Source: Terriglobia bacterium (GTDB taxonomy: Bacteria; Acidobacteriota; Terriglobia; Terriglobales; Acidobacteriaceae). Taken from it: 64,000 bases of DNA. Positions 1 to 64,000 of this stretch are shown here, in pieces. The notes below the pieces were generated by a model. It worked only from the letters and a program-made list of their open reading frames with translations, was not told the origin of the DNA and searched no databases. A program made the position numbers and the translations under genes. How positions within the stretch are numbered: the first letter of the stretch is position 1; every line of letters starts with the position of its first letter. Location: NCBI GenBank assembly GCA_020073645.1, contig JAIQET010000003.1:62001-126000 (forward strand). Reading direction: 5' to 3'.

Positions 1-1
1 A

Positions 2-1171
2 CGGCTCCGCAACAGCCTCGCCGCCGCCGAAGTCGCGCTTGCGACAGTTCTGTTGATTGGCGCCGGCCTGCTCATTCAGACACTGGCGCACCTGCAACGC
101 GCGCCGCTCGGTTTCGACTCGCACGGCCTGATCACCTTCCAGCTTGCTCCGCCGACGGAGAAGTATCCTCTCAACGGCAAATCGGCGCTGCTCTATCGCG
201 CGCTGCTCGACTCGCTGCAGTCGGTGCCCGGCGTGCGCGGTGCGGCCGTGTCGAGCGGCATTCCCTTCGGCGCGGGCAACTACACCACCCACCCGATGAT
301 CACCACAGGCCAGTCCACCTTGCCTCCCGGCACGGCAGTGCCCATCGACTGGCGAATCGTCAGTCCGGGGTACCTCAAGACCATGGGAATCCCGCTGCTG
401 CGTGGCCGCGACTTCACCGACTCAGACGGTCCCACCGCACCGCCCGTCATCCTTGTCAGCCGCGCTACCGCGAAGAAATTCTGGGGCGACGCCGACCCCA
501 TCGGCCGGACCTTGACTCGCTCCGCCGACCTGCACACTGCCTTTACGGTTGTCGGGGTCGTCGGCGACGTGCGCAGCACCGCCTTGAATCAGGATTCTCC
601 CGCGCTCTACTACTCGATGGCTTCGCGGGTGTGGCCCCTCATGGACATCGTGGTGCGTACCGACGGCCCGCCGGAGGCGCTCCTGCCCACCATCCGCCAG
701 CGAGTGCACGAGCTCGACGCGGAGCTTGCCCTCGCCAACGTGCGGACCATGGACGAGTGGGTATCCAACAACGCGGCCCAGCCGCGGCTCACCGCGACCC
801 TGTTCGGCGTCTTCGCTGCCTTGGCGCTGCTGATCGCCGCGATCGGCATCTACGGTGTGCTCGCCTACTCGGTGAACCAGCGCACGCGAGAGATCGGAGT
901 GCGCATGGCGCTTGGCGCGCTGCCTGGCGATGTGCTGCGCCTCGTTGTGGGCGAAGGCATGCTCGTCGGGCTAACCGGCATCGGCATCGGCCTCATTGGC
1001 GGAGTCGCGATGGGTCGCTCCGTGTCGAGTCTGGTCTACGGTGTCCAGGTGCGCGATCCAGTGACCTTCGCCGGCGTTGCGGTGACGCTGAGTATAGTCG
1101 TGCTCGCGGCCTGCGCCATCCCCGCCCGCCGCGCTGCGCTGGTCGATCCCGTGGCGGCGCTGCGGTATTAG
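2..1171 (+). CDS. ABC transporter permease, MacB/FtsX family (5' end outside window)
   Basis: This is the C-terminal half of a macrolide-export-type (MacB_PCD plus FtsX) permease. The reading frame is open from the left edge, so the start lies outside the window; the visible protein opens with LRNSLAAAEVALATVLLIGAG, a membrane helix typical of the central helix of duplicated acidobacterial permeases. A periplasmic MacB_PCD-like domain follows (roughly residues 35-235). The C-terminal FtsX domain has three membrane segments and the hallmark NQRTREIGVRMALGA loop, ending in PARRAALVDPVAALRY. No ATPase is adjacent in the window, which fits the orphan-permease habit of this family. Substrate cannot be inferred. 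Family call is firm; the orphan duplicated architecture is inference because the N-terminal half is missing. Confidence 0.9.
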   Translation, partial: RLRNSLAAAEVALATVLLIGAGLLIQTLAHLQRAPLGFDSHGLITFQLAPPTEKYPLNGKSALLYRALLDSLQSVPGVRGAAVSSGIPFGAGNYTTHPMITTGQSTLPPGTAVPIDWRIVSPGYLKTMGIPLLRGRDFTDSDGPTAPPVILVSRATAKKFWGDADPIGRTLTRSADLHTAFTVVGVVGDVRSTALNQDSPALYYSMASRVWPLMDIVVRTDGPPEALLPTIRQRVHELDAELALANVRTMDEWVSNNAAQPRLTATLFGVFAALALLIAAIGIYGVLAYSVNQRTREIGVRMALGALPGDVLRLVVGEGMLVGLTGIGIGLIGGVAMGRSVSSLVYGVQVRDPVTFAGVAVTLSIVVLAACAIPARRAALVDPVAALRY

Positions 1172-1221
1172 TAGGAGCGCTCCTGTAGAGGGACTCTAAT
1201 TCTGGTGAACAGGCTGGGCCG

Positions 1222-3897
1222 TCACTTCTTGCGGGTGACTTCAGCGGCCTTGGTCTCGGTGGCGGCCCGCTCCGCCCGGAACTGTTCCGCTTTCTCTGGT
1301 TGCTTCAACGCGTCGTACTCTTCGGCCAGGTCTTTGCGCGCCGTCTGGAGCCACTTCACGGTAGGACTGGTCTTCTTCTTCAGGATTTCGTAGCCGGCAA
1401 GGCTCTCTACCTCCGCCTCGGCATAGCGGCGTTGTCCGAGCAGCGCGTCTCCCAGCCTGATGCGGGAGACCCCCACGCTGAAGTGGTCGGCGGGAAGGGT
1501 CTTGGCATAGGTCTGAAGTGCGTCCCGGAAAAGCTGTTCTGCCCGGACATACTGTTTGCGCTCGGCGTACACGCCTCCCAGATTGGACTGCGCGATGCCA
1601 ATCAGATAATGCTTGTCGCCGTACACCGACCGGTAGATGCTGATCACGCGAGTGAAATCCGCTTCCGCATCATCCAGTTTTCCCTGCCGTATCGCTACGT
1701 TTCCCAGTTCGTTGAGCGCAAACGCGACACGCGGATGCACCGGCCCGTAAACGTGCTCCAGAATGGCCAGTGACTGCTGCAGCAGGGCGGCCGCTTCGTC
1801 ATAGCGCTGCTGGTAAGTCAGTGACTGGCCCAGGATGGTCATCGCGTCGGCCGTTTCCGGATGGTCCTTGCCATACCACGACTGAACAATGTCCAATGCC
1901 TGCCGGTTGAATTGCTCGGATTCGCGGTAATGCCCCAACTGGAATTGGATGCTGCCCAGATTGATCAGAGTATCGGCAACCAGCGGGTGGCGTTCCCCAT
2001 AGAGCCGGCGGTTCATTTCCAGGACTCGCCGGTTGAGGGAATCGGAAGTATCGTAGTGCCCGGCGTAGAAGTGCGTGTTTGCCAACTCGGACAGGCTGGC
2101 GGCCAGGTCGGTACTCTGGGCCCCCGGCTCCGATTGCAGCCGCACTGCCTCATCAAGTTCCTGAATGGCTTGGTCGTACGTGCCACGATCTTCCAGCACC
2201 TTCCCCAGGGCGTAGGTAGCTTTCGCCACCGCCGGGTGGTTGGGCGGCAGGTTGCGTGTGCTCATCTCGAGCCCTTGGCGGACCAACTTCTCGGCTTCCT
2301 CGTACCGGGCCTGGTCGGCCCGCAGCAGGCCGAGCGCGACCTCACTCTTTGCCACCTCCGGGTTGTTCAGGCCGAAGATCTTCCTGCGTTGATCGAGGGC
2401 GGACCGCAACAGGGAATCCGCCTGATCGAACTTGCCCAGCTTCTGGTAGATGCCTCCGAGGGTTTCATAGAGTTCTGCTTGCACCTCGGGTTCCCCATCG
2501 AGGGCTCGCGCCTCCTGCACGCCTCGGTCCAGCAGGCTCACCACGCGCAGGCTGTCGGCAGGCCCGGCGGCTTCATCTCCACCTTGGAACAGGTTCAGCA
2601 TGAAATGCTGGATGCGCTGCGTTCGCGCCGCCTCCGCTTGCGCCGCATTGCGCGCCCTGGCCAACCGCACGGTGAAAAACACCACCATCCCGACAACGAT
2701 CGTGAACACCACGGCCGCCGCCGACACTGCGCGCCGGTTCCGCCGCACAAACTTGCCCAACCGGTAGCTCCAGGCGTCCGCTCGCGCCTCCAGCGGTTCG
2801 CCGTTCAGGTAATGATCAATATCCCGTATCAGCGCTTCCACCGACTGATATCTTCGCTGCGCATCTTTGTGCATCGCAGTCAGACACAGCACGTCCAGGT
2901 CTGCCCAGGAAGCACTGCTGGCCATTGGCACGTGCGCGCTCGCCGCCTCAGTCGCTCGCTTCGACATCGCCGACGGCTTCGCCGGTTCCTGTTCCACGAT
3001 GATCGTCCCGGCTTCCTTGGGCGTGAGATTGGAGAGCTCGAAGGGGCGCCGTCCGGTCAACAGTTCATAAAGAATCACGCCCAGGGAATAAACATCGGTG
3101 TGGATTCCCACCCGGTCGCCGCGGATTTGCTCCGGCGCCGCATAGGCGGGCGTCATCAGCCGCAGTCCCGTCAGCGTCTGGTCCACCGGCGTGTCCAGGC
3201 TCTCCAGTTGCTTGGCGATGCCAAAGTCGAGCAGTCGCACCGTCCCGTCAGGTTTTACGAGGATGTTGGAAGGCTTCAGATCGCGGTGAATGACCGCATG
3301 CTGATGGGCGTATTGCACCGCCTCGCACACCGAGCGAAACAACTGCAGACGTGCCTCGATCGAGCAGTCGTGCTGCGCGCAGTACTCCGTGAGCGGCACT
3401 CCCTCAACGTATTCCATGGCGAACCACGGAGTTCCGTCGGTGAGAGTATCGGCGTCGTAAATCCGTGCTATTCCGGGATGATTGAGTTGCGCCAGTGTCC
3501 GCTGCTCGCTGGCGAAACGCTCGCGGCGGGCGGGGGACAGCCAGGCATCGCGCAGGATCTTGATCGCCACCAGGCTGCCCAGGTCGTCGCGTTCGGCGAG
3601 GTAGACGACGCCCATCCCGCCCTCGCCCAGCATCTCTCGAATTCGGTAAGGGCCAAGTTCCTTGAAGGCGGCGGAAGGGGGGCCTGCCTGGTCCAGCATC
3701 TGATGCGCCACCTGGGCAACATCGCGGTCCAACAGCGAAGCGCCGCGCGCGTCCTCCTCCAGCAAGACGAGGACATCGGCCAGGAGTTCCTGGTCGTCGC
3801 CGCAGGCGGCCCGCAGGAAGACCCGTTGCTCGGGCGCCGGAAGATCGGCCACGTCGTGGAACAAGGCCTGGATTCGCTCCCACCGCGTGCTGTCCAT
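1222..3897 (-). CDS. Serine/threonine protein kinase with C-terminal TPR repeats
   Basis: A membrane-anchored Hanks-type kinase. The kinase domain spans about residues 84-360: Gly-rich loop GEGGMGVVYL (91-100), catalytic Lys113 in VAIKIL, HRDLKPSN with Asp206, and DFG at 224-226. An N-terminal extension of about 80 residues precedes it. One transmembrane helix lies near residues 393-416, and the rest (about 470-870) is a run of tetratricopeptide repeats, probably extracytoplasmic. The ATG at 3897 has a GGGAG ribosome-binding site. The gene lies 13 nt downstream of an ECF sigma factor gene, so the two are almost certainly one operon, as is common in Acidobacteriota, where the kinase probably tunes the sigma factor or a shared pathway. 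All key catalytic residues are present. Confidence 0.93.
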   Translation of the reverse strand: MDSTRWERIQALFHDVADLPAPEQRVFLRAACGDDQELLADVLVLLEEDARGASLLDRDVAQVAHQMLDQAGPPSAAFKELGPYRIREMLGEGGMGVVYLAERDDLGSLVAIKILRDAWLSPARRERFASEQRTLAQLNHPGIARIYDADTLTDGTPWFAMEYVEGVPLTEYCAQHDCSIEARLQLFRSVCEAVQYAHQHAVIHRDLKPSNILVKPDGTVRLLDFGIAKQLESLDTPVDQTLTGLRLMTPAYAAPEQIRGDRVGIHTDVYSLGVILYELLTGRRPFELSNLTPKEAGTIIVEQEPAKPSAMSKRATEAASAHVPMASSASWADLDVLCLTAMHKDAQRRYQSVEALIRDIDHYLNGEPLEARADAWSYRLGKFVRRNRRAVSAAAVVFTIVVGMVVFFTVRLARARNAAQAEAARTQRIQHFMLNLFQGGDEAAGPADSLRVVSLLDRGVQEARALDGEPEVQAELYETLGGIYQKLGKFDQADSLLRSALDQRRKIFGLNNPEVAKSEVALGLLRADQARYEEAEKLVRQGLEMSTRNLPPNHPAVAKATYALGKVLEDRGTYDQAIQELDEAVRLQSEPGAQSTDLAASLSELANTHFYAGHYDTSDSLNRRVLEMNRRLYGERHPLVADTLINLGSIQFQLGHYRESEQFNRQALDIVQSWYGKDHPETADAMTILGQSLTYQQRYDEAAALLQQSLAILEHVYGPVHPRVAFALNELGNVAIRQGKLDDAEADFTRVISIYRSVYGDKHYLIGIAQSNLGGVYAERKQYVRAEQLFRDALQTYAKTLPADHFSVGVSRIRLGDALLGQRRYAEAEVESLAGYEILKKKTSPTVKWLQTARKDLAEEYDALKQPEKAEQFRAERAATETKAAEVTRKK

Positions 3898-3910
3898 CTT
3901 CGCTCCCTAT

Positions 3911-4495
3911 TCAGCGCGCTCGACGCAGTTCATGGGCCAGCCAGGCCTTGGCCGCCCGCCAATCGCGGAGAATTGTCGCCTCGGACACGTCCAGCAATAC
4001 CGCAGTTTCAGTGATGTCGAGGCCGCCGAAGAACCGGCTCTCGACCATCATGGCTTGACGTGGGTGGATACGCGCGAGTTCTTCCAAAGCGGTATCCAGG
4101 GCCAGTAAGTCGTCTCCGCACGACGCCGTCTGGTCGATTGACTCGTCGAAGGTGACGACGGCAAATTCCCCATCCCCGCCCCGCTTGTGGGCTTTCCGGC
4201 GTCGTGCTGCCTCAATCAACAGTTGGCGCATGGCGCGAGCCGCAATCCGCTTGAAATGCAGGCGCGACGTCGAGGCAATACCGGGTGAGTTCGCCAGCTT
4301 CAACCAGGCCTCATTGACCAACGCCGTGGGGCTGAGGGTAGCATTCGGGTCGCTGCGTCTTACGCTGGAGGCCAGGCGGCGCAGCTCCTCGTATGCCAGG
4401 CTGAACAACTCGTCGAGCGCTCGTCGCTCCGCCGGCGTTGCTCCCGCCACCCCGTGCCCGATTGTGGGTGCCATTCGACTATTTTGCAGCGGCAT
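3911..4495 (-). CDS. ECF-type RNA polymerase sigma factor (acidobacterial TIGR02999-like)
   Basis: A 194-residue sigma-70 family factor. A region 2-like segment (ALDELFSLAYEELRRLASSV to FKRIAARAMRQLLIEAARRR) and a region 4-like segment (HPRQAMMVESRFFGGLDITE then VLLDVSEATILRDWRAAKAW) are both clear. The gene architecture, sigma factor directly ahead of a Ser/Thr kinase gene, matches the acidobacterial ECF group that has no classical anti-sigma partner. I chose the ATG at 4495 because AGGA lies 9 nt upstream; a longer frame begins at TTG 4522 but has weaker support. The stop is 13 nt before the kinase start, implying co-transcription. The approximately 550-nt upstream gap shared with the divergent gene at 5052 should hold its promoter. 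Confidence 0.88.
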   Translation of the reverse strand: MPLQNSRMAPTIGHGVAGATPAERRALDELFSLAYEELRRLASSVRRSDPNATLSPTALVNEAWLKLANSPGIASTSRLHFKRIAARAMRQLLIEAARRRKAHKRGGDGEFAVVTFDESIDQTASCGDDLLALDTALEELARIHPRQAMMVESRFFGGLDITETAVLLDVSEATILRDWRAAKAWLAHELRRAR

Positions 4496-5051
4496 GACGG
4501 TTTTTCCTGCGCTTGTACGCAATGCGTAGTGAGAGCATACGGGTCTGGAAAGGCCTGCCGGGGAAGGTGGGGGGACAGGAAGTCTTTCCCCGAGTGCGGA
4601 ATACTATCACTCGTGCAAGCGCTCCTACAACTGCTTGTATCTTCTTGCACTTGGGAGCCTTGCGAGAGGGGCGGAACGAGTGGCGGCCTCCATCCCCCGG
4701 CTTCGTTGCGGGCCAGCAGACCACAGGAGGCGTTTTCGCTGGAGGGGCGCGGGAATCCGGAGCGCCGCCCAGACTCGTAACGGTGTTGGAGGCTGGCTCT
4801 CGATCCGATGAGCCGGAATCACTGGAACGGCCCCGTAGCCAATACCGGCCGCCGAATGGCAGGCCGATCTGCCTGCGGCACGTGCAAGCGCTCCGGCATC
4901 GGAGGCCACGCAATTATCCTCGCGCCAAGCGGCGCGGAATGGCGTAGACTCTCGCGACAGAAAAACCAACTTGGGCCCCGCATTACGGAGTTCCATACCG
5001 CGCACGCTCTGCGGGTTGAACTCCGGGAAAATCTTCCGGGGAGGAAGCAAA
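4496..5051. other. Divergent intergenic region without a recognisable gene
   Basis: This 556-bp gap separates the minus-strand sigma factor from the plus-strand exported repeat protein. It should contain both promoters. I could not find a convincing -35/-10 pair, RNA gene or conserved small protein. The only clear signal is the GGGGAGGAAG ribosome-binding site just before the ATG at 5052. Open frames here are short and have the composition of random high-GC sequence. Confidence 0.5.
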
Positions 5052-6827
5052 ATGAAGTTCGACAGCAAAACAAATTATGTTGCTGCAAGATGGTTTGTGT
5101 TTCTTCTGGCTTTACTGATGGTTTCAGCGCTCGCCTGGAGCCAGCACAATAAGTCCGCACCCCCGCCGCCACACCAGAGCGCGCCACCGCCGCACCAAAG
5201 CGCGCCGCCACCGCCGCATCAGAACGCACCGCCGCCGCACCAGAATGCGCCCGCGCCGCGGCCATCCTCCCCGTCCGCTGGCGGACACACCTCCCAGGGG
5301 AATGCCCAGCGGCCAACGTCGCCTACTACCGGCGGCAATCGGACCGGTACGCAAACCGGCGCCACAGGCATGAATCGCAACGCCGGCACCGCGAACGCAA
5401 ACCGCACGGGCGCTGGTACTGCGAACGCCAATCGTAACGCCACTGGAGCCAACGCGAGTCGGACCGGCGGGGCCAACGCCAATGCCAACCGGACCGGCGG
5501 AGCTAACGCTAATGCGAACCGGGGTGGGACAAACGCCAATGCCAACCGGTCTGGCGGAGCCAACGCCAATGCGAACCGGGGCGCGGCCGGCGCCAATGGG
5601 GCGAACAACCGTGGCGCCGCCAACAATCGCGGGGGTAATGCCAATACCAGAACAGCGGCCCGTCAGCAGAAGCCGGACCGGACCGTGCACGTCGGCAACA
5701 AGACCGCCACGTTTCGTCCGGACGGCAGAGTGCGCACCATCCAGACCAAGGGAATGGTCATCAATCACGGCCTGCACGGCCGAAGCATGGTTGTCACCGA
5801 GCGCAACGGACACCGCCTGGTCAGCATGGGCCGTCGCGGCGGCTACCTGGAGCGTCCCTACTTGCGGCGCAACGGTCGCGCCTACGTGCAGCGCTCCTAC
5901 TACATGGGCGGACGCCGTTACGCCTACGCCTATCGCTCCTATTACTGGCGCGGACGCCCCTACTACGGGTATGCCCCCGCCTACTACTACCGCCCCGCTT
6001 ATTATCAATGGGCTTATCAACCCTGGCCCGGACCGGCGTACTACCGTTGGGGCTACTACCAGGATCCCTGGTACACCAACTATAACTACTACTATCGCCC
6101 CTATCCTTCTTACCCATCGGCCTCGCCGTGGCTCACCGACTACATGTTCTCGGAACAACTCCGGCAAGCCTACGAGGCTCGTCTGAATGCCGCTGCCTTC
6201 CCGCAGTGGCCTGCGCTTTACGCTTCGCTCGCACCTCCCGCGGCGGCGGCCGATGGGGCCACTCCGCTTTCCCGCGAAGTCAAGCAGATGGTCACCGAGG
6301 AAGTGAAGCAACAGCTCGCCGCCGAACAGCAAGCCTCCGGAGCCCAGCAAGCCGCTGGCGGCGGGGACGAAACCCCCAAGGCGCTCGATCCTTCCTTCAC
6401 CGTGTTCATTGTCTCCAGCAATCTGGATGTCACCGGGGACGACGGGCAGGAATGTGAGCTCACTCCCGGAGACGTGATCACCCGCACCAGCGATACCCCG
6501 GGCGCCGACAACAAAGTCAGCGTGCAGGTCAACAGCAGCAAGAAGGACGACTGCGCCGGCGGTACCAACGCCCAAGTGGACGTCAGCGACTTGCAGGAGA
6601 TGTTCAACCACTTCCAGGAGATGCTGGATGCCGGGCTCAAGAGCCTGGCTGAGAACCAGGGTAAGGGCGGTCTCCCCACCGCTCCTGATACCAGCACCAC
6701 CGCGGGTGAGGTTCCTCCGCCTACCGCGGACGACAGTGTCCAGTCTGATTTGCAGGCGCAACAGCAAGAAGCCGATCAGGCCGAACAGCAGGTCACCGCT
6801 GCCGGCCAAGGGGCAGACAACCAGTAG
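5052..6827 (+). CDS. Exported low-complexity protein, Pro/His, Asn/Ala and Tyr-rich
   Basis: Function unknown. The 591-residue product starts at ATG 5052 (GGGGAGGAAG site) with a signal peptide of about 27 residues (hydrophobic FVFLLALLMVSALAW). It continues with PPPPHQSAPPPHQ-type repeats (about 30-65), then a 9-residue ANANRTGG-like repeat (about 110-200). A more ordered segment follows (about 210-280, containing TVHVGNKTATFRPDGRVRTI), then an extremely Tyr/Arg/Trp-rich stretch (about 280-370). The C-terminal half is acidic/Gln-rich with a small folded segment (FIVSSNLDVTGDDGQECELT). The Tyr-rich region may form a surface-adhesive or matrix-like layer, but that is speculation. It is followed after 153 nt by another exported protein gene, perhaps co-transcribed. 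Confidence 0.75.
   Translation: MKFDSKTNYVAARWFVFLLALLMVSALAWSQHNKSAPPPPHQSAPPPHQSAPPPPHQNAPPPHQNAPAPRPSSPSAGGHTSQGNAQRPTSPTTGGNRTGTQTGATGMNRNAGTANANRTGAGTANANRNATGANASRTGGANANANRTGGANANANRGGTNANANRSGGANANANRGAAGANGANNRGAANNRGGNANTRTAARQQKPDRTVHVGNKTATFRPDGRVRTIQTKGMVINHGLHGRSMVVTERNGHRLVSMGRRGGYLERPYLRRNGRAYVQRSYYMGGRRYAYAYRSYYWRGRPYYGYAPAYYYRPAYYQWAYQPWPGPAYYRWGYYQDPWYTNYNYYYRPYPSYPSASPWLTDYMFSEQLRQAYEARLNAAAFPQWPALYASLAPPAAAADGATPLSREVKQMVTEEVKQQLAAEQQASGAQQAAGGGDETPKALDPSFTVFIVSSNLDVTGDDGQECELTPGDVITRTSDTPGADNKVSVQVNSSKKDDCAGGTNAQVDVSDLQEMFNHFQEMLDAGLKSLAENQGKGGLPTAPDTSTTAGEVPPPTADDSVQSDLQAQQQEADQAEQQVTAAGQGADNQ
5371..5650 (+). repeat. In-gene tandem repeat, 27-nt unit encoding ANANR(T/S)GG
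   Basis: Degenerate 27-nt units encode nine-residue repeats of the type GGANANANR, with about six recognisable copies inside the exported protein at 5052-6827. Synonymous third positions vary between copies, so the array is being kept at the protein level rather than being a fresh DNA slippage product. Confidence 0.7.
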
Positions 6828-6980
6828 AAGAAATCCCTTCCGGCGGAAGGCGCAGCGTCAGGCTGCAACCTTTCGCCGGAAGGCATCCCGCATTCGCCGG
6901 TCGGGGCCCCTCCCCAACCGAGGTTCGACTCTGAAGATTGAACCCCTGTCTCGAAGCACGTCTTTTTGGAGGCTGTGAAC

Positions 6981-7760
6981 ATGCAACGCGGATTCGATAT
7001 CGCCACTCGACTACTCGCCTTCCTGATGATCAACGTCGTACCCTGGCCGGTGATCGCGCAGAACGCGCCGCCCTCCCTGGCCGAGCAGCTACAGGCGCAA
7101 TACAACCTGGTAAAGACCGGCGCGGATGCCAACGGCCCCAGCATCCTCGAACCCGGCACCGTGCTGGTGATTCAGAAGGCCGGCCTCCTCGCGGTACAAC
7201 CCACCAGTGTGGCCATGTGCCCGGCAAAATATCAGGACGGTACTCTCAAGGGCCCCAATGGCCTCTGCCTGGCGATGGTGAAATCAATCTCGCGCTACTT
7301 CACCGTCGGCGAGAAGGTGTATCCCTCCAGGCTCGAAGTCAATGTGCCCAAGGAAAAGATCTCGGTACAACTCCTCGATTGCGATTCCTGCAACGGCACC
7401 AATCCGCCCGGCTTCTACAAGTCCGAGGTCGTCTTCCAGTTCGACAAGGGGTACCTGGAGAAAGCCAGCGTTTCCCAGGTCGAGGATTTGATGGCACAAG
7501 TGCTTACCATTGACAACAGCGCACCGGGACCCGATCAAGGCCAGCAGCAGGTCCAGGACGCACCCGCTGAAGCGGCTCCCCCGCCGGCCGATGCGGCGAT
7601 GGCCGAGCCCCAAACAATCGAAATAGGACAGACCATAGACCAGGTAGTTTCCGCCTTTGGCAAGCCCGAGAAGATCGTGAACCTGGGCGCGAAGAAGATC
7701 TACATCTACAAAGACCTGAAAGTCACCTTCGTGAACGGCAAGGTGTCGGACGTGAAATAA
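6981..7760 (+). CDS. Exported protein with C-terminal BamE/SmpA-like module
   Basis: A 259-residue secreted protein of unknown role. ATG 6981 follows GGAGG by 8 nt; the first 25 residues are a signal peptide ending near VIAQNAPP. The middle (about 35-170) contains beta-rich sequence including GTVLVIQKAGLLAVQP and a Cys pair in LLDCDSCNGTNPPGFYKSEV. A Pro/Ala linker leads to a C-terminal module of about 45 residues (IEIGQTIDQVVSAFGKPEKI to VTFVNGKVSDV), which resembles the small alpha-beta fold of BamE/SmpA-type outer-membrane-associated domains. That similarity is inferred from pattern only. It lies between two other exported-protein genes in the same direction. Confidence 0.72.
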   Translation: MQRGFDIATRLLAFLMINVVPWPVIAQNAPPSLAEQLQAQYNLVKTGADANGPSILEPGTVLVIQKAGLLAVQPTSVAMCPAKYQDGTLKGPNGLCLAMVKSISRYFTVGEKVYPSRLEVNVPKEKISVQLLDCDSCNGTNPPGFYKSEVVFQFDKGYLEKASVSQVEDLMAQVLTIDNSAPGPDQGQQQVQDAPAEAAPPPADAAMAEPQTIEIGQTIDQVVSAFGKPEKIVNLGAKKIYIYKDLKVTFVNGKVSDVK

Positions 7761-7863
7761 GCCGGTCAACCAGCGGCCGGCCCAAGTCCTCCCCTGACTC
7801 TGCGGGCCGCTGGTACGCTGACCGGCCCCGGGACCAGTTGGTAATTCGATCAGGAGTCACCTC

Positions 7864-8178
7864 ATGACCGCGCGGTTGCGCAACGCGCTCCTCGCTGCAA
7901 TGATCGCCTGGCTTGGCTTTACCGTCATCGCCTGTAGCGGTTCCAAGCTGGATGGCAAGTGGGCCAACAGCAACGGTACCGTGATGCTCGAGTTCAGTTC
8001 CGGCAGAGCCTACCTCAGCATGGGCGAACTGACCGCCGAGGGCGCATACCAGATCGAGGGTGACAAAATCATTATCGATTCCGAGGGAGACAAGTTCGTC
8101 CTCACCCGCAACCCGGACGGATCGCTCAGCGGGCCCGGTGACAATATGTCCGGAAGGCTTATTAAACTGGGGAAGTAG
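7864..8178 (+). CDS. Small predicted lipoprotein
   Basis: A 104-residue protein with a lipoprotein signal: a hydrophobic stretch and lipobox VIAC, with the acylated Cys at about residue 24, followed by SGSKLDGKW. The mature part is about 80 residues and beta-rich, with LDGKWANSNGTVMLEFSSG and YQIEGDKIIIDSEGDKFVL, a layout seen in small lipocalin-like or META-type periplasmic proteins. No catalytic motif is visible. A GGAG site lies 10 nt before the ATG. Function is not known. Confidence 0.75.
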   Translation: MTARLRNALLAAMIAWLGFTVIACSGSKLDGKWANSNGTVMLEFSSGRAYLSMGELTAEGAYQIEGDKIIIDSEGDKFVLTRNPDGSLSGPGDNMSGRLIKLGK

Positions 8179-8317
8179 CCGGCTGCCGGTCCGGTTTCCG
8201 GATGCCCTCTCAGCACCGGGTTCCAGGTACTGTCCCTTGTAAACCCCTCTCCTCTTTTGTTATCGTTGCCCGCCTCGACTAACTTCTGCCCGATTCTTGC
8301 CTGGGTCACGGGGACAT

Positions 8318-8815
8318 ATGAAGAAGAACGTCACAATCAGCGTCAATGGGATCGATCAGCGCGCCTCCGTCGAGCCGCGTTTGCTGCTGGTGCACTTCCT
8401 GCGCGAAGTCGCCGGGCTCACCGGCACCCACATCGGCTGTGAGACCTCCTTGTGCGGCGCCTGCACCGTGCTGCTGGACGGCCGCGCGGTCAAGTCCTGC
8501 ACCGTGCTCGCCGTGCAAGCCGATGGCCGCAAGGTCACCACGGTGGAAGGCCTCGCCGACGGCGACAAGCTGCACCCCATCCAGGAAGGGTTCTGGGAGG
8601 AGCACGGCCTGCAATGCGGCTTCTGCACCCCCGGCATGATCATGTGTTCGCATGATCTGCTGGAGCATCATCCCAGCCCGTCTGACAGCGAAATCCGCGA
8701 GGGCATCAACGGCAACCTCTGCCGCTGCACCGGCTACCAGCACATCGTCGCCGCCGTGAGAAATGCCTCCAGGAAAATGTCGAAGCGCGCTACGGCCCGC
8801 GCGGGAGCGAGGTAA
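8318..8815 (+). CDS. coxS: Aerobic CO dehydrogenase-like small (2Fe-2S) subunit
   Basis: The iron-sulfur subunit of a molybdenum hydroxylase. The first [2Fe-2S] cluster ligands are in the plant-ferredoxin segment [16 protein letters not shown] plus a later Cys (VKSCTVLA); the second cluster ligands are in CGFCTPGMI and CRCTGY. At 165 residues it has normal family length. I chose ATG 8318 because [11 protein letters not shown] aligns with the usual N-terminus. It is 3 nt upstream of the large-subunit gene, so these form an operon S-L-M. The protein passes electrons from the Mo site to the FAD subunit. Confidence 0.93.
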
Positions 8816-8818
8816 GCC

Positions 8819-11263
8819 ATGGCCAAGAACGGAAAAGCATCGTCCAACGGTAAAGCCGCCCACTGGGTGGGCAAGAAGCTCAAGCGCAAGGAAGACCCGC
8901 GCCTCATCCAGGGCATCAGCCACTACACCGACGATTTCAAGATGGCTGGGATGCTGTACTGCGTACTGGTGCGCTCTCCCCACGCCCACGCCGAGATTAA
9001 AGCCATCCGCACCGACGCCGCCCGCGCTCTGCCCGGAGTGGTGGCCGTCTTTACTGGCGAGGACACCTCCGCTGTCGGCGGCATCCCCTGCGCCATGCAG
9101 ATGCCGGACCTCAAGGTCCCCCGCCATCCGGTGCTGGCCACTGGCCGCGTGCGTTATCTCGGAGAGCCCGTCGCAGCCATCGTCGCCGAGGACATTTACA
9201 CCGCCAGCGATGCCGCGGAACTGGTTGAAGTGGACTACGAGCCGCTCCCGGTCGTCATCGACATGGAGAAAGCGCTCAGCAGCGACACTCCCTATGTCCA
9301 CGATCAATTCAACAGCAACCAGGCTTTTACCCACACCCTAAAGAACGGAGACATCGAAGCCGCCTTCAAGAAGGCCGACTGCATCGCCAGCCAGCGCATG
9401 CTCAACCAGCGCCTGGCGCCGATCGCCATGGAGCCGCGCGCCGTGATCGCCGAATATCTCCCTGGCGAAAATCGGCTGACTGTCTGGTCTTCGACGCAGA
9501 TTCCGCACCTGCTGAAGACGCAGATCTCGGTGATGGTTGGCCTCCCCGAAACCGCCGTGCGCGTGATCGCTCCCGAGGTCGGCGGAGGCTTTGGCAGCAA
9601 GCTCAACGTGTACGCGGAGGAGGGAATCGTTCCCTGGCTGGCCATGAAGCTGGGTCGTCTGGTGAAGTGGAACGAAACCCGCCGCGAGAATTTTCTCGCC
9701 ACCATCCACGGCCGCGACACCATCAACGACGTCGAACTCGCGCTCAAGAAGGACGGCACCATCCTCGGTATGCGTGCGCGCATCCTTGCCGATCTCGGCG
9801 CCTATCACCAGCTCCTGACCCCGCTCATCCCGCAGCTCACGGCGCTCATGCACGCCGGCTGCTACAGGATCCCGGCCATCCAGATCGACATCGTCGGTGT
9901 CTTCACCAACAAAATGTCCACCGACGCCTACCGCGGCGCCGGACGCCCCGAAGCCTGCTACAACGTCGAGCGCATCATGGACATCGGCGCCCGCGAGTTG
10001 GGCATGGACCCGGTCGAGTTCCGCCTCAAGAACTTCCCGCAGCCCAAGGAATTTCCCTACACCACCATCACCGGCCTCACCTACGACTCGGCCAAATATC
10101 AGGAGAGCCTCAAGAAGGCCCTCAAGCTCGCCGGATACGACGCCCTGCGCAAGCGCCAGAAGGCCGGATGGAAGAGCGGCAAGTACTACGGCATCGGCGT
10201 CTCCACTTACGTCGAAATCTGCGCCATCGGCCCGTCAGCCGCCACCCCTGCCGGAGGCTGGGAGAGCGGCACGGTCCGCATCGAGCCCACCGGGAAAGTA
10301 ACTTTGCTCACCGGAGCCTCACCCCATGGCCAGGGTGAAGAGACGACTTTCGCCCAGCTCATCGCCGACGAACTCGGCATTGATCCGGGCGACGTCAACG
10401 TCATCCACGGAGACACGCTTGCCGTGCCTTACGGCATCGGCACCTTCGGCAGCCGCGGCACCGCAGTCGGTGGCACCGCCGCCTACCTGGCCACGCAAAA
10501 GCTCAAAGCCAAGATGGCCACTCTCGCCGCTCACCTGCTGGGCTGCAAGCCCGCCGACATCACCATCGGCCGCGGCCGCCTCAGCGCCAAGGGAGGCAAG
10601 AAGTCCATCTCCTTCGGCGAACTGGTCATGTCCGCCTACACCGCTCGCAATATCCCCGCCGGATTCGAGCCTGGCATGGAAGCCACCCACTTCTTCGAAC
10701 CCTCGAACTTCACCTTCCCCTTTGGCACCCACATCGCCTCAGTCGAGGTTGACGCCGAAACCGGAGAAGTGAAGATAGAGAAATACGTCGGGGTGGATGA
10801 CTGCGGCAACGTCATCAACCCGCTCATCGTGGACGGCCAGATCCACGGCGGTATCGCCCAGGGCTTGGGCCAAGCCATGTGGGAAGAAGTCATCTACAAC
10901 GAGGATGGTCAGCTCATCACTGGCTCCCTGATGGACTACGTCATCCCCAAAGCCCACTTCTTCCCCGAATTCACCCTGGACCGCACCGTCACGCCCTCAC
11001 CCGTGAACCCGATGGGAGTCAAAGGAGTGGGCGAAGCCGGCACTATCGCATCCACCCCCTGCATGGTCAACGCCGTCTGCGACGCACTGGCTCCGCTCGG
11101 CGTTCGCCACATTGACATGCCGCTGAAACCCGAGCGCGTCTGGAAGGCCATCGCCGCCGAGCAAAGCGGCGGAATGGACCCGCTTCCACCTGAATTATCG
11201 TCCGCAGCCAAGCGAGGCACTTCTGCCAAAGCCGGCAAGTCATCTACCCGGAGGCGCCCATGA
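8819..11263 (+). CDS. coxL: CO dehydrogenase-like / xanthine dehydrogenase family Mo-binding large subunit (form II)
   Basis: An 814-residue molybdenum-cofactor subunit. Signature points are the N-terminal HWVGKKLKRKEDPRLIQG, the Moco-binding GGGFGSK segment, and the conserved active-site Glu739 in GVGEAGTIAS. The active-site loop is AYRGAGR (370-376), the form II pattern, not the AYXCSFR loop with the catalytic Cys of true form I CO dehydrogenase. Real CO oxidation is therefore uncertain; form II enzymes may act on other small organic substrates. The gene sits 3 nt after coxS and overlaps coxM by 4 nt (ATGA). No maturation genes (coxDEFG-like) are visible nearby. Confidence 0.93.
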   Translation: MAKNGKASSNGKAAHWVGKKLKRKEDPRLIQGISHYTDDFKMAGMLYCVLVRSPHAHAEIKAIRTDAARALPGVVAVFTGEDTSAVGGIPCAMQMPDLKVPRHPVLATGRVRYLGEPVAAIVAEDIYTASDAAELVEVDYEPLPVVIDMEKALSSDTPYVHDQFNSNQAFTHTLKNGDIEAAFKKADCIASQRMLNQRLAPIAMEPRAVIAEYLPGENRLTVWSSTQIPHLLKTQISVMVGLPETAVRVIAPEVGGGFGSKLNVYAEEGIVPWLAMKLGRLVKWNETRRENFLATIHGRDTINDVELALKKDGTILGMRARILADLGAYHQLLTPLIPQLTALMHAGCYRIPAIQIDIVGVFTNKMSTDAYRGAGRPEACYNVERIMDIGARELGMDPVEFRLKNFPQPKEFPYTTITGLTYDSAKYQESLKKALKLAGYDALRKRQKAGWKSGKYYGIGVSTYVEICAIGPSAATPAGGWESGTVRIEPTGKVTLLTGASPHGQGEETTFAQLIADELGIDPGDVNVIHGDTLAVPYGIGTFGSRGTAVGGTAAYLATQKLKAKMATLAAHLLGCKPADITIGRGRLSAKGGKKSISFGELVMSAYTARNIPAGFEPGMEATHFFEPSNFTFPFGTHIASVEVDAETGEVKIEKYVGVDDCGNVINPLIVDGQIHGGIAQGLGQAMWEEVIYNEDGQLITGSLMDYVIPKAHFFPEFTLDRTVTPSPVNPMGVKGVGEAGTIASTPCMVNAVCDALAPLGVRHIDMPLKPERVWKAIAAEQSGGMDPLPPELSSAAKRGTSAKAGKSSTRRRP

Positions 11264-12111
11264 TCCCCGCCAACTTCGACTACGAATCGCCACGCACGCT
11301 GAGCGAAGCTCTCGACATGCTCGCCTCCCGTGAAGACGCCAAGATCCTTGCCGGCGGCCACAGCCTGCTGCCCGCCATGAAGCTCCGCCTCGCCCAGCCG
11401 TCCATGCTGGTGGACATCGGCCGCATCGGGGGCCTCGCTTACATCCGCGAATCCGGTGACCAGATCCTCATCGGCGCCATGACGACTCACGCTGACGTCG
11501 CCGCCTCCAAACTCCTGCTCCGTTCTTCCCCTTTATTGGCCATGACCGCCACCCAGATCGGCGACACGCAGGTGCGCAACCGCGGCACCATCGGAGGCTC
11601 GCTCGCCCAGGCTCATCCCTCCGCCGACTACCCCGCGGCCGTGCTTGCGCTCGACGCCGAACTCGTGGTCCACAGCCGCAAGGGAGAGCGCGTCATCCCC
11701 GCGACCAAGTTCTTCACCGGGATGTTCTCCACCCAGTTGCACAACGACGAAATCCTCACTGAGATCCGCATCCCAAGAACTCCCGGCGAAGGAGTCGCCT
11801 ACAAGAAATTCCATCATCCCGCCTCGGGATACGCGGTGGTCGGGATCGCCGTGCGCGTGAAGATGTCCGGAGGAAAAATCGACAGCGCTGCAGTCGGAAT
11901 TACTGGCGTGTCGGACATCGCCTACCGCGCTACCAAAGTAGAGAACGCCCTGCGCGGCAAGCCCGCCGCTGCCATCGCCGATGCTGCGACTCACGCCGCC
12001 GACGGCGCCGAAGTCCTCGGCGACTACTACGCCTCCACCGAATACCGCCAGCATCTGGCCGTGGTCATAACTCGCCGCGCTCTGGACCAGGCGGCGGGAG
12101 CCAAGCGCTGA
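11260..12111 (+). CDS. coxM: CO dehydrogenase-like medium (FAD-binding) subunit
   Basis: The flavoprotein subunit, 283 residues. FAD-binding motifs AGGHSLLPAMKLRL (near 32-45) and the second motif TIGGSLAQAHPSADYPA (about 111-127) are both intact. A C-terminal CO-dehydrogenase flavoprotein domain follows. ATG 11260 overlaps the coxL stop codon, indicating translational coupling. It accepts electrons from CoxS and passes them to an acceptor, possibly quinone. The S-L-M order fits form II clusters. Confidence 0.93.
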   Translation: MIPANFDYESPRTLSEALDMLASREDAKILAGGHSLLPAMKLRLAQPSMLVDIGRIGGLAYIRESGDQILIGAMTTHADVAASKLLLRSSPLLAMTATQIGDTQVRNRGTIGGSLAQAHPSADYPAAVLALDAELVVHSRKGERVIPATKFFTGMFSTQLHNDEILTEIRIPRTPGEGVAYKKFHHPASGYAVVGIAVRVKMSGGKIDSAAVGITGVSDIAYRATKVENALRGKPAAAIADAATHAADGAEVLGDYYASTEYRQHLAVVITRRALDQAAGAKR

Positions 12112-12163
12112 GACGAGTCAAACGTGCTTGGTAACCCTGACCGGGCATGCTAGGCTGTGCCCC

Positions 12164-12472
12164 ATGTCACGGCTTTTGCTGGGGATCATCGCCGGCCTGG
12201 TGTTCGGCTTGCTGGACGTTGTCCTGATGTTGCCCCTGAGCTTTCCTGACAAGCGCGCAGCGATCACAGGAGCCTTTATCAACCGCTTCTCCATAGGGTT
12301 TGTGATTGGCGCGGTGCAGTTGAATTGGCCGGGTTGGGCCGTCGGGCTGTTCATCGGCGTGCTGCTAAGCCTTGCCGACGCCGTCATTACCAAGTCCTAC
12401 GCCCCCATCCTCGGCCTGGGAGCGGTAGGCGGCGCCCTTATCGGCTTCCTCGTCCAGCGCTTCGGGCATTAG
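12164..12472 (+). CDS. Small integral membrane protein
   Basis: A 102-residue very hydrophobic protein with about four membrane segments (LLLGIIAGLVFGLLDVVLML, FSIGFVIGAVQL, WAVGLFIGVLLSLADAVI, GLGAVGGALIGFLV). I chose ATG 12164 (MSRLLLG), the natural start before the first helix; an upstream in-frame GTG at 12128 would add 12 unlikely residues. It ends 4 nt inside the convergent gene at 12469. Function unknown. Confidence 0.65.
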   Translation: MSRLLLGIIAGLVFGLLDVVLMLPLSFPDKRAAITGAFINRFSIGFVIGAVQLNWPGWAVGLFIGVLLSLADAVITKSYAPILGLGAVGGALIGFLVQRFGH

Positions 12473-12906
12473 CTTCCGGGTGTGTTGCGCGCGCTACTGG
12501 CCAGGACTTTCACCCCGCGCACATTCCGGTTGATAACGAAGATGCGGATGTTGTTGTCCTCCGGGTCGTTGGGAAAGACGAAGAAACCAGTCTTCTGAGG
12601 ATTGAACGCCTCCGTCCTGCCGACGATCTTCTCACCATCGTGAAACGTGACTTCCAGTGCCTTGCCGTGGCCCTGTGGGCTCAGGTCGTGACGCCTCTGG
12701 TGCTGGGAATCCCCGGTGAAATCTTTCACGAAGAAGATTGCCTTGAGGTCCTTGAACTTCAAATCTGTGCCCAGGTGATGAGGCGAGTTTTCGTCAGCGA
12801 AGAGACGGCAGTGGTCCTTCAGCGCAGAAAAGTCGTAGACGTGTCCCTTCATACGGCGTCCGTCGAGTAAGGCCACAACCACCTTGTTCGACTGTTCTCC
12901 AGCCAC
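12469..12906 (-). CDS. Conserved hypothetical protein, two-barrel-like
   Basis: A 145-residue soluble protein with two similar beta-rich halves: VVVALLDGRRMKGHVYDFSA and ALEVTFHDGEKIVGRTEAFN. Each begins with a (V/L)xxxDGxxxxG strand-turn-strand unit, suggesting tandem small barrels. A FFVFPNDPEDNNIRIFVINR motif near the C-terminus is highly patterned. I do not recognise a catalytic site. It faces the hypothetical gene at 13158 divergently and converges on the membrane protein gene at its 3' end. Confidence 0.65.
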   Translation of the reverse strand: MAGEQSNKVVVALLDGRRMKGHVYDFSALKDHCRLFADENSPHHLGTDLKFKDLKAIFFVKDFTGDSQHQRRHDLSPQGHGKALEVTFHDGEKIVGRTEAFNPQKTGFFVFPNDPEDNNIRIFVINRNVRGVKVLASSARNTPGS

Positions 12907-13157
12907 AAAGTTCTCCCCGCCGCCGAAAGCTTATCACTCTCCATCCCGTGCCGTGTGCAAACTTCTGTAGTTTGGCCTGCGTCGAGTTTTGAGTTCCATT
13001 GGATCGGTGTACTATGGCGGAGTGATGTAAGCTGTTTCCCGGATTTCTTCCCCCCGGAAAACTCCATCTCCACTTTGTGATCGCCGAGAAGCGGCGGTCA
13101 CGCAGACTCTCCCAACCGCGGAGTCCGGCTCCACGCGTTGACGGAATGGAGGCAATC

Positions 13158-14189
13158 ATGGGCAACATGGGAAATCTGGTTCTCGAGCTGATCAATGCCG
13201 AACGCGCGGCAGCGAAAGAGCCCAACTGCACGATTGAGTTTCTACGGCTGGATCAAGTGACCATCGCTCGCGCCAACCACGTAGAATTTCCGCCGCAACA
13301 CCGCTTTACTCTGCCCGCCTTCCCGCAAGCGCAGAACCTGCGTTGCATGATTACACCGTCGCTCTACCGCATCGTGCAGTCCGAGTTTTTCACCCTTACC
13401 GACGGCCAAGAGAAAGACGCATCGGCGATCGTGCTGCGCGACCCCGCCCAGTGGCGTCCCGATTTTGGGAAATGGGACTCTTTATCGCCCCAGTTCGATA
13501 CTCTGAAAGGCGTCCTCGCCAACCGGCTTCTCAAGCTGAAACATGGCCCGGATGTGGGCGTCGTCACTCCGGCGGTCTATGACGGAATGACTTCTGCCGC
13601 GCTGTTGCTCGCAAAGATGGCCCTGCTGAATCTTTTTGCCGTGCTCAGTGCGCAGAACGATCCGGTGAGCACCAAGCCCTGGTTCAATTTTGTGAAACAG
13701 ATTCTCGTGATCGACCAGGAGCGCTGCGTGGCCGTCGTGGACGAAGCTCTGTTTACCACCATCGATAAAATTCGCACCCACCTGGATGATTTCAAGCGCG
13801 AGAAGTTTTTTCCGGGAGACACTTCGCTGCACACCGACAACATCCCCAGCGAATATCAACTGACCGCCCCGATGATCAGCGTGAAGTGTGCCTATGAACA
13901 GGGCAATGTGCAATTCACCATGGCGCGGGTCAGAAACGCGCAGGGTGACGCCGTCCTGCTCGACTGCGACATGGACGAACATAGCAATGTGATCGAACAC
14001 GTGTCCGACGTCTTCAAGCACATCTTCACCGGGGGCACAAATCCCATCGACATTCATGAATACATCGTGCACCACCAGCAGGGGGTCGATTTGGGATACG
14101 ACTTGCGGCCGCTGGGAGAAGGTCTGGCTCCTGTGGCGGTAGTACAGCCCAGGAGGAGCAGTCGGCGCCTGCGCGACAAGCCCGCGTGA
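13158..14189 (+). CDS. Conserved hypothetical protein (343 aa)
   Basis: Unrecognised cytoplasmic protein without signal peptide or membrane segment. ATG 13158 was chosen because GGAGG lies 5 nt upstream; an in-frame ATG at 13146 overlaps that site. The sequence alternates helical stretches (LVLELINAERAAAKEPN) with beta-rich ones; the C-terminal tail is basic (PRRSSRRLRDKPA). Codon use matches its neighbours, supporting a real gene. No catalytic motif was identified and I assign no function. Confidence 0.7.
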   Translation: MGNMGNLVLELINAERAAAKEPNCTIEFLRLDQVTIARANHVEFPPQHRFTLPAFPQAQNLRCMITPSLYRIVQSEFFTLTDGQEKDASAIVLRDPAQWRPDFGKWDSLSPQFDTLKGVLANRLLKLKHGPDVGVVTPAVYDGMTSAALLLAKMALLNLFAVLSAQNDPVSTKPWFNFVKQILVIDQERCVAVVDEALFTTIDKIRTHLDDFKREKFFPGDTSLHTDNIPSEYQLTAPMISVKCAYEQGNVQFTMARVRNAQGDAVLLDCDMDEHSNVIEHVSDVFKHIFTGGTNPIDIHEYIVHHQQGVDLGYDLRPLGEGLAPVAVVQPRRSSRRLRDKPA

Positions 14190-14263
14190 CCTGGCTTGCC
14201 CTCGGGACGAGACTTACGGGTATCTTCGGGAAGAATACTGCCTTGAGCGGTGCAGCAGTCCGC

Positions 14264-14797
14264 CTACCGCCTTCGCTGCGCGCCCACCAAAGCCACCGCA
14301 ATCACGCAGTTTTCCGAGGAGCGATTGTGCCAGGCGTGGCGGGTTCCGTTCTGCACCACGCAGTCACCCGCTTTCAGCAGAACTTCGGCTCCGTCGTCGA
14401 GTTCCAGGTACGCTTCGCCTGACACGATTACGTCGAAGTCCACGGTGTCGGTGGTGTGCATACCCGGGTGATCGAACTCCAGCACCTCAGCCATTCCCGG
14501 CAGCTTTTCCTGCAGCTCAGCCAGGGCCGAAGCCATGTCCACATCCTGGGCAATCGTGTGCGTGCCCGGGGGCACGGTGAAGAAGCCGAAGCGGAAGCCT
14601 TGAGGCGCAGGGAAGTAGCGGGCCGGCAGCGGTGCCTTCCCGTCACTCGGGAGCTGCACAGTCGTTTCGCTTCCCCACAAGCGATGAAACTCGAACCCTG
14701 GCAGCATGCCGAGGGTTACCGGCTCCCTGGCCGCGTCCGTAACAAAGATGGACTTCCCCGACTCGGTCTGCCCAGTCACCACGCAGCGAATCTTCAC
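14264..14797 (-). CDS. Cupin-domain protein
   Basis: A 177-residue single-domain cupin. The start is GTG 14797, placed 6 nt after a strong GGGAGGA site. The cupin core lies near residues 100-175: HPGMHTTDTVDFDVIVSGEAYLELDDG resembles motif 1 (His and Glu ligands partly replaced), and GDCVVQNGTRHAWHNRS is motif 2 with its His ligand. This layout is found in acidobacterial and proteobacterial cupins of unknown substrate. It converges with the gene at 13158. Confidence 0.78.
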   Translation of the reverse strand: MKIRCVVTGQTESGKSIFVTDAAREPVTLGMLPGFEFHRLWGSETTVQLPSDGKAPLPARYFPAPQGFRFGFFTVPPGTHTIAQDVDMASALAELQEKLPGMAEVLEFDHPGMHTTDTVDFDVIVSGEAYLELDDGAEVLLKAGDCVVQNGTRHAWHNRSSENCVIAVALVGAQRRR

Positions 14798-14903
14798 TGT
14801 GAATCCTCCCTGGCAAGCCGGGGCTCTCCGGCTGCGCGCTTCATGGGAATAGCTCGAGTTCGGAGGTCCCAGACCCGCTGAGGTTGGCCGGCCGATCACC
14901 CGG

Positions 14904-15074
14904 TTATTTCAGTTTCACGAATAGCAAAACGAAGATCGCCCAAATCCCCACCGTCACCGGGAACTGCACCAACTGAGCGTCACGCAACGCGCCACCTCTG
15001 GGAACCAGATAGGTCAGCAGGAGCATGGCGATTGCCGTGAGTATGCCAAGCAGCAGTTTGCTCTTCGAATTCAT
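14904..15074 (-). CDS. Small two-helix membrane protein
   Basis: A 56-residue protein with two hydrophobic helices (LLLGILTAIAMLLLTYLVP and FPVTVGIWAIFVLLFVKLK) joined by a short polar loop. ATG 15074 follows GAGG at about 9 nt. It reads in the same direction as the cupin gene, about 100 nt upstream of it. Function unknown; confidence rests on hydrophobic pattern and ribosome-binding site. Confidence 0.55.
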   Translation of the reverse strand: MNSKSKLLLGILTAIAMLLLTYLVPRGGALRDAQLVQFPVTVGIWAIFVLLFVKLK

Positions 15075-15224
15075 GTTGGTTCGACCTCGCTTTCCCCTTG
15101 GTCTACCTTGTCGGTTAAGTCCGGCCCAGGTTTCAGCCGAAGAGTATACCCCCATCCGATGGCCAGGGTTGCCTTGCCGGCCTGCGCGGCGGATAATCGG
15201 GCGTTCCGCTCAGGAGGTACTCGC

Positions 15225-15710
15225 GTGACTACCAACCCCATCGCATTCCCCGTTCCCAGCGCATTGCATCGCGGCGAGAAGGAATTGCCCTTCGTTCCTT
15301 ACCAGGAGGGCGTGACTTTTCAGTTGCTCCAGGCCGACATTGCTGTTGGGTTGTGGGTCGTCCGGGTCCGTTTCCAACCGGGCGTGACCATCCAGCGCCA
15401 CAAGCATACCGGTGAAGTCTTCGGCTTCACTCTGCGGGGCGCCTGGAAGTATCTCGAATACCCCGAGGTCAACACCGCCGGATCGTATCTCTACGAGCCC
15501 GCCGGATCGGTGCACACTTTGCACGCACTGGAGAGCAACAAAGAAATCACCGACGCCTGGTTTGCCATACGCGGGGCGAACCTGAATCTCGACGACAAAG
15601 GCAACGTCGAGGCCGTGTTGGACGCCGCCGCCGTGCTGGAAATCTATCTCGCCCAGTGCCGCCAGGCCGGCCACCCCCGGCCCGATGTAATTAGTGCTCT
15701 CGTCGCCTAG
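15225..15710 (+). CDS. Cupin protein, 2,4'-dihydroxyacetophenone dioxygenase-like
   Basis: A 161-residue cupin. GTG 15225 lies 7 nt after a perfect AGGAGG. Metal-site motifs are visible: QRHKHTGEVFGFTLRGAWKY (two His and Glu, motif 1) and PAGSVHTLHALE (motif 2 His). The general pattern and length match cupins annotated as 2,4'-dihydroxyacetophenone dioxygenase, a C-C bond-cleaving iron enzyme, but this family is often over-annotated, so substrate is uncertain. It is divergent from the small membrane protein gene. Confidence 0.8.
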   Translation: MTTNPIAFPVPSALHRGEKELPFVPYQEGVTFQLLQADIAVGLWVVRVRFQPGVTIQRHKHTGEVFGFTLRGAWKYLEYPEVNTAGSYLYEPAGSVHTLHALESNKEITDAWFAIRGANLNLDDKGNVEAVLDAAAVLEIYLAQCRQAGHPRPDVISALVA

Positions 15711-15865
15711 GGGCTGACCTTCGTAGTTGCGGCCGTGCTGGTCTTTGTTGCCAACCGCTGCGCAAACGGAATGAGCCGCAATTCGTTGATTCCACTGCAT
15801 CGTCGAGCGAGACCCCGCTGCCAACCCCCGGCCACCAGACCTCCGCTGGAACTTTTCTCCACAAC

Positions 15866-15907
15866 CGAAATCTAACCCAGCACGTACGAAATCTAACCCA
15901 GCACGTA
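15866..15907. repeat. Perfect 21-bp tandem duplication
   Basis: The 21-bp unit CGAAATCTAACCCAGCACGTA occurs twice head to tail (15866-15886 and 15887-15907), 29 bp before the msrA start. It lies where a promoter or operator for msrA would be expected. Only two copies; could be a recent slippage event or a doubled binding site. Confidence 0.85.
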
Positions 15908-15935
15908 CTAGAATGTCCGTAATCGGGGGATGGCT

Positions 15936-16655
15936 ATGTTCCGATCCTATTTTCGTTCCAGCGTAGTCTTGTCACTGCTCCTGGTTGCCGCGCTAGCTAG
16001 CTACGCCGGCGGCAAGCCGAAGTTTCCCAGCCCTGCCGTGGATGCTGCCCTGGCCACCGCCAAGGGCGAACAAACCGCGGTGGTCGCGGGCGGCTGTTTT
16101 TGGGGAGTTCAAGAGGTCTTCCAGCACGTGAAGGGCGTCATCAGCGCTACCTCGGGATACTCCGGGGGCGAGGCTCGCACCGCTCACTACGATCAGGTTA
16201 GTGACGGCAACACCGGCCACGCGGAGTCGGTGAAGATTGTCTACGATCCGTCGCAGATCACTTATGGCCAACTGCTGCGCGTGTTTTTCTACGTAGCGCA
16301 CGATCCCACGGAGCTCAACCGGCAAGGGCCCGACGAGGGAACACAATACCGCTCGGTGATTTTCTACGCCAGCGACGAGCAGAAAAAGATTGCCGAGGCC
16401 TACATCGCGCAGCTCAACGCCGCGAAAGTGTACCGCGAACCGATCGTGACCCAGGTGGTGCCGCTGAAGGCGTTTTATGCGGCCGAGGAGCATCACCAGA
16501 ATTACGCTAAGCGGCATCCGAATGATCCCTACATCTCCTTCAACGACGCGCCCAAGCTCGATGACTTAAAGGACCTCGTGCCCGAGCTGTACACCAAGAA
16601 CTGGTCCGCGGCCGCAGCGCCGCCGTCCGCTGGAACGCAGGCGGCCAAGAAGTAA
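15936..16655 (+). CDS. msrA: Peptide-methionine (S)-S-oxide reductase, exported
   Basis: Reduces the S-epimer of methionine sulfoxide in oxidised proteins. The catalytic motif GGCFWG has Cys54; the GYSGG and EHHQNY motifs of the family are present. An N-terminal hydrophobic segment (VVLSLLLVAALASYAGG) is a signal peptide, so the enzyme works in the periplasm. The C-terminal tail is extended and Ala-rich. ATG 15936 suits the GGGGG site better than ATG 15930. The msrB gene follows after 11 nt, so they are an operon for repair of exported proteins. Confidence 0.93.
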   Translation: MFRSYFRSSVVLSLLLVAALASYAGGKPKFPSPAVDAALATAKGEQTAVVAGGCFWGVQEVFQHVKGVISATSGYSGGEARTAHYDQVSDGNTGHAESVKIVYDPSQITYGQLLRVFFYVAHDPTELNRQGPDEGTQYRSVIFYASDEQKKIAEAYIAQLNAAKVYREPIVTQVVPLKAFYAAEEHHQNYAKRHPNDPYISFNDAPKLDDLKDLVPELYTKNWSAAAAPPSAGTQAAKK

Positions 16656-16666
16656 GGGCGGAAGAC

Positions 16667-17269
16667 ATGTTCGACTCGAATCTCGATCAGGATCCTGCTT
16701 CGGTGAAGCGGACGCGCCGCGCGTTCCTGATCACCTCGGCTTCGGCGCTTGCGGGCGTGGCGCTGTGGTCAGCCCGCAAGCCGCGAATCCTCGAGGCGAA
16801 GACCTCGACCCAGCCCGGGGATGTGACCATCGTGCAGTTCTCCGACGATGGCAAGCGGCTGAGAACCGCACGTGTCCCCAAGGTGGTGAAGACGGAAGAG
16901 GAATGGCGGAAGCAGTTGTCGCCGAACGCATTCGACATCACGCGCCACGCCGACACTGAATTTGCCTACTCCGGAAAGTACTGGGACCTGCACGACAAGG
17001 GACTCTACCGCTGCATCTGCTGCGACAACGCCCTGTTCAGTTCAGAGACCAAGTTCGAGTCCGGCACCGGCTGGCCCAGCTTCTGGGCGCCGATTGCAAA
17101 AGAGAATGTTAGCACCGAAAAGGACAAAACTTTTGGGATGGTTCGGGACGCGGTTTCCTGCACGCTATGCGACGCGCATCTGGGCCACGTATTCGACGAC
17201 GGTCCGCCGCCCACCGGCCTTCGCTACTGCATGAATTCCGCTTCGCTACGGTTCGTCAAGCGTACCTAG
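16667..17269 (+). CDS. msrB: Peptide-methionine (R)-S-oxide reductase, Tat-exported
   Basis: Reduces the R-epimer of methionine sulfoxide and complements MsrA. Zinc ligands are Cys116/Cys119 and Cys165/Cys168; the catalytic Cys188 is in RYCMNSASLRF. The N-terminus carries a twin-arginine motif (RTRRAFLITSASALAG), unlike MsrA's Sec-type leader. This implies folding, perhaps with zinc, before export. The 3' end overlaps the convergent gene at 17256 by 14 nt. Confidence 0.93.
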   Translation: MFDSNLDQDPASVKRTRRAFLITSASALAGVALWSARKPRILEAKTSTQPGDVTIVQFSDDGKRLRTARVPKVVKTEEEWRKQLSPNAFDITRHADTEFAYSGKYWDLHDKGLYRCICCDNALFSSETKFESGTGWPSFWAPIAKENVSTEKDKTFGMVRDAVSCTLCDAHLGHVFDDGPPPTGLRYCMNSASLRFVKRT

Positions 17270-17651
17270 GGGCAGGCCGCGACGCCGATTCATTGCTGGT
17301 TCGCGTGCACTCGTGGATTTCCCGGATCGACGAGGTGATGATCGGGGTGCGGTAGTCGGAATGATGAAACTCCAGGCGCATGCCTCGGCCTACAAAGCGC
17401 TGCTTCAGCATGGAACCGCCCCAGGTTGAACCGTGAATCGTAACCAGCACGGGCTGGGGGCAGAACTCCGGGTGGCCTGACAGCAAAGCCTGGCTCCCGC
17501 CCAGGAGCACAGCGGTATAACAATGGTGCTGGGTATGGATCCGCAGCACAGTGGTGGGAGTGCAATCGTCCAGGCATACCCCGCCCTCGATCTCCGACTG
17601 CACGATGTTGTGGTTCACTTCATCGCCGAGGTTGGGATGAGGCATGAACAT
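17256..17651 (-). CDS. Conserved hypothetical protein
   Basis: A 131-residue protein without recognised domain. Its central part (TVLRIHTQHHCYTAVLLGGS, VTIHGSTWGGSMLKQRFVGR, GMRLEFHH) looks like a beta-rich folded core. It starts 8 nt downstream of the exported methyltransferase gene on the same strand, so it is likely co-transcribed; start could be ATG 17651 or ATG 17645. Its 3' end overlaps msrB by 14 nt. Patterned sequence and tight spacing argue it is real. Confidence 0.65.
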   Translation of the reverse strand: MFMPHPNLGDEVNHNIVQSEIEGGVCLDDCTPTTVLRIHTQHHCYTAVLLGGSQALLSGHPEFCPQPVLVTIHGSTWGGSMLKQRFVGRGMRLEFHHSDYRTPIITSSIREIHECTRTSNESASRPAPRYA

Positions 17652-17659
17652 ATGGGCCG

Positions 17660-18328
17660 CTACTCTTTCACCGTGAAAACCAGAAAATAGTCCATCCGGT
17701 CGCCCTTCACGAAGTCGTACTGTTCTGACAGGCGGTACCCGGCTTCGGCCGCCTCCCGAATCACCACATCTTGCCCTACGCCATGATCCTCCCCATTGCC
17801 GTTGCGGTCAATCACTCCTACGCGCGCCCCGGGCTTGAGCGAGCCCCGCAGGTTCCGCAACAAAGCGATGGGCTTCTCCACCTCGTGATAGGTTTTCAAC
17901 AGTAGCACGGAATCAATGGCATCCTTGGGCAAAAGCGGATTATCGCTCTTACTCAGGATGGTCTTCACATTACGAAAGTCTTCTGTCTTGGTTCGATGCT
18001 CGATATAGCGAATCGCTTCGGGATTGATGTCCACGGCGTAGACCGTCCCCGTATCGCCCACCCGTTTGGCCGCTCGCACCGTAAACCATCCTGACCCAGC
18101 CCCAATATCGGCGACAATCTTACCCCGAGTGATCCCCAGAATGTCCATCACCCGGTTGATCTGAAGTCTTTCGTCTCTGCCGGGCGAATCAAAGATAGAT
18201 AGATCGCCGGTGTAGGAGGTGCTGGTTTTCCGGCTCTCCGAGGGCTGGGTCTGCGGAGTCTGAGCCGCAATCGGCCCAGCGACGAAGGCCAGCAGAAGGG
18301 CCGACAGCTGGATTGTGCGCCGGAGCAT
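17660..18328 (-). CDS. Exported class I SAM-dependent methyltransferase
   Basis: A 222-residue methyltransferase-fold protein. The SAM-binding motif I is VADIGAGSGWFTVRAAKRVG, and motif II acidic residue lies in TVYAVDINPEAI. An N-terminal signal peptide (TIQLSALLLAFVAGPIAAQ) precedes it when ATG 18328 is used, so the product appears to be exported, which is unusual because SAM is not normally found outside the cytoplasm. Similar leader-bearing methyltransferases occur in other Acidobacteriota and Planctomycetota. Substrate unknown. Divergent from serS. Confidence 0.82.
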   Translation of the reverse strand: MLRRTIQLSALLLAFVAGPIAAQTPQTQPSESRKTSTSYTGDLSIFDSPGRDERLQINRVMDILGITRGKIVADIGAGSGWFTVRAAKRVGDTGTVYAVDINPEAIRYIEHRTKTEDFRNVKTILSKSDNPLLPKDAIDSVLLLKTYHEVEKPIALLRNLRGSLKPGARVGVIDRNGNGEDHGVGQDVVIREAAEAGYRLSEQYDFVKGDRMDYFLVFTVKE

Positions 18329-18448
18329 AGGTGATTCGAGTACCAATCCCTTCCAGAGGATGCAGGCAAGATAGACTGCCCGGGCCTGGCTTTGGTGAGC
18401 GCCCGGAAGTGCAATCTCCACCTGTTTTCCGGTACATTAATTGTTTCC

Positions 18449-19741
18449 ATGCTTGATCTTGGTTTTGTCCGTGACAACCTGTCCGTAGTCGAGGAGAAGC
18501 TGCGTCAGCGCGGGATGGATCCTGCCGACGTGTTGAAGGACTTCCGCGAGGTGGATACCCGGCGGCGGCGGGCGATCACCGACGCGGAGACCATGAAGGC
18601 CCGCCGCAACCGCGCCTCTGAGGAAATCGCCAAGCTGAAGAAGAGCGGGCAGGACGCGAGCGCCCAGATCGCCGAAACCAAGGAACTGCGAGAGCAGATC
18701 CCGGAACGTGAAAAGGCCGCCGCGGAACTAGAGGCCCGCTTGCAGGAGATTCTGGCGGGGATTCCCAACGTCCCACACGAGAGCGTTCCGGTAGGAAAGA
18801 GTGCCGACGACAACGTCGAAGTGCGCCGCTGGGGCCCACCGCCCAAGTTCGATTTCACGCCCAAGCCGCACTGGGAGCTGGGCGAGCAACTCGGTGTGCT
18901 CGATCTGGAGCGCGCCGCCAAGCTTTCGGGTGCCCGTTTTGCCGTGTACTGGGACCTGGGCGCGCGTCTGGAGCGGGCGCTGGCCAATTTCATGCTCGAC
19001 CTGCATACCCGCGAGCACGGCTACACCGAAGTGTTGCCGCCCTACATGGTCAACTCCAATTCCATGTACAGTACCGGGCAGCTTCCCAAGTTCGCGGCCG
19101 ACCTTTTCCGCGTGCCCCATGGCGAGAAAGAGCTTTGGCTGATTCCGACCGCGGAAGTCCCGGTCACCAATCTTTATCGCGACGAAGTGCTGGAAGCGTC
19201 CCGCCTGCCGGTGTCGCTCACCGCCTACACTCCGTGTTTCCGCAGCGAGGCCGGTTCTTACGGGAAAGATGTGCGCGGCATCATCCGGCAACACCAGTTT
19301 CAGAAGGTCGAACTGGTCAAGTTCGCGCGCCCCGAACAGTCCTACGACCAGCTGGAGAAGCTGACACATGACGCTGAAGAAGTTCTGCAGAAACTTGGCC
19401 TGCATTACCGCGTAGTGGCACTTTGCACCGCGGACATCGGCTTCTCTGCCGCCAAGACCTACGACCTCGAAGTCTGGCTGCCGGGACAGCAGTTGTTCCG
19501 GGAAATCTCCTCGTGTTCGAACTTCGAGTCGTTCCAGGCGCGGCGGGCAAACATCCGTTACCGTCCGGAAGGGAAGAACAAGGCCGAGTTGGTGCACACC
19601 TTGAACGGCAGCGGTCTGGCCATCGGCCGCACCTGGGTGGCGATCGTGGAGAATTACCAGCAGGCGGACGGCTCGGTACTGATTCCCGAAACGCTGCGCC
19701 CCTACATGGGGACGGACCGCATCACGCCGAAAAAGTTCTGA
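18449..19741 (+). CDS. serS: Seryl-tRNA synthetase
   Basis: Charges tRNA-Ser; class II synthetase of 430 residues, the standard length. The N-terminal long coiled-coil arm is visible ([20 protein letters not shown] and following heptads). Motif 2 is [20 protein letters not shown] and motif 3 is [27 protein letters not shown] is also present. ATG 18449 was chosen as the canonical MLDL start; frames further upstream overlap the divergent gene. Confidence 0.97.
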
Positions 19742-19837
19742 CTGGGCTGCCCCGGCGTTTGCCAAGATGAGGGGCAGAAACTAGACTTGGACAGGGCAGA
19801 GGGAACCACGTATGTATCGGGCGCTCCCCCGGTGCCA

Positions 19838-20212
19838 ATGAACGCCATCTGGCGCACAATTCGCGACTACATCCTCTGGTCGTACGAGCGCGGTACCATC
19901 CAGTATGACGTGATGGTCACCTTGATCCTGCTCTTTGTGTTTCTTTCGCCCTACTGGATCAACTTCAAAGACAAACCGGTCGAGCACAATCCGCATCGAA
20001 CTGAGGTAGTGGTGACGCCCGACGGGCATGGCGGTTTCATCTACAAGGTTGAAGCCTCCGCGATTTCCGGCCGGAACGAAGAAACGGTGCGCGCCGAACT
20101 GTTGCAGGTTATTGAACCCATCTCCGGCGAGGTAACCATCACCAGGGTTGAGCCGGTAAAAGACCGCTCAGGGCGCGTGCTCACGTACCAGGTTTGGGTG
20201 CAAAGGGAGTAG
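19838..20212 (+). CDS. Membrane-anchored hypothetical protein
   Basis: A 124-residue protein with one membrane helix (YDVMVTLILLFVFLSPYWINF) near residues 22-42, followed by a C-terminal domain of about 80 residues (HPHRTEVVVTPDGHGGFIYK then ITRVEPVKDRSGRVLTYQVW). ATG 19838 gives a compact N-terminus; a TTG at 19787 with a GAGGGG site is an alternative. It precedes a LolA-like gene and may be co-expressed. No known domain recognised. Confidence 0.65.
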   Translation: MNAIWRTIRDYILWSYERGTIQYDVMVTLILLFVFLSPYWINFKDKPVEHNPHRTEVVVTPDGHGGFIYKVEASAISGRNEETVRAELLQVIEPISGEVTITRVEPVKDRSGRVLTYQVWVQRE

Positions 20213-20289
20213 GGCAGGCGTTGGCTGAGAAATGAGTTTTGGGAAGGGCATGGCTTTAGGTTCTGTGCCGCAACTCATGGTGGGCACGA

Positions 20290-20399
20290 AGAGCGGAACC
20301 GCCCGGTGGTTCAGCCGCGGAGCGGCGGCAGAATATAGCCCCGGGCGTAAGCCCGGGGTCGGCAGAAGGGAGCGGGGCGAGTCCCTTCAGGGACGACAC
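20290..20399 (+). repeat. Extragenic hairpin element before the LolA-like gene
   Basis: A stretch containing the palindrome CCCCGGGCGTAAGCCCGGGG (20339-20358) and then GTCCCTTCAGGGAC (20381-20394) ends immediately at the ATG of the next gene. The compound hairpin layout is typical of dispersed intergenic repeats of Acidobacteriota. The hairpin core CGTAA-loop resembles the terminator hairpin at 32256-32277. Confidence 0.6.
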
Positions 20400-21107
20400 A
20401 TGCAACGTTTTCGTTCAACCTCGGGGCTCTTGGTTCTGCTGACCATGAGTGTCTGGTTGCAGCCCGCGACGGCGCAGTCTGGCGATGCCGGGCTGGAACC
20501 GGTCCTGAACCAGATGGACAAGACTGCGGCCAAATTCCGCACCACCGAAGCCAGCTTTGTGTCAGACCAATACCAGAAAGTGGTGGACGAGCACGACTTG
20601 CAGAAAGGCAAAGTCTATTTCCGCCGCGTGGGCAATGAAACTCAGATGGCTGCCGACATCACCGAGCCCGACAAGAAATACGTCCTGTACACCGACAGCA
20701 AGGTCGAGTTGTACCAGCCGAAGATCGACCAAGTCACGTCCTACAGCGCCGGGAAGAACCGAGCAGACTTTGAGAGTTTCCTGGTGCTGGGTTTTGGCGG
20801 CGGCGGGCACGACATGCTGAAGTCGTTCGACGTAAAGTACCTGGGCACGGAAAAGTTGGGTGACGTCGATACTGCCAAACTGGACCTGGTTCCCAAGTCG
20901 CAGAGAGTTCGTAACACGTTTCAGCACATCGTGTTGTGGATTGACCCGGATCGGGGCGTCTCGATTCAGCAGCAGTTTTTCGATCCCTCGGGCGACTACC
21001 GCCTCGCCAAGTACACCGATATCCAGTTGAATCAGAAGATTCCCGACGCCGTATTCAAGCTGAAAACCACCGGCAGAACCCGGTTTGTCGCACCTCAGGG
21101 AGAGTAA
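20400..21107 (+). CDS. LolA-like outer-membrane lipoprotein-sorting protein
   Basis: A 235-residue exported protein with a signal peptide (LLVLLTMSVWLQPATAQ) and the periplasmic lipoprotein-carrier fold: segments like TEASFVSDQYQKVVDEHDLQ, GKVYFRRVGNETQMAADITE, and KYVLYTDSKVELYQPKIDQV match the LolA/outer-membrane lipoprotein sorting pattern. ATG 20400 is placed by the signal peptide; the region just before it is a repeat element. It may shuttle lipoproteins or related lipid cargo. Classical lolA elsewhere in the genome cannot be excluded. Confidence 0.8.
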   Translation: MQRFRSTSGLLVLLTMSVWLQPATAQSGDAGLEPVLNQMDKTAAKFRTTEASFVSDQYQKVVDEHDLQKGKVYFRRVGNETQMAADITEPDKKYVLYTDSKVELYQPKIDQVTSYSAGKNRADFESFLVLGFGGGGHDMLKSFDVKYLGTEKLGDVDTAKLDLVPKSQRVRNTFQHIVLWIDPDRGVSIQQQFFDPSGDYRLAKYTDIQLNQKIPDAVFKLKTTGRTRFVAPQGE

Positions 21108-21236
21108 CTATGCGCGCTAACCGCCGCGAAGATAAAAGCTGAAAAAGCCGGCGTGGGTTGCTATACTGCGAAAGCGCGACTTCCGGCTGAGAAAAACAGC
21201 CGTGCGAAGATTCCACCGCGCGGCATTGTGGGTTTC

Positions 21237-21449
21237 ATGGCCAAGGTTTTCACGATACCGGTTCCTCCCAATTTACGGAAGCGACGCGAGCGCACTTCCG
21301 ACCCGCGCTACGTGGACGGCCAGCGCCTGCTGGTCGAAGCCATGAAATACCTGACCAAGTCCGATCCGGTGGCCAACCGTGCCGCTATCGAATTGATTTC
21401 CGAGCACGTCCGCACCCGCTTCCGCATGAGCGATTCGCCCCTGGGCTAG
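21237..21449 (+). CDS. Small hypothetical protein (70 aa)
   Basis: MAKVFTIPVPPNLRKRRERT begins a short basic protein with a helical C-terminal half (GQRLLVEAMKYLTKSDPVAN, ELISEHVRTRF). No membrane segment. ATG 21237 is preceded by no strong ribosome-binding site. Its patterned sequence suggests a genuine small gene; function unknown. Confidence 0.5.
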   Translation: MAKVFTIPVPPNLRKRRERTSDPRYVDGQRLLVEAMKYLTKSDPVANRAAIELISEHVRTRFRMSDSPLG

Positions 21450-21620
21450 GCTGCCAGCCCGGCAGTTCCAACACACTCGTCACTGTCTTACCTACTGGCA
21501 GCTCAGAGTGACCCGCAGTCATGGGGTAATGCCGAGTTTTTTCTTGACTTGCGTCCGAACCCCAATAAACTTCTCCCCTAATTCCACATCTGCGCGACAA
21601 GGCCATCAAGAGGGGGAATC

Positions 21621-24600
21621 ATGCTACGGAACCGGGTTTGGGGTTGCGCGTTTGTTCTGGTGCTGACAGGACTTCTCACTACCCTTCCGCTCTTTGCACA
21701 GCGGATCACGGGTGATATTGCCGGAGATGTGACCGACAGTACGGGCGCGGTAATGCCTAATATCGCTGTAACCGCGGTGAACACAGGTACGGGTCTGTCG
21801 CGGACGACCGTAACCAGCGGTGCAGGAAGTTACCGCATCCCCGAACTCCCCATCGGCACCTACAAAGTCACGGCCTCGGCGCCGGGTTTCAAGACGATCG
21901 TGCAGACGGTGGAAGTTCTCGCCGGTGGCCTGATGCATGCTGACTTCAAACTACAGGTCGGTGAGCGGACGGAAACGGTAGAGGTGGAAGGCTCGGCTCC
22001 GCTAGTCGAACTCTCGCCCAACGAGAACAACTACGTTGACAACTTGAAGATCGAGAATGTTCCGCTGAACGGGCGGGATTTCAACTCGCTGCTGGCGATC
22101 ACGCCCGGGGTACAGCGCGATCCCGGCGGCGGATTCCTCGCCATCAGCATCAACGGTGCGCGGACCACGTCGAATAACTATTTCATTGACGGGCTATACA
22201 ACAACGATCGCTACTACGGCGACTCGGCCATCAACCAGACCGGAATTCTCGGTATTCCGGCCGTTACCTTTCCTCCCGATGCCATCGAGGAATTGAGCGT
22301 TCAGGAGACACCTTCGTCGGAATTCGGGGTCAAGGGCGGCGCGCCCATTCTGCTGAACATGAAGAGCGGCACCAACAACTGGCATGGAGGGGCGACTTGG
22401 GTCAATCACAGCGGTATCGGGGACGCTGACAACCGCTTTGCTAACACCCAGGGTAATTGCAGTCAACCGGGGGATTGCAGGCCCACTCCCATCCACAACA
22501 ACCAGTTCCATGCGAACATTGGCGGGCCCATCATCAAGGACAAGGCTTTCTTCTTCCTGTTCTACGAAGGCCAGCGGAACATCTCGGAGGCGGTCAAAGG
22601 CAGAAGAGTTCCCACGCAAGCGGCCATCGATGCCGCGAAAGCCGATATCGCTGCTAACCCCCTCCTGAGCATTGATCCGGTTGGATTAGCACTGTTGAAC
22701 TATTTCCCCGTCGACCAAAATCCCGCCGACCAGGGCGCCGCGAACGGCGTCGGCACTTACACTCAACACACCCCAAGCAGGGCCAGCAATAACGAGTTCG
22801 GGGTAAAGTTCGATTACAAGCTCAATCAGAACAATTCGTTGGCGGTCCGCTACATCTTCGGAGACAGTTTTCAAAGTGGCCCGCCTTTTGCAGGCCTGCC
22901 GCCAAACGCAGCTTTCCCGCAAGACATGTTCAACTCCTTTGCCCCTTCCCGGGCGCAGTTGGCGGGCGTCAGTTGGACCTGGAACATTGGGAATAACAAA
23001 ATTCTGGAAAGCCGGCTTGGGTACACCCGCTTTTCGCAGCTCATTGACGTCAATAACAAGATCGATCCTAGGACTGTGGGAAAATCCATCGACCCCAATA
23101 GCCTGGGAATTGACACCGGCCCGCTCGGCGCGGCCGATTTTGGCATCCCCTACGTGTACATGTATCACCTCGGGTACGGCGGATACATCGGAGGAGTGCA
23201 GGGCTATCCTCTCGTCACCCGTCCCGATGCCACCTGGGATTGGTCGGAGCACTTCTCCTGGGTCAAAGGGAATCACACCATCAAGCTAGGCGGAAACTTC
23301 CAGCGCGCCTACACCAACAGCATTCGGAACGAAGCCCGCACCGGCTTGGCGGTCGGGTACTTCAGCTACTATGCCTCGATCGTACCGCCCCAGTATCAGT
23401 ATCCGTATGCGCATGGATCCGCGTCCGTACAAAACGATGTTGAGGAGTTGCTGCTGGGGAAGGCTGACTTTGCCAATCGCAGCTTCGGCGATACCCATCG
23501 CCATATCACCCAGAACAGCGTAGGCTTCTACGCCCAGGACGACTGGAAAATCAAGCCTCGTCTGACCTTGAACTATGGGCTACGTTACGAGATTAACGGA
23601 ACTGTGCGTGATACCAACAACCAGGAGGCGGTATTCGACCCCGTCCGCGGTTTTCTCAAAGTGGGAAAAGGCATCGGCGGAATCTATAACGTGGACTACG
23701 GCGACTTTGGGCCGCATTTTGGTTTTGCCTGGGACGTTCGTGGGAACGGCAAGATGGCGGTTCGAGCTGGCTATTCACTGTCGTTCGACGTGGCCAATTT
23801 CGGAGCGCTGGCTTCGCCCTATTCCTTCGCCCACGCTCGCACCGGAGTGTTCACTCAGGCGAACCTGGGATTTTTCAATGTCTCCAACCTTTCGGATGTG
23901 GCGAATCAACTTGGGGCTGGCGGGCCCCGTGGGCTCGGTCCCACTCCCAACGATCCGACCGCGACCTGTTACGACCCTGTCGCGAGAGTCGGGGATTACA
24001 TCTGCTTCGACTCGGCGACAAATGGACCGCTTTATAGTGCTGTACCCGTGCCGCCCTTTAACGCGTTCTCGGTGGCGAGGGACTTCAAGACGCCCCGCTA
24101 TCACAACTTCAACGTCAGCATTCAGGACGAGCTGTTCCGAAACAATGTGCTCACCCTGACTTACTCGGGTCAGCGCGGACGAGACTTGATTATCTATTAC
24201 GACGCGAACGCGTCACCAATTTGGAGTCTGGCAACGGATGGGAGTGGGAGTGTATGCTCGTCGGAACTGGCGTGCGACCCCTCCCGGCCGCTGTTTAGCA
24301 CCTTCCCGGATATACGGCATGTCATAACGGCAACCAACCAGGGAACTTCCCAGTACGACAGCATGCAAGTGTCATACAACCAGCGCAGTTGGCACGGGTT
24401 GGATACGCAGTACAACCTGACCTGGAGCAAGTGTTTCGACCTGAATTCGGTCAACCGCGGGGGCCAGGGCAATTACCCGCAAATAAACAACGACAATCCG
24501 GTCGGCAGCACGGCCCTGGCTCATCCGAATTTTCAGGAGAGCCGTGGCCTTTGCGACCAGGACGTGCGCCTCAACTTCAACATCGGCGGCACTTACGAAA

Positions 24601-25118
24601 TCCCGACCATTCCACACCTGGGCCGAGCTGGCAAAGGATGGCGACTGAGTACTATCTACACTGCGCTCAGCGGCCACCCCTTCAGCGTCTTCAAGAACGG
24701 CACGAGTGATCCATCCGGGCAGGGACTGACCGGCACCGCTATACGCGGGGATTTCAGCGGCCCCATCACCATCAGGACTCGCGATCCGAACGCATACGTA
24801 TCAAACAGCTTCAGCGTCCCAGCGGACGGAACAGTTGGCAACACTCCTCGCGATTTTCTGATCGGACCGGGATTGAGCCAGTGGGATTTGACTCTGGCCA
24901 AGAGCACCAAGATCAATGAAAGGCTGAACGTGGAGGTGCGCTGGGAGGTCTACAACGTTCTGAACCGGGCGAACTACTCTCGGTTCAGCCTGGACAACGG
25001 TATTCAAGACAGCGGGTTCGGCACCCTTTCGGAAACGCCAGACGTGGCCGCCGGGAACCCGGTGATCGCTCAGGGCGGACCGAGAAACATGAACTTCGCT
25101 CTGAAGTTCACTTTCTAG
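21621..25118 (+). CDS. Oar-like TonB-dependent outer-membrane protein
   Basis: A 1165-residue outer-membrane protein. Signal peptide residues 1-26; a carboxypeptidase-regulatory-like beta-sandwich (about 28-115, DVTDSTGAVMPNIAVTAVNT); a plug-like region (about 130-260, with NVPLNGRDFNSLLAITPGVQ and GARTTSNNYFIDG); and a long beta-barrel ending in MNFALKFTF with the terminal Phe expected for outer-membrane insertion. No TonB box was defined. ATG 21621 is behind AGAGGGGGAATC. Expanded families of such receptors in Acidobacteriota take up or bind oligosaccharides or peptides; substrate unknown. A strong terminator follows at 25138. Confidence 0.92.
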   Translation: MLRNRVWGCAFVLVLTGLLTTLPLFAQRITGDIAGDVTDSTGAVMPNIAVTAVNTGTGLSRTTVTSGAGSYRIPELPIGTYKVTASAPGFKTIVQTVEVLAGGLMHADFKLQVGERTETVEVEGSAPLVELSPNENNYVDNLKIENVPLNGRDFNSLLAITPGVQRDPGGGFLAISINGARTTSNNYFIDGLYNNDRYYGDSAINQTGILGIPAVTFPPDAIEELSVQETPSSEFGVKGGAPILLNMKSGTNNWHGGATWVNHSGIGDADNRFANTQGNCSQPGDCRPTPIHNNQFHANIGGPIIKDKAFFFLFYEGQRNISEAVKGRRVPTQAAIDAAKADIAANPLLSIDPVGLALLNYFPVDQNPADQGAANGVGTYTQHTPSRASNNEFGVKFDYKLNQNNSLAVRYIFGDSFQSGPPFAGLPPNAAFPQDMFNSFAPSRAQLAGVSWTWNIGNNKILESRLGYTRFSQLIDVNNKIDPRTVGKSIDPNSLGIDTGPLGAADFGIPYVYMYHLGYGGYIGGVQGYPLVTRPDATWDWSEHFSWVKGNHTIKLGGNFQRAYTNSIRNEARTGLAVGYFSYYASIVPPQYQYPYAHGSASVQNDVEELLLGKADFANRSFGDTHRHITQNSVGFYAQDDWKIKPRLTLNYGLRYEINGTVRDTNNQEAVFDPVRGFLKVGKGIGGIYNVDYGDFGPHFGFAWDVRGNGKMAVRAGYSLSFDVANFGALASPYSFAHARTGVFTQANLGFFNVSNLSDVANQLGAGGPRGLGPTPNDPTATCYDPVARVGDYICFDSATNGPLYSAVPVPPFNAFSVARDFKTPRYHNFNVSIQDELFRNNVLTLTYSGQRGRDLIIYYDANASPIWSLATDGSGSVCSSELACDPSRPLFSTFPDIRHVITATNQGTSQYDSMQVSYNQRSWHGLDTQYNLTWSKCFDLNSVNRGGQGNYPQINNDNPVGSTALAHPNFQESRGLCDQDVRLNFNIGGTYEIPTIPHLGRAGKGWRLSTIYTALSGHPFSVFKNGTSDPSGQGLTGTAIRGDFSGPITIRTRDPNAYVSNSFSVPADGTVGNTPRDFLIGPGLSQWDLTLAKSTKINERLNVEVRWEVYNVLNRANYSRFSLDNGIQDSGFGTLSETPDVAAGNPVIAQGGPRNMNFALKFTF

Positions 25119-25137
25119 CAGGCAGCGAAAACCACCC

Positions 25138-25167
25138 GGGAGTCTGACTATGTTAGACTCCCTTTTT
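25138..25167 (+). terminator. Intrinsic terminator between receptor and sulfatase-like gene
   Basis: Stem GGGAGTCT (25138-25145), 9-nt loop, AGACTCCC (25155-25162), then TTTTT. A textbook rho-independent terminator for the upstream receptor. It ends only 7 nt before the ATG used for the next gene. Confidence 0.85.
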
Positions 25168-25174
25168 CATTCCT

Positions 25175-27163
25175 ATGGCAGTGCGGCGCCTTGGCTTTCT
25201 CCCCTTGCTTGTCCTGTTGTGCCGGATTGCCCCTGCTGCGTCAGGTGCCCCAGTTGCGTCGGCTGCGCCTCATCCCAACATCATCCTGATCACGCTCGAC
25301 ACCACCCGCGCCGATCGCATGGGCTTTCTGGGCTCAACCCGCGGATTGACGCCGAATTTGGACGCGGTGGCCAAGCAGGGCATTGTGTTTTCCCGGGCGT
25401 ACTCGCACGTCCCCATCACCACGGCCTCGCACACCACCATCCTCACCGGAACCTATCCCCAGTTCAATCATGTGAACGATTTCGGTATCCCGCTGGGCAA
25501 GAATCTTCCGTATCTCCCCGATCTGCTGCGCCAGCACGGATATCACACCGGAGCGTTTGTCGGTTCGCTGATACTGGATCCGCTCGACGGTACGGCGCCG
25601 GGCTTCGATCGCGGATTCGACGTGTACGACGCCGGCTTTCACCTCCGCCGCCATGGTGCGGACCGTTACAAGACGGTCGAGCGTCGCGCCGCTGACGTGG
25701 TGGATCACGCCCTGGGCTGGCTCAGCCAGCTTCCCAACGGCCCGTTTTTCCTGTGGGTGCATCTGTACGATGCGCACGATCCTTACGATCCCCCGCCGCC
25801 TTTCAAGGACCGCTATGCCTCGCAGCCCTACGATGGAGAGATCGCCTACGTCGACTCGGTGCTGGGCAAGCTTTTCGCCGAACTTCGCAAGCATGGCATC
25901 TTCGATGAGACCATGATCGCGGTCATGGCAGACCACGGCGAATCGCTGGGTGCGCACGGCGAGAACACGCATGGGGTCTTTCTCTACGACGAAACTCTGC
26001 ACGTGCCGTTGCTGATCAAGCTTCCGCTGAACCGCACTGCGGGGAAGCGGGTGGAAACGCGCGTCAGCCTGGTGGACGTAGCCCCGACCATCCTGGGCGA
26101 GGCGAGAGTCCCGGTTCCGCAACAGATGCAGGGAGAATCGCTGCTGGATACGTTGAAGCCATCCAAGAACGGCGCACCCGAAGACCGTCCGGCATACGCG
26201 GAGACCGACTATCCCCATCGGGCGTTTGGCTGGAGCTCGCTGCGGGCGCTCCGCACCGGGAAGTATCTCTACATCCAGGCGCCGGAGCGGGAACTCTACA
26301 ACCAGACCTCTGATCCGGCAGAAGCCAACAATCTGGCTCCCAAGGCGACGGCGGTTGCCGATACTCTTGCCTCCCAACTCCGGGATTTTCGCGGCAAGAC
26401 CGCCCAGAGTCTGGTCGAACTGGCCAAGCCGGACCCGGAGCAGTTGCAGAAACTGCAAGCGCTCGGATATGTCGCTTCCGACTCCTCTTCCGAGAGCGAC
26501 AACAAGAACCTAACGGGCGTGGATCCCAAGAGCAAGATCGAAATCTCCAATCTGCTTCACGACGCCATGTTTGACGTCGAGGATGCCCGCTACCAGGAAG
26601 CGATTCCTCTGCTCGAGCGTGTGCTGGCGCAGGCGCCCGACATGCCCGTGGCAAATATGCAATACGGCATGGCCCAGGCCCGCCTGAAGAACTACGACAA
26701 GGCACTGGAACCGCTCGAGAAGGCGGTGAAGTTGCTTCCTGACAATGGCATGGGACATTACGAACTCGGCCTGGCCTTGTTTGAAACCGGAGACTGGAAG
26801 GGAGCTGCACCCCAGTTTGAAGCTGCCGTGGCGCGCGCTCCGCGCTGGGCGGACGCCCATTTCTCGCTGGCGGCGGTTTACGCCCGCATCGATCGTGTAC
26901 CCGAGGCCATGACGGAACTCGATACCACGCTCAGCCTGAGTCCCGACCACTACCGCGCCAACCTGCTGCGCGGACGCATTCTCTCCTTGCAAGGCAATCC
27001 CGCGGACGCGCTGGGGAATCTGGAAAGGGCGGTGCAAGTCCAGCCGGATTCACGCGAGGCGCACCTGTTCCTGGCAGATGCCTACGAGCAGTTGGGACGT
27101 GAAGCCGAGGCGGAACGTGAGCGGGTGGCTGCGCGTCAGATCAGTGCCTCGCCTGCGCCGTAA
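25175..27163 (+). CDS. Sulfatase-like (alkaline-phosphatase superfamily) hydrolase with TPR repeats
   Basis: A 662-residue exported protein. After a signal peptide (LGFLPLLVLLCRIAPAASGA) comes a sulfatase-fold domain (about 33-430). Metal residues are visible in LDTTRADRMG (Asp42) and MADHGESLGAHG. The position of the formylglycine-forming Cys/Ser (CxPxR) reads PITTASHTTILTG, so Thr82 replaces Cys and His86 replaces Arg; such Thr variants cannot form formylglycine and resemble Thr-nucleophile phosphatases or phosphotransferases. The C-terminus (about 460-650) carries TPR units (IPLLERVLAQAPDMPVANMQ and similar). No good ribosome-binding site; the terminator sits just upstream. Confidence 0.87.
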   Translation: MAVRRLGFLPLLVLLCRIAPAASGAPVASAAPHPNIILITLDTTRADRMGFLGSTRGLTPNLDAVAKQGIVFSRAYSHVPITTASHTTILTGTYPQFNHVNDFGIPLGKNLPYLPDLLRQHGYHTGAFVGSLILDPLDGTAPGFDRGFDVYDAGFHLRRHGADRYKTVERRAADVVDHALGWLSQLPNGPFFLWVHLYDAHDPYDPPPPFKDRYASQPYDGEIAYVDSVLGKLFAELRKHGIFDETMIAVMADHGESLGAHGENTHGVFLYDETLHVPLLIKLPLNRTAGKRVETRVSLVDVAPTILGEARVPVPQQMQGESLLDTLKPSKNGAPEDRPAYAETDYPHRAFGWSSLRALRTGKYLYIQAPERELYNQTSDPAEANNLAPKATAVADTLASQLRDFRGKTAQSLVELAKPDPEQLQKLQALGYVASDSSSESDNKNLTGVDPKSKIEISNLLHDAMFDVEDARYQEAIPLLERVLAQAPDMPVANMQYGMAQARLKNYDKALEPLEKAVKLLPDNGMGHYELGLALFETGDWKGAAPQFEAAVARAPRWADAHFSLAAVYARIDRVPEAMTELDTTLSLSPDHYRANLLRGRILSLQGNPADALGNLERAVQVQPDSREAHLFLADAYEQLGREAEAERERVAARQISASPAP

Positions 27164-27233
27164 TTATCGATTCGCTCACAGACCAGCAAACAGGGAGCGC
27201 AATCCCGCGCTCTCGTGCGAGCCAAAAGAAATT

Positions 27234-27252
27234 GGGGGCGGAAGTCCGCCCC
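27234..27252 (-). terminator. Terminator hairpin for the minus-strand receptor gene
   Basis: GGGGGCGGAAGTCCGCCCC forms a 7-bp GC stem between the convergent genes ending at 27163 and 27270. Reading on the minus strand the hairpin is followed by AATTTCTTTT, so it most likely terminates the receptor gene at 27270-30782. Confidence 0.7.
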
Positions 27253-27269
27253 AGCTCTCACGACTCCGG

Positions 27270-30200
27270 CTAGAAGTAGAGCTTCAAGCCGAATTGCACC
27301 AGGCGCGGCGGCCTGGCGGTAGTGATCTGCCCAAAAGTCGGGCTGAAACCGTTCAGATCGGGATTGAAGAATTGCGCGTGGTTGAAAGCGTTGAACATTT
27401 CCGTGCGAAATTCCAGGCTGACGGCTTCGGTGAGCGCGGTCTTCTTCAGGAACGAGATGTCCCAGTTGTTGATCCCAGGACCACGCAACACGTTGCGCCC
27501 CATGTTGCCATGGCTGAACAGCGGGACGTTGGCACAATCGAGGTTGGTGGGATCGAAATAGAAGTTGCCGGTTACGGTGGCTGGACCTGAGGCACCTACG
27601 CAGCTGCCATGCACGGGATCCATCTTAGGGTCAGGAATCGTGATGGTCCGCAGCGTGCGCGGATTGGCGAACACCTGAATCGGTCCGACCACGTCCGGCC
27701 GGTCGAGAAAGTTGTCCAGTTGGCTGGAGTTGTTGTTCTGGAACAATGTAAACGGATTGCCCGACTGGAAGGTGGTGATTGTGTTCAGAAGCCAGCCCTC
27801 AGTCAACTTGCGCAGAAATGCGTTGCTGCCCGCGAAAGGTTTGTCCCAGGGAATGTCCCAGCTCGCGCTGACGACCAGGCGATGGGTAGCATCGAAGTCG
27901 GCCAGGCCGCGATCGAACGCGGGATTGGTGGGATCGGTGTAGGTGGAAGACCGGGCACGGAATCCAGAGCTGATGTCGATGGTTTTGGCCAGCGTGTAGG
28001 CGGCCCGCAGAGCGAGCCCGTGACTGACCCGCTTATCCACGGTGAGCTGGAACTCGTGACTCGAGGAGTTGCCGTTGCTCTGATTGGTGTCCAATGTCTG
28101 GGCCCCATGCGGGACGCCGAAGGGATCCAGGGGATTGTCGCAGGCGGCCAGGGGACGGGCACACTCGGGATTGGTTGCGCCGCTGACTGCGAGTTGCTGT
28201 TGCAGGATGCTGAGCAGCGGAAAGTTGACTTCGTTGCTGGCCACGGCCTTCCGGCTCAAGCTGCCCACGTAGACCGCTTCAACCATGGTGTCCTTCGTGA
28301 CCTGATACTGGAAGCCGAAGTTGAAGTTCTGGGCGTATGGGGTGCGAAAATGTGGCGACACCACGAAGGCGAAGGGAATCTTGGGATCTGCGAAGGTCCC
28401 GATTTTGCCGGCCGAGGCGAAGGGGAAGGGATTGGTCAAGCCGAAGGGGGTATACGGGTCCGCGACGGGGTCACCAGCAATCCCTTCGAAGAACGGGAAG
28501 GTGTTGGACACTGCGCCGAACGGCGGCTGGCCGCCGAACTGCAGGTTCAGAGCGCCATCTTCGAGGTCATAGAAGATGCCATACCCGCCGCGCATGACCA
28601 GCTTGGCATTGCCCAGCATGTCCCAGGAGAAGCCGACCCGGGGTGCGAAATTGTTGCGGTCCGGGTTGACCAACGCGCGGTTGGGCGTGCCGGGGTCGCC
28701 GGGATAGAGAAGGTCAGGCGGCGCGTCCGGAAAGACCGTCGACTGAGTACCGGGGAAGAAACCGATGATGTTGTTGTGCGGATCGATCTGCGGGGAGTTG
28801 TATTCGTAGCGCAGGCCGAGATCGAGAGTCAGGCGCGGCAATACCTTCCAGGAGTCCTGGCCAAAGAAATAAAGGGAGTGCGTGCGGATACCGTACCTGG
28901 CGCTGGAGAACTGGAAGTAGTTGTCGTAGAACCCGCCGACGAAGTCTGCCAGCACGTCCCCGGTGAAGGCGCCGAAATCTCCAAAGAAGAAGCTGCCGTT
29001 GTTAAAAAAGTCGAATGCGAAATTGTTGCGGACCCAGCGCAGGTCAGCGCCGAACTTCAGGTTATGGTTGCCGTGATTGATGGACACCGTGTCCTGAAAT
29101 TGGAAGGTCGCATCATGCAGCTTGGTGGGACCCTGGGGAGAAGGCCCGAGATTCAGGCCGAGAGGATCAATAAACATGATTGGGGGAGCGGTACCCGCCG
29201 GGTCATCAGGATTGACATTGGTAAAGCCCAGTTGCTGGGGCGAGGTCGTGTCCTGCGGAATGGCCTGAAAGAAGGCTGTGCGGTTTGCCGCAAACCGAAA
29301 TTCGTTCAGCATGTTGGGCGATAGAGTGTGGGTCCAGGTGATCGATCCGCTCTGGTAGCGATTCTTGTCGCTAAAGCCAGAACCTACCGGGACGTCGCCT
29401 CCGGTGGAGGCACCGTGCAGGATCCGGAAGGGATAGAAGTCCGGTGTGTCCTCGAACAGGTAGACGCCGGAGAGAATGTCCTTGCTGGAAATGTTGTGGT
29501 CTACACGCACAATCATCTGATCATCGCGAATGCGTGCCACCGGCCCAGAGATGAACTGGTTGTTGCCCAGGTTGGGTTTGGGCATGTATTTCTCGATGTA
29601 TTTCGCAATTACCGGGTTCACCGGAACCTGATTGCTAGCATATGGCGTCTGCAACGTTATCTGGTCCCCATTCGCGCAGGTGAAGGGAACGCCGCTCGTC
29701 GGATCGAACAGTTGCCCGGATTCAAAGGTTGGATCACCCGGCATCGGGGTCGGGCACGGAGAAAACGGCGCAGCATTTGGATTCAATAGTTCACTGAAGT
29801 CTCCGGTGCGTTCGTTGAGAGTCGGTACGGTGAGCAAAGGCGCCACCTGCCCCTCGCGCCGCCGGGTTCCCTGGTAGGACGCAAAGAAGAACGTCTTGTC
29901 TTTGATGATCGGGCCACCGATGGTTCCGCCGAACACGTTGCGCTTGAACGAGGTCCGTTCCGGCAAGAAGTAGTCGCGCGCGTTGAATATGTCGTTGCGG
30001 AGGAATTCGAATGCGCTGCCGTGAAAGGCGTTGGTCCCCGATTTGATTACCTGGTTGACGATGCCGCCTGACGTGCGCCCGTATTCGGCGTTGTAGTTGT
30101 TGGTAAGAATTTTGAACTCGGCGACGGCATCCGGATTGGGGCTGACGACGATATTGTTACCGAGAAAATCGTTGTTGTCGGCGCCATCAAGCAGGAAGGT

Positions 30201-30782
30201 CAGCGACTCGGAACGCTGGCCGCTCACGGAAAACGGGTTTCCCGAACCGTCGTCCTGATCAGGCGCGAAGACCCCGGCTTGCAGCAAGCCGAGTTGCAGG
30301 GTGTCGCGGTTCACCAGCGGCAAGTCCAGGATGCGCTGTGTGGTCTCCACCTTGCCCAGGGTGGCGCTGATCGTGTCCACTTGGCTCACCGCGCTGCTGA
30401 CCTCGACGGTCTGGGTCGTGGTCCCTATCTGGAGCGTAATGTCCAGGTGCGCATTCTGGTTCACGTCCAGCGTAATCCCTCTTTGTACAGCTTTGCTGAA
30501 TCCTTGCTGTTCCACGGTCAACTCATAGGTTCCGATGGGCACCAGAGTGAACAGATAATCGCCCTCTTTGTTGGTGTTGACCGTGCGGGCGATGTTGGTA
30601 TCGGAGTTTTTCAAGGTGACCTTGGCGCCGGCCACGACGGCGGCGGTGGGGTCTTTCACGGTGCCGGTGAGCTGGGCGGTGGCTTGCTGAGCCGCAGCTT
30701 GGCCAATGGTCCCAAACCAGAAAAGCGCAGCTACGAAAAGAATGGCCAACGAGCATCGAGCGGAGAGCAGAGAGTTCTTCAT
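27270..30782 (-). CDS. Oar-like TonB-dependent outer-membrane protein
   Basis: A 1170-residue receptor paralogous in architecture to the one at 21621, but divergent in sequence. Signal peptide 1-31; carboxypeptidase-regulatory domain (about 35-120, TVKDPTAAVVAGAKVTLKNS); plug-like region with NRDTLQLGLLQAGVFAP, SESLTFLLDGADNN, and YNAEYGRTSGGIVNQVIKSG; and a barrel ending in RLVQFGLKLYF with terminal aromatic residue. ATG 30782 has GAGG 6 nt upstream. Its 5' flank contains a perfect 12-bp inverted repeat at 30928-30964. Substrate unknown. Confidence 0.92.
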   Translation of the reverse strand: MKNSLLSARCSLAILFVAALFWFGTIGQAAAQQATAQLTGTVKDPTAAVVAGAKVTLKNSDTNIARTVNTNKEGDYLFTLVPIGTYELTVEQQGFSKAVQRGITLDVNQNAHLDITLQIGTTTQTVEVSSAVSQVDTISATLGKVETTQRILDLPLVNRDTLQLGLLQAGVFAPDQDDGSGNPFSVSGQRSESLTFLLDGADNNDFLGNNIVVSPNPDAVAEFKILTNNYNAEYGRTSGGIVNQVIKSGTNAFHGSAFEFLRNDIFNARDYFLPERTSFKRNVFGGTIGGPIIKDKTFFFASYQGTRRREGQVAPLLTVPTLNERTGDFSELLNPNAAPFSPCPTPMPGDPTFESGQLFDPTSGVPFTCANGDQITLQTPYASNQVPVNPVIAKYIEKYMPKPNLGNNQFISGPVARIRDDQMIVRVDHNISSKDILSGVYLFEDTPDFYPFRILHGASTGGDVPVGSGFSDKNRYQSGSITWTHTLSPNMLNEFRFAANRTAFFQAIPQDTTSPQQLGFTNVNPDDPAGTAPPIMFIDPLGLNLGPSPQGPTKLHDATFQFQDTVSINHGNHNLKFGADLRWVRNNFAFDFFNNGSFFFGDFGAFTGDVLADFVGGFYDNYFQFSSARYGIRTHSLYFFGQDSWKVLPRLTLDLGLRYEYNSPQIDPHNNIIGFFPGTQSTVFPDAPPDLLYPGDPGTPNRALVNPDRNNFAPRVGFSWDMLGNAKLVMRGGYGIFYDLEDGALNLQFGGQPPFGAVSNTFPFFEGIAGDPVADPYTPFGLTNPFPFASAGKIGTFADPKIPFAFVVSPHFRTPYAQNFNFGFQYQVTKDTMVEAVYVGSLSRKAVASNEVNFPLLSILQQQLAVSGATNPECARPLAACDNPLDPFGVPHGAQTLDTNQSNGNSSSHEFQLTVDKRVSHGLALRAAYTLAKTIDISSGFRARSSTYTDPTNPAFDRGLADFDATHRLVVSASWDIPWDKPFAGSNAFLRKLTEGWLLNTITTFQSGNPFTLFQNNNSSQLDNFLDRPDVVGPIQVFANPRTLRTITIPDPKMDPVHGSCVGASGPATVTGNFYFDPTNLDCANVPLFSHGNMGRNVLRGPGINNWDISFLKKTALTEAVSLEFRTEMFNAFNHAQFFNPDLNGFSPTFGQITTARPPRLVQFGLKLYF

Positions 30783-31106
30783 GCTAACCTCGCGGGGAGC
30801 GATTTAAGTTCAGGTGTCCAGTCTTGGGCTGCTGAAGAAAGACACTCCTAATAATACAGAATGCAATCGGCCGTCCACGATCTCGGGTCGAAAAGGCAAT
30901 AACTTACACATCAAGAAGGTTGTCAGGATACAGGAATGTAGAGCCGGAATACACATTCCTGTATATGACCAGGGGTCACTACTATCTAGAGGCTGTTATG
31001 AAGTTTGCATCTGAGCAGGCACTTTTCATGGAGTATTTGTTTGTAGAGCCTTGAGGCGTGAGCGGAGTCAGGGGTAGGCGGGGATATACTTCTTCACAAC
31101 CCCATC
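30783..31106. other. Divergent intergenic region with strong dyad
   Basis: No gene is visible in this AT-richer gap between the receptor and the LuxR regulator. It includes a TATTAT-like -10 on the minus strand near 30851-30856 (weak -35) and the 12-bp inverted repeat at 30928-30964. The rest shows nothing recognisable. Confidence 0.5.
30928..30964. promoter_or_regulatory. Perfect 12-bp inverted repeat (operator or attenuator candidate)
   Basis: ATACAGGAATGT (30928-30939) and ACATTCCTGTAT (30953-30964) are perfect inverted arms with a 13-nt spacer, about 145 nt upstream of the receptor start. No T-run follows on either strand, so an operator for a dimeric regulator is more likely than a terminator. 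Confidence 0.6.
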
Positions 31107-31577
31107 ATGAAGCGCCACGTCCTCATCTTCGGTCTCGTCGGCGGCCTCCTCATCGCCACCCTCCAATACACCGAATACCGCTTCGTCATCATCGAGCACT
31201 CCGTCGAGCTCTACAGCGCGCTCGTCGCCATCCTCTTCGCGACCTTCGGCATCTGGCTTGGCCTCCGCATCACGCGCAGTCGCGAAACCATCCGCGAAAC
31301 GGTCGTGGTGAGGGAAGTGCTTGTCCCCGCGGAAGCCCCCGCCCTCGAACCCTTCGCTCCCAATACGGCCCACCAGCAGACCCTCGGCATCACGGCACGC
31401 GAGCTCGAAATCCTCACGCTGATCGCCCGCGGCTTCAGCAATCGCGAGATCGCCACGCAGCTTTTCGTTTCCGAAAACACCGTCAAGACACACTGTGCCC
31501 GCGCCTTCGACAAGCTCGGAGCCGCCCGCCGCACCCAGGCCGTCCAGCGCGGCAAAGAACTAGGCCTCCTGCCGTGA
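31107..31577 (+). CDS. Membrane-anchored LuxR-type transcriptional regulator
   Basis: A 156-residue protein with two N-terminal membrane helices (LIFGLVGGLLIATLQY, SALVAILFATFGIWLGLRI) and a C-terminal LuxR/GerE helix-turn-helix (LGITARELEILTLIARGFSN then ATQLFVSENTVKTHCARAFD). There is no receiver domain. The architecture implies a DNA-binding domain held at the membrane. It is followed 119 nt later by a DUF4199 membrane-protein gene in the same direction; the two probably act together, the membrane partner perhaps being the sensor or target. Confidence 0.87.
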   Translation: MKRHVLIFGLVGGLLIATLQYTEYRFVIIEHSVELYSALVAILFATFGIWLGLRITRSRETIRETVVVREVLVPAEAPALEPFAPNTAHQQTLGITARELEILTLIARGFSNREIATQLFVSENTVKTHCARAFDKLGAARRTQAVQRGKELGLLP

Positions 31578-31696
31578 CCGCGTCACCCGAAAGCATGATT
31601 TCCGCTCCATTCCTGTAAAATCATCCGAAAGGATGACGACATCCGGCCCCGTTACACGTATCGTGACTCCATCCTCACTCGCACCAGGAGGCTCAC

Positions 31697-32248
31697 ATGA
31701 AGAAAACCGTCCTCACCTTCGGCCTCATCTCCGGCGTCATGATCTCCGTCCTTATGGGAGGCTCGCTTCTCCTCGCCGACAAGATCGGCTCCGGCCACAG
31801 CATGGCTCTCGGCTACACCATCATGGTGGCGTCGTTTCTGCTAATCTACTTCGGCATCCGCAGCTACCGCGACAACACCCTCGCCGGTCAAATCTCCTTC
31901 GGCCGCGCCTTCGCCTGCGGCATCCTGATCGCCCTCATCACCACCGTCTGCTACGTCGCCATGTGGGAGGTCCTCTACTTCAACTTCATGCCCCACTTCA
32001 TGGACAGCTACTTCGCCGCGCAGATTCACAAGGTCCAGTCCTCCGGACTTGACCCCGCCACCACCGCCGCGCAGGTCGCTGCCATACAGCGCTCTCAGCA
32101 GCTCTACCAGAACCCCTTCGTCAACATGGCCTACACCTTCATGGAGCCCCTGCCCGTCGGCCTTATCATTACTCTCATCTCCGCTGCCATCCTCCGCCGC
32201 AAAGCCCCTGTCGAACCCACCGCCGCTCCCGCAGTCATGACCACATAA
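31697..32248 (+). CDS. DUF4199-type membrane protein
   Basis: A 183-residue protein with four membrane segments: LTFGLISGVMISVLMGGSLL, GYTIMVASFLLIYFGIRSYR, FACGILIALITTVCYVAMW and LPVGLIITLISAAILRR. The layout and the RSYRDN..G.ISFGRAF segment match DUF4199. AGGAGG lies 6 nt before the ATG. A strong hairpin terminator follows at 32256. Pairs of LuxR regulator and DUF4199 genes recur in Acidobacteriota and Bacteroidota; function unknown. Confidence 0.85.
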   Translation: MKKTVLTFGLISGVMISVLMGGSLLLADKIGSGHSMALGYTIMVASFLLIYFGIRSYRDNTLAGQISFGRAFACGILIALITTVCYVAMWEVLYFNFMPHFMDSYFAAQIHKVQSSGLDPATTAAQVAAIQRSQQLYQNPFVNMAYTFMEPLPVGLIITLISAAILRRKAPVEPTAAPAVMTT

Positions 32249-32255
32249 ATCAAAA

Positions 32256-32277
32256 GGCCGGGGCGTAAGCCCCGACC
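32256..32277 (+). terminator. Hairpin terminator after the DUF4199 gene
   Basis: GGCCGGGGC-GTAA-GCCCCGACC forms a 9-bp stem with one G-T pair, followed by TTCCGTCTTCTG, a moderately T-rich tail. It lies 7 nt past the stop codon. Confidence 0.7.
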
Positions 32278-32299
32278 TTCCGTCTTCTGAACTGTCAGC

Positions 32300-32524
32300 C
32301 TACTTCCCATGCTCCGGAGCCTGCGGCTTCCACTGCCGCCCCAGCTCCGCCGTGTCCTTCACATCGGCTGCCGCAGGGTTTTCGGCCTTCTTCACCTCCA
32401 CCCCAAACACATAGCTCGCACCGAACAGATTGCTCGTAAAGAACACCATCGTCTTGTCCGGAGAGAACCGCACATTCGGCTCCTCACGATAATCGTGGTG
32501 ACTCATGTTCACCAGGCGGACCAA
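32300..32524 (-). pseudogene. C-terminal relic of a PD40/TolB-propeller-type protein
   Basis: The 74 residues contain LVNMSHHDYREEPNVRFSPD and MVFFTSNLFGASYVFGVEV, which read like the last propeller blade and tail of an oligogalacturonate-lyase-type or PD40-repeat protein. The gene has no start, no signal peptide and no preceding blades. Directly upstream its frame runs into the 3' end of the glycosyltransferase gene (33887-32484), so the 5' part was lost at a deletion or rearrangement junction near 32520. Confidence 0.6.
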
Positions 32525-33887
32525 GCCATGCTGCCGCCAGGAGAATCACCACGGGATAGCATTCCAGCGTGTAGCGGGGTTCAGGGTTTTCCAGAGTACC
32601 GAGGAACGCCGATCGCAGAATCACGAATGTAAGCAACAGACCGAGATGGGCAGCGAAGCGTCCGCTCACCAACCCGGCGACCGCTGCCCCCACATAAAGA
32701 AGACTGATGACCCCCAGGCCTACCGCCAGCACCGACCACTCGGGGTCATCGTTGAACTCCCACCAGCGCGTGTCCGAGGGCAGCAGTTCGGTGCGCGGGC
32801 GCAACCACATATCGGTGATGCGAACCAGTGGCAGCCAGACGTAATACCGCCACGGCGCGTGCTGGATGCGCTCCGCCGCCAGAACCTCGAAGCGGGCGTC
32901 CAGCTCCGGGCCGACGTGCAGTTCCTGGTTGTAATCCGCCAGCAGTTGCACAGTCTGGTCGCGCTGCGCATCGGAATCGAAGGCGCGGGAGGGGAGCTTC
33001 TCCGCATCCATGGGATTTCCCGGCACTTGCCAGTAGATTTCCTCGACCGAGGTATAGTCGGCGATCCAGGTCTTGGTCCAGCGATTGAAACCCATGGGGA
33101 CGAACTCGTTTTCTTCGTTGGCATAGCGCGGCGCCAGCGGCTGGAAACGATGCATGGTGCGCAGGTTGCGCAGGGTCCAGGGCACCAGTGGCGCAAGCGA
33201 GATCAACGCCACGAGCATTGCTGCGCGAACCAAGTGTGGCGCGGGCACTCCTGCCCGCGTTTTGCCAAGCCAAGAACCTGCCCACAGGACCAGAAAGTAA
33301 GCCAGGAGTGATCCCAGCAGCAGCCCGCCATCCGGCCGCAGCAGGATGGCCGCTCCCACTGCCAGCCCGCAGCCTATCCATGCGCGCACTCGCGAAGGAT
33401 CCAGCGTCTCTAACCCCGAGATGGCGAGATCGAGGGCCAGCGCAGTGAAGAAAACTTCCAGGGTTTCCGTGAGCGCGGTGGCGACATAGTTGGCGAGGAA
33501 GGGGCAGAGCGCCGCCAGTAGGAACGCGGCTCTGGCAGCGCGCGGAGAAACGACCCGGCGTGCGATATCGGCAATCAAAAAGCAGGTGCCGATGTCCACG
33601 AACATCTGGATCAGCAGCACTGCCCGGTAGTGCTCCATCCCGAAAATGGCAAACACCGTGGCGAGAAACGCCGGATACCCCGGCAGCCGGAGATCAGTCG
33701 GGACGATCGCGCCGGAGTCACTTAAGCCGTAAATGCCATGCTGCAGCCAGTTCTTGGCAATGTCGCCGTAGATGAAGGAATCGGTAGTAATGCTGGGAAA
33801 GCGGAAAATGAACAACAGCCGCAGCGCCAGCGCCGCCAGCGTCGCTAACAGGAAGAACCGGGGATGCTTGCGCACGATCTCGCGCAC
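32484..33887 (-). CDS. GT-C family glycosyltransferase (PMT_2/ArnT-like), 3' end rearranged
   Basis: A 467-residue polytopic membrane protein. About nine to ten membrane helices are present (FFLLATLAALALRLLFIFRF onward), and the first loop has the conserved acidic region TTDSFIYGDIAKNWLQHG, typical of GT-C enzymes that use lipid-linked sugars. Start is GTG 33887 (no ATG in frame before a stop). The C-terminus ends abnormally, AAAWLGPPGEHESPRLS, where its frame crosses into a relic of another gene, so the native tail may be lost. A dispersed repeat (33235-33259) lies within the coding region and encodes GKTRAGVPAPHLV. Confidence 0.85.
   Translation of the reverse strand: MREIVRKHPRFFLLATLAALALRLLFIFRFPSITTDSFIYGDIAKNWLQHGIYGLSDSGAIVPTDLRLPGYPAFLATVFAIFGMEHYRAVLLIQMFVDIGTCFLIADIARRVVSPRAARAAFLLAALCPFLANYVATALTETLEVFFTALALDLAISGLETLDPSRVRAWIGCGLAVGAAILLRPDGGLLLGSLLAYFLVLWAGSWLGKTRAGVPAPHLVRAAMLVALISLAPLVPWTLRNLRTMHRFQPLAPRYANEENEFVPMGFNRWTKTWIADYTSVEEIYWQVPGNPMDAEKLPSRAFDSDAQRDQTVQLLADYNQELHVGPELDARFEVLAAERIQHAPWRYYVWLPLVRITDMWLRPRTELLPSDTRWWEFNDDPEWSVLAVGLGVISLLYVGAAVAGLVSGRFAAHLGLLLTFVILRSAFLGTLENPEPRYTLECYPVVILLAAAWLGPPGEHESPRLS
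33235..33259 (+). repeat. Dispersed GC-rich hairpin repeat inside the glycosyltransferase gene
   Basis: The 25-bp sequence has stem GCGGGCA/TGCCCGC around CTCC. A nearly identical unit (two differences) occurs at 46477-46501 in noncoding DNA, and a weaker relative near 52188-52206. Here it lies within a coding frame without breaking it. Confidence 0.65.
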
Positions 33888-34016
33888 CCAGCGAATATAG
33901 CGCGTTCTGAGGCGATCTCCACTTCACAACTCCGGAGGGAGCACCCTGCATCTAATCACTAAACTGCGGTTTGACCCTCCTTTGACAGCAGCTTAGGATA
34001 GAAACGACCCCCGTAC

Positions 34017-37000
34017 ATGGCAAAACCTGTCTTTTACGATCCCCGTCGCGCCCGCTGGAAGCGGCTGCGCCGGATGTTCGACATTCTCGGCCTCAGCATC
34101 ACTCTGCTCATCATTTTCTTTGTCTACACCGCCGTGCGCAGTGAGCCATTGCCGGAGTTGTTGCTGCCCACACTCAAGCGCCCCTATCACGCGCTCAAGG
34201 AAAAGGAAAAAGAGAAGGCGAAGGAGAAACGCCGGCGCGCGGCAGAACTCCGCGGCCACCGCAAATCGAAGAAGAAGCCTTCCCAGGTGCAGCTGAATGC
34301 CGAGGAAGGTATCCGCGCTGCCTTCTATGTTCCCTGGGATGCCGCCAGCTTCTCATCTTTCCGCGAATATGCCCGCCAGATTGACCTGCTTTATCCGGAG
34401 TGGCTCCACGTCCTGACCCCCGACGGTCACCTGCAGGGGGAGGACCCGGAAACCGTCAAGTTTTTCGATGTGGTGCAAGGTTCCACCCTCCGCCCGGTGG
34501 ACGAGAAAGTGATGCCATTCCTCAAGTCGGAAGAAACAGGGATGGAGGTTTTCCCCCTGGTCAACAATTTTGACGGGACCGACTGGATCAATATCGCTGC
34601 CTTCCTCAATGACCGGGATGCCCGTGCCCGCTTCCGTCAGCAGATCGCTACCTTTCTAGCCAGCGACAAATACGGCGGGCTCATGGTGGACTTTGAAGCC
34701 TTCCCCAGCCAGGCGCAGCCCGGATATGTGGCGCTGCTCGGCGAGCTTTCCCAGGACCTGCACGCCAAGGGCATGAAACTGTACGTCAGTGTGCAGGTTC
34801 GCAACGAAGACTTCGACTACGCTGCCATTGCCGCCCGCACCGATGGCGTCGTGCTCATGAACTACGACGAGCACTACCCGTATCCCGGGACCGCCGGTCC
34901 GGTGGCGTCGCAAGACTGGTTCGTCGCCAACCTGGTCGCAGCCAAAAAAGCGATCCCGCAGAACAAGCTGATCTGCGCCATCGCCAACTACGGATACGAC
35001 TGGGCACAGAAGCCCAAACACGGCACGCTGCCGCCTGATGTCAAACCCACCGCTCCCGTCTCCGTGCAGGAGGCCTGGCTGGGCGCGCGCGATTCCGAGG
35101 AAGATATCGACTTCGACTCCGACAGCCTGAATCCGCACTTCAGCTACCTGGATGAGCACAACCTGCAACACGACGTCTGGTTTCTCGACGCGGTCACCGC
35201 TCTCAACCAGATGCGCGCCGCCCAGAGCCTGGGCATCAAGACGTTTGCCCTGTGGCGGCTCGGCGCTGAAGATCGTTCGCTTTGGAAAGTGTGGGATATT
35301 CCCGGCGAAACCGGTGCGCCCGACAAGTTGAAGGAGGTTCCCCCCGGACAGGACGTTGATATGGAGGGCAACGGCGAAATTCTTCGCATCGAGGCCCGTC
35401 CCGCCGATGGAAACCGCACTCTCACGGTGGATGCGACCACGGGGCTGATCACCGACCAGAACTTCGACTCTCTGCCCGAGCCCTACCGCGTGGCGCGCTA
35501 CGGTTCCAGCCCCAAGCAGGTCGCCGTCACTTTTGATGACGGCCCTGATCCGGAATGGACGCCCAAGATTCTCGACGTGCTCAAGCGTGAAAATGCGCCT
35601 GCGACATTTTTTCTAATCGGCATCCAGGCCGACAAGTTTGCCGATGTGACCTCGCGCATTTACCGAGAGGGGCACGAGATCGGCAACCACACCTTCACCC
35701 ATCCCGACATCAGCAACATCTCATCCACCTTCATGAAGTTGGAGCTCAATCTCACGGAGCGGTTCTTCGCCAGCCGTCTGGGGATGCGCACCATTCTGTT
35801 CCGCCCGCCCTATTCCATTGACCAGGAGCCAGACACCGAAGATCAAGTGCGTCCTCTGGAACTTACCCAGGACATGGGCTATACCACGGTGGGCGACAAG
35901 ATTGATCCCAACGACTGGCGCGAGAACCCGCATCGCAGCGCGGAACAGATCACCGCGGACGTCCTCGCTCACTTGCCGCCCTGTGCCGCGAACGACCTGC
36001 GCTGCGGCAATATCATCCTGCTGCACGACGGCGGCGGCGACCGCCGCGAGACCGTGCGCGCTCTGCCCATGATCATCGAGGGCATCCGTGCCCGGGGCTA
36101 CCAGGTTGTTCCTCTTTACCAGTTGCTGGGCAAGACGCGTGCCGACGTCATGCCTCCCATTCCCTCGAACGAACGCTGGGCTGCGGGGCTCAACCTGATC
36201 GGCTTCTTGCTTTTCGACTTCGGCATCAAGGCCATCACTTGGATCTTTTTCCTGGGCGACCTGCTGATGACCGGGCGCCTGCTGTTCATCGGCACCTTCG
36301 CCGTCTATGACCGCCTGCGCCAGCGCCATTACGGCCAGCCGGGAGAGGCCGAGTCTTACCGGCCCCAGGTCGCGGTGCTGATTCCTGCGTACAACGAAGA
36401 GAAAGTGATCGAGCGCACCATCCGCGCCGCGTTGGGATCGGACTATCCCTACCTGCGCGTGATTGTGATCGATGACGGATCGAGCGACCGGACGCTGGAA
36501 GTCGCCCGCGACGCTTTCGCCGCGGAAGAAGCCTCTGGGCAGGTGCTCATCCTGACCAAGCCCAACTCCGGCAAAGCCGAGGCGCTCAACTTCGGCCTGG
36601 CGCACCTGCAGGATGAAGAAGTCTTCGTCGGCATCGATGCCGATACTGTGATTGCACACGATGCCATAAGCCGCCTGGTACCGCACTTCCTCAATCCCAA
36701 TGTCGCTGCCGTTGCCGGCAACGCCAAGGTCGGCAATCGCGTTAACCTCTGGACCCGCTGGCAGGCCTTGGAGTACATCACCAGCCAGAACTTCGAGCGG
36801 CGGGCGCTGAACACCCTGGGCGCGGTCAGCGTGGTGCCGGGCGCGATTGGCGCGTGGCGCACCTCGGCCGTGCGCGAAGCCGGCGGATACCACACCGACA
36901 CCGTCGCCGAGGATGCCGACCTCACCATGGCGCTGCTGCGCCGCGGCTATCGCGTCGAGTACGAAGACCTCGCGCTTGCCTACACCGAGGCGCCAGTGAA

Positions 37001-37529
37001 TGCCAATGGCCTGATGCGCCAGCGCTTCCGCTGGTCCTTCGGAATTCTGCAAGCGGTGTGGAAACACAGTGCCGTCTTCGCCCGCAAAGGTGTGCTGGGT
37101 TTCGTCGCCTTGCCAAATATTCTGATTTTCCAGATTCTATTGCCGCTGGTCTCGCCCTTCATCGACCTAATGTTCGCCGTCGGTACGATCTGGTACTTCG
37201 TGCAGAAGTACTTCCACCCGGAGTCCACCGATCCCGCCAGCTTCCAGCGGTTGGTGATGTTCTTTGTTGCGTTTCTGGTGATCGACTTCATCACCTCGGC
37301 CATCGCGTTCGCCCTGGAACGCCGCCAACCCGAAGCCCGCGAGGACATCTGGCTGCTCAGCCAAGTGTGGCTGCAGCGCTTCGCCTACCGTCAGTTGTTT
37401 TCAGTAGTACTGTTCAAGACGCTGAAACGTGCCATCGAAGGCCGCAAGTTCGCCTGGGACAAACTGGAACGCACCGCCGCGGTGAGCTACCAGCCTGCCG
37501 AGGAGCGCGATTCCGTGAAGGTTCCGTAA
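34017..37529 (+). CDS. Three-domain exopolysaccharide protein: GH18-like, polysaccharide deacetylase, GT2 synthase
   Basis: A 1170-residue membrane protein. One membrane helix (about 23-45) and a Lys/Glu-rich linker lead to a GH18-like domain (about 97-430; MVDFEAFPSQ in place of the usual DGxDxDxE strand). Then a NodB deacetylase (about 500-690; TFDDGPDPEW and HEIGNHTFTHPD metal-site motifs). After membrane helices (about 730-765) comes a processive family 2 glycosyltransferase (about 784-1010; VAVLIPAYNEEKV, GIDADT, EDADLTM and QRFRW), then C-terminal helices. Combining synthase, deacetylase and a hydrolase-like domain suggests synthesis, modification and trimming of a poly-N-acetylglucosamine-like polymer. 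Divergent from the GT-C gene. Confidence 0.92.
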   Translation: MAKPVFYDPRRARWKRLRRMFDILGLSITLLIIFFVYTAVRSEPLPELLLPTLKRPYHALKEKEKEKAKEKRRRAAELRGHRKSKKKPSQVQLNAEEGIRAAFYVPWDAASFSSFREYARQIDLLYPEWLHVLTPDGHLQGEDPETVKFFDVVQGSTLRPVDEKVMPFLKSEETGMEVFPLVNNFDGTDWINIAAFLNDRDARARFRQQIATFLASDKYGGLMVDFEAFPSQAQPGYVALLGELSQDLHAKGMKLYVSVQVRNEDFDYAAIAARTDGVVLMNYDEHYPYPGTAGPVASQDWFVANLVAAKKAIPQNKLICAIANYGYDWAQKPKHGTLPPDVKPTAPVSVQEAWLGARDSEEDIDFDSDSLNPHFSYLDEHNLQHDVWFLDAVTALNQMRAAQSLGIKTFALWRLGAEDRSLWKVWDIPGETGAPDKLKEVPPGQDVDMEGNGEILRIEARPADGNRTLTVDATTGLITDQNFDSLPEPYRVARYGSSPKQVAVTFDDGPDPEWTPKILDVLKRENAPATFFLIGIQADKFADVTSRIYREGHEIGNHTFTHPDISNISSTFMKLELNLTERFFASRLGMRTILFRPPYSIDQEPDTEDQVRPLELTQDMGYTTVGDKIDPNDWRENPHRSAEQITADVLAHLPPCAANDLRCGNIILLHDGGGDRRETVRALPMIIEGIRARGYQVVPLYQLLGKTRADVMPPIPSNERWAAGLNLIGFLLFDFGIKAITWIFFLGDLLMTGRLLFIGTFAVYDRLRQRHYGQPGEAESYRPQVAVLIPAYNEEKVIERTIRAALGSDYPYLRVIVIDDGSSDRTLEVARDAFAAEEASGQVLILTKPNSGKAEALNFGLAHLQDEEVFVGIDADTVIAHDAISRLVPHFLNPNVAAVAGNAKVGNRVNLWTRWQALEYITSQNFERRALNTLGAVSVVPGAIGAWRTSAVREAGGYHTDTVAEDADLTMALLRRGYRVEYEDLALAYTEAPVNANGLMRQRFRWSFGILQAVWKHSAVFARKGVLGFVALPNILIFQILLPLVSPFIDLMFAVGTIWYFVQKYFHPESTDPASFQRLVMFFVAFLVIDFITSAIAFALERRQPEAREDIWLLSQVWLQRFAYRQLFSVVLFKTLKRAIEGRKFAWDKLERTAAVSYQPAEERDSVKVP

Positions 37530-37536
37530 TCCTTTC

Positions 37537-37584
37537 TGGCGTCATCCTGAGTGGGCTTCCAGCCCGCGAAGGACCTGGCGCGCA
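37537..37584 (+). repeat. Direct repeat copy 1 flanking tryptophanase
   Basis: A 48-bp element beginning TGGCGTCATCCTGAG and ending GAAGGACCTGGCGCGCA, with an inner hairpin GGGCTTCCAGCCC. A second copy is at 39048-39094, on the other side of the tryptophanase gene and in the same orientation. Confidence 0.8.
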
Positions 37585-37678
37585 CCACCACTCCCCGACT
37601 AACGTCACGCCCTCCTATGACCTTCATCATTGACACCTGTGCGCTTTCCGGTGTGTCCTGTAGCAGGAGAACTGCGCC

Positions 37679-39061
37679 ATGGCCCGTACCATCATTGAGC
37701 CCTTCCGCATCAAGAGCGTCGAACCCATTCGCTGGACCACGCGCGAGGAACGCGAGCAACTGCTGCGGGCGGCGCACTACAACCTGTTCCTGTTGCCCGC
37801 GGACGACGTGCTCATTGACCTGTTGACCGATTCCGGCACCGGCGCCATGTCCACCCACCAGTGGGCGGCCATCATGGAAGGCGACGAGAGTTACGCCGGC
37901 AGCCGGAGCTTCGACCGCTTCCGCAACTCTGTCCAGGACATCTTCGGCTACCGCCACGTCATTCCCACGCACCAGGGCCGCGCCGCTGAGCGCATCCTGT
38001 TCAGCGTGATGTGCAAGAAGGGTGACATTGTCCCCAACAACACGCATTTCGACACCACCCGCGCCAACGTCGAATTCGTCGGCGCCGAGGCGGTAGACCT
38101 GGTGATCGAGGAAGGCAAGCATCCCAGCGTAGTGCATCCCTTCAAGGGCAATATGGATGTCGGGGCGCTCGAAACCGTGATCAACCGCGTGGGCCGCGAG
38201 CGCATTCCACTGGTTATGCTCACCGTAACCAACAACTCCGGCGGCGGCCAGCCGGTTTCCATGGAGAATGTGCGTGCGGTCAGTGCCGTGTGCCGGAAGA
38301 ACCGCATCCCGCTCTACTTCGACGCTTGCCGCTTCGCTGAGAACGCCTACTTCATCAAATTGCGAGAAAAGGGATACGAGTCGAAAACTCCCAAGCAGAT
38401 TGCACAGGAGATGTTCAGCTACGGCGACGGTTGCACCATGTCGGCCAAGAAAGACGGTATGGCCAACATCGGCGGCTTCCTCTGCACCAACGACGAACTG
38501 CTTGCCCAGCAGGAAAAGAATCTGTTGATCCTCACCGAGGGCTACCCGACCTACGGAGGCCTCGCCGGGCGCGACCTCGAAGCCGTCGCGGTGGGCGTGC
38601 AGGAGGCGTTGCACGAGGACTACCTCCGCTACCGCATCCACTCCACTGCCTACCTCGGCAACCACATCGCCGAGCATGGCGTGCCCATCGTGCAGCCGCC
38701 GGGCGGACATGCCATTTACCTTGACGCCCGCGCCTTCCTGCCGCACATCCCGCCCGACCAGTTTCCCGGAGTGGCCCTGGCGGCCGAGCTTTACCTCGAA
38801 GGCGGAATTCGCTCCGTCGAAATCGGCACGCTGATGTTCGGCGCCGCCGCCAAGATGGACCTGGTACGCCTGGCCATCCCGCGCCGCGTCTACACCCAGA
38901 GTCACATTGATTATGTCGTCGAAGTGATTCTGGAAGTCTGGAAGAAGCGCGAGCAGATACAGGGACTGAGACTATCGTACGAGGCGCCCTTCCTGCGGCA
39001 TTTCACGGCAAGGCTGGAGCCGGTGGGAGTGCCGATCACCCCTACACTGGCGTCATCCTGA
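37679..39061 (+). CDS. tnaA: Tryptophanase (beta-eliminating lyase)
   Basis: A PLP enzyme of 460 residues converting tryptophan to indole, pyruvate and ammonia. The PLP lysine lies in MSAKKDGMANIGG (Lys257/258), and TNNSGGGQPVSMEN, YFDACRFAENAYFI and PGGHAIYLDARAFLPHIPPD match the family. Tyrosine phenol-lyase is close, but the C-terminal SVEIGTLMFG and LRHFTARLEP patterns favour tryptophanase. AGGAG lies 9 nt before ATG 37679. No TnaC-type leader peptide with the Trp/Pro arrangement was seen upstream. The stop codon lies inside the second copy of a flanking direct repeat. Confidence 0.9.
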   Translation: MARTIIEPFRIKSVEPIRWTTREEREQLLRAAHYNLFLLPADDVLIDLLTDSGTGAMSTHQWAAIMEGDESYAGSRSFDRFRNSVQDIFGYRHVIPTHQGRAAERILFSVMCKKGDIVPNNTHFDTTRANVEFVGAEAVDLVIEEGKHPSVVHPFKGNMDVGALETVINRVGRERIPLVMLTVTNNSGGGQPVSMENVRAVSAVCRKNRIPLYFDACRFAENAYFIKLREKGYESKTPKQIAQEMFSYGDGCTMSAKKDGMANIGGFLCTNDELLAQQEKNLLILTEGYPTYGGLAGRDLEAVAVGVQEALHEDYLRYRIHSTAYLGNHIAEHGVPIVQPPGGHAIYLDARAFLPHIPPDQFPGVALAAELYLEGGIRSVEIGTLMFGAAAKMDLVRLAIPRRVYTQSHIDYVVEVILEVWKKREQIQGLRLSYEAPFLRHFTARLEPVGVPITPTLASS

Positions 39062-39094
39062 GCCGGCTTCAGCCGGTGAAGGATCTGGCGCGCA
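39048..39094 (+). repeat. Direct repeat copy 2 flanking tryptophanase
   Basis: A 47-bp copy of the 37537 element (TGGCGTCATCCTGAG...GAAGGATCTGGCGCGCA) with an inner hairpin CCGGCTTCAGCCGG. It overlaps the last codons of tnaA. Confidence 0.8.
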
Positions 39095-39374
39095 GTGGTT
39101 CAATCTCTCGGGTCGCCCGATCGAGTGTTGCAAATACAAGCCATTGACAATACTGAAATGCATGGCACTGCCTTTCTCCCTCTGAAGGCAGCGACGCCAC
39201 TGTACGCCCGCTTAGCACCAATGACCCCCCCCTCTCACTGGCTTTAGGTTGCTTCATTGACTTCGTAAGCACCTGGGTTTAAAGTAGTTCCGTGGTAGTA
39301 ATCACGGCCGAATCCTTCCGTCACTTCCAGCCATCTGGAGATGTGGTAGCATCTCACGTTCAGGAAATGGAACT
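39062..39374. other. Intergenic region ahead of the DUF2335 gene pair
   Basis: This 313-bp gap is distinctly less GC-rich toward its right half. Besides the flanking repeat it contains a candidate sigma-70 promoter at 39257-39285. No protein or RNA gene is apparent. Confidence 0.5.
39257..39285 (+). promoter_or_regulatory. Candidate sigma-70 promoter for the DUF2335 pair
   Basis: TTGACT (39257-39262) and TAAAGT (39280-39285) are separated by exactly 17 bp. It would give a leader of about 80 nt before the TTG start at 39375. Confidence 0.5.
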
Positions 39375-39647
39375 TTGAATAACGCTAGGTCTACTTTTCT
39401 TTTTGCGATCCCCACATTCATTTCCGGGGCTGCTCGTGTGCTTGACTTGTACGGAGTCTATGATGCGTACAACACGAGCTCCACGGAGTATGAAGCAGAT
39501 TACAAAGCCCTTCTCTCTGACTGGAGAATGGTTGGCGAAGATATTCTGGTTGCCATGAAGACGTTTGAACACTCTCTGCCTCCTGGTAGTGCTACCCGAT
39601 ATGAAGAACTGTGCGGGGCTGGCCAGCAGATGAGTTTCTTCTCGTGA
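39375..39647 (+). CDS. Small conserved protein paired with DUF2335 protein
   Basis: A 90-residue protein, start TTG 39375 with AGGAAATGGAAC just upstream. The pattern RSTFLFAIPTFISGAARVLD, then LYGVYDAYNTSSTEYEADYK and LLSDWRMVGEDILVAMKTFE, recalls a family of uncharacterised 75-95-residue bacterial proteins usually found beside a small membrane protein. No known catalytic or DNA-binding motif. Its stop overlaps the next start (GTGA). Base composition is lower in GC than neighbouring genes, consistent with horizontal transfer. Confidence 0.72.
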   Translation: MNNARSTFLFAIPTFISGAARVLDLYGVYDAYNTSSTEYEADYKALLSDWRMVGEDILVAMKTFEHSLPPGSATRYEELCGAGQQMSFFS

Positions 39648-40102
39648 GTCCAGAAGAAAGACGACGCGAGGCAGCAGCCATAAGGGAAGCTGCCATCGAA
39701 ATCTCGCGCTATCATTCTGGCCCCCTGCCACCGCCTGAAGACCTAGCTAAATACGAGCAGATTCTTGCCGGAGCGGCTGACCGCATAATCCGCATGGCAG
39801 AGCAACAGTCTACGCACCGTCAACACTTAGAAAAGGTTGCCATAGAATCAAATGCCTCGACCCAAAAGTGGGGTCTTGTCTGTGCGTTCATTATTGCAAT
39901 GAGTGCCATCTGGGGCGGAATTTGGCTATCACTAAAGGGCATGAGCGGCGCAGGGTTGGCTACGATAATCGGCGCTCTCGTTGCTCTCGTAGCGGTATTT
40001 GTTTATGGGAAATCGGGCCAGAAAAAAGAACTCCAGAAAAAAGCGGAAGAACTCATGCCAATTCACGACTCGCCGTCTACCCCTTCATCAACCCACTCTT
40101 AG
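39644..40102 (+). CDS. DUF2335-type membrane protein
   Basis: A 152-residue protein starting at GTG 39644, overlapping the upstream stop by 4 nt. The cytoplasmic part contains GPLPPPEDLAKYEQILAGAA and DRIIRMAEQQSTHRQHLEK, the hallmark of DUF2335. Two helices follow (WGLVCAFIIAMSAIWGGIWL, GLATIIGALVALVAVFVYGK), then a charged tail. Translational coupling implies the two proteins form a complex at fixed ratio. Such membrane-effector-plus-small-partner layouts occur in toxin-antitoxin or phage defence modules, but no function is established. Confidence 0.82.
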   Translation: MSPEERRREAAAIREAAIEISRYHSGPLPPPEDLAKYEQILAGAADRIIRMAEQQSTHRQHLEKVAIESNASTQKWGLVCAFIIAMSAIWGGIWLSLKGMSGAGLATIIGALVALVAVFVYGKSGQKKELQKKAEELMPIHDSPSTPSSTHS

Positions 40103-40209
40103 GACACTACCCGATCCTGCCACCCCGCGATTGCCTGCCTTCCCCAGTGCTACAATTATGTGTTTCGTACCCATCCAACGCAGCATCGATATTTCTTTGA
40201 GGTGCACTT

Positions 40210-41805
40210 ATGGCAACCGTTGAAGCTCCTACTCGGCCCCGCGTTCGCCTTCATGAAGGGCCGTTTGTGAACGAGCCCCTTACCGATTTCAGCAAGGAAG
40301 AGAATGCGCGCAAGATGCGCGCCGCTATCGAGAAAGTTCGCGGCCAGCTGGGTCGCGAGTATGACCTAGTCATCAGCGGCAAGCGCGTCAAAACCACCGA
40401 CAAGCTCAAATCCATCAACCCCTCGAAGCCGTCGCAGTTGGTCGGCCTGCACCAGAAGGCAGGAAAGGAACAGGTTGAACCGGCAATGAGCGCGGCGCTC
40501 CGCGCGTTTGAGAGCTGGCGCCACACTTCCGTCGAGGAGCGTGCCGCCCTCCTGTTCCGCACCGGCGACCTGCTGCGCGAGCGCAAGTTCGAGTTTGCCG
40601 CCTGGATGGTATTTGAAGTCAGCAAGAACTGGGCGGAAGCTGACGGCGACATCGCTGAGACCATCGACTTCTGCGAATACTACAGCCGCGAGGCGCTGCG
40701 GCTGGCCAAGGTCGAGCCTCCGGTGCAGCTGCCGGGCGAGCGCGACCACCTCTTCTATGTTCCGCTGGGCGTGGGCGCGGTGATTCCGCCGTGGAATTTC
40801 CCCTCCGCCATCATGGCCGGCATGACGCTGGCCTCGATCGTCTCCGGCAACACTGTCATCCTGAAGCCCTCGAGCGACTCACCCACCATCGCGGCCAAGT
40901 TCTTCGAGCTTCTGGAAGAAGCCGGCATGCCCGAGGGCGTGGTCAACTTCTGTCCCGGCGCGGGCGCCACCTTCGGCGACGCCGTGGTGGCGCATCCCAA
41001 GACCCGCTACATCGCCTTCACCGGCTCGCGCGAGGTCGGCCTGCGCATCAACAAGGTTGCGGCCGACAAGCCCGAGGGCCAGATCTGGATCAAGCGCACC
41101 ATCCTCGAAATGGGCGGCAAGGACGCCATCATCGTGGATGCCGACGCCGACATCGACTCCGCCGTCGAGGGCGTTGCTTCGGCGGCTTTCGGCTTCCAGG
41201 GCCAGAAGTGCTCGGCCTGCTCCCGCGCCATCATTGACGAGCGTATCTACGACAAGTTCCTGGAGAAACTCAAGGCCCGCGTGGAGAAGATCACCGTCGG
41301 TGATCCCACGGAAAATCCCAACATGGGCGCGGTGATCAACGAAGGCTCCATGAAGGACATCCTCAACTACATCGAGGTCGGCAAGAAGGACGGCCGGCTG
41401 ATTACCGGCGGCGCCCGCGACACCAAGGCCGGGGATGGATTCTTCGTCCAGCCTACGGTCATTGCCGATATCCAGCCTAAGTCGAAGCTCGAGCAGGAGG
41501 AGATCTTCGGGCCGGTGCTGGTAGTCATCAAGGCGAAGAATTACGATCATGCGCTGGAGATCGCCAACGACACCGAGTTCGGCCTGACCGGCGCGGTGTA
41601 CACCAAGTCGCGGGAGAAGATCAATCGCGCCATGCAGGATTTCCACGTCGGCAACCTGTACATCAACCGCAAGTGCACCGGCGCCATGGTGGGCGCGCAC
41701 CCCTTCGGCGGATTCAACATGTCAGGAACTGACTCAAAGTCTGGCGGGCCGGATTACCTCTACCTGTTCACGCAGGGCAAGTCGGTTGGCGAGAAGATCA
41801 TCTAG
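40210..41805 (+). CDS. 1-pyrroline-5-carboxylate (L-glutamate gamma-semialdehyde) dehydrogenase
   Basis: An aldehyde dehydrogenase of 531 residues oxidising glutamate semialdehyde to glutamate, the last step of proline catabolism. NAD-binding AFTGSREVGLRI, catalytic Glu in LEMGGKDAII and catalytic Cys334 in QGQKCSAC are present; the VGAHPFGGFNMSGTDSKSGG C-terminal motif fits the monofunctional RocA/PruA type. No proline dehydrogenase is nearby. GAGG lies 8 nt before ATG 40210. A strong terminator follows at 41825. Confidence 0.93.
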   Translation: MATVEAPTRPRVRLHEGPFVNEPLTDFSKEENARKMRAAIEKVRGQLGREYDLVISGKRVKTTDKLKSINPSKPSQLVGLHQKAGKEQVEPAMSAALRAFESWRHTSVEERAALLFRTGDLLRERKFEFAAWMVFEVSKNWAEADGDIAETIDFCEYYSREALRLAKVEPPVQLPGERDHLFYVPLGVGAVIPPWNFPSAIMAGMTLASIVSGNTVILKPSSDSPTIAAKFFELLEEAGMPEGVVNFCPGAGATFGDAVVAHPKTRYIAFTGSREVGLRINKVAADKPEGQIWIKRTILEMGGKDAIIVDADADIDSAVEGVASAAFGFQGQKCSACSRAIIDERIYDKFLEKLKARVEKITVGDPTENPNMGAVINEGSMKDILNYIEVGKKDGRLITGGARDTKAGDGFFVQPTVIADIQPKSKLEQEEIFGPVLVVIKAKNYDHALEIANDTEFGLTGAVYTKSREKINRAMQDFHVGNLYINRKCTGAMVGAHPFGGFNMSGTDSKSGGPDYLYLFTQGKSVGEKII

Positions 41806-41824
41806 ATTTTCTGCCTCAGTTCAC

Positions 41825-41857
41825 AGCCGGAGGCTTCAGCCTCCGGCTTTCTTTTTT
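41825..41857 (+). terminator. Intrinsic terminator after P5C dehydrogenase
   Basis: AGCCGGAGGC-TTCA-GCCTCCGGCT followed by TTCTTTTTT: 10-bp stem and T-run, 19 nt past the stop codon. Confidence 0.88.
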
Positions 41858-41864
41858 GGCGGGA

Positions 41865-41894
41865 CAAAAAAAGCCGCCCCACGCGGGGCGGCTT
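41865..41894 (-). terminator. Intrinsic terminator for the minus-strand response regulator gene
   Basis: On the minus strand, AAGCCGCCCC-GCGT-GGGGCGGCTT runs into TTTTTTTG. It sits back-to-back with the plus-strand terminator, insulating the two convergent genes. Confidence 0.85.
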
Positions 41895-41912
41895 CTCCAA
41901 GAAGAAAAACAG

Positions 41913-42593
41913 CTACGAACTCGCTCCGGCGCCGGGGCCGGGTACAGGGGCAGAGGCGGCCGCGGTAGCGGCAGCGGCCTCGTTCAGAATCCTGTGATGG
42001 ATGGTAAACAGCGCCAACTCCAGCCGGTCCGACACGCCGATCTTGTCGTACACGTTGCGCAGGTAGTTCTTGATCACCTGCTCGGTGGTGCCGAGTTGCG
42101 AGGCGATCTCTTTGTTCTTGTAGCCCTGCACGATCAGCGCCACGATACGCAATTCTTTGGCGGTCAACCGATCCCGCACCCGCAGGCCGACCATGTCGTT
42201 CTCGGTCAGCTCGCTGGGCACGGCGATGTCCTGCACCCAAGTGTCGCCGCGCGCTACCTTGCGCACGCAGTCCACCAGCGATGCGCTGGTCACGTTGCGG
42301 TACACGACGCCGTGCGCACCCACGCCCATGTAGCGTTGCGCGCTCTCGCCGGTATCGGCCAGCACCACCACCCGCGTCTTGGCTTTGTTGGCGGCCTGCA
42401 GGATGCCGTTGAAATCGGAGTGGAATCCTCCCGCCACCACCAGCACCGCGGCGCGGAACTTGTCCAGGGCCATGAACATCTGCTCCTGGGTCTGCGCCTG
42501 GGCCACAATGCGCATCTCGTCTTCGACTGCCAGTACTTTGGCAATTCCCGCTCGGAAGATTGCCTGGTTGTCGGCCAGAATCAGTTTCAGCAT
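41913..42593 (-). CDS. NarL/FixJ-type response regulator with degenerate receiver
   Basis: A 226-residue regulator: receiver-like domain (1-115), LuxR helix-turn-helix (LTAKELRIVALIVQGYKNKE, TTEQVIKNYLRNVYDKIGVS) and an Ala/Pro-rich tail. The receiver keeps Asp8 of the acidic pocket, but at the phospho-acceptor site the strand reads AAVLVVAGGFHSD, so Ala54 replaces the Asp; the conserved Lys is also absent (VVYRNV). It therefore cannot be switched by the usual phosphorylation. It follows the PilZ gene by 15 nt in one operon, hinting at a second-messenger or protein-protein input. Confidence 0.9.
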   Translation of the reverse strand: MLKLILADNQAIFRAGIAKVLAVEDEMRIVAQAQTQEQMFMALDKFRAAVLVVAGGFHSDFNGILQAANKAKTRVVVLADTGESAQRYMGVGAHGVVYRNVTSASLVDCVRKVARGDTWVQDIAVPSELTENDMVGLRVRDRLTAKELRIVALIVQGYKNKEIASQLGTTEQVIKNYLRNVYDKIGVSDRLELALFTIHHRILNEAAAATAAASAPVPGPGAGASS

Positions 42594-42608
42594 CGCGTCA
42601 GCACCTCA

Positions 42609-42986
42609 TTACGAGTGGCGAACGAAATCGTAGGAATCGATCACGCAGGCCACGCCGCGGGCCTCCGTGGGGCTGCTGCCGGAGGGCGGTTCGTCGGTAC
42701 GCACCACCCGGCCGCGGCACTGGATAATCACATTTTCCTGGGCTCCGGTGACTTCCGGCGGCAGAGCGATTTCGAACTCCACGTTCGATCCCACTTCCAG
42801 CGTCGCATCGGCCCGGATGTACACTCCGGCCGCGCTCAGGTTGCCCGTCACTCCGCTGGACTCTCCGCTCTGTTCCGCCTTATGAATTTTGATTGGCAAT
42901 TCCAGGGGAAATCGCTTCCCCGTCCGCGCATCGGACACAAGACCTCCTCGGTCCCGGCCTTTTGTACCTGCAAAAGCCAGTTCCAT
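42609..42986 (-). CDS. PilZ-domain protein
   Basis: A 125-residue single PilZ-like domain. The N-terminal RTGKRFPLELPIKI and the GVTGNLSAAGVYIRAD segment correspond to the RxxxR and D/NxSxxG c-di-GMP motifs, though the first is modified (RTGKRF). AGGAG lies about 9 nt before ATG 42986. Upstream of the degenerate response regulator in an operon, it may give that regulator a c-di-GMP input. Confidence 0.78.
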   Translation of the reverse strand: MELAFAGTKGRDRGGLVSDARTGKRFPLELPIKIHKAEQSGESSGVTGNLSAAGVYIRADATLEVGSNVEFEIALPPEVTGAQENVIIQCRGRVVRTDEPPSGSSPTEARGVACVIDSYDFVRHS

Positions 42987-43139
42987 ACTGCTTTCTCCTG
43001 ATGATGACTAGAGTACTACGGGGCGTTATATCACAATGACAATGCTGTAAGTACAGTGATTACTTTAGTCATACCGGTAGCAAGTAGGTTCCCCCGGAAC
43101 AGCAGCCAGTGGTTGTCAGGTCGTGGCTGCGGAGCGGTG

Positions 43140-43248
43140 CCGGGTACCCCTCCCCCCTCCCCCCGGTTCTTTGGAATCAATGGGCTAGGTGCCTAACACG
43201 TGCAAAATCAATGATTCTACGGGAGTTGCACAAGATCTTGGAAACAAA
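43140..43248 (-). repeat. Intergenic repeat, copy A (minus orientation)
   Basis: Read on the minus strand it contains CCTTTGTTTCCAAGATCTTG, CGTAGAATCATTGATT, CCAAAGAACC and GGGGGGAGGGG..GGGGTACC in the same order as copy B at 46566-46673, which is on the plus strand. The two copies bracket the restriction-modification genes as an inverted pair. Confidence 0.65.
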
Positions 43249-43258
43249 GGGGTGGGGC

Positions 43259-43293
43259 AGCACTCAGCACTCAGCATTCAGCACTCAGCATTC
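43259..43293. repeat. Heptamer tandem array AGCA(C/T)TC x5
   Basis: Five consecutive 7-bp units (AGCACTC, AGCACTC, AGCATTC, AGCACTC, AGCATTC). A simple-sequence array without spacers, not a CRISPR. Confidence 0.85.
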
Positions 43294-43585
43294 AGAACCT
43301 CGGCTGCCAGTGACGGATAAATTCGACACTCGCAGATACCCAGGGCCGACGGCCGGAGTTGTCAAAGAGCTTCGTGGGCCAGGGGCGCTGGCTCGGCAAG
43401 GGGCGTGAAGGCGGCTTGCAGATACGAGGCCGGCTACACGATCCCTTACTTCCAGTATGGCAGTTTGGGTAGGGAAAATGGGACATGGTGCAGGACTTTA
43501 TATTTGGATTGGGATGAAGAATTTGGGAGAACTCTGAGGGTTTGGGAGGCTTGACAACGTCAGTGGCCTGGCCGGTGGCACCGGG

Positions 43586-43963
43586 CTAACGTGGAGGTTC
43601 GGGGTCGACCGCCTGATCGAGATAGAGCCACAGCACCCGCGCCAACAGGGTAAGGCTGGGCGCGAGCGGCAAGAACAAGACCACCGCCCAAAGGACAACT
43701 TTCGTGATCGGCCACCCCGTCCCTGCCCACAGCCCCACCGCGAGGAGCGCGATCGTCCCCAGCGCCAGCCCGTAGCTGATATACATCGCTCCCAGGAAGT
43801 ATCCCGTTTCCCGCTCAAACTTGAGGCTGCACACCGCACAGCGCTCATACATTTTGGGAAGCCCGCGGAAGATGGAAGAGCGAAAGATGCTTCCCACCCG
43901 GCATCGCGGACAGCGCTGGTGAAGAATGCTGGAGAGCGTGGACGAGTTGGCGGGAATATCCAT
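43586..43963 (-). CDS. DUF983-type zinc-ribbon membrane protein
   Basis: A 125-residue protein with N-terminal CPRCRVGSIF and CAVCSLKFERETGYF, the two CxxC pairs of a zinc ribbon, then two or three membrane helices (YISYGLALGTIALLAVGLWA, VVLWAVVLFLPLAPSLTLLA). This is the DUF983 layout. ATG 43963 (MDIPANS) is chosen as the compact start. Function unknown. Confidence 0.82.
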   Translation of the reverse strand: MDIPANSSTLSSILHQRCPRCRVGSIFRSSIFRGLPKMYERCAVCSLKFERETGYFLGAMYISYGLALGTIALLAVGLWAGTGWPITKVVLWAVVLFLPLAPSLTLLARVLWLYLDQAVDPEPPR

Positions 43964-44161
43964 GGGTGATGGGATGGAGTGGTTAGGATAACTGAGGTGG
44001 GAGAAGTGAGCTATCTCACTGCCCGCACTATCCCCGAGGGGCACCCCGAGGTTTACCATCTATGTTGAGCGCCGAAGCCCGGGCCACCCGCCAGGGAACC
44101 GAACCGGCCACCTTCGAGAACCTCAGAACAGGCTTACACTCCATCCCGCGACCGAAACCCG

Positions 44162-44195
44162 TAATATCGTTCGGTGTACTCGTAGTGAGACTACG
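44162..44195 (+). promoter_or_regulatory. Candidate promoter and operator of the controller gene
   Basis: TAATAT (44162-44167) is a good -10 box, and 14 bp later lies a perfect inverted repeat CGTAGT-GAG-ACTACG (44181-44195), 15 nt before the regulator's GTG start. Position and geometry suit a C-box-like operator for autoregulation by the XRE protein; assignment is inferred. Confidence 0.5.
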
Positions 44196-44210
44196 GCAAC
44201 AATCATTCGC

Positions 44211-44453
44211 GTGCCACACAAGAAAACTCGGAGGAATCTGCGAGTCCTATTTGGAACGCGAATACGGGATCTGCGCCTCAGTGCGAAGCTGACGCAAGAG
44301 CAATTCGCGGAAAAAGCAAAGATCTCGGTCGATTTCTTGAGCCTGATTGAACGGGGTCGTAATTCCCCATCCTTCGAAAACATCGAGAACCTCGCGCGTG
44401 CGCTTGGGCTTCCTGTGGCTGACCTCTTTAGTTTTGAGGAGAACGACCAGTGA
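44211..44453 (+). CDS. XRE-family regulator, probable restriction-modification controller (C) protein
   Basis: An 80-residue helix-turn-helix protein: FGTRIRDLRLSAKLTQEQFA, EKAKISVDFLSLIERGRNSP, then FENIENLARALGLPVADLF, the standard size and pattern of C proteins. Start GTG 44211. It overlaps the endonuclease start by 4 nt (ATGA), so C and R are co-translated, which is the usual C-R arrangement delaying restriction until methylation is established. Confidence 0.87.
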   Translation: MPHKKTRRNLRVLFGTRIRDLRLSAKLTQEQFAEKAKISVDFLSLIERGRNSPSFENIENLARALGLPVADLFSFEENDQ

Positions 44454-45277
44454 AGCTCAACAATACCTATTTGCTATTCGATTCCAAACAAACCTCAAAG
44501 CGCGACGACTGGGCGGAAGCACACGGGGCAATATTGAATGCCATAAAATCGATGAGGTGGCCGGACGAAGAAGGCGCGCATACCTTCCGCATTCCGAGAA
44601 TCGTTACTGTCAAGCCCGGTGCAAAGTACATCGGTGCAGACGGGAAGGCTAAGACCGCGAAGGAGAAGAAGACTCTCCGGAACGGCGTAAGACCTCTACG
44701 CGACCAGTTCCGACGCTGGATGCAGAAGGAGGCTTGGACGTGTGAAGAATCGTGCAGCCTCGCACCATTCTTTAAGGGGCTGAGAGAAAGCAGCACAGCG
44801 GTCTTCACCAAGTTCCCGCCGCCTACCCAGAAGGAACTTGAAGAAGCCAAAGCAGAAGCGCTAAACGAAAGTGTAGGCGACTTTGATTTTTGGTTTCGAA
44901 CGACGTCGAACTTTAGGACCGTCGTGGAGTGGGAAACGGGCAACATCTCCTCCTCGCATCGTTCGCTAAACAAGATGTGTCTCGCGCTTATGGGAGGACT
45001 TGTCGACGCAGGTGTGCTTATCGTCCCGTCGAAGTTCCTGTATCCGCACCTCACGGATCGCATAGGGAACATCCGCGAACTCCAGCCATACTTCTACTTC
45101 TGGAACCGAGTTGGGACGCTCGTTGATTGCGGCTTGCTGGCGGTCATGGAAGTTGAATACGACGCACTTTTCAAGAGCACTGATCTACGTGATTTCGTTT
45201 CGATGGGAACCGACGGCAACAGTAAGACGGGTCCGACACCGAGGCGAGTAACAACCAAATCAGCGAAAAAGCGGTAA
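44450..45277 (+). CDS. BamHI-like type II restriction endonuclease
   Basis: A 275-residue enzyme. The core VVEWETGNISSSHRSLNKMC closely follows the BamHI active-site strand and helix (EFETGNISSAHRSMNK); Glu160 and Glu162 match BamHI Glu111 and Glu113, with Asp144 or Asp146 in VGDFDFWF standing for Asp94. Further matches are NGVRPLRDQF, PSKFLYPHLTDRIGNIRELQ with PYF, and MGTDGNSK. These alignments are from memory of the BamHI protein. Overall it is longer than BamHI (213 residues) with a variable insert around residues 50-75. Recognition of GGATCC is plausible, not shown. It overlaps the convergent methylase gene by 18 nt. Confidence 0.88.
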   Translation: MKLNNTYLLFDSKQTSKRDDWAEAHGAILNAIKSMRWPDEEGAHTFRIPRIVTVKPGAKYIGADGKAKTAKEKKTLRNGVRPLRDQFRRWMQKEAWTCEESCSLAPFFKGLRESSTAVFTKFPPPTQKELEEAKAEALNESVGDFDFWFRTTSNFRTVVEWETGNISSSHRSLNKMCLALMGGLVDAGVLIVPSKFLYPHLTDRIGNIRELQPYFYFWNRVGTLVDCGLLAVMEVEYDALFKSTDLRDFVSMGTDGNSKTGPTPRRVTTKSAKKR

Positions 45278-46120
45278 GTTTCTTACCCCTTGATCCTCCA
45301 AGGGAAGGCGAGTCTTAGATGTGCTACGCCATTTTGGATGACAACCGTTATCGAGGTCCGTCAAACGTCTAATCGCTGCGGAGACGGTGTTTAAGTCGGC
45401 ACATAGCCAGCGACGGTTGAGGCGCTCCGCGACGAGGGCAGTGGTGCCGCCTCCGACGAATGGGTCGCAAATAACATCTTCTTCGCGGGTCGTGAGAAGT
45501 ATCACCCTTTCGAGGATCTGCGGCGCAAGTTCGTTGGGTGTTCTGTATTTATATTTCCGGTGTCGAACAGGTGGAATGTCGTCCCAAACGTCACTCAGGT
45601 TCAACCCCTTGGGGTTTAAGTACTTCCTGTGCCCTCCATAATCCTTAATATCTCTGCCACAGTGACGACATACGGCAATAGGAATTCGGACAGCGTCTCT
45701 GTCAAAGACGCGCGGTTTTTCACCCTTGATGTAGTACAGCATCCCGTAATGGCTGGGGGAGAGACGGTTCGGTATAGGTAAACTGTGAGCTTTGTCGATG
45801 GCAATCCAGTGCTTGAACGAGAGCGCAGCCTTCGAATTGAGATGGTTCCCGTATGATATCAACCACTTCGGGAGATTGTAGACGAATAGCGCACCACCAG
45901 GGCCGAGGACACGAACGGCTTCGTCAAGCCAAGCGTAGCTCCACGTAAGGTACTGGGCGTCCGAGATGCTGTCCGATCCCTTCCTGCCGTACTTTTTGCC
46001 CAAATTAAACGGCGGATCGGCGAAGAAGGTGTGGACCGTCCCTGAATCTATGCTCTTGAGAAACTCCAGGCAATCGGCTTCATAAAGCTGCCCAAGCGAG
46101 GTTGTGTGTGCCAATCTCAT
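45260..46120 (-). CDS. DNA methyltransferase (N4-cytosine or N6-adenine, beta order)
   Basis: A 286-residue methylase. Catalytic motif IV is ADPPFNLGKKYG near the N-terminus and SAM-binding motif I is CDPFVGGGTTALVAERLNRR near the C-terminus, giving the beta-class order. A Cys/His cluster (CRHCGRDIKDYGGHRK) in the middle looks like a small metal-binding knuckle in the target-recognition region. I used ATG 46120; a TTG at 46159 would add 13 residues. It is convergent with the C-R operon and almost certainly protects the same site. Confidence 0.9.
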   Translation of the reverse strand: MRLAHTTSLGQLYEADCLEFLKSIDSGTVHTFFADPPFNLGKKYGRKGSDSISDAQYLTWSYAWLDEAVRVLGPGGALFVYNLPKWLISYGNHLNSKAALSFKHWIAIDKAHSLPIPNRLSPSHYGMLYYIKGEKPRVFDRDAVRIPIAVCRHCGRDIKDYGGHRKYLNPKGLNLSDVWDDIPPVRHRKYKYRTPNELAPQILERVILLTTREEDVICDPFVGGGTTALVAERLNRRWLCADLNTVSAAIRRLTDLDNGCHPKWRSTSKTRLPLEDQGVRNLPLFR

Positions 46121-46318
46121 ACACGTAACCACATTACGGGAAACTTTTTGGGGTTGCAAGCAGATTCTACACGAGCCGCTGGTCTTTTCATTCCCATCTT
46201 GGCGGGCGGTACGCTCTTCATTATAGGTCAGGAAACGTGGCGTGGTGTGTGCTTCGCGGCTCTTGCGAAGGACGGGGTGGGTGTCGCCTGGTGCGACACA
46301 GACATGTGACGGACGTCC

Positions 46319-46349
46319 TTGACAACTTCTATTCTAAAAGTGATAGCAT
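46319..46349 (+). promoter_or_regulatory. Strong promoter-like sequence without a downstream gene
   Basis: TTGACA (46319-46324), a 19-bp spacer ending in TGA, and TAGCAT (46344-46349), which together resemble an extended -10 promoter. No open frame or recognised RNA begins within 300 bp downstream. Confidence 0.4.
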
Positions 46350-46476
46350 GGTCTGTAGCTAGAATCTTATTGCTATAATGCTTACCCGCCTGGCGCCAGA
46401 CGCACCGGCGGAGAAGCAACCGGCAATCCTCGGCTCCCCCGAACCGGAGCCGAACCGTTCTTTGACAATTTGCGCG

Positions 46477-46501
46477 TGTGGCGCGGACACTCCTGTCCGC
46501 G
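46477..46501 (+). repeat. Dispersed GC-rich hairpin repeat, intergenic copy
   Basis: Stem GCGGACA/TGTCCGC around CTCC within TGTGGCGCGGACACTCC. Matches the copy at 33235-33259 except for compensatory changes that keep the stem paired. Confidence 0.7.
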
Positions 46502-46565
46502 GGTCTTGGCAGAGGTCCCCAGGCCTGAGGCCTGTCTGAGTTCCGACGCCTGATTCTCCTAACGC

Positions 46566-46673
46566 CTTTGTTCAACGGATTTTGCCTCTAAGTCTCGTAG
46601 AATCAAAGATCGTCCCAACAAACCCTTTGTTTTCAAAGACCCCTACGGGGGGGAGGGGTACACAGGCGAAAAG
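46566..46673 (+). repeat. Intergenic repeat, copy B (plus orientation)
   Basis: Contains CCTTTGTTCAACGGATTTTG, CGTAGAATCAAAGAT, TTTTCAAAGACC and GGGGGGGAGGGGTAC in the same order as copy A (43140-43248, opposite strand). Confidence 0.65.
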
Positions 46674-46795
46674 AACTATGTGGTGGCCGGCGGGACGCCG
46701 GCGCTACGGCTTGGCTGACGGCTGACGACTGAAGCCCGACGACTGGTTCTCACCGAACATTCTGTCTACAATGGGCGGTCGCTCCCGAGCAAGAA

Positions 46796-47176
46796 ATGAC
46801 TGAGACCGGAAAACCCCGCCGCTGGACCGTGATTGCTTCCGGCTTGCTCTGCGGGGTGCTGGCCCTGGTGGTGATCTTTACCACTCGCGGAGCCTTCTTC
46901 AGTCCCATGGCCGTGGTGGTGGTGGCGGCCATCGGATTGGCGGCGGTGCTGCTGCAGGTGCGTTTCTATAATCGCGAGCAAGTCATCCCCGTGCACCCGC
47001 CGCTGTGGCTGAATGTGTTCGGAATCTTGTTTGCCCTGACGGCTCTTTTCGCCCGTGAACTCGGACTGCGGCCGCGACTGGGACAGATCATGGTGCTGGT
47101 CGCCGTGGGATGCTTCGCCATCAGCGGCGCCATCGTGTTGCACGCCTTCCGCAAGCGCCGCATCGCTTCCAAATGA
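46796..47176 (+). CDS. Small membrane protein coupled to the CoA-ligase gene
   Basis: A 126-residue protein with about four membrane helices (VIASGLLCGVLALVVIFTTR, MAVVVVAAIGLAAVLLQV, LWLNVFGILFALTALF, IMVLVAVGCFAISGAIVLH). Its TGA overlaps the ATG of the benzoate-CoA-ligase-like gene (ATGA), so translation is coupled. Function unknown; possibly substrate entry or an unrelated membrane role. Confidence 0.75.
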   Translation: MTETGKPRRWTVIASGLLCGVLALVVIFTTRGAFFSPMAVVVVAAIGLAAVLLQVRFYNREQVIPVHPPLWLNVFGILFALTALFARELGLRPRLGQIMVLVAVGCFAISGAIVLHAFRKRRIASK

Positions 47177-48744
47177 CTTCGGCTGCGCCCATCCTCCTGC
47201 CGGAAGAATTCAATGCCGCAACTTATTTTGTGGATCGCCACCTCGGCGAAGGACGCGGCGAGAAGATTGCCATCGAATGCGGCGAGAGCCGCGTCAGTTA
47301 CCGCCAGCTTCATGAGCAAGTGAACCGCGTCGGCAACGGCCTGCGCAAGCTGGGAGTGCGCATCGAAGAGCGCGTGCTGCTGCTGGCGCTGGACACGCCG
47401 GAGTTCGCCGCCAGCTTCTTCGGGGCCATCAAGATCGGCGCTGTGCCGGTTCCGGTCAACACGCTGCTCAAGCCTGCCGACTACGAATACATGCTCCACA
47501 ACTCGCGGGCGCGCGTGGCCATTGTCAGCCAGGAACTATACCCGCAGCTCGAAGCCGTGCCCAGAGAGCGGCTGCGGTATCTGCAGCACATCGTGGTGAT
47601 CGGCGATGCGCCCGCGGGAACTCTGGCGTTCCGCGGCGTGCTCGCCGACAGTTCGCCGGAACTCGTCGCCGAGCCGACCCATAAAGACGATGCCGCGTTC
47701 TGGCTGTACTCCTCCGGCTCAACCGGATTCCCTAAAGCATGCGTCCACCTGCAGCACGACATGGTGGTCTGCGCCGAGCACTATGCCAAAGGCATCCTCA
47801 AGATGACCGAGCAGGACCGCTGCTTCAGCGTGGCCAAGCTGTTCTTCGCCTACGGACTGGGAAACGGGCTGTACTTTCCTCTCGCGGTTGGCGGAACCAG
47901 CATCCTGTGGCCCGGAGCGCCCAAGCCGCAGGCGGTATTCGAGGTGATCGAGCGCCATCGCCCGACGCTGTTCTTCTCGGTGCCCTCGAACTACGCGGCG
48001 CTGCTGGCGTATTCCCGCGAACCGGAGTTCGATCTCTCCTCGGTTCGCTACGGGGTTTCCGCCGGAGAATCGCTGCCGGCAGCGCTGTTTCACCGCTTCC
48101 GGGAGCGCTTCGGCGTGGAGATTCTGGATGCCATCGGATCGACCGAGGCCCTGCACATGTTCATCGCCAACCGGCCCGGCGCGGTGCGTCCGGGCTCGAG
48201 CGGGCAGATCATTCCGGGCTACGAGGCGCGCATCGTGGACGAGAACAACCAGACCGTGAAGCAGGGCGACATCGGCAACCTGCTGATCAAGGCTGACGCG
48301 GTTTGCTCCCACTACTGGAACCAGCACGAGAAGACCAAGGACACCATCGAAGGCCACTGGATCCGCACCGGCGACAAGTATTACCAGGATGCCGACGGCT
48401 ATTTCTGGTACGCCGGGCGCTCCGACGACATGCTCAAGTGCAGCGGAGTCTGGGTGAGCCCAGTGGAGATTGAGAGCGTGCTGATCGAGCATCCCGCGGT
48501 GCAGGAGGCAGCCGTGGTCGGACGGGCAGATCAGGATTCGCTGATCAAGCCGTTGGCGTGCGTGGTGCTGAAAGATGGCAGTGTGGGCACGGCAGAGTTG
48601 GCGCGCGAACTCCAGGAATTCGTAGTGCGTCGCTTGCCGGTGTTCAAGCGGCCGCGCTGGGTAGAGTTCCTTCCCGAGTTGCCAAAGACGGCGACGGGGA
48701 AGCTGCAGCGCTATAAGCTGCGGCAGGGGAGTCGTCCCGCGTAG
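47173..48744 (+). CDS. Benzoate-CoA ligase family protein
   Basis: An ATP-dependent acyl/aryl-CoA ligase of 523 residues. AMP-binding motif YSSGSTGFPKACVH, A5 GSTEALHMF, A7 IRTGDKY, A8 YAGRSDDMLKCSGVWVSP and A10 PKTATGKLQRYKLR are all present, with Lys in the last for adenylation. Sequence shape (ATYFVDRHLGEGRGEKIAIE opening) fits the benzoate-CoA ligase family. Exact acid substrate is uncertain; other genes of aromatic degradation are not nearby. Start ATG 47173 is fixed by overlap with the upstream gene. Confidence 0.9.
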   Translation: MTSAAPILLPEEFNAATYFVDRHLGEGRGEKIAIECGESRVSYRQLHEQVNRVGNGLRKLGVRIEERVLLLALDTPEFAASFFGAIKIGAVPVPVNTLLKPADYEYMLHNSRARVAIVSQELYPQLEAVPRERLRYLQHIVVIGDAPAGTLAFRGVLADSSPELVAEPTHKDDAAFWLYSSGSTGFPKACVHLQHDMVVCAEHYAKGILKMTEQDRCFSVAKLFFAYGLGNGLYFPLAVGGTSILWPGAPKPQAVFEVIERHRPTLFFSVPSNYAALLAYSREPEFDLSSVRYGVSAGESLPAALFHRFRERFGVEILDAIGSTEALHMFIANRPGAVRPGSSGQIIPGYEARIVDENNQTVKQGDIGNLLIKADAVCSHYWNQHEKTKDTIEGHWIRTGDKYYQDADGYFWYAGRSDDMLKCSGVWVSPVEIESVLIEHPAVQEAAVVGRADQDSLIKPLACVVLKDGSVGTAELARELQEFVVRRLPVFKRPRWVEFLPELPKTATGKLQRYKLRQGSRPA

Positions 48745-48753
48745 GGCAATTGT

Positions 48754-49617
48754 CTACAGGCGGAATTCCACGGCGAACGTGGTCCTGACTTGTGTCGGCT
48801 GGCCGTTGATGCGGTAGGGCTGGAAGCGCCACCATTTCACGGCGTCGAGCGCGGCTGGGGTGAGGGCGTCGGGGCCGCTGACCGGGCGAAGGTCTACGAC
48901 GGTACCGTCGGCTCCGATGACCGCGTCGAGCACCACCGTGCCCTGGATATTGGCGCGGCGCGCCGCTTCGGGATACACCGGATCGACTTTGTGGGTGATG
49001 AGTTGCTCCATGAGCGCGGGCGGCACGGTGGTCTCCGGCGCCTTCGCCGGCGCGGCTTGGCCGGGCAGATGCGATTCCAGTTCCGTCCAGGCGTGATACC
49101 ACTGCCACCAACCCAAAGCCCCCACCACAACAAACAGCGCGAGCGCGGCCCAGGCGAGCTGGCGCGGCATTCGGCTGCGGCGCGGACGGGCGGTTTGCTG
49201 CGCCGCTGGCCGGCTCACACTGGCTTCTGGTAACGCAGCGCCAAAGGGCAACTGAATTTGCGGTTGCTCCTCCGCCATACGCCGCTCCCAGAAGCGGATG
49301 GCGGCTTTCTGCTCATGGGACAATCCCAGGAACTCAATGCCGCAGCGCAAGCGTGCCTGGTGGCGCACCGCGGCCTTGGCCCGGATGGGCGCATTCACAT
49401 GCGGGAGGCGGAATTCGACGCCCACGATGTCTCCGGGGCGAAGCTCGCCGGCCAGAATCGCACACAGGCCGCCCTCACCGACGTCCAGCGAGCGCCCCGG
49501 AATGGAAGCAGGGATGCCGGAGCGCAGTACGGTCAGGTCAACCGGAATGGCGATTGCATGGCGCGGAACGCAGCGCCGGACTGCACCCACGGTTGACTGC
49601 ACGGCCGCCGCACTCAT
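48754..49617 (-). CDS. PilZ-TonB C-terminal fusion protein
   Basis: A 287-residue protein with a cytoplasmic N-terminal PilZ-like domain (about 15-115; CVPRHAIAIPVDLTVLR and RSLDVGEGGLCAIL), one membrane helix (LAWAALALFVVVGALGWWQW, about 153-172), and a periplasmic TonB C-terminal domain (about 200-287; VDPVYPEAARRANIQGTVVL, KWWRFQPYRINGQPT). This could couple c-di-GMP to an envelope energiser or anchor. The PilZ motif's first Arg pair is only partly conserved, so nucleotide binding is not certain. Convergent with the ligase gene. Confidence 0.87.
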   Translation of the reverse strand: MSAAAVQSTVGAVRRCVPRHAIAIPVDLTVLRSGIPASIPGRSLDVGEGGLCAILAGELRPGDIVGVEFRLPHVNAPIRAKAAVRHQARLRCGIEFLGLSHEQKAAIRFWERRMAEEQPQIQLPFGAALPEASVSRPAAQQTARPRRSRMPRQLAWAALALFVVVGALGWWQWYHAWTELESHLPGQAAPAKAPETTVPPALMEQLITHKVDPVYPEAARRANIQGTVVLDAVIGADGTVVDLRPVSGPDALTPAALDAVKWWRFQPYRINGQPTQVRTTFAVEFRL

Positions 49618-49814
49618 CGCTTGCCTTCCGCACGCATAGAAAATACCTCAGCCTCGTTTTGGGCTGGAGACGAACGAAGTGGGCGCTTGCTAAGGGTTAG
49701 TGGGCGGAGTATACCACCGCCCGTGATCACATCTGAGCCGAGGATTTCCACAGAAAGCGGGAGTGGTTCCGGGCTCTGGCGGGTTTGGTTATACGGGCTA
49801 CAATCGGGGAAGAG

Positions 49815-50321
49815 ATGGGCCGCCCTTCGCCACAAGATACTCCGAAGATGAACCAGGTCTGGTTGCGAGTTGCGCAACTGGAAGATGCGGATGCGATTGC
49901 GCAGCTGGTGAACCGGGCTTTTCAGGTAGAGCGGTTCTTTATTGAGGGAGACCGCATCAACCCGGGAGCGGTGCGCGAGTTGCTAAGGAAGGGCAAGTTT
50001 TTGCTGGCCGAGCAGTCGGGAGCGCTGGCCGGTTGCGTATATCTGGAACCGCACGGCGATCGCTGTTATCTCGGACTGCTATCGGTGGATCCGGGACGGC
50101 AGCGTTCGGGGTTGGGCACACTCCTGATGGGCGCAGCGGAAGAAGATTGCCGCGCGGCCGGGGCGCGTGGCATCGATCTGCAGATCGTGAGCTTGCGCAC
50201 GGAACTGCCAGGGTATTATCGGCGCCTGGGATACGAGGAGAACGGCACGGCGCCGTTCCCGGCATCTGCTCAGCCCAAGCAGCCGTGTTACTTCATTAGG
50301 ATGTCGAAGGAATTGGGATGA
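49815..50321 (+). CDS. GNAT-family N-acetyltransferase
   Basis: A 168-residue acetyltransferase fold: WLRVAQLEDADAIAQLVNRA opening and acetyl-CoA loop SVDPGRQRSGLGTLLM, followed by ELPGYYRRLGYEENGTAPFP. ATG 49815 has GGGGA 4 nt upstream; ATG 49848 (MNQVWLR) would be the more usual alignment start but lacks a ribosome-binding site. Acceptor substrate unknown. Confidence 0.85.
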   Translation: MGRPSPQDTPKMNQVWLRVAQLEDADAIAQLVNRAFQVERFFIEGDRINPGAVRELLRKGKFLLAEQSGALAGCVYLEPHGDRCYLGLLSVDPGRQRSGLGTLLMGAAEEDCRAAGARGIDLQIVSLRTELPGYYRRLGYEENGTAPFPASAQPKQPCYFIRMSKELG

Positions 50322-50499
50322 AGCGGGACGCAAGGGGATCTCCGGCTCGCCTGTTGCTACCGTCCCCTATAAGTAACGCTCGGACTTTTCCTCAAGAAGG
50401 CTCAGAAACGCGTCAGCCCCGAGGTTTGGCCCCGGGGCGAACAAAATCAACCGCTGCCCGTGGTGATGGTGGGCAGGCGAAGCGCATTTTGGCCCTCGG

Positions 50500-50763
50500 T
50501 TATGGCCAGCGCTTGGCCGTGTCTTCCCATCCGGCGGCGCGGGCGGGCTGGGGAGCCACATTCACCGCCGGCTGCGGGATGCGAATGGGTTGCTGCACCG
50601 GGGTGGTAGCCGTCAGCGTGGGCTTGTTATTGGTGGCTTCGATGGCGGCCGATTCCTGGCCGTCCGACAGCAGGGGGGCGGCCACCCGCAGCGCTTCGAC
50701 TTCCTTCTCCAGCCGGGCCAGTTCGAGTTCTTTCTGCCTCAGAACTTCATAGACATTCTTCAT
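50500..50763 (-). CDS. Small coiled-coil protein (87 aa)
   Basis: MKNVYEVLRQKELELARLEK and VEALRVAAPLLSD form a 30-residue heptad coiled coil, followed by a disordered Thr/Pro/Gln-rich tail. Similar short proteins with the NVYEVLRQKE opening recur in Acidobacteriota. No ribosome-binding site of note. Function unknown. Confidence 0.7.
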   Translation of the reverse strand: MKNVYEVLRQKELELARLEKEVEALRVAAPLLSDGQESAAIEATNNKPTLTATTPVQQPIRIPQPAVNVAPQPARAAGWEDTAKRWP

Positions 50764-51440
50764 GCTTGGGCACCTGTACCAAACGCTTTTGAATTGAAGC
50801 GATTGTCCGCACTTTATGCAGGTGGAAAGTTTTTGTCAAGAAGGAAGAAGATAGGGAAAATGGGAGAATCTGCCTAACGCCGAGTAGTGGACCACTCCCT
50901 CCCTTTTTCATGTTGCGTGACGTCCAGTTCAGTCGCCAGAAGCAGCAGCTGATCGTCAGCCTTAACGTGAAAAACCTTCTACCGCGGTTCGCTGCATTGC
51001 CCAACTCCTGGATCGACCCTCTTAAGCTATTGAGATTCTGGGAGGCTGAAGTTTGGCCGGAGGCGCTAGCGGATCGGTAGGTACCTGCCGGGAGGCTCGC
51101 CGAGACGGGCTGCTGAATTCCGCATCACTGGCTGTTAAAACTTGCAACAAACACTTGAGCCGACCTAAGCCATTGATACGACACTCCCTTCTCCAAGGCA
51201 TTCGGCAACGCTCTGATATTGCGGCCCGAGTGCCGTTGCGATTCTCATCAATTGTGCGTTGCGATTCTCCACGAAATTTCTCCACCAGTACGGTCGGAGC
51301 GGCCACATCTCGATGATTCCATGGATGATCTGTGCGTAAGAGGGAAAGCTGCACGGCCGCATTCGGTTTCGGCATGGCGATTGCCCTTAGGAAGGGTGGC
51401 GAGCGGCCTTAGACGAGACGGCCCTCCAGCGAGGTGGTTT
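50764..51440. other. Intergenic region without a recognisable gene
   Basis: A 677-bp gap between the coiled-coil gene and the GcvH-like gene. Frames on both strands are short or protein-unlike, and no repeat, hairpin with T-run or RNA gene stood out apart from the GAGGTGG ribosome-binding site before ATG 51441. Confidence 0.5.
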
Positions 51441-52112
51441 ATGACAGTCATCCTGGTCCTCTTAACCTTCGTAACTTTCTTACTGATCGATCACTTCTAC
51501 AGTCGCAAACAGGTTGTCGTGCAACCGGCGCTGCAGGTCGCCGGGCGGGAAGGCGCGCCGCGAGTGGCGCCGAGTCTGGTGGGTGGGTTCCACGTTCCCG
51601 AGAGTCTGCGCTATCACCCGGGGCACACCTGGGCCTTGAGTGAGAGCCCGAGCCTGGTGCGGGTGGGCATGGACGATTTTGCTTCCAAGCTGACGGGCAA
51701 GGTGGAGCGCATCAGCCTGCCGCAGCGCGGGCAATGGATTCGCCAGGGGCAGAAGGTGTGCACGATTCATCGTGATGGTGCGGCAGTGGACATGGTGTCG
51801 CCGATCGAAGGCAGCGTGGCGGACATCAACGAAGCCATCGTGCGCAATCCTGAACTGGCCAACAAGGATCCCTACGGCGAAGGCTGGCTGATTACTGTGC
51901 AGTCGCCGGATGCCAAGACCAACTTCCGCAACCTGCTGGGCGGGGCGCTGGCGCGGTGGTGGACAGAAGAATCTTCGAGCCGCCTGCAGAGGAAGATGCC
52001 GATGATGCTCGGCGCGCTGGCCCAGGATGGCGGCGTGGCCATGGACAATGTGACCGCCCACATGCCGGACCAGGATTGGGCGGCGCTGGCGAAAGAATTC
52101 TTCCTGTCGTAA
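51441..52112 (+). CDS. Membrane-anchored GcvH-like protein lacking the lipoyl lysine
   Basis: A 223-residue protein with an N-terminal membrane helix (VILVLLTFVTFLLIDHF) and a GcvH-like domain: YHPGHTWALSE, VRVGMDDFASKLTGKVERIS and SPIEGSVADIN follow the glycine-cleavage H fold. At the lipoylation site (usually ESVKAxSD) it reads RDGAAVDMVSP, so Gly113 stands where lysine should be, and it cannot carry lipoate. A C-terminal helical extension (about 150-223) is additional. No other glycine-cleavage gene is near. Role is probably structural or redox-sensory, unknown. A terminator follows. Confidence 0.82.
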   Translation: MTVILVLLTFVTFLLIDHFYSRKQVVVQPALQVAGREGAPRVAPSLVGGFHVPESLRYHPGHTWALSESPSLVRVGMDDFASKLTGKVERISLPQRGQWIRQGQKVCTIHRDGAAVDMVSPIEGSVADINEAIVRNPELANKDPYGEGWLITVQSPDAKTNFRNLLGGALARWWTEESSSRLQRKMPMMLGALAQDGGVAMDNVTAHMPDQDWAALAKEFFLS

Positions 52113-52150
52113 GGCCTCGTGCTGGATAAGGCACTCGCCGATTTGAAGAC

Positions 52151-52184
52151 CCCGGCAGGCCGCAAGGCCTGCCGGGATTTTCTT
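52151..52184 (+). terminator. Intrinsic terminator after the GcvH-like gene
   Basis: CCCGGCAGGCC-GCAA-GGCCTGCCGGG and then ATTTTCTT: an 11-bp perfect stem with a T-rich tail. It separates the GcvH-like gene from the following operon. Confidence 0.88.
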
Positions 52185-52249
52185 GCGCGACGGAGGCACT
52201 CTTGCCCGCTCCGCAGCCTTTCCAAGTCTTTGATCAGCGATAACTTAGC

Positions 52250-52269
52250 GGTGTGATGGTCATCACACC
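52250..52269. promoter_or_regulatory. Perfect CRP/FNR-type palindrome upstream of the oxidoreductase operon
   Basis: GGTGTGATG-GT-CATCACACC contains TGTGA-N6-TCACA, the consensus CRP-family half-site arrangement, with 9-bp perfect arms. It is 78 bp upstream of the first operon gene (52348), the usual distance for activation. Which CRP/FNR paralogue would bind is not known. Confidence 0.72.
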
Positions 52270-52347
52270 TGCAAGTGCCAAGGGTCACGGCTGGAAACCT
52301 CCCAGGGGCTGAAACTGAGGCTAGAGGAAAACTGAAGAGGTGCGGTC

Positions 52348-52821
52348 ATGATGCTGGCCTACCGACTCGTCCGCTTGATCGAGACCCACTCCGACGCCCT
52401 GGCTGCCGGCTTGCTGCAGCGGGTGCAGAATTCCGAACTCACGCAGGCCTACCGGAATGTGCCCCCGGAAGAACTGAAAGAGCGGGTGTACGAAATCTAT
52501 CGCCACTTAGGCGACTGGCTGTTGGGAAAAACCGAATTCGATATCGAGGCGCGCTACCGGGAAATCGGAGTCCGGCGGGCGCAACAGCATGTGCCCCTCA
52601 GCGAGCTCACTATGACGATCATCCTCACCAAGGAGAACTTGTGGGAATTCCTGAAGAAGGAATCGGTGCTGGATCGTCCAGTGGAGGTTTTCGGCGAACT
52701 TGAACTGCTGCAATTGCTGGAACAGTTTTTTGACCACGCCATCTATTACGCGGCCGTGGGGCACGAACGGGCGGCAGCCACGCGGGAAACGTCCGAGTTG
52801 ATATCCAGGTCAGGTAAGTAA
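52348..52821 (+). CDS. RsbRD N-terminal-like helical sensor protein
   Basis: A 157-residue all-helical protein (LIETHSDALAAGLLQRVQNS, ELKERVYEIYRHLGDWLLGK, FFDHAIYYAAVGHERA) resembling the RsbRD_N globin-like sensory fold that normally precedes a STAS domain; here it stands alone. The TxxHxxxLAxxxxxxV pattern is the family hallmark. GAGG lies 6 nt before ATG 52348. As first gene of the operon (12 nt before the CoA-transferase) it may regulate or sense for the pathway. Confidence 0.72.
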   Translation: MMLAYRLVRLIETHSDALAAGLLQRVQNSELTQAYRNVPPEELKERVYEIYRHLGDWLLGKTEFDIEARYREIGVRRAQQHVPLSELTMTIILTKENLWEFLKKESVLDRPVEVFGELELLQLLEQFFDHAIYYAAVGHERAAATRETSELISRSGK

Positions 52822-52833
52822 GGAGCGCAAGAG

Positions 52834-54165
52834 ATGTCTTGGGAGATCGAGTACAAGAAGAAGCTGAGGACGCCAGAGGAGGCGTTGCGCTGTGTGCGGT
52901 CAGGCATGCGGGTGTACATCCACCCGGGTTGCGCCGAGCCGGAAGTGCTGGTGAAAGCGCTGATCCAGCGCGGGCCCGAGGTGGAAGACGTGGAAATCGT
53001 GCACCTGATGACCATGGGGGACGCGGGCTACATTGCGCCGGAGTTGGAAGACCACTTTCGCCACAACGCCATGTTCATCGGGGGCAATGTACGCAAGGCC
53101 GTGAACGACGGCCGCGCCGACTATACCCCGGTGTACCTGAGCGAGATCGAGCAGTTGTTTGAGAGTGGGGCTATGCCCCTGGATGTGGCTTTGATCCAGG
53201 TGTCGCCACCGGATGCGCACGGCTTCTGCAGCTTCGGGGTGGGCGTGGACACCACGCTGACCGCGGCCAAGTGCGCGCACTACGTGGTGGCGCAGGTGAA
53301 CGATCAGATGCCACGCACCTACGGCGACAGCTTCATCCACGTGAACAACATTCACGCTGTGGTCGAGACCTCGCGGCCGCTGTGCGAATTGCCGAAGCCC
53401 GAGATCACCGACCTGCACGTGGCCATTGCGCGCAACGTGGCCGGGCTGATCGATGACGGTTCAGTGCTGCAGACCGGCATCGGCGGCATCCCCGACGCGG
53501 TGCTGCCCTTCCTGATGGACCGCAAAGACCTGGGCGTACATACCGAACTGGTTTCGGACAGCGTGGTTCCGCTGATTGAGGCGGGCGTGATCAACGGTGC
53601 ACGCAAGAACTTCAAGCCGCGCAAGGTCATCCTGGGGTTCGTGCTGGGATCGAAGCGGCTGTTTGACTTCGTGGATAACAACCCCATCTTCGAATTCCAT
53701 CCCAACGCCTACACCAATGATCCCCAACTGATTGCGCGCAACGACAATATGGTGGCGATTAATTCGGCGCTGCAGATCGACCTGACGGGCCAGGTGTGCT
53801 CCGACTCGATCGGCAACTATTTCTACAGCGGGATCGGCGGGCAAGTGGACTTCCTGCGTGGCGCCTCGCATGCGAAGGGCGGCAAGCCCATCATCGCCCT
53901 GGCGTCTACGGCCAAGAACGGCTCCATCTCGCGCATCGCTCCCATGCTCGATCCTGGCGCCGGGGTGGTCACATCCCGCGGGCTGATCCGCTACGTGGTG
54001 ACCGAATACGGTGTGGCGTATCTGCACGGTAAGTGCATCCGGGAGCGGGCGAAGGCGCTGATCGAGATTGCGCATCCCAAGTTCCGCGAGGAACTTTACG
54101 CATATTGTGAAAAGACCAAGTGGCTGCAGCGTCCGCACGCTGCAAAAACAGCGGTAGTGAGGTGA
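52834..54165 (+). CDS. Acetyl-CoA hydrolase/CoA-transferase family protein
   Basis: A 443-residue enzyme of the acetate/4-hydroxybutyrate CoA-transferase family. Features include [51 protein letters not shown] and [13 protein letters not shown], all characteristic. It moves CoA between an acyl-CoA and a carboxylate such as acetate. Located immediately before ferredoxin and 2-oxoacid oxidoreductase genes (2-nt gap), it likely removes CoA from the acyl-CoA they produce, conserving energy as another thioester. Confidence 0.9.
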
Positions 54166-54167
54166 AC

Positions 54168-54446
54168 ATGGCAGGCCAAGCGCGCGGTAGGGTCACGATC
54201 GATGTAGAAGAGTGCAAAGGATGCGGGCTGTGCGTGGAGTCGTGCCCGCCCAAGTGCCTGGAACTGGCGGCGGAACTGAGCGCCTACGGGGTGCACCCGG
54301 CGCGTTACACGGGGTACGACTGCACGGGCTGCGGGATTTGCTTCTACTGCTGCCCGGAGCCGGGGGCGATCACCGTGTACCGCGTGGCCCGGCCCCTGAA
54401 GCTGGTGACCAAGGCGGAAGGAGGCGACCATGCGGCAGCTCTGTAA
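54168..54446 (+). CDS. 4Fe-4S ferredoxin subunit (KorD/VorD-like)
   Basis: A 92-residue dicluster ferredoxin. Ligand motifs are [12 protein letters not shown] and [16 protein letters not shown], the two CxxCxxCxxxC clusters. Its position 2 nt after the CoA-transferase and 17 nt overlapping the alpha-subunit gene makes it the delta subunit of the 2-oxoacid:ferredoxin oxidoreductase, receiving electrons from the TPP site. Start ATG 54168 is set by GAGGTGAAC. Confidence 0.9.
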
Positions 54447-55479
54447 AGGCAACGTGGCTGTGATCAAGGGCGCCATCCTGGCCGGCTGTCGCGCCTATTA
54501 CGGATATCCCATTACTCCCGCCAGCGAGATCGCCGAAGCTGCGGCCCTGTACATACCGCAGGTCGGCGGAACCTTTCTGCAGGCGGAGAGCGAAGTCGCC
54601 GCCATCAACATGGTGTACGGCGCAGCTGCGGCCGGGGTCCGCGTCATGACCGCTTCCTCTGGCCCCGGCCTCAGCTTGATGCAAGAAGGAATCTCCTACC
54701 TGGCCGGTTCGGAGTTGCCCTGCGTGATCGTGGACGTAGTGCGCGGCGGGCCGGGACTGGGCAATATCGCGCCCGAGCAGAGCGACTACTTCGCCATGGT
54801 GAAAGGCGGCGGGCACGGAAATTATCGAAACATCGTGCTGGCTCCGGCTTCGGTGCAGGAGATGGCCGACCTTACCGTGCTGGCGTTCGAGCTGTCCGAC
54901 AAGTACCGCAACCCGGCGATTGTCCTGGCCGATGGTTTCATCGGGCAGATGATGGAGCCGCTGGACCTGGAGTATCGCGAGGTCGTGCTCCCCGACAAAC
55001 CCTGGGCGGTGAAAGGTACGCCGGAGACCCGTGCGAACTTGATCAATTCCATCTATCTGGAGCCGGATGAACTGGAAGAGCACCAGCGCGAGATGGAAGC
55101 CAAGTACATGCGGGCGCACGTAGAGACCCGGCACGAGTTGTATCAAACCGAAGATGCAGAGGTACTGCTGGTGGGATTCGGCATCGTCTCGCGGGTGCTG
55201 CGTTCCGCGGTGGAAACTCTGCGCCAGGACGGAGTGAAGGCCGGCCTGTTCCGTCCTGTCACCCTGTGGCCGTTCCCCTCGGAAGTCCTGGCGGAAGAAG
55301 CGGCGAAAGTGCAGAAGGTGATCGTGGTGGAGTTGAGCAACGGACAAATGGTAGAAGACGTCCGCCTGGCACTGGACGGCAAGGTGCCGGTGGAGTTCTA
55401 CGGGCGCGTGGGCGGCAACGTGCCGTCGGTCGAGGAACTGCATGCGCAGGTGATGGAGCGCATCGCCTCGCTGGTCTAG
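54430..55479 (+). CDS. 2-oxoacid:ferredoxin oxidoreductase alpha subunit (VorB-like)
   Basis: A 349-residue alpha subunit. [37 protein letters not shown] and [15 protein letters not shown] are typical of 2-ketoisovalerate or 2-ketoglutarate:ferredoxin oxidoreductase alpha chains (domain I/II). Total length and the fused beta-gamma partner favour the VOR/KOR class. It oxidatively decarboxylates a 2-oxoacid with CoA to an acyl-CoA and reduced ferredoxin. The start overlaps the ferredoxin gene, so subunits are produced together. Confidence 0.9.
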
Positions 55480-55493
55480 AGAGGGAAACGACA

Positions 55494-57002
55494 ATGGCAG
55501 ATGAGAGCAAGAACGCGGTAGTCGAGCCGGTGGTCAGCAACAACGGCTACGAAGTCATTCATTCCAAGTCGTCGTTGTTTTATGACCTGTACGAGCGCAA
55601 GTCGGAACTCAAGCACCAGACCCACTACTGTCCGGGCTGCGGACACGGCGTGGCCCACAAGCTGATCGCCGAGGCACTGCAGGAACTGGGCGTGCAAGAC
55701 AAAACCATCTTTGTCAGCCCGGTGGGCTGCTCGGTGTTCGCTTACTACTACTTCGACGTGGGCAACGTGCAGGTCCCGCACGGGCGCGCTCCCGCGTCTG
55801 CCACGGGTATCAAGCGCGCCTGCCCTGACAAGATTGTCATCTCCTACCAGGGGGACGGGGACTTGGCGGCGATTGGCACGGCGGAGATCATTCATGCCGC
55901 CAACCGCGGGGAGAAGATCACGGTCTTCTTCGTGAACAACGCCATCTACGGGATGACAGGCGGGCAAATGGCGCCGACCACGCTGGTGGGGCAGAAGAGC
56001 ACGACTTCGCCCTGGGGACGCCGCCCGGTGAACGAGGGCTTCCCGCTGCACATGGCGGAGCTGATCTCGACGCTGGAAGCACCGGTGTACGTCGAGCGGG
56101 TCGCGCTCTCGGACAACAAGAACATCATGAAAGCGCGGCGGGCGATCAAGAAGGCGCTGGAAAATCAGTGCAACGGCGTAGGCTTCTCGTTCGTGGAAAT
56201 TCTCTCTCCCTGCCCGACCATCTGGGGCAAGGATCCGGTGGAAGCGCGGCGCTGGGTGCTCGAGGCGATGGTGCCAACCTTCCCCTTGAATGTTTTCCGC
56301 GACCACAAGCCGGAGATGCCGGTGAACAACGCACCGCCGCAGCGTCCGGTGCCCGATGTGCTCGAGATCACGCCGGTCGAAGGGGCGCACGGCGCTGTTG
56401 CAGGGAAGCACGCGCATCACTTCAAGAACTTCACGATCAAGGTTGCGGGCTTCGGCGGGCAGGGGGTGTTGCTGCTCGGGCAACTATTCACCGAGATGGG
56501 CATGCGCGAAGGCCTGGAAGTGAGCTGGTTGCCTTCCTACGGGCCGGAGATGCGCTCGGGTAGTGCGCATTGCCACGTCTGCCTGTCCAAGGAACGCATT
56601 GGCTCGCCGCTGATCTCACATCCCGACGCGCTGATTGCCATGAACGAAATCTCCCTGCGCAAGTTTGCGCCACAGGTGGCGCCGGGGGGATTGATTCTCT
56701 ATAACCGCGACACGCTGCCCGCTGATTTCGCATTGCCTCCCGGGGTGCGCGCGATCTGCATTCCAGCCTCGGAGATGGCCGACAAACTGGGCTCCACCAA
56801 GGTGACGAACATCATCATGATGGGGGCACTGCTGGAAGAAACAGAGTGCCTGTCGCCGGGGACCGCCATGGGCGTGATCGAAGACAAGGTCAAGAAGGTT
56901 GCCCTGCTCGAGACCAACCGCAAGGCGCTGGCCGCGGGGCGGGAGTTCATCGACCACCAGGTGCGGATCGCCGTGACCCAGCCCGACGGGTTTGCGGAGT
57001 AG
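55494..57002 (+). CDS. Fused beta-gamma subunit of 2-oxoacid:ferredoxin oxidoreductase
   Basis: A 502-residue fusion. N-terminal beta part (1-about 290): THYCPGCGHGVAHKLIAEAL, TPP-binding GDGDLAAIGTAEIIHAANRG and NNAIYGMTGGQMAPTTLVGQ. After a linker, the gamma part (about 312-495): IKVAGFGGQGVLLLGQLFTE and SYGPEMRSGSAHCHV. ATG 55494 follows AGAGAGGGAAACGAC. The beta-gamma fusion reduces the usual four genes to three. Together with the ferredoxin and alpha genes it makes a complete VOR/KOR complex. Confidence 0.9.
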   Translation: MADESKNAVVEPVVSNNGYEVIHSKSSLFYDLYERKSELKHQTHYCPGCGHGVAHKLIAEALQELGVQDKTIFVSPVGCSVFAYYYFDVGNVQVPHGRAPASATGIKRACPDKIVISYQGDGDLAAIGTAEIIHAANRGEKITVFFVNNAIYGMTGGQMAPTTLVGQKSTTSPWGRRPVNEGFPLHMAELISTLEAPVYVERVALSDNKNIMKARRAIKKALENQCNGVGFSFVEILSPCPTIWGKDPVEARRWVLEAMVPTFPLNVFRDHKPEMPVNNAPPQRPVPDVLEITPVEGAHGAVAGKHAHHFKNFTIKVAGFGGQGVLLLGQLFTEMGMREGLEVSWLPSYGPEMRSGSAHCHVCLSKERIGSPLISHPDALIAMNEISLRKFAPQVAPGGLILYNRDTLPADFALPPGVRAICIPASEMADKLGSTKVTNIIMMGALLEETECLSPGTAMGVIEDKVKKVALLETNRKALAAGREFIDHQVRIAVTQPDGFAE

Positions 57003-57116
57003 GCCTTTCAGAAACGCAAACTAGGCGCGCTCGCGAGGTCGCGGCTGTCTCTTGGCGGCACCCAAGTATTGTTATCCTCACGGCCTAATGCTGAAGTCGG
57101 AATCATCCCCCTGTTT

Positions 57117-58241
57117 CTATCTCGGTTCGGCGACTTGAACTCGCAACTTATTGTCATCGTCGCTCACAAGGAACGTGAAACGTTCCGGATTGAGCGTGTA
57201 GCATGCGAAGGCCGTGCCGAGCAAGCCCGACTTCTGCTGGGCGCTTGCCTCGGTATAAGTCGCCAGATCGTGTCCTTCCAGGTCCACGACCTTCACGACA
57301 TTTACCTTAGTTTGAGGTTCGATGAAAAGGACAGCGATCCGGCTATCCGAGACATGCATTGAGACAGGACGATACCCGGAGTCGCCTGGGTCCACGGTAA
57401 AACGACGAACCACCTCGCCGCCGGGGGAAATGGCATAGAAGATGGCCGGAGTAATCCATCGCATCACGTAAACGTTTCCGTCGCTGGCAGCCTCCATCTT
57501 GCTGAAATCGATCGCGTGATTTGCCGATGGGTTTCTTGAGGAACTGACCCGGGCATCACCGGCAGCAGCCAGATCGCGGAGTGTCTCATCGTCTTCCAGC
57601 TTGACCTCCTTCAGCAGGGTGCCGTCAGATGAAAAAATACCGGTGAAAGGCCACATGGCACCGGTCGGCTCACGGTCATACTCGAGGCCGGACACCAGCA
57701 GATTGCCTGCAGGGAACACTGCAACCGAAGACGGCATCCACGGGAAGCCAGGCTCCAACTTGATTGCTCTCTTGTAGCTTCCGTCCGATTTGTAGACGAA
57801 CACGTAGCGATTGATTTCGTGGGGGAAAACCAGCTCGTAAAGCTCACCGTTGTCCGCGACAGCAAAATAACCGGTCGAATCTATTTTCTTGAATTCTGGA
57901 TTCGCGCCGGGTTGGAACACGGCCAGCCGCTCTCCGTTGGGAGCCAACTTGTGAATCCCCGAAGCGCCATAGGCGTCGGTCTCAAAGTAGATATTTCCGT
58001 TGCTGTCGCACCTGAGCGGTTCATAAAACAGCTCAACAGCTTCGGACGGTAATACTACCTCGCTGACTCTGGCCAGCTGTCTTTCATTCGAATGCTTCCC
58101 CACGTCGGCTGTTCCTTGCTTATTTGTTCCATGCTTGTAGTCGGATTTCGCAACTGGGGACGGAGTCCGAGATTGCGCCGCTCCGACGATACTCCACAGC
58201 GTAATCGTGGCGCCCAAAAGGGCAGCAATTCGCTGGATCAT
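57117..58241 (-). CDS. Secreted beta-propeller protein
   Basis: A 374-residue exported protein; signal peptide IAALLGATITLWSIVGAAQS after ATG 58241. Repeated blades include LRCDSNGNIYFETDAYGASG, IHKLAPNGERLAVFQPGANP, and KMEAASDGNVYVMRWITPAI, resembling NHL/6-bladed propellers. No catalytic residues seen. Its ATG overlaps the stop of the upstream Cys-rich gene (ATGA), so they are translationally coupled. Convergent with the oxidoreductase operon. Confidence 0.75.
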   Translation of the reverse strand: MIQRIAALLGATITLWSIVGAAQSRTPSPVAKSDYKHGTNKQGTADVGKHSNERQLARVSEVVLPSEAVELFYEPLRCDSNGNIYFETDAYGASGIHKLAPNGERLAVFQPGANPEFKKIDSTGYFAVADNGELYELVFPHEINRYVFVYKSDGSYKRAIKLEPGFPWMPSSVAVFPAGNLLVSGLEYDREPTGAMWPFTGIFSSDGTLLKEVKLEDDETLRDLAAAGDARVSSSRNPSANHAIDFSKMEAASDGNVYVMRWITPAIFYAISPGGEVVRRFTVDPGDSGYRPVSMHVSDSRIAVLFIEPQTKVNVVKVVDLEGHDLATYTEASAQQKSGLLGTAFACYTLNPERFTFLVSDDDNKLRVQVAEPR

Positions 58242-58720
58242 AAGCCACCAAAGACTACTGGATAGTCCCTTTCGATCAAAACACCATATGTGTGAGAACA
58301 CTTGTTGAGGACGAAGGCCTGCCTGGGTGGATGGTAGCTGAGGCTTTCGGTCAATTCTATAAGGCCGCGTGTTCCATCCCACCAGAGCTGCGCAAATGCG
58401 CCCTCGTGCCTCTCGAGCTTGTGGGTTGACTGTAACCCGTGGGACCGGAGATCTGGGCAGATTTCACATCTGTTGCCATCGGGGTAGATCACGGCACTGT
58501 AATACATCTTTCCGCAGCACTCTCCGCTGCCGCCATGGGATATGCACTCTCCCGACACGCACCCCAGATCGCAGGTTGTAGTTTCCTGTGGATCGCACCC
58601 CGGACCGCAACTTATTTGTCTGGAACCGTACCCCCAGCACCCGGAGGCGTTCGCGAGGTTGCAGATCAGCAGGAATCCTAGGCAAGCCAGCAGCCCCAGC
58701 ACGATTCGGTTTCTTCTCAT
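58238..58720 (-). CDS. Secreted Cys-rich protein
   Basis: A 160-residue protein with a signal peptide (LGLLACLGFLLICNLANA) and a dense N-terminal Cys cluster: GCWGYGSRQISCGPGCDPQE, CDLGCVSGECISH, ECCGK and CEICPD, about a dozen cysteines in 70 residues, probably disulfide-bonded. The rest is unremarkable. AAGGAG lies 6 nt before ATG 58720. Coupled to the propeller protein, the two may form an extracytoplasmic complex. Unknown function. Confidence 0.72.
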   Translation of the reverse strand: MRRNRIVLGLLACLGFLLICNLANASGCWGYGSRQISCGPGCDPQETTTCDLGCVSGECISHGGSGECCGKMYYSAVIYPDGNRCEICPDLRSHGLQSTHKLERHEGAFAQLWWDGTRGLIELTESLSYHPPRQAFVLNKCSHTYGVLIERDYPVVFGGL

Positions 58721-59218
58721 AAGGATCTCCTTGGAGGTAATTGCGAGGCGAGCGTCCGCCCGCAAGTGGGACTGTTTATCACAATTGGTTTAATGTAGGT
58801 GGGTGATGATGAGTTTGTTCGGGATCCGGAACAGATTCAAGCAGGTTGGGGACGAATCTAGGACGGGAAAGTGCGGCGGGGGAATGAGTTGCGAAGACAT
58901 ACTGGAAGATTCGCGGCGGAGATCCACGAGTTCCGAGTGAACACCTACGAGGTGAGCTCGTTCGGAAAACGGAAATAATGCGTTCAGTCACCTAACCGTG
59001 TGGCTCAAGAGACATGGCCAACGTACATCGCAAGATGCAGATCCCCGGGACTTGGTCGCGGAAGGTTGTGTACTGGCCGCAGGAGAAGACGGTCCGGTCG
59101 TCCTGCAGGCCGCCGTTGACGCAACAGTCCACGATATCGCCGATGCGGTACAGTTCCTCAGGCCGGGTTACGGGCCGCGTCGGAGGAAAGCGCACGTCCA
59201 GATTGATGATAAGCAGCG
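58721..59218. other. Intergenic region without a confident gene
   Basis: About 500 bp between the Cys-rich gene and arsM. Short open frames exist on both strands (for example a 67-codon frame on the minus strand at 58992-59195), but none has a convincing pattern or ribosome-binding site. No hairpin-T terminator was seen. Confidence 0.5.
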
Positions 59219-60037
59219 CTACAACGGCCTGGCGCCGTGCAGCTTGACGGACGCTACCGCGGATGCGGCTTCATACATCCAATGGCCGTCCGCGCCTCCA
59301 CCACAGCAGCTGGTCGCGGACTTCTGCTGCTCCAGACCGTAGGCCACGAGGAGCTTGCCGGCTGGCACGATCTGCGGAATCGTCAGGTCCGCCAACCCTG
59401 CTTCCAGGGCAATGCGAACGTAATCGGTCAGCAGGCTCGCTCCCGCTACGCAGCCCACATAGGCGCTCACGTCCTTCGCGACCTTCTCCGGCAATTCCTT
59501 CAGCAGCACCAAATCGCTAATGGCGAACTGGCCGCCCGCTTTCAGCACGCGTGAGATTTCGCGGAACACCGCCGGTTTGTCTGGACTGAGATTGATGACG
59601 CAATTGCTGATCACCAGATCGATGGAAGCGTCCTCCACCGGCAAGTTTTCAATCCGTCCCTTGCGGAATTCCACATTGCTCGCCCCCAGGCCCTCAGCGT
59701 TCTTGCGCGCTTGGGCAAGCATGTCGTCGGTCATGTCCACGCCGATGACGCGGCCCGCAGGGCCGACGCGGCGCCAGGCGAGGAAGGCGTCAAAGCCCGC
59801 GCCACTACCGAGATCCAGCACGGTCATGCCGGGTTGAATGGCGGCCAGAGCCAACGGATTGCCGCAACCCAAGCCAAGGTTGGCCTGCTGCGCGAGAGCG
59901 AGATCCTCTTCGGAGTAGCCGATAGCCTTGGCCACCGCGCCGGGCGCAGAGCAGCCACAGCCCGATTGTTCGCCGCGCGCAATGGCTCCGTAGCGTTCCT
60001 TGACCACTTCCACAATGTCAGTTTCCTTGGCGGGCAT
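59219..60037 (-). CDS. arsM: Arsenite S-adenosylmethyltransferase
   Basis: A 272-residue methylase turning As(III) into methylated arsenicals. SAM motif LDLGSGAGFDAFLAWRRVG is intact. The three As(III)-binding cysteines of ArsM are Cys58 (LGLGCGNP), Cys146 (SNCVINL) and Cys196 (YVGCVAGA). Additional Cys pairs sit at 27/29 (GCGCS) and 244/245 (TSCCGGG). AGGAG lies 7 nt before ATG 60037. The start overlaps the end of the marR gene by 20 nt; the operon is a detoxification unit. Confidence 0.93.
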   Translation of the reverse strand: MPAKETDIVEVVKERYGAIARGEQSGCGCSAPGAVAKAIGYSEEDLALAQQANLGLGCGNPLALAAIQPGMTVLDLGSGAGFDAFLAWRRVGPAGRVIGVDMTDDMLAQARKNAEGLGASNVEFRKGRIENLPVEDASIDLVISNCVINLSPDKPAVFREISRVLKAGGQFAISDLVLLKELPEKVAKDVSAYVGCVAGASLLTDYVRIALEAGLADLTIPQIVPAGKLLVAYGLEQQKSATSCCGGGADGHWMYEAASAVASVKLHGARPL

Positions 60038-60563
60038 GGCTTTTTCTCCTTTGGGCGGGTTGGTCGTTCGGCGTGACCCGGCAGCTCACGCCCACGTCTG
60101 GCCATTCCCCACTGAAGTCGCAGCAGCCGCCAGGTCCGAGTGCCTGGTTGAGCATGCGGATGCCTGCCAGCAGTTGCGGGCGAAAGCCGGCGGGAATTCC
60201 TTTGAGAATGGCGCGCGTGCGGTCGAGCATGAGCTGGTCAATGCGGCCCCGTATGGCGCGGCCGCGTTCGGTGATGGCGACCATGGCGGCGCGACCGTCT
60301 TCGCCAGCTCCCCGCACGCGCTGAATCAGGCCCTGGGCCTCGAGTTTGTCCAGTACGCGGGTCATGGCGCTGGGAGTGATGCCAGTCTCAGCCGCAAGAT
60401 CAGACAGGCGAGCGCCTTGCTTATCGGCGAGAGTGCGCAGGATGCCGCATTGCCGCGGCGTCAGGCTCTCGCAGCAGACTTCGTCCGGGCCCACCCGGTT
60501 GAGAACGCGGGCCAGGCGCTCCAGCTCGGCGGACCAGGCGGTGACTTCGGCGGCTTTCGCCAT
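60018..60563 (-). CDS. MarR-family regulator with metalloid-like Cys pairs
   Basis: A 181-residue winged-helix regulator: LTPRQCGILRTLADKQGARL, LAAETGITPSAMTRVLDKLE and RGAGEDGRAAMVAITERGR are typical MarR elements. Unusually Cys30, Cys31 and Cys39 (EVCCESLTPRQC) lie before the wing and Cys147, Cys148 (GGCCDF) and Cys161 near the C-terminus; such clusters could bind trivalent arsenic. Together with the arsM overlap and a promoter whose spacer holds a near-palindrome, this predicts an As(III)-responsive repressor. An extra basic tail (QRRKSHARQ) reaches into arsM. Confidence 0.87.
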   Translation of the reverse strand: MAKAAEVTAWSAELERLARVLNRVGPDEVCCESLTPRQCGILRTLADKQGARLSDLAAETGITPSAMTRVLDKLEAQGLIQRVRGAGEDGRAAMVAITERGRAIRGRIDQLMLDRTRAILKGIPAGFRPQLLAGIRMLNQALGPGGCCDFSGEWPDVGVSCRVTPNDQPAQRRKSHARQGN

Positions 60564-60569
60564 GTGCAC

Positions 60570-60598
60570 AGGATAAGCAATATACTTGCATGTGTCAA
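60570..60598 (-). promoter_or_regulatory. Promoter/operator of the marR-arsM operon
   Basis: On the minus strand, TTGACA (60598-60593), a 17-bp spacer and TATCCT (60575-60570). The spacer contains GCAAGTATATTGC, an imperfect palindrome that a MarR dimer could occupy. The start codon is only 6 nt past the -10, so the transcript would be nearly leaderless. Confidence 0.6.
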
Positions 60599-61180
60599 GC
60601 AAATAAATCGCCGGCCAACTTCTCACCCCAGAGACGCAGAGCCGCAGAGAAAAAGGCGACTGCTTTGTCAGGTCTGCTGCTGTTGGTAACGAAGGGCCCC
60701 ACACGGTCACTGTCCGGTTTTGAACAGCAAGGTTGCCGGGCACCAGGCGGAGGTGCGTGACCGTGCACTTCGTTGAGAAAGCGTCCGATTTCGAGCAGAC
60801 CGGGAGGCGGATTCCAACTTTGGAAGCATAGCCTCGCACCGGGATATGAAAAGCTGGACAGCACAGTTCAGCGATAAGACATGACCGCGCGCGCTGTGCT
60901 GCGGTCACGCTGTGAATGAAGAATGTGCGGAAAATTTACGAACGTTTCTCACCTTTCTTGAATCTTACCGTCTAAGTGAACAACAGCTTCCGGCACAGGC
61001 TGGGCTGTACCTCGCGCTTGGGGCAGACCGACTGCGACTCGCGAAATGCATGTCCAAATTTGCGGGAACCAATCGGCGGGGCTTTACGTATCCAAGCGCA
61101 GGATTGGTGTGTTCAGGGCGGGGTGGAGCAGCGGACACAGACGCCGGGCGATGCAGAGCAACGGGCTCCGGAGGATGGTC
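60599..61180. other. Intergenic region between marR and the winged-helix-like gene
   Basis: 582 bp with no confident gene, repeat or terminator, apart from GGAGG just before ATG 61181. Frames present are short and not protein-like. Confidence 0.5.
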
Positions 61181-61717
61181 ATGGAAAACGGGCGAAACGG
61201 TAGCAATGGCAACGGGAACCTCAAGAACCTTCCGGGCAGTGGGGATCTACATGTCCAGGAAGTAGTGCGGGCTGCGCACGAAGAACTGCGTCAGCTCATG
61301 CGGCAACGGGCCGAGATCATGAAGCGCATCGGCACCGTAAAACAGACGATCGTGGGACTGGCCAACTTGTTCGGCGACGACGTCCTGACAGAAGAGTTGC
61401 TGGAGCTGGTGGATCGCAAGAGCGGTGGCCGCCAGCCGGGATTTACCAAAGCGTGCCGGATGGTGCTCATGGAAGCCGATCGACCGCTGGGTGCGCGTGA
61501 GGTCTGCGAGCAGATCCAGCAGAAGGTTCCGCCGGTACTGCTTCGCCACAAGGATCCACTGGCCTCGGTGACCACGGTGCTCAATCGTTTGGTGGAGTAC
61601 GGCGAGGCGCGCACTGTGCCGCGGGAGAACGGGCGCAGGGCGTGGCAGTGGGTGTCGGACCCGGCGAATACAGGGCTGGGACGCACTCCCGGCGACGGGA
61701 ATTTCACCGAAGCCTGA
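61181..61717 (+). CDS. Hypothetical protein with winged-helix-like C-terminus
   Basis: A 178-residue protein: Asn/Gly-rich head (MENGRNGSNGNGN), a coiled coil (VVRAAHEELRQLMRQRAEIM, KRIGTVKQTIVG), and a C-terminal segment (FTKACRMVLMEADRPLGARE, SVTTVLNRLVEYGEARTVPR) shaped like a winged-helix DNA-binding domain. GGAGG lies 7 nt before ATG 61181. A strong terminator follows at 61842. Probably regulatory; partner unknown. Confidence 0.7.
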   Translation: MENGRNGSNGNGNLKNLPGSGDLHVQEVVRAAHEELRQLMRQRAEIMKRIGTVKQTIVGLANLFGDDVLTEELLELVDRKSGGRQPGFTKACRMVLMEADRPLGAREVCEQIQQKVPPVLLRHKDPLASVTTVLNRLVEYGEARTVPRENGRRAWQWVSDPANTGLGRTPGDGNFTEA

Positions 61718-61841
61718 AGAGCAGGCAGCGGGTCTGGGCTCGTCCTGCAGGCGCCCTTGTCAGCCGAGGGCAACGCTGCGCGCCTGCCGCTGTGTGTGGT
61801 TCACCGCTTTGTGATCGGACGTGATGCGTGACCGTGAGGAG

Positions 61842-61874
61842 GCCGGGTCAATGCTACGACCCGGCTTTTCCTTT
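61842..61874 (+). terminator. Intrinsic terminator after the winged-helix-like gene
   Basis: GCCGGGTC, 8-nt loop, GACCCGGC, then TTTTCCTTTT; an 8-bp perfect stem with T-run. Confidence 0.85.
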
Positions 61875-61958
61875 TGCGGGTAATTCCAGTGTTCTCCCCA
61901 CACAAAATCAGCAGGAATCGCCGGGACGCGGGCGAGGCGCACCGCGCCACGCGAGCAG

Positions 61959-62672
61959 CTATGCCGGCGGAAGCAGCATTCCTTTCTCCAGGTGGCGGGT
62001 GACGTGGGCGTAGGAGGCCGCGTGCGGATCGTGCGTCACCATCACCACGGTCTTGTGCGAGTCCTCATTCAGCCGCTTGAGGATGTCCAGCACTTCTGTA
62101 GCGGAGTGGCTGTCGAGGTCGCCGGTCGGTTCGTCGGCGAGCAGCAAGGTGGGATCGCTGACAATAGCGCGGGCGATGGCGACGCGCTGTTCCTGTCCGC
62201 CGGAGAGCTGCTTGGGCAAATGGTTCACGCGGTCTTCCAGCCCGACCAGCTTGAGGGCAGTCATCACGTGGTCGCGGCGCTGCTGGGCGCTGAGCTTGGT
62301 CAGCAGCAGCGGCAACTCGACGTTCTCAAAAGCGGTGAGCACAGGAATGAGGTTGAATGTCTGGAAGACGTAGCCGATGTGCTCGTTGCGCCAGCGCGCT
62401 GACTGGCCGTCGCTGAAGCGGAAAATGTTGTCGCCCAGAACCAGCAGTTCGCCCGAGGTCGGCCGGTCGATGGCGGCGATCATGTTCAGCAAGGTGGTCT
62501 TGCCCGAACCGGACGGGCCCATGAGTGCGAGGAATTCTCCCGCACCGATCTCGATGGAAACGTCGTCGAGCGCCTTGACCTCAAAGGCGTCGCGCTTGAA
62601 GACCTTGCTGACGTTGCGGGCCTGGACCACTTTGGTCTGAGTTGCGGTACGTGGAACGGTAGCAGTGCTCAT
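61959..62672 (-). CDS. MacB/LolD-type ABC transporter ATPase
   Basis: A 237-residue ATP-binding subunit. Walker [13 protein letters not shown], signature [14 protein letters not shown] and Walker [15 protein letters not shown] (with the PTGDLDS typical of the MacB/LolD branch) are intact, plus [20 protein letters not shown]. It powers a FtsX-like permease, not present in the window downstream, together with the adaptor encoded just upstream (4-nt overlap). Confidence 0.93.
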
Positions 62673-64000
62673 GACTGTCCTTTGACCTTGATTTTGTCTC
62701 CGTCTTTCAAGTTGGGCGGACCTGAGGTAATGACGTCTTCGCCGCCGGTCAACCCCTCGACCAGGTACCCGCTGCTGCGCGTGGAACGGATGCGGACCTC
62801 GCGCATGGCGGCCTTGCCGTCGTAGGCGATGAAGACGACCTTTTTCCCGTCGTGGTCGCGCACCGCCGCGGTTGGAACCAGCACTCCCGAAGGCTGCGCA
62901 CTGGCGGCCTTGCTTCCCGCCTCATTGGGCAGGAAATTCACCGTCGAGTTCATGTCCGGCCGCAGGTAGGCATCCGGGTTGAGAATCTGGACCTTTACCT
63001 GTACCGTCGCCTTTTGCCGGTTCGCCTCGGGTGAGATCTCCGCGATCTGACCATCGTACTTGCGGTCAGGGTAGGCGTCAGTGGCGAGCGTGCCCTTCTG
63101 ACGCGGGCTGAGCTTGCTGAAATCATCTTGCGCAATATCCAGCTCCACTTGGAGATCGGTGAGGTCGGCGAGTGCGACCACCGAACCCTGCGGGCCGCCC
63201 TCCGCGGAACTGGCAAATTGCGCGGTGATCAGCTCTCCCTTTTCCGCCGTCCGTTCCAGGATGGTGCCGGTCACGGGCGCTCGAATGACCGTGGCATCGA
63301 GTTGCGACTGGGCGTAGGCCAACTGGCCCTGCGCCTGGAGGAGAGCTCCCTTGGCACGCGCAATCTCTTCCGGACGAGGTCCGATCTTCATCAGTTGATA
63401 CGCCTGCGTCAAGGAGTTCACCCGCTGCTGGTCGGCATCAAATTTGGCGGTGGCATCGTCCAGCGATTGCTGCGATAACACACCCTGCCGCACCAGGTCG
63501 CGGGTACGATCCAAAGTGATCTTGTCATTGGCGAGAGTGGCGCGAGCCTCGTCCAGGTTGTGTTGGGCCTGCTGAATCTCCTCAGGCCGGGAGCCATTCT
63601 CCAGTTCCTGCAAGTAGGCCTTGGCGTTTTCCACCGCGCCCCTGGACTGGGTCACCTGCGCGCGGAATTCCTCGTCTTCCAACCTCACTAGAACCTGCGC
63701 CTGCTTGACCTTGTCTCCCTTCTCGACGCCGATCCAGGCGACGCGCCCGGTGACCTTGGAGTTCACGTTGATCTTGTGATGGGCCACGATGTAGCCGCTG
63801 GCGGTCAGCACCGTGCCGGGCGTATCGGCGCTTTCCGCGGCCGCGCGGGCGACGGTCACTTCCGGCGCAGCCGCCGCAAGCAGACGATAGGCCAGGGCGA
63901 CGACACCGAGCAACACTACCAAGGCGATGCCGCCGACAATGTAGCGGCGGGCCCACAGCGGCGGTTTTCCCTCGCCGTTACCGCGTTGCGAGCGGTCGAT
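62669..64000 (-). CDS. Membrane-fusion (HlyD/RND-type) adaptor subunit, 5' end outside window
   Basis: At least 443 residues. The frame stays open through the right edge, with [18 protein letters not shown] forming the N-terminal anchor. Barrel-sandwich pieces ([20 protein letters not shown] and [20 protein letters not shown]) flank a long coiled-coil hairpin (about 90-230 of the visible part). Beta-barrel and C-terminal membrane-proximal domains follow ([37 protein letters not shown]). It bridges inner and outer membranes for the MacB-type exporter; the stop overlaps the ATPase start (ATGA). Confidence 0.9.

Follow-up and report, generated by a model that had tools for sequence, protein, structure and literature searches.

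Toxin-antitoxin pairs with a membrane toxin are compact, mobile units in which the small gene comes first and overlaps its neighbor, and SLATT is a two-helix membrane effector of conflict systems. Systems of the RexAB type have been described in phage lambda (RexAB), in Pseudomonas putida (PP_5643-5644) and in mycobacteriophage Sbash (gp30/gp31); in the portions of the sources that deal with them, DNA binding is ascribed to RexA and to its counterpart in P. putida (PMC12894663, PMC6426596).

DUF2335 is named in the searched literature in a table of T6SS effectors and in connection with a Dickeya zeae mutant, and the portions of these sources that name it give no mechanism. The table entry reads 'DUF2335 (phospholipase)' (PMC6267618) and, going by that part of the source, is probably a slip for DUF2235. 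Deletion of the DUF2335 gene of D. zeae MS2, as the relevant part of the report describes it, left the bacterium viable and lowered maceration of potato (PMC8809351). The literature searched contains no description of DUF2335 paired with a small partner and no functional data on such a pair. Pseudomonas phage Fc02 has two exclusion genes that overlap; these were considered and rejected, being, in the part of the source that presents them, other genes than this pair (PMC9936078).

A presence/absence cassette of two overlapping genes

The pair described here lies in a window (the whole stretch of DNA that was analyzed, 64,000 nucleotides) and is accompanied by the following features.

39032..40116, no strand assigned: 1085-bp segment comprising the pair and ~340 bp upstream of it; 141 unrelated bp are present instead in genome G339
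39257..39285, + strand: promoter-like site TTGACT-17-TAAAGT, a 9/12 match not above chance
39375..39647, + strand: gene 1 (ORF1), encoding the small partner protein of 90 aa, with a TTG start and no convincing curated family
39519..39554, + strand: small-partner signature DWRMVGEDILVA, residues 49-60, with the D-aromatic-x2-V-G-x-D-x3-A pattern that recurs in viral DUF2335 partners
39644..40102, + strand: gene 2 (ORF2), encoding the DUF2335 protein of 152 aa, with a GTG start in a GTGA overlap with the gene 1 stop
39728..39865, + strand: PF10097 domain, residues 29-74, preceding the membrane helices and containing HRQHLE
39866..40021, + strand: predicted transmembrane hairpin, approximately residues 75-126, from hydropathy and the structure model, followed by a basic C-terminal tail

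An earlier note on this DNA had described two open reading frames that overlap by GTGA and start from TTG and GTG, and coordinates and strand agree with that description. The TTG at 39375 is the first start codon available in the small-gene frame, while the DUF2335 frame has, besides the GTG at 39644, a second in-frame GTG at 39611. The composition of the pair also differs from that of its neighbors, as had been claimed, with a GC content of 0.51-0.53 compared to 0.58-0.66 in most flanking intervals. The proposed promoter of the pair, with its 17-bp spacer, fared less well: two such 9/12 sites were observed compared to 1.0 +/- 0.9 in shuffled sequences, and since this frequency is not above chance, the site was rejected as a sign of an independent unit. 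No known non-coding RNA in Rfam was matched within or upstream of the pair.

The segment at 39032..40116 is a presence/absence cassette of ~1.1 kb. In G339, which belongs to the same genus, the site is flanked by the same two genes, for a lyase (98% identical) and an aldehyde dehydrogenase, and the genome has no DUF2335 match. Of 16 relatives possessing the lyase, one (G318) has a DUF2335 match, with the partner in front, and the source genome itself contains one DUF2335 match in total. There are no direct repeats of 12 nt or longer at the cassette edges. The window also contains, ~4 kb away from the pair and separated from it by housekeeping genes, a BamHI-type restriction-modification locus (44211-46159), which is lower in GC too and consists of an HTH controller-like protein, a BamHI-family endonuclease (PF02923, E 7.3e-25) and a convergent N4/N6 methyltransferase.

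The DUF2335 protein and its small partner

ORF2 belongs to DUF2335 (PF10097) with a score of 58.6 bits, compared to a Pfam cut-off of 25 (E 5.8e-16), and among the PHROGs it matches phrog_3996, annotated as 'membrane protein, moron' (E 2.4e-35). Hydropathy analysis identifies two hydrophobic segments (19-residue windows that begin at positions 75-79 and at 97-108), and the HRQHLE motif corresponds to residues 58-63; the earlier description of a DUF2335 protein with two membrane helices and this motif is thus borne out. The structure model consists of four helices, long and with a hairpin (mean pLDDT 85). PF10097 was matched in 23 of 25 aligned DUF2335 relatives at E<=0.5. Comparison of the model to solved folds yielded a best Z of 3.9 among the 19 PDB chains aligned and nothing at E<=0.001 with Foldseek; two matches at E<=0.001 are found in BFVD. 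Because there is no good solved-fold match to the model, a pore or channel activity for DUF2335 would be a guess. A clade comprising L034 and L047 (along with L043, for the small gene only) has DUF2335 proteins that lack GPxPxP and retain HR..E, the hairpin and the small partner.

None of Pfam, PADLOC, NCBIfam and PHROGs yields a convincing match for the small protein, in keeping with its earlier assignment to an uncharacterized family, and among 33 of its relatives the best Pfam match is DUF1419 at 0.0041. Within the phylum, eight of 297 genomes contain homologues of ORF1, the source genome among them. Nine columns are invariant among 33 aligned small proteins (P13, G18, A20, D24, G27, D30, Y32, D42 and D49), and in the structure model (mean pLDDT 72) a single confident helix, residues 38-67, carries the signature, the rest being weak. 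PHROGs splits the partners among phrog_26284, 27385, 29944, 10654 and 23666, each of which is annotated as function-unknown. The small protein had also been called soluble, and may be so: the hydropathy of ORF1 peaks at 1.38 in a 19-residue window, and its whole clade of 33 stays below 1.6, under the usual membrane cut-off. However, 20 of 70 viral small partners have a hydrophobic N-terminal stretch (>1.6 over 15 residues). In several viral partners, including L088, L087 and L094, the N-terminus is basic as well as hydrophobic, resembling a signal peptide or membrane anchor. Such N-termini complicate the assignment of a cytoplasmic sensor role to the small protein.

The pairing of the two genes was analyzed from both directions. 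For viral loci, 120 of the at least 120 IMG/VR stretches with a DUF2335 pattern were taken, yielding 95 non-redundant loci by a simple 90% identity filter over the last 100 residues; nine with less than 250 nt upstream of DUF2335 were dropped, leaving 86. The pattern matches once in the window and in none of 100 shuffles, and a version with the spacer one base short gave one match. A strict motif is present in the small ORF at the DUF2335 start in 67 of the 86 loci, compared to four of 756 other ORFs of at least 200 aa within the same loci, but this motif was written after inspection of viral sequences and the count is circular; one further comparison of the signature similarly rested on a motif-chosen sequence set. 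The analysis was consequently repeated with a motif-free profile from the window clade. At E<=0.01 it matched an ORF that terminates close to the DUF2335 start in 58 of 86 loci; relaxing the threshold to E<=0.1 raised this to 71, and no control ORF was matched (0/831). An iterated profile, trained on viral partners of which some are close to named phages, found the partner in 83 of 86 loci, again compared to 0/831 control ORFs; the three loci missed (L126, L139 and L166) have a degenerate motif by eye. The small partner family is defined here by an ORF at the DUF2335 start with profile homology and the D-aromatic-x2-V-G-x-D signature, and ORF1 belongs to it.

The iterated profile likewise recognized a partner ORF in all 14 named phage and plasmid loci, with E<=0.01 in 13 of them and 0.18 in Streptococcus phage Javan433. 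Klebsiella phages RAH1 (L066) and BUCT711 (L067) and the Azospirillum plasmid AZO_p4 (L071) had appeared to be exceptions with other annotated ORFs upstream; this was rejected when the partner frame was found to be present and unannotated. As a consequence, neighborhood counts based on annotated genes underestimate the pairing. Within the phylum, DUF2335 occurs at 14 places in 13 of 297 genomes, and inspection or a profile match clearly identifies the partner at 13, L063 aside. DUF2335 thus lacks a recognized partner in at most three of 86 viral and one of 14 genomic loci. The earlier note had proposed tight pairing, and had held that DUF2335 homologues occurring mostly without the small partner would speak against its reading; what was found is the reverse, and the pairing extends more widely than claimed.

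Starting instead from the small gene, DUF2335 is the next gene in seven of eight phylum genomes, the window included, with L013 as the exception. A degenerate DNA pattern for the small gene detected 31 stretches in the genome_contigs set and four in viral_contigs, of which L021 and L040 matched the pattern but contained no small gene and were dropped. DUF2335 lies downstream in 29 of the remaining 33 loci. It is missing in L025, L037 and L043, and L019, where the protein is the same as in L037, is at a contig edge. At the potC-int site of Escherichia coli A8 (L257, 4077-4896), the small gene is retained and an opposite-strand gene encoding an ORF6N domain replaces DUF2335.

The small gene can thus occur without DUF2335 (L013, L025, L037 and L043), and in L012, L022, L027, L031 and L057 it is open while the DUF2335 frame is broken or shortened, as would be expected if the second gene were costly. 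Together with the gene order, small then membrane, and the overlap, these losses favor an addiction system that would pair a membrane toxin, DUF2335, with an antitoxin encoded upstream of it, the small protein, and would stabilize prophages or mobile DNA rather than act against phages. However, the asymmetry is weak and was rejected as proof of a toxin: Fisher's test, in which the small-gene count of 31/36 leaves out the window, gives P 0.016 if one of 100 DUF2335 genes is taken as unpartnered and 0.20 if four are. The broken frames occur in draft genomes and may reflect either decay of a costly gene or assembly errors, and neither ORF1 nor ORF2 matches a toxin or antitoxin family. The viable D. 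zeae deletion, as far as that part of the report goes, does not bear on toxicity (PMC8809351). A toxin-antitoxin function is unlikely but a serious rival, ranking second after the RexAB-like reading discussed below.

Across 25 pairs, evolutionary distance in one protein correlates with that in the other (r 0.67, with none of 5000 permutations as high). In both genes, dN is lower than dS for the ZX5-type and STEC-type E. coli pairs and for L045/L046, and the same is true of the small genes of L022/L032; the comparison was not computable for L034/L047. As judged from sequence, the two genes form one unit, overlapping and inherited together.

Distribution in phages, prophages and chromosomes

Beyond the IMG/VR stretches, DUF2335 is matched in 20 annotated phage records and 11 plasmid records, and is found in Leptospira, Staphylococcus, Streptococcus and Pseudomonas phages. 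That the hosts include both Gram-negative and Gram-positive bacteria fits a target at the inner membrane. In E. coli, one type of prophage DUF2335 is present in 209 of 5426 genomes and another in 69, and the pair is located between potC and int, beside yfhH at a prophage edge, or inside a prophage. It adjoins an integrase gene or attP in Pseudomonas phage MD8 and in Staphylococcus phages E72 and IME1365_01, follows the lysin gene near the genome end in Javan433, and is followed ~4 kb away by the portal gene in Leptospira phage LE1.

The positions were compared in unique proviruses of isolate genomes on contigs of at least 20 kb. The pair is within 2.5 kb of an end in 14 of 37, compared to 4.7 expected (simulated P 0.0002), and is away from the ends in the remaining 23. 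In 64 of 73 cases the pair has a lower GC content than the remainder of its locus, with a median difference of -3.9 points. Among the Pfam matches listed for 150 nearest neighbors (150 of 161 were entered) are nine Phage_integrase, seven HTH_3, five Peptidase_S24 and four Amidase_2 domains. In its position near an end or near int/attP, its deviating GC and its presence or absence among relatives, the pair has the properties of a moron. Many temperate phages carry it as an accessory module, often near the prophage attachment end, and in bacterial chromosomes it occurs as a stand-alone cassette too.

Proximity to prophage ends and lysogeny neighbors would also be consistent with superinfection exclusion at the step of DNA entry, in which both proteins would form an inner-membrane barrier to genome injection and no cell death would ensue. 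This reading also suits a membrane protein whose partner, in some phages, is membrane-prone too, but stand-alone chromosomal cassettes amid housekeeping genes are less typical of such systems, and it appears less probable than a toxin-antitoxin function.

A role in lysogenic conversion, benefiting host fitness or colonization rather than aimed at phages, draws on the reduced maceration of potato upon loss of DUF2335 in D. zeae MS2, the sole mutant phenotype found and one known from part of a single report (PMC8809351). It is difficult to reconcile with a range of hosts (soil and groundwater Acidobacteriota, Leptospira, Staphylococcus, Streptococcus and enterobacteria) that have no niche in common, and is more doubtful still.

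The neighborhood of some phage copies, which come after endolysin genes, and the amidases among the neighbors raise the question of an accessory role in lysis, as a holin, antiholin or spanin-like pair. Similarity points weakly in the same direction, with holin-type Pfam matches at E 0.07-0.09 (Phage_holin_10 in two of 25 relatives, best 0.092) and a match to the Rz-like spanin family phrog_1026 at 0.0016 that extends across a 35-residue stretch. However, phages E72 and Javan433 possess their own annotated holin genes, chromosomal copies are mostly amid housekeeping genes, and the pair often adjoins an integrase or attP. This role is very improbable, the least probable of those considered.

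The earlier note had suggested neighborhood statistics in defense islands as a check. With PADLOC at E<=1e-10, the neighbors of chromosomal pairs (142 proteins from 37 loci) match 56 models, and those in control regions (134 proteins from 20 regions) match 27, but in both sets each model among the matches listed (25 per set) corresponds to a single protein. The models near pairs repeat a few proteins, namely type I specificity and methyltransferase subunits and a UvrD-like helicase, and those in the controls DpdF and a few others. The sample is small and from draft genomes, comprising the nearest four ORFs per locus (142 of 214 neighbor ORFs) and 134 of 153 control ORFs. By Pfam, neighbors of the chromosomal pairs are mostly housekeeping genes among the matches listed. 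The idea that chromosomal copies reside in defense islands was rejected given these neighbors and the lack of enrichment. In L010, L013 and L047, the small gene is beside or between type I restriction genes (hsdM/hsdS-like), which does not amount to enrichment. In PADLOC-DB 2.0.0, ORF1 has zero matches, ORF2 has just two, to LeoBC at 0.0034 and to a TIR effector model at 0.015, in its helical and membrane part, and seven related proteins yielded one match, at 0.002.

A possible exclusion module and its relation to known systems

The reading that is tentatively favored, although it falls a little short of probable, is that of a two-component exclusion or abortive module, like RexAB but unrelated to it, in which the small partner controls a membrane effector directed against competing phages. 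DUF2335 would form a hairpin in the inner membrane, oriented such that the N-terminal PF10097 domain and the C-terminal tail both face the cytoplasm. The helix of the small protein that carries D-W-x2-V-G-x-D could bind this cytoplasmic part, and the small protein would either keep DUF2335 quiet or sense infection. Upon entry of a competing phage, DUF2335 would assemble or open and disturb the membrane, which would abort the infection or keep out the incoming DNA. The small protein would thus be comparable to lambda RexA, as the sensor, and DUF2335 to RexB, as the membrane effector, without homology.

A defense function fits the location near prophage ends, the low GC and the lysogeny-gene neighbors, and in these respects the earlier designation of the pair as a candidate defense or toxin-antitoxin module stands; it does not extend to defense islands or to a match with a defense model. 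Several observations count against the RexAB-like reading: defense genes are not enriched near chromosomal copies and no PADLOC match is convincing, the phenotype of the D. zeae deletion is not one that a defense function predicts, and the pair is away from the ends in a majority of the proviruses.

It may also be, though this too should be held lightly, that DUF2335 and its small partner constitute one old and widespread class of prophage-borne membrane defense or exclusion modules, unrelated to RexAB, of which the first half has gone unannotated. The first half would have escaped annotation because it is tiny and fast-evolving, and is split over many small families or not called at all. The pairs constitute a large, unrecognized family carried by prophages of many bacteria, and a near-constant partner changes how DUF2335 should be tested, as a DUF2335 gene cloned without it could prove toxic or lack activity and go unnoticed in screens. 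Some of the pairs come from phages that are easy to work with in the laboratory.

Among known systems, the two-helix effectors of conflict systems (SLATT and CyanoTRADDas_TM) share the two-helix membrane architecture, but the pair is not accompanied by a nucleotide-signal enzyme or NTPase, and CyanoTRADDas_TM is matched weakly and non-significantly in two of 25 DUF2335 proteins (best E 0.016). Toxin-antitoxin pairs are alike in gene order, overlap, compactness and mobility, but none of their families is matched. The RexAB-type systems are the best functional analogue: as presented in the relevant portions of the sources, they too are prophage-borne two-gene units that combine a non-membrane partner with a membrane protein (PMC12894663, PMC6426596). 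Their membrane proteins, in those portions, have four predicted helices, whereas DUF2335 has two by hydropathy and model, and RexA and Sbash gp30 contain a DUF4747 motif, whereas ORF1 and 33 relatives have no Pfam match to DUF4747. Finally, the second gene is a clear member of PF10097 and phrog_3996, whose entry lines mention no partner gene, and it is the near-obligate small partner of DUF2335 that is new here.
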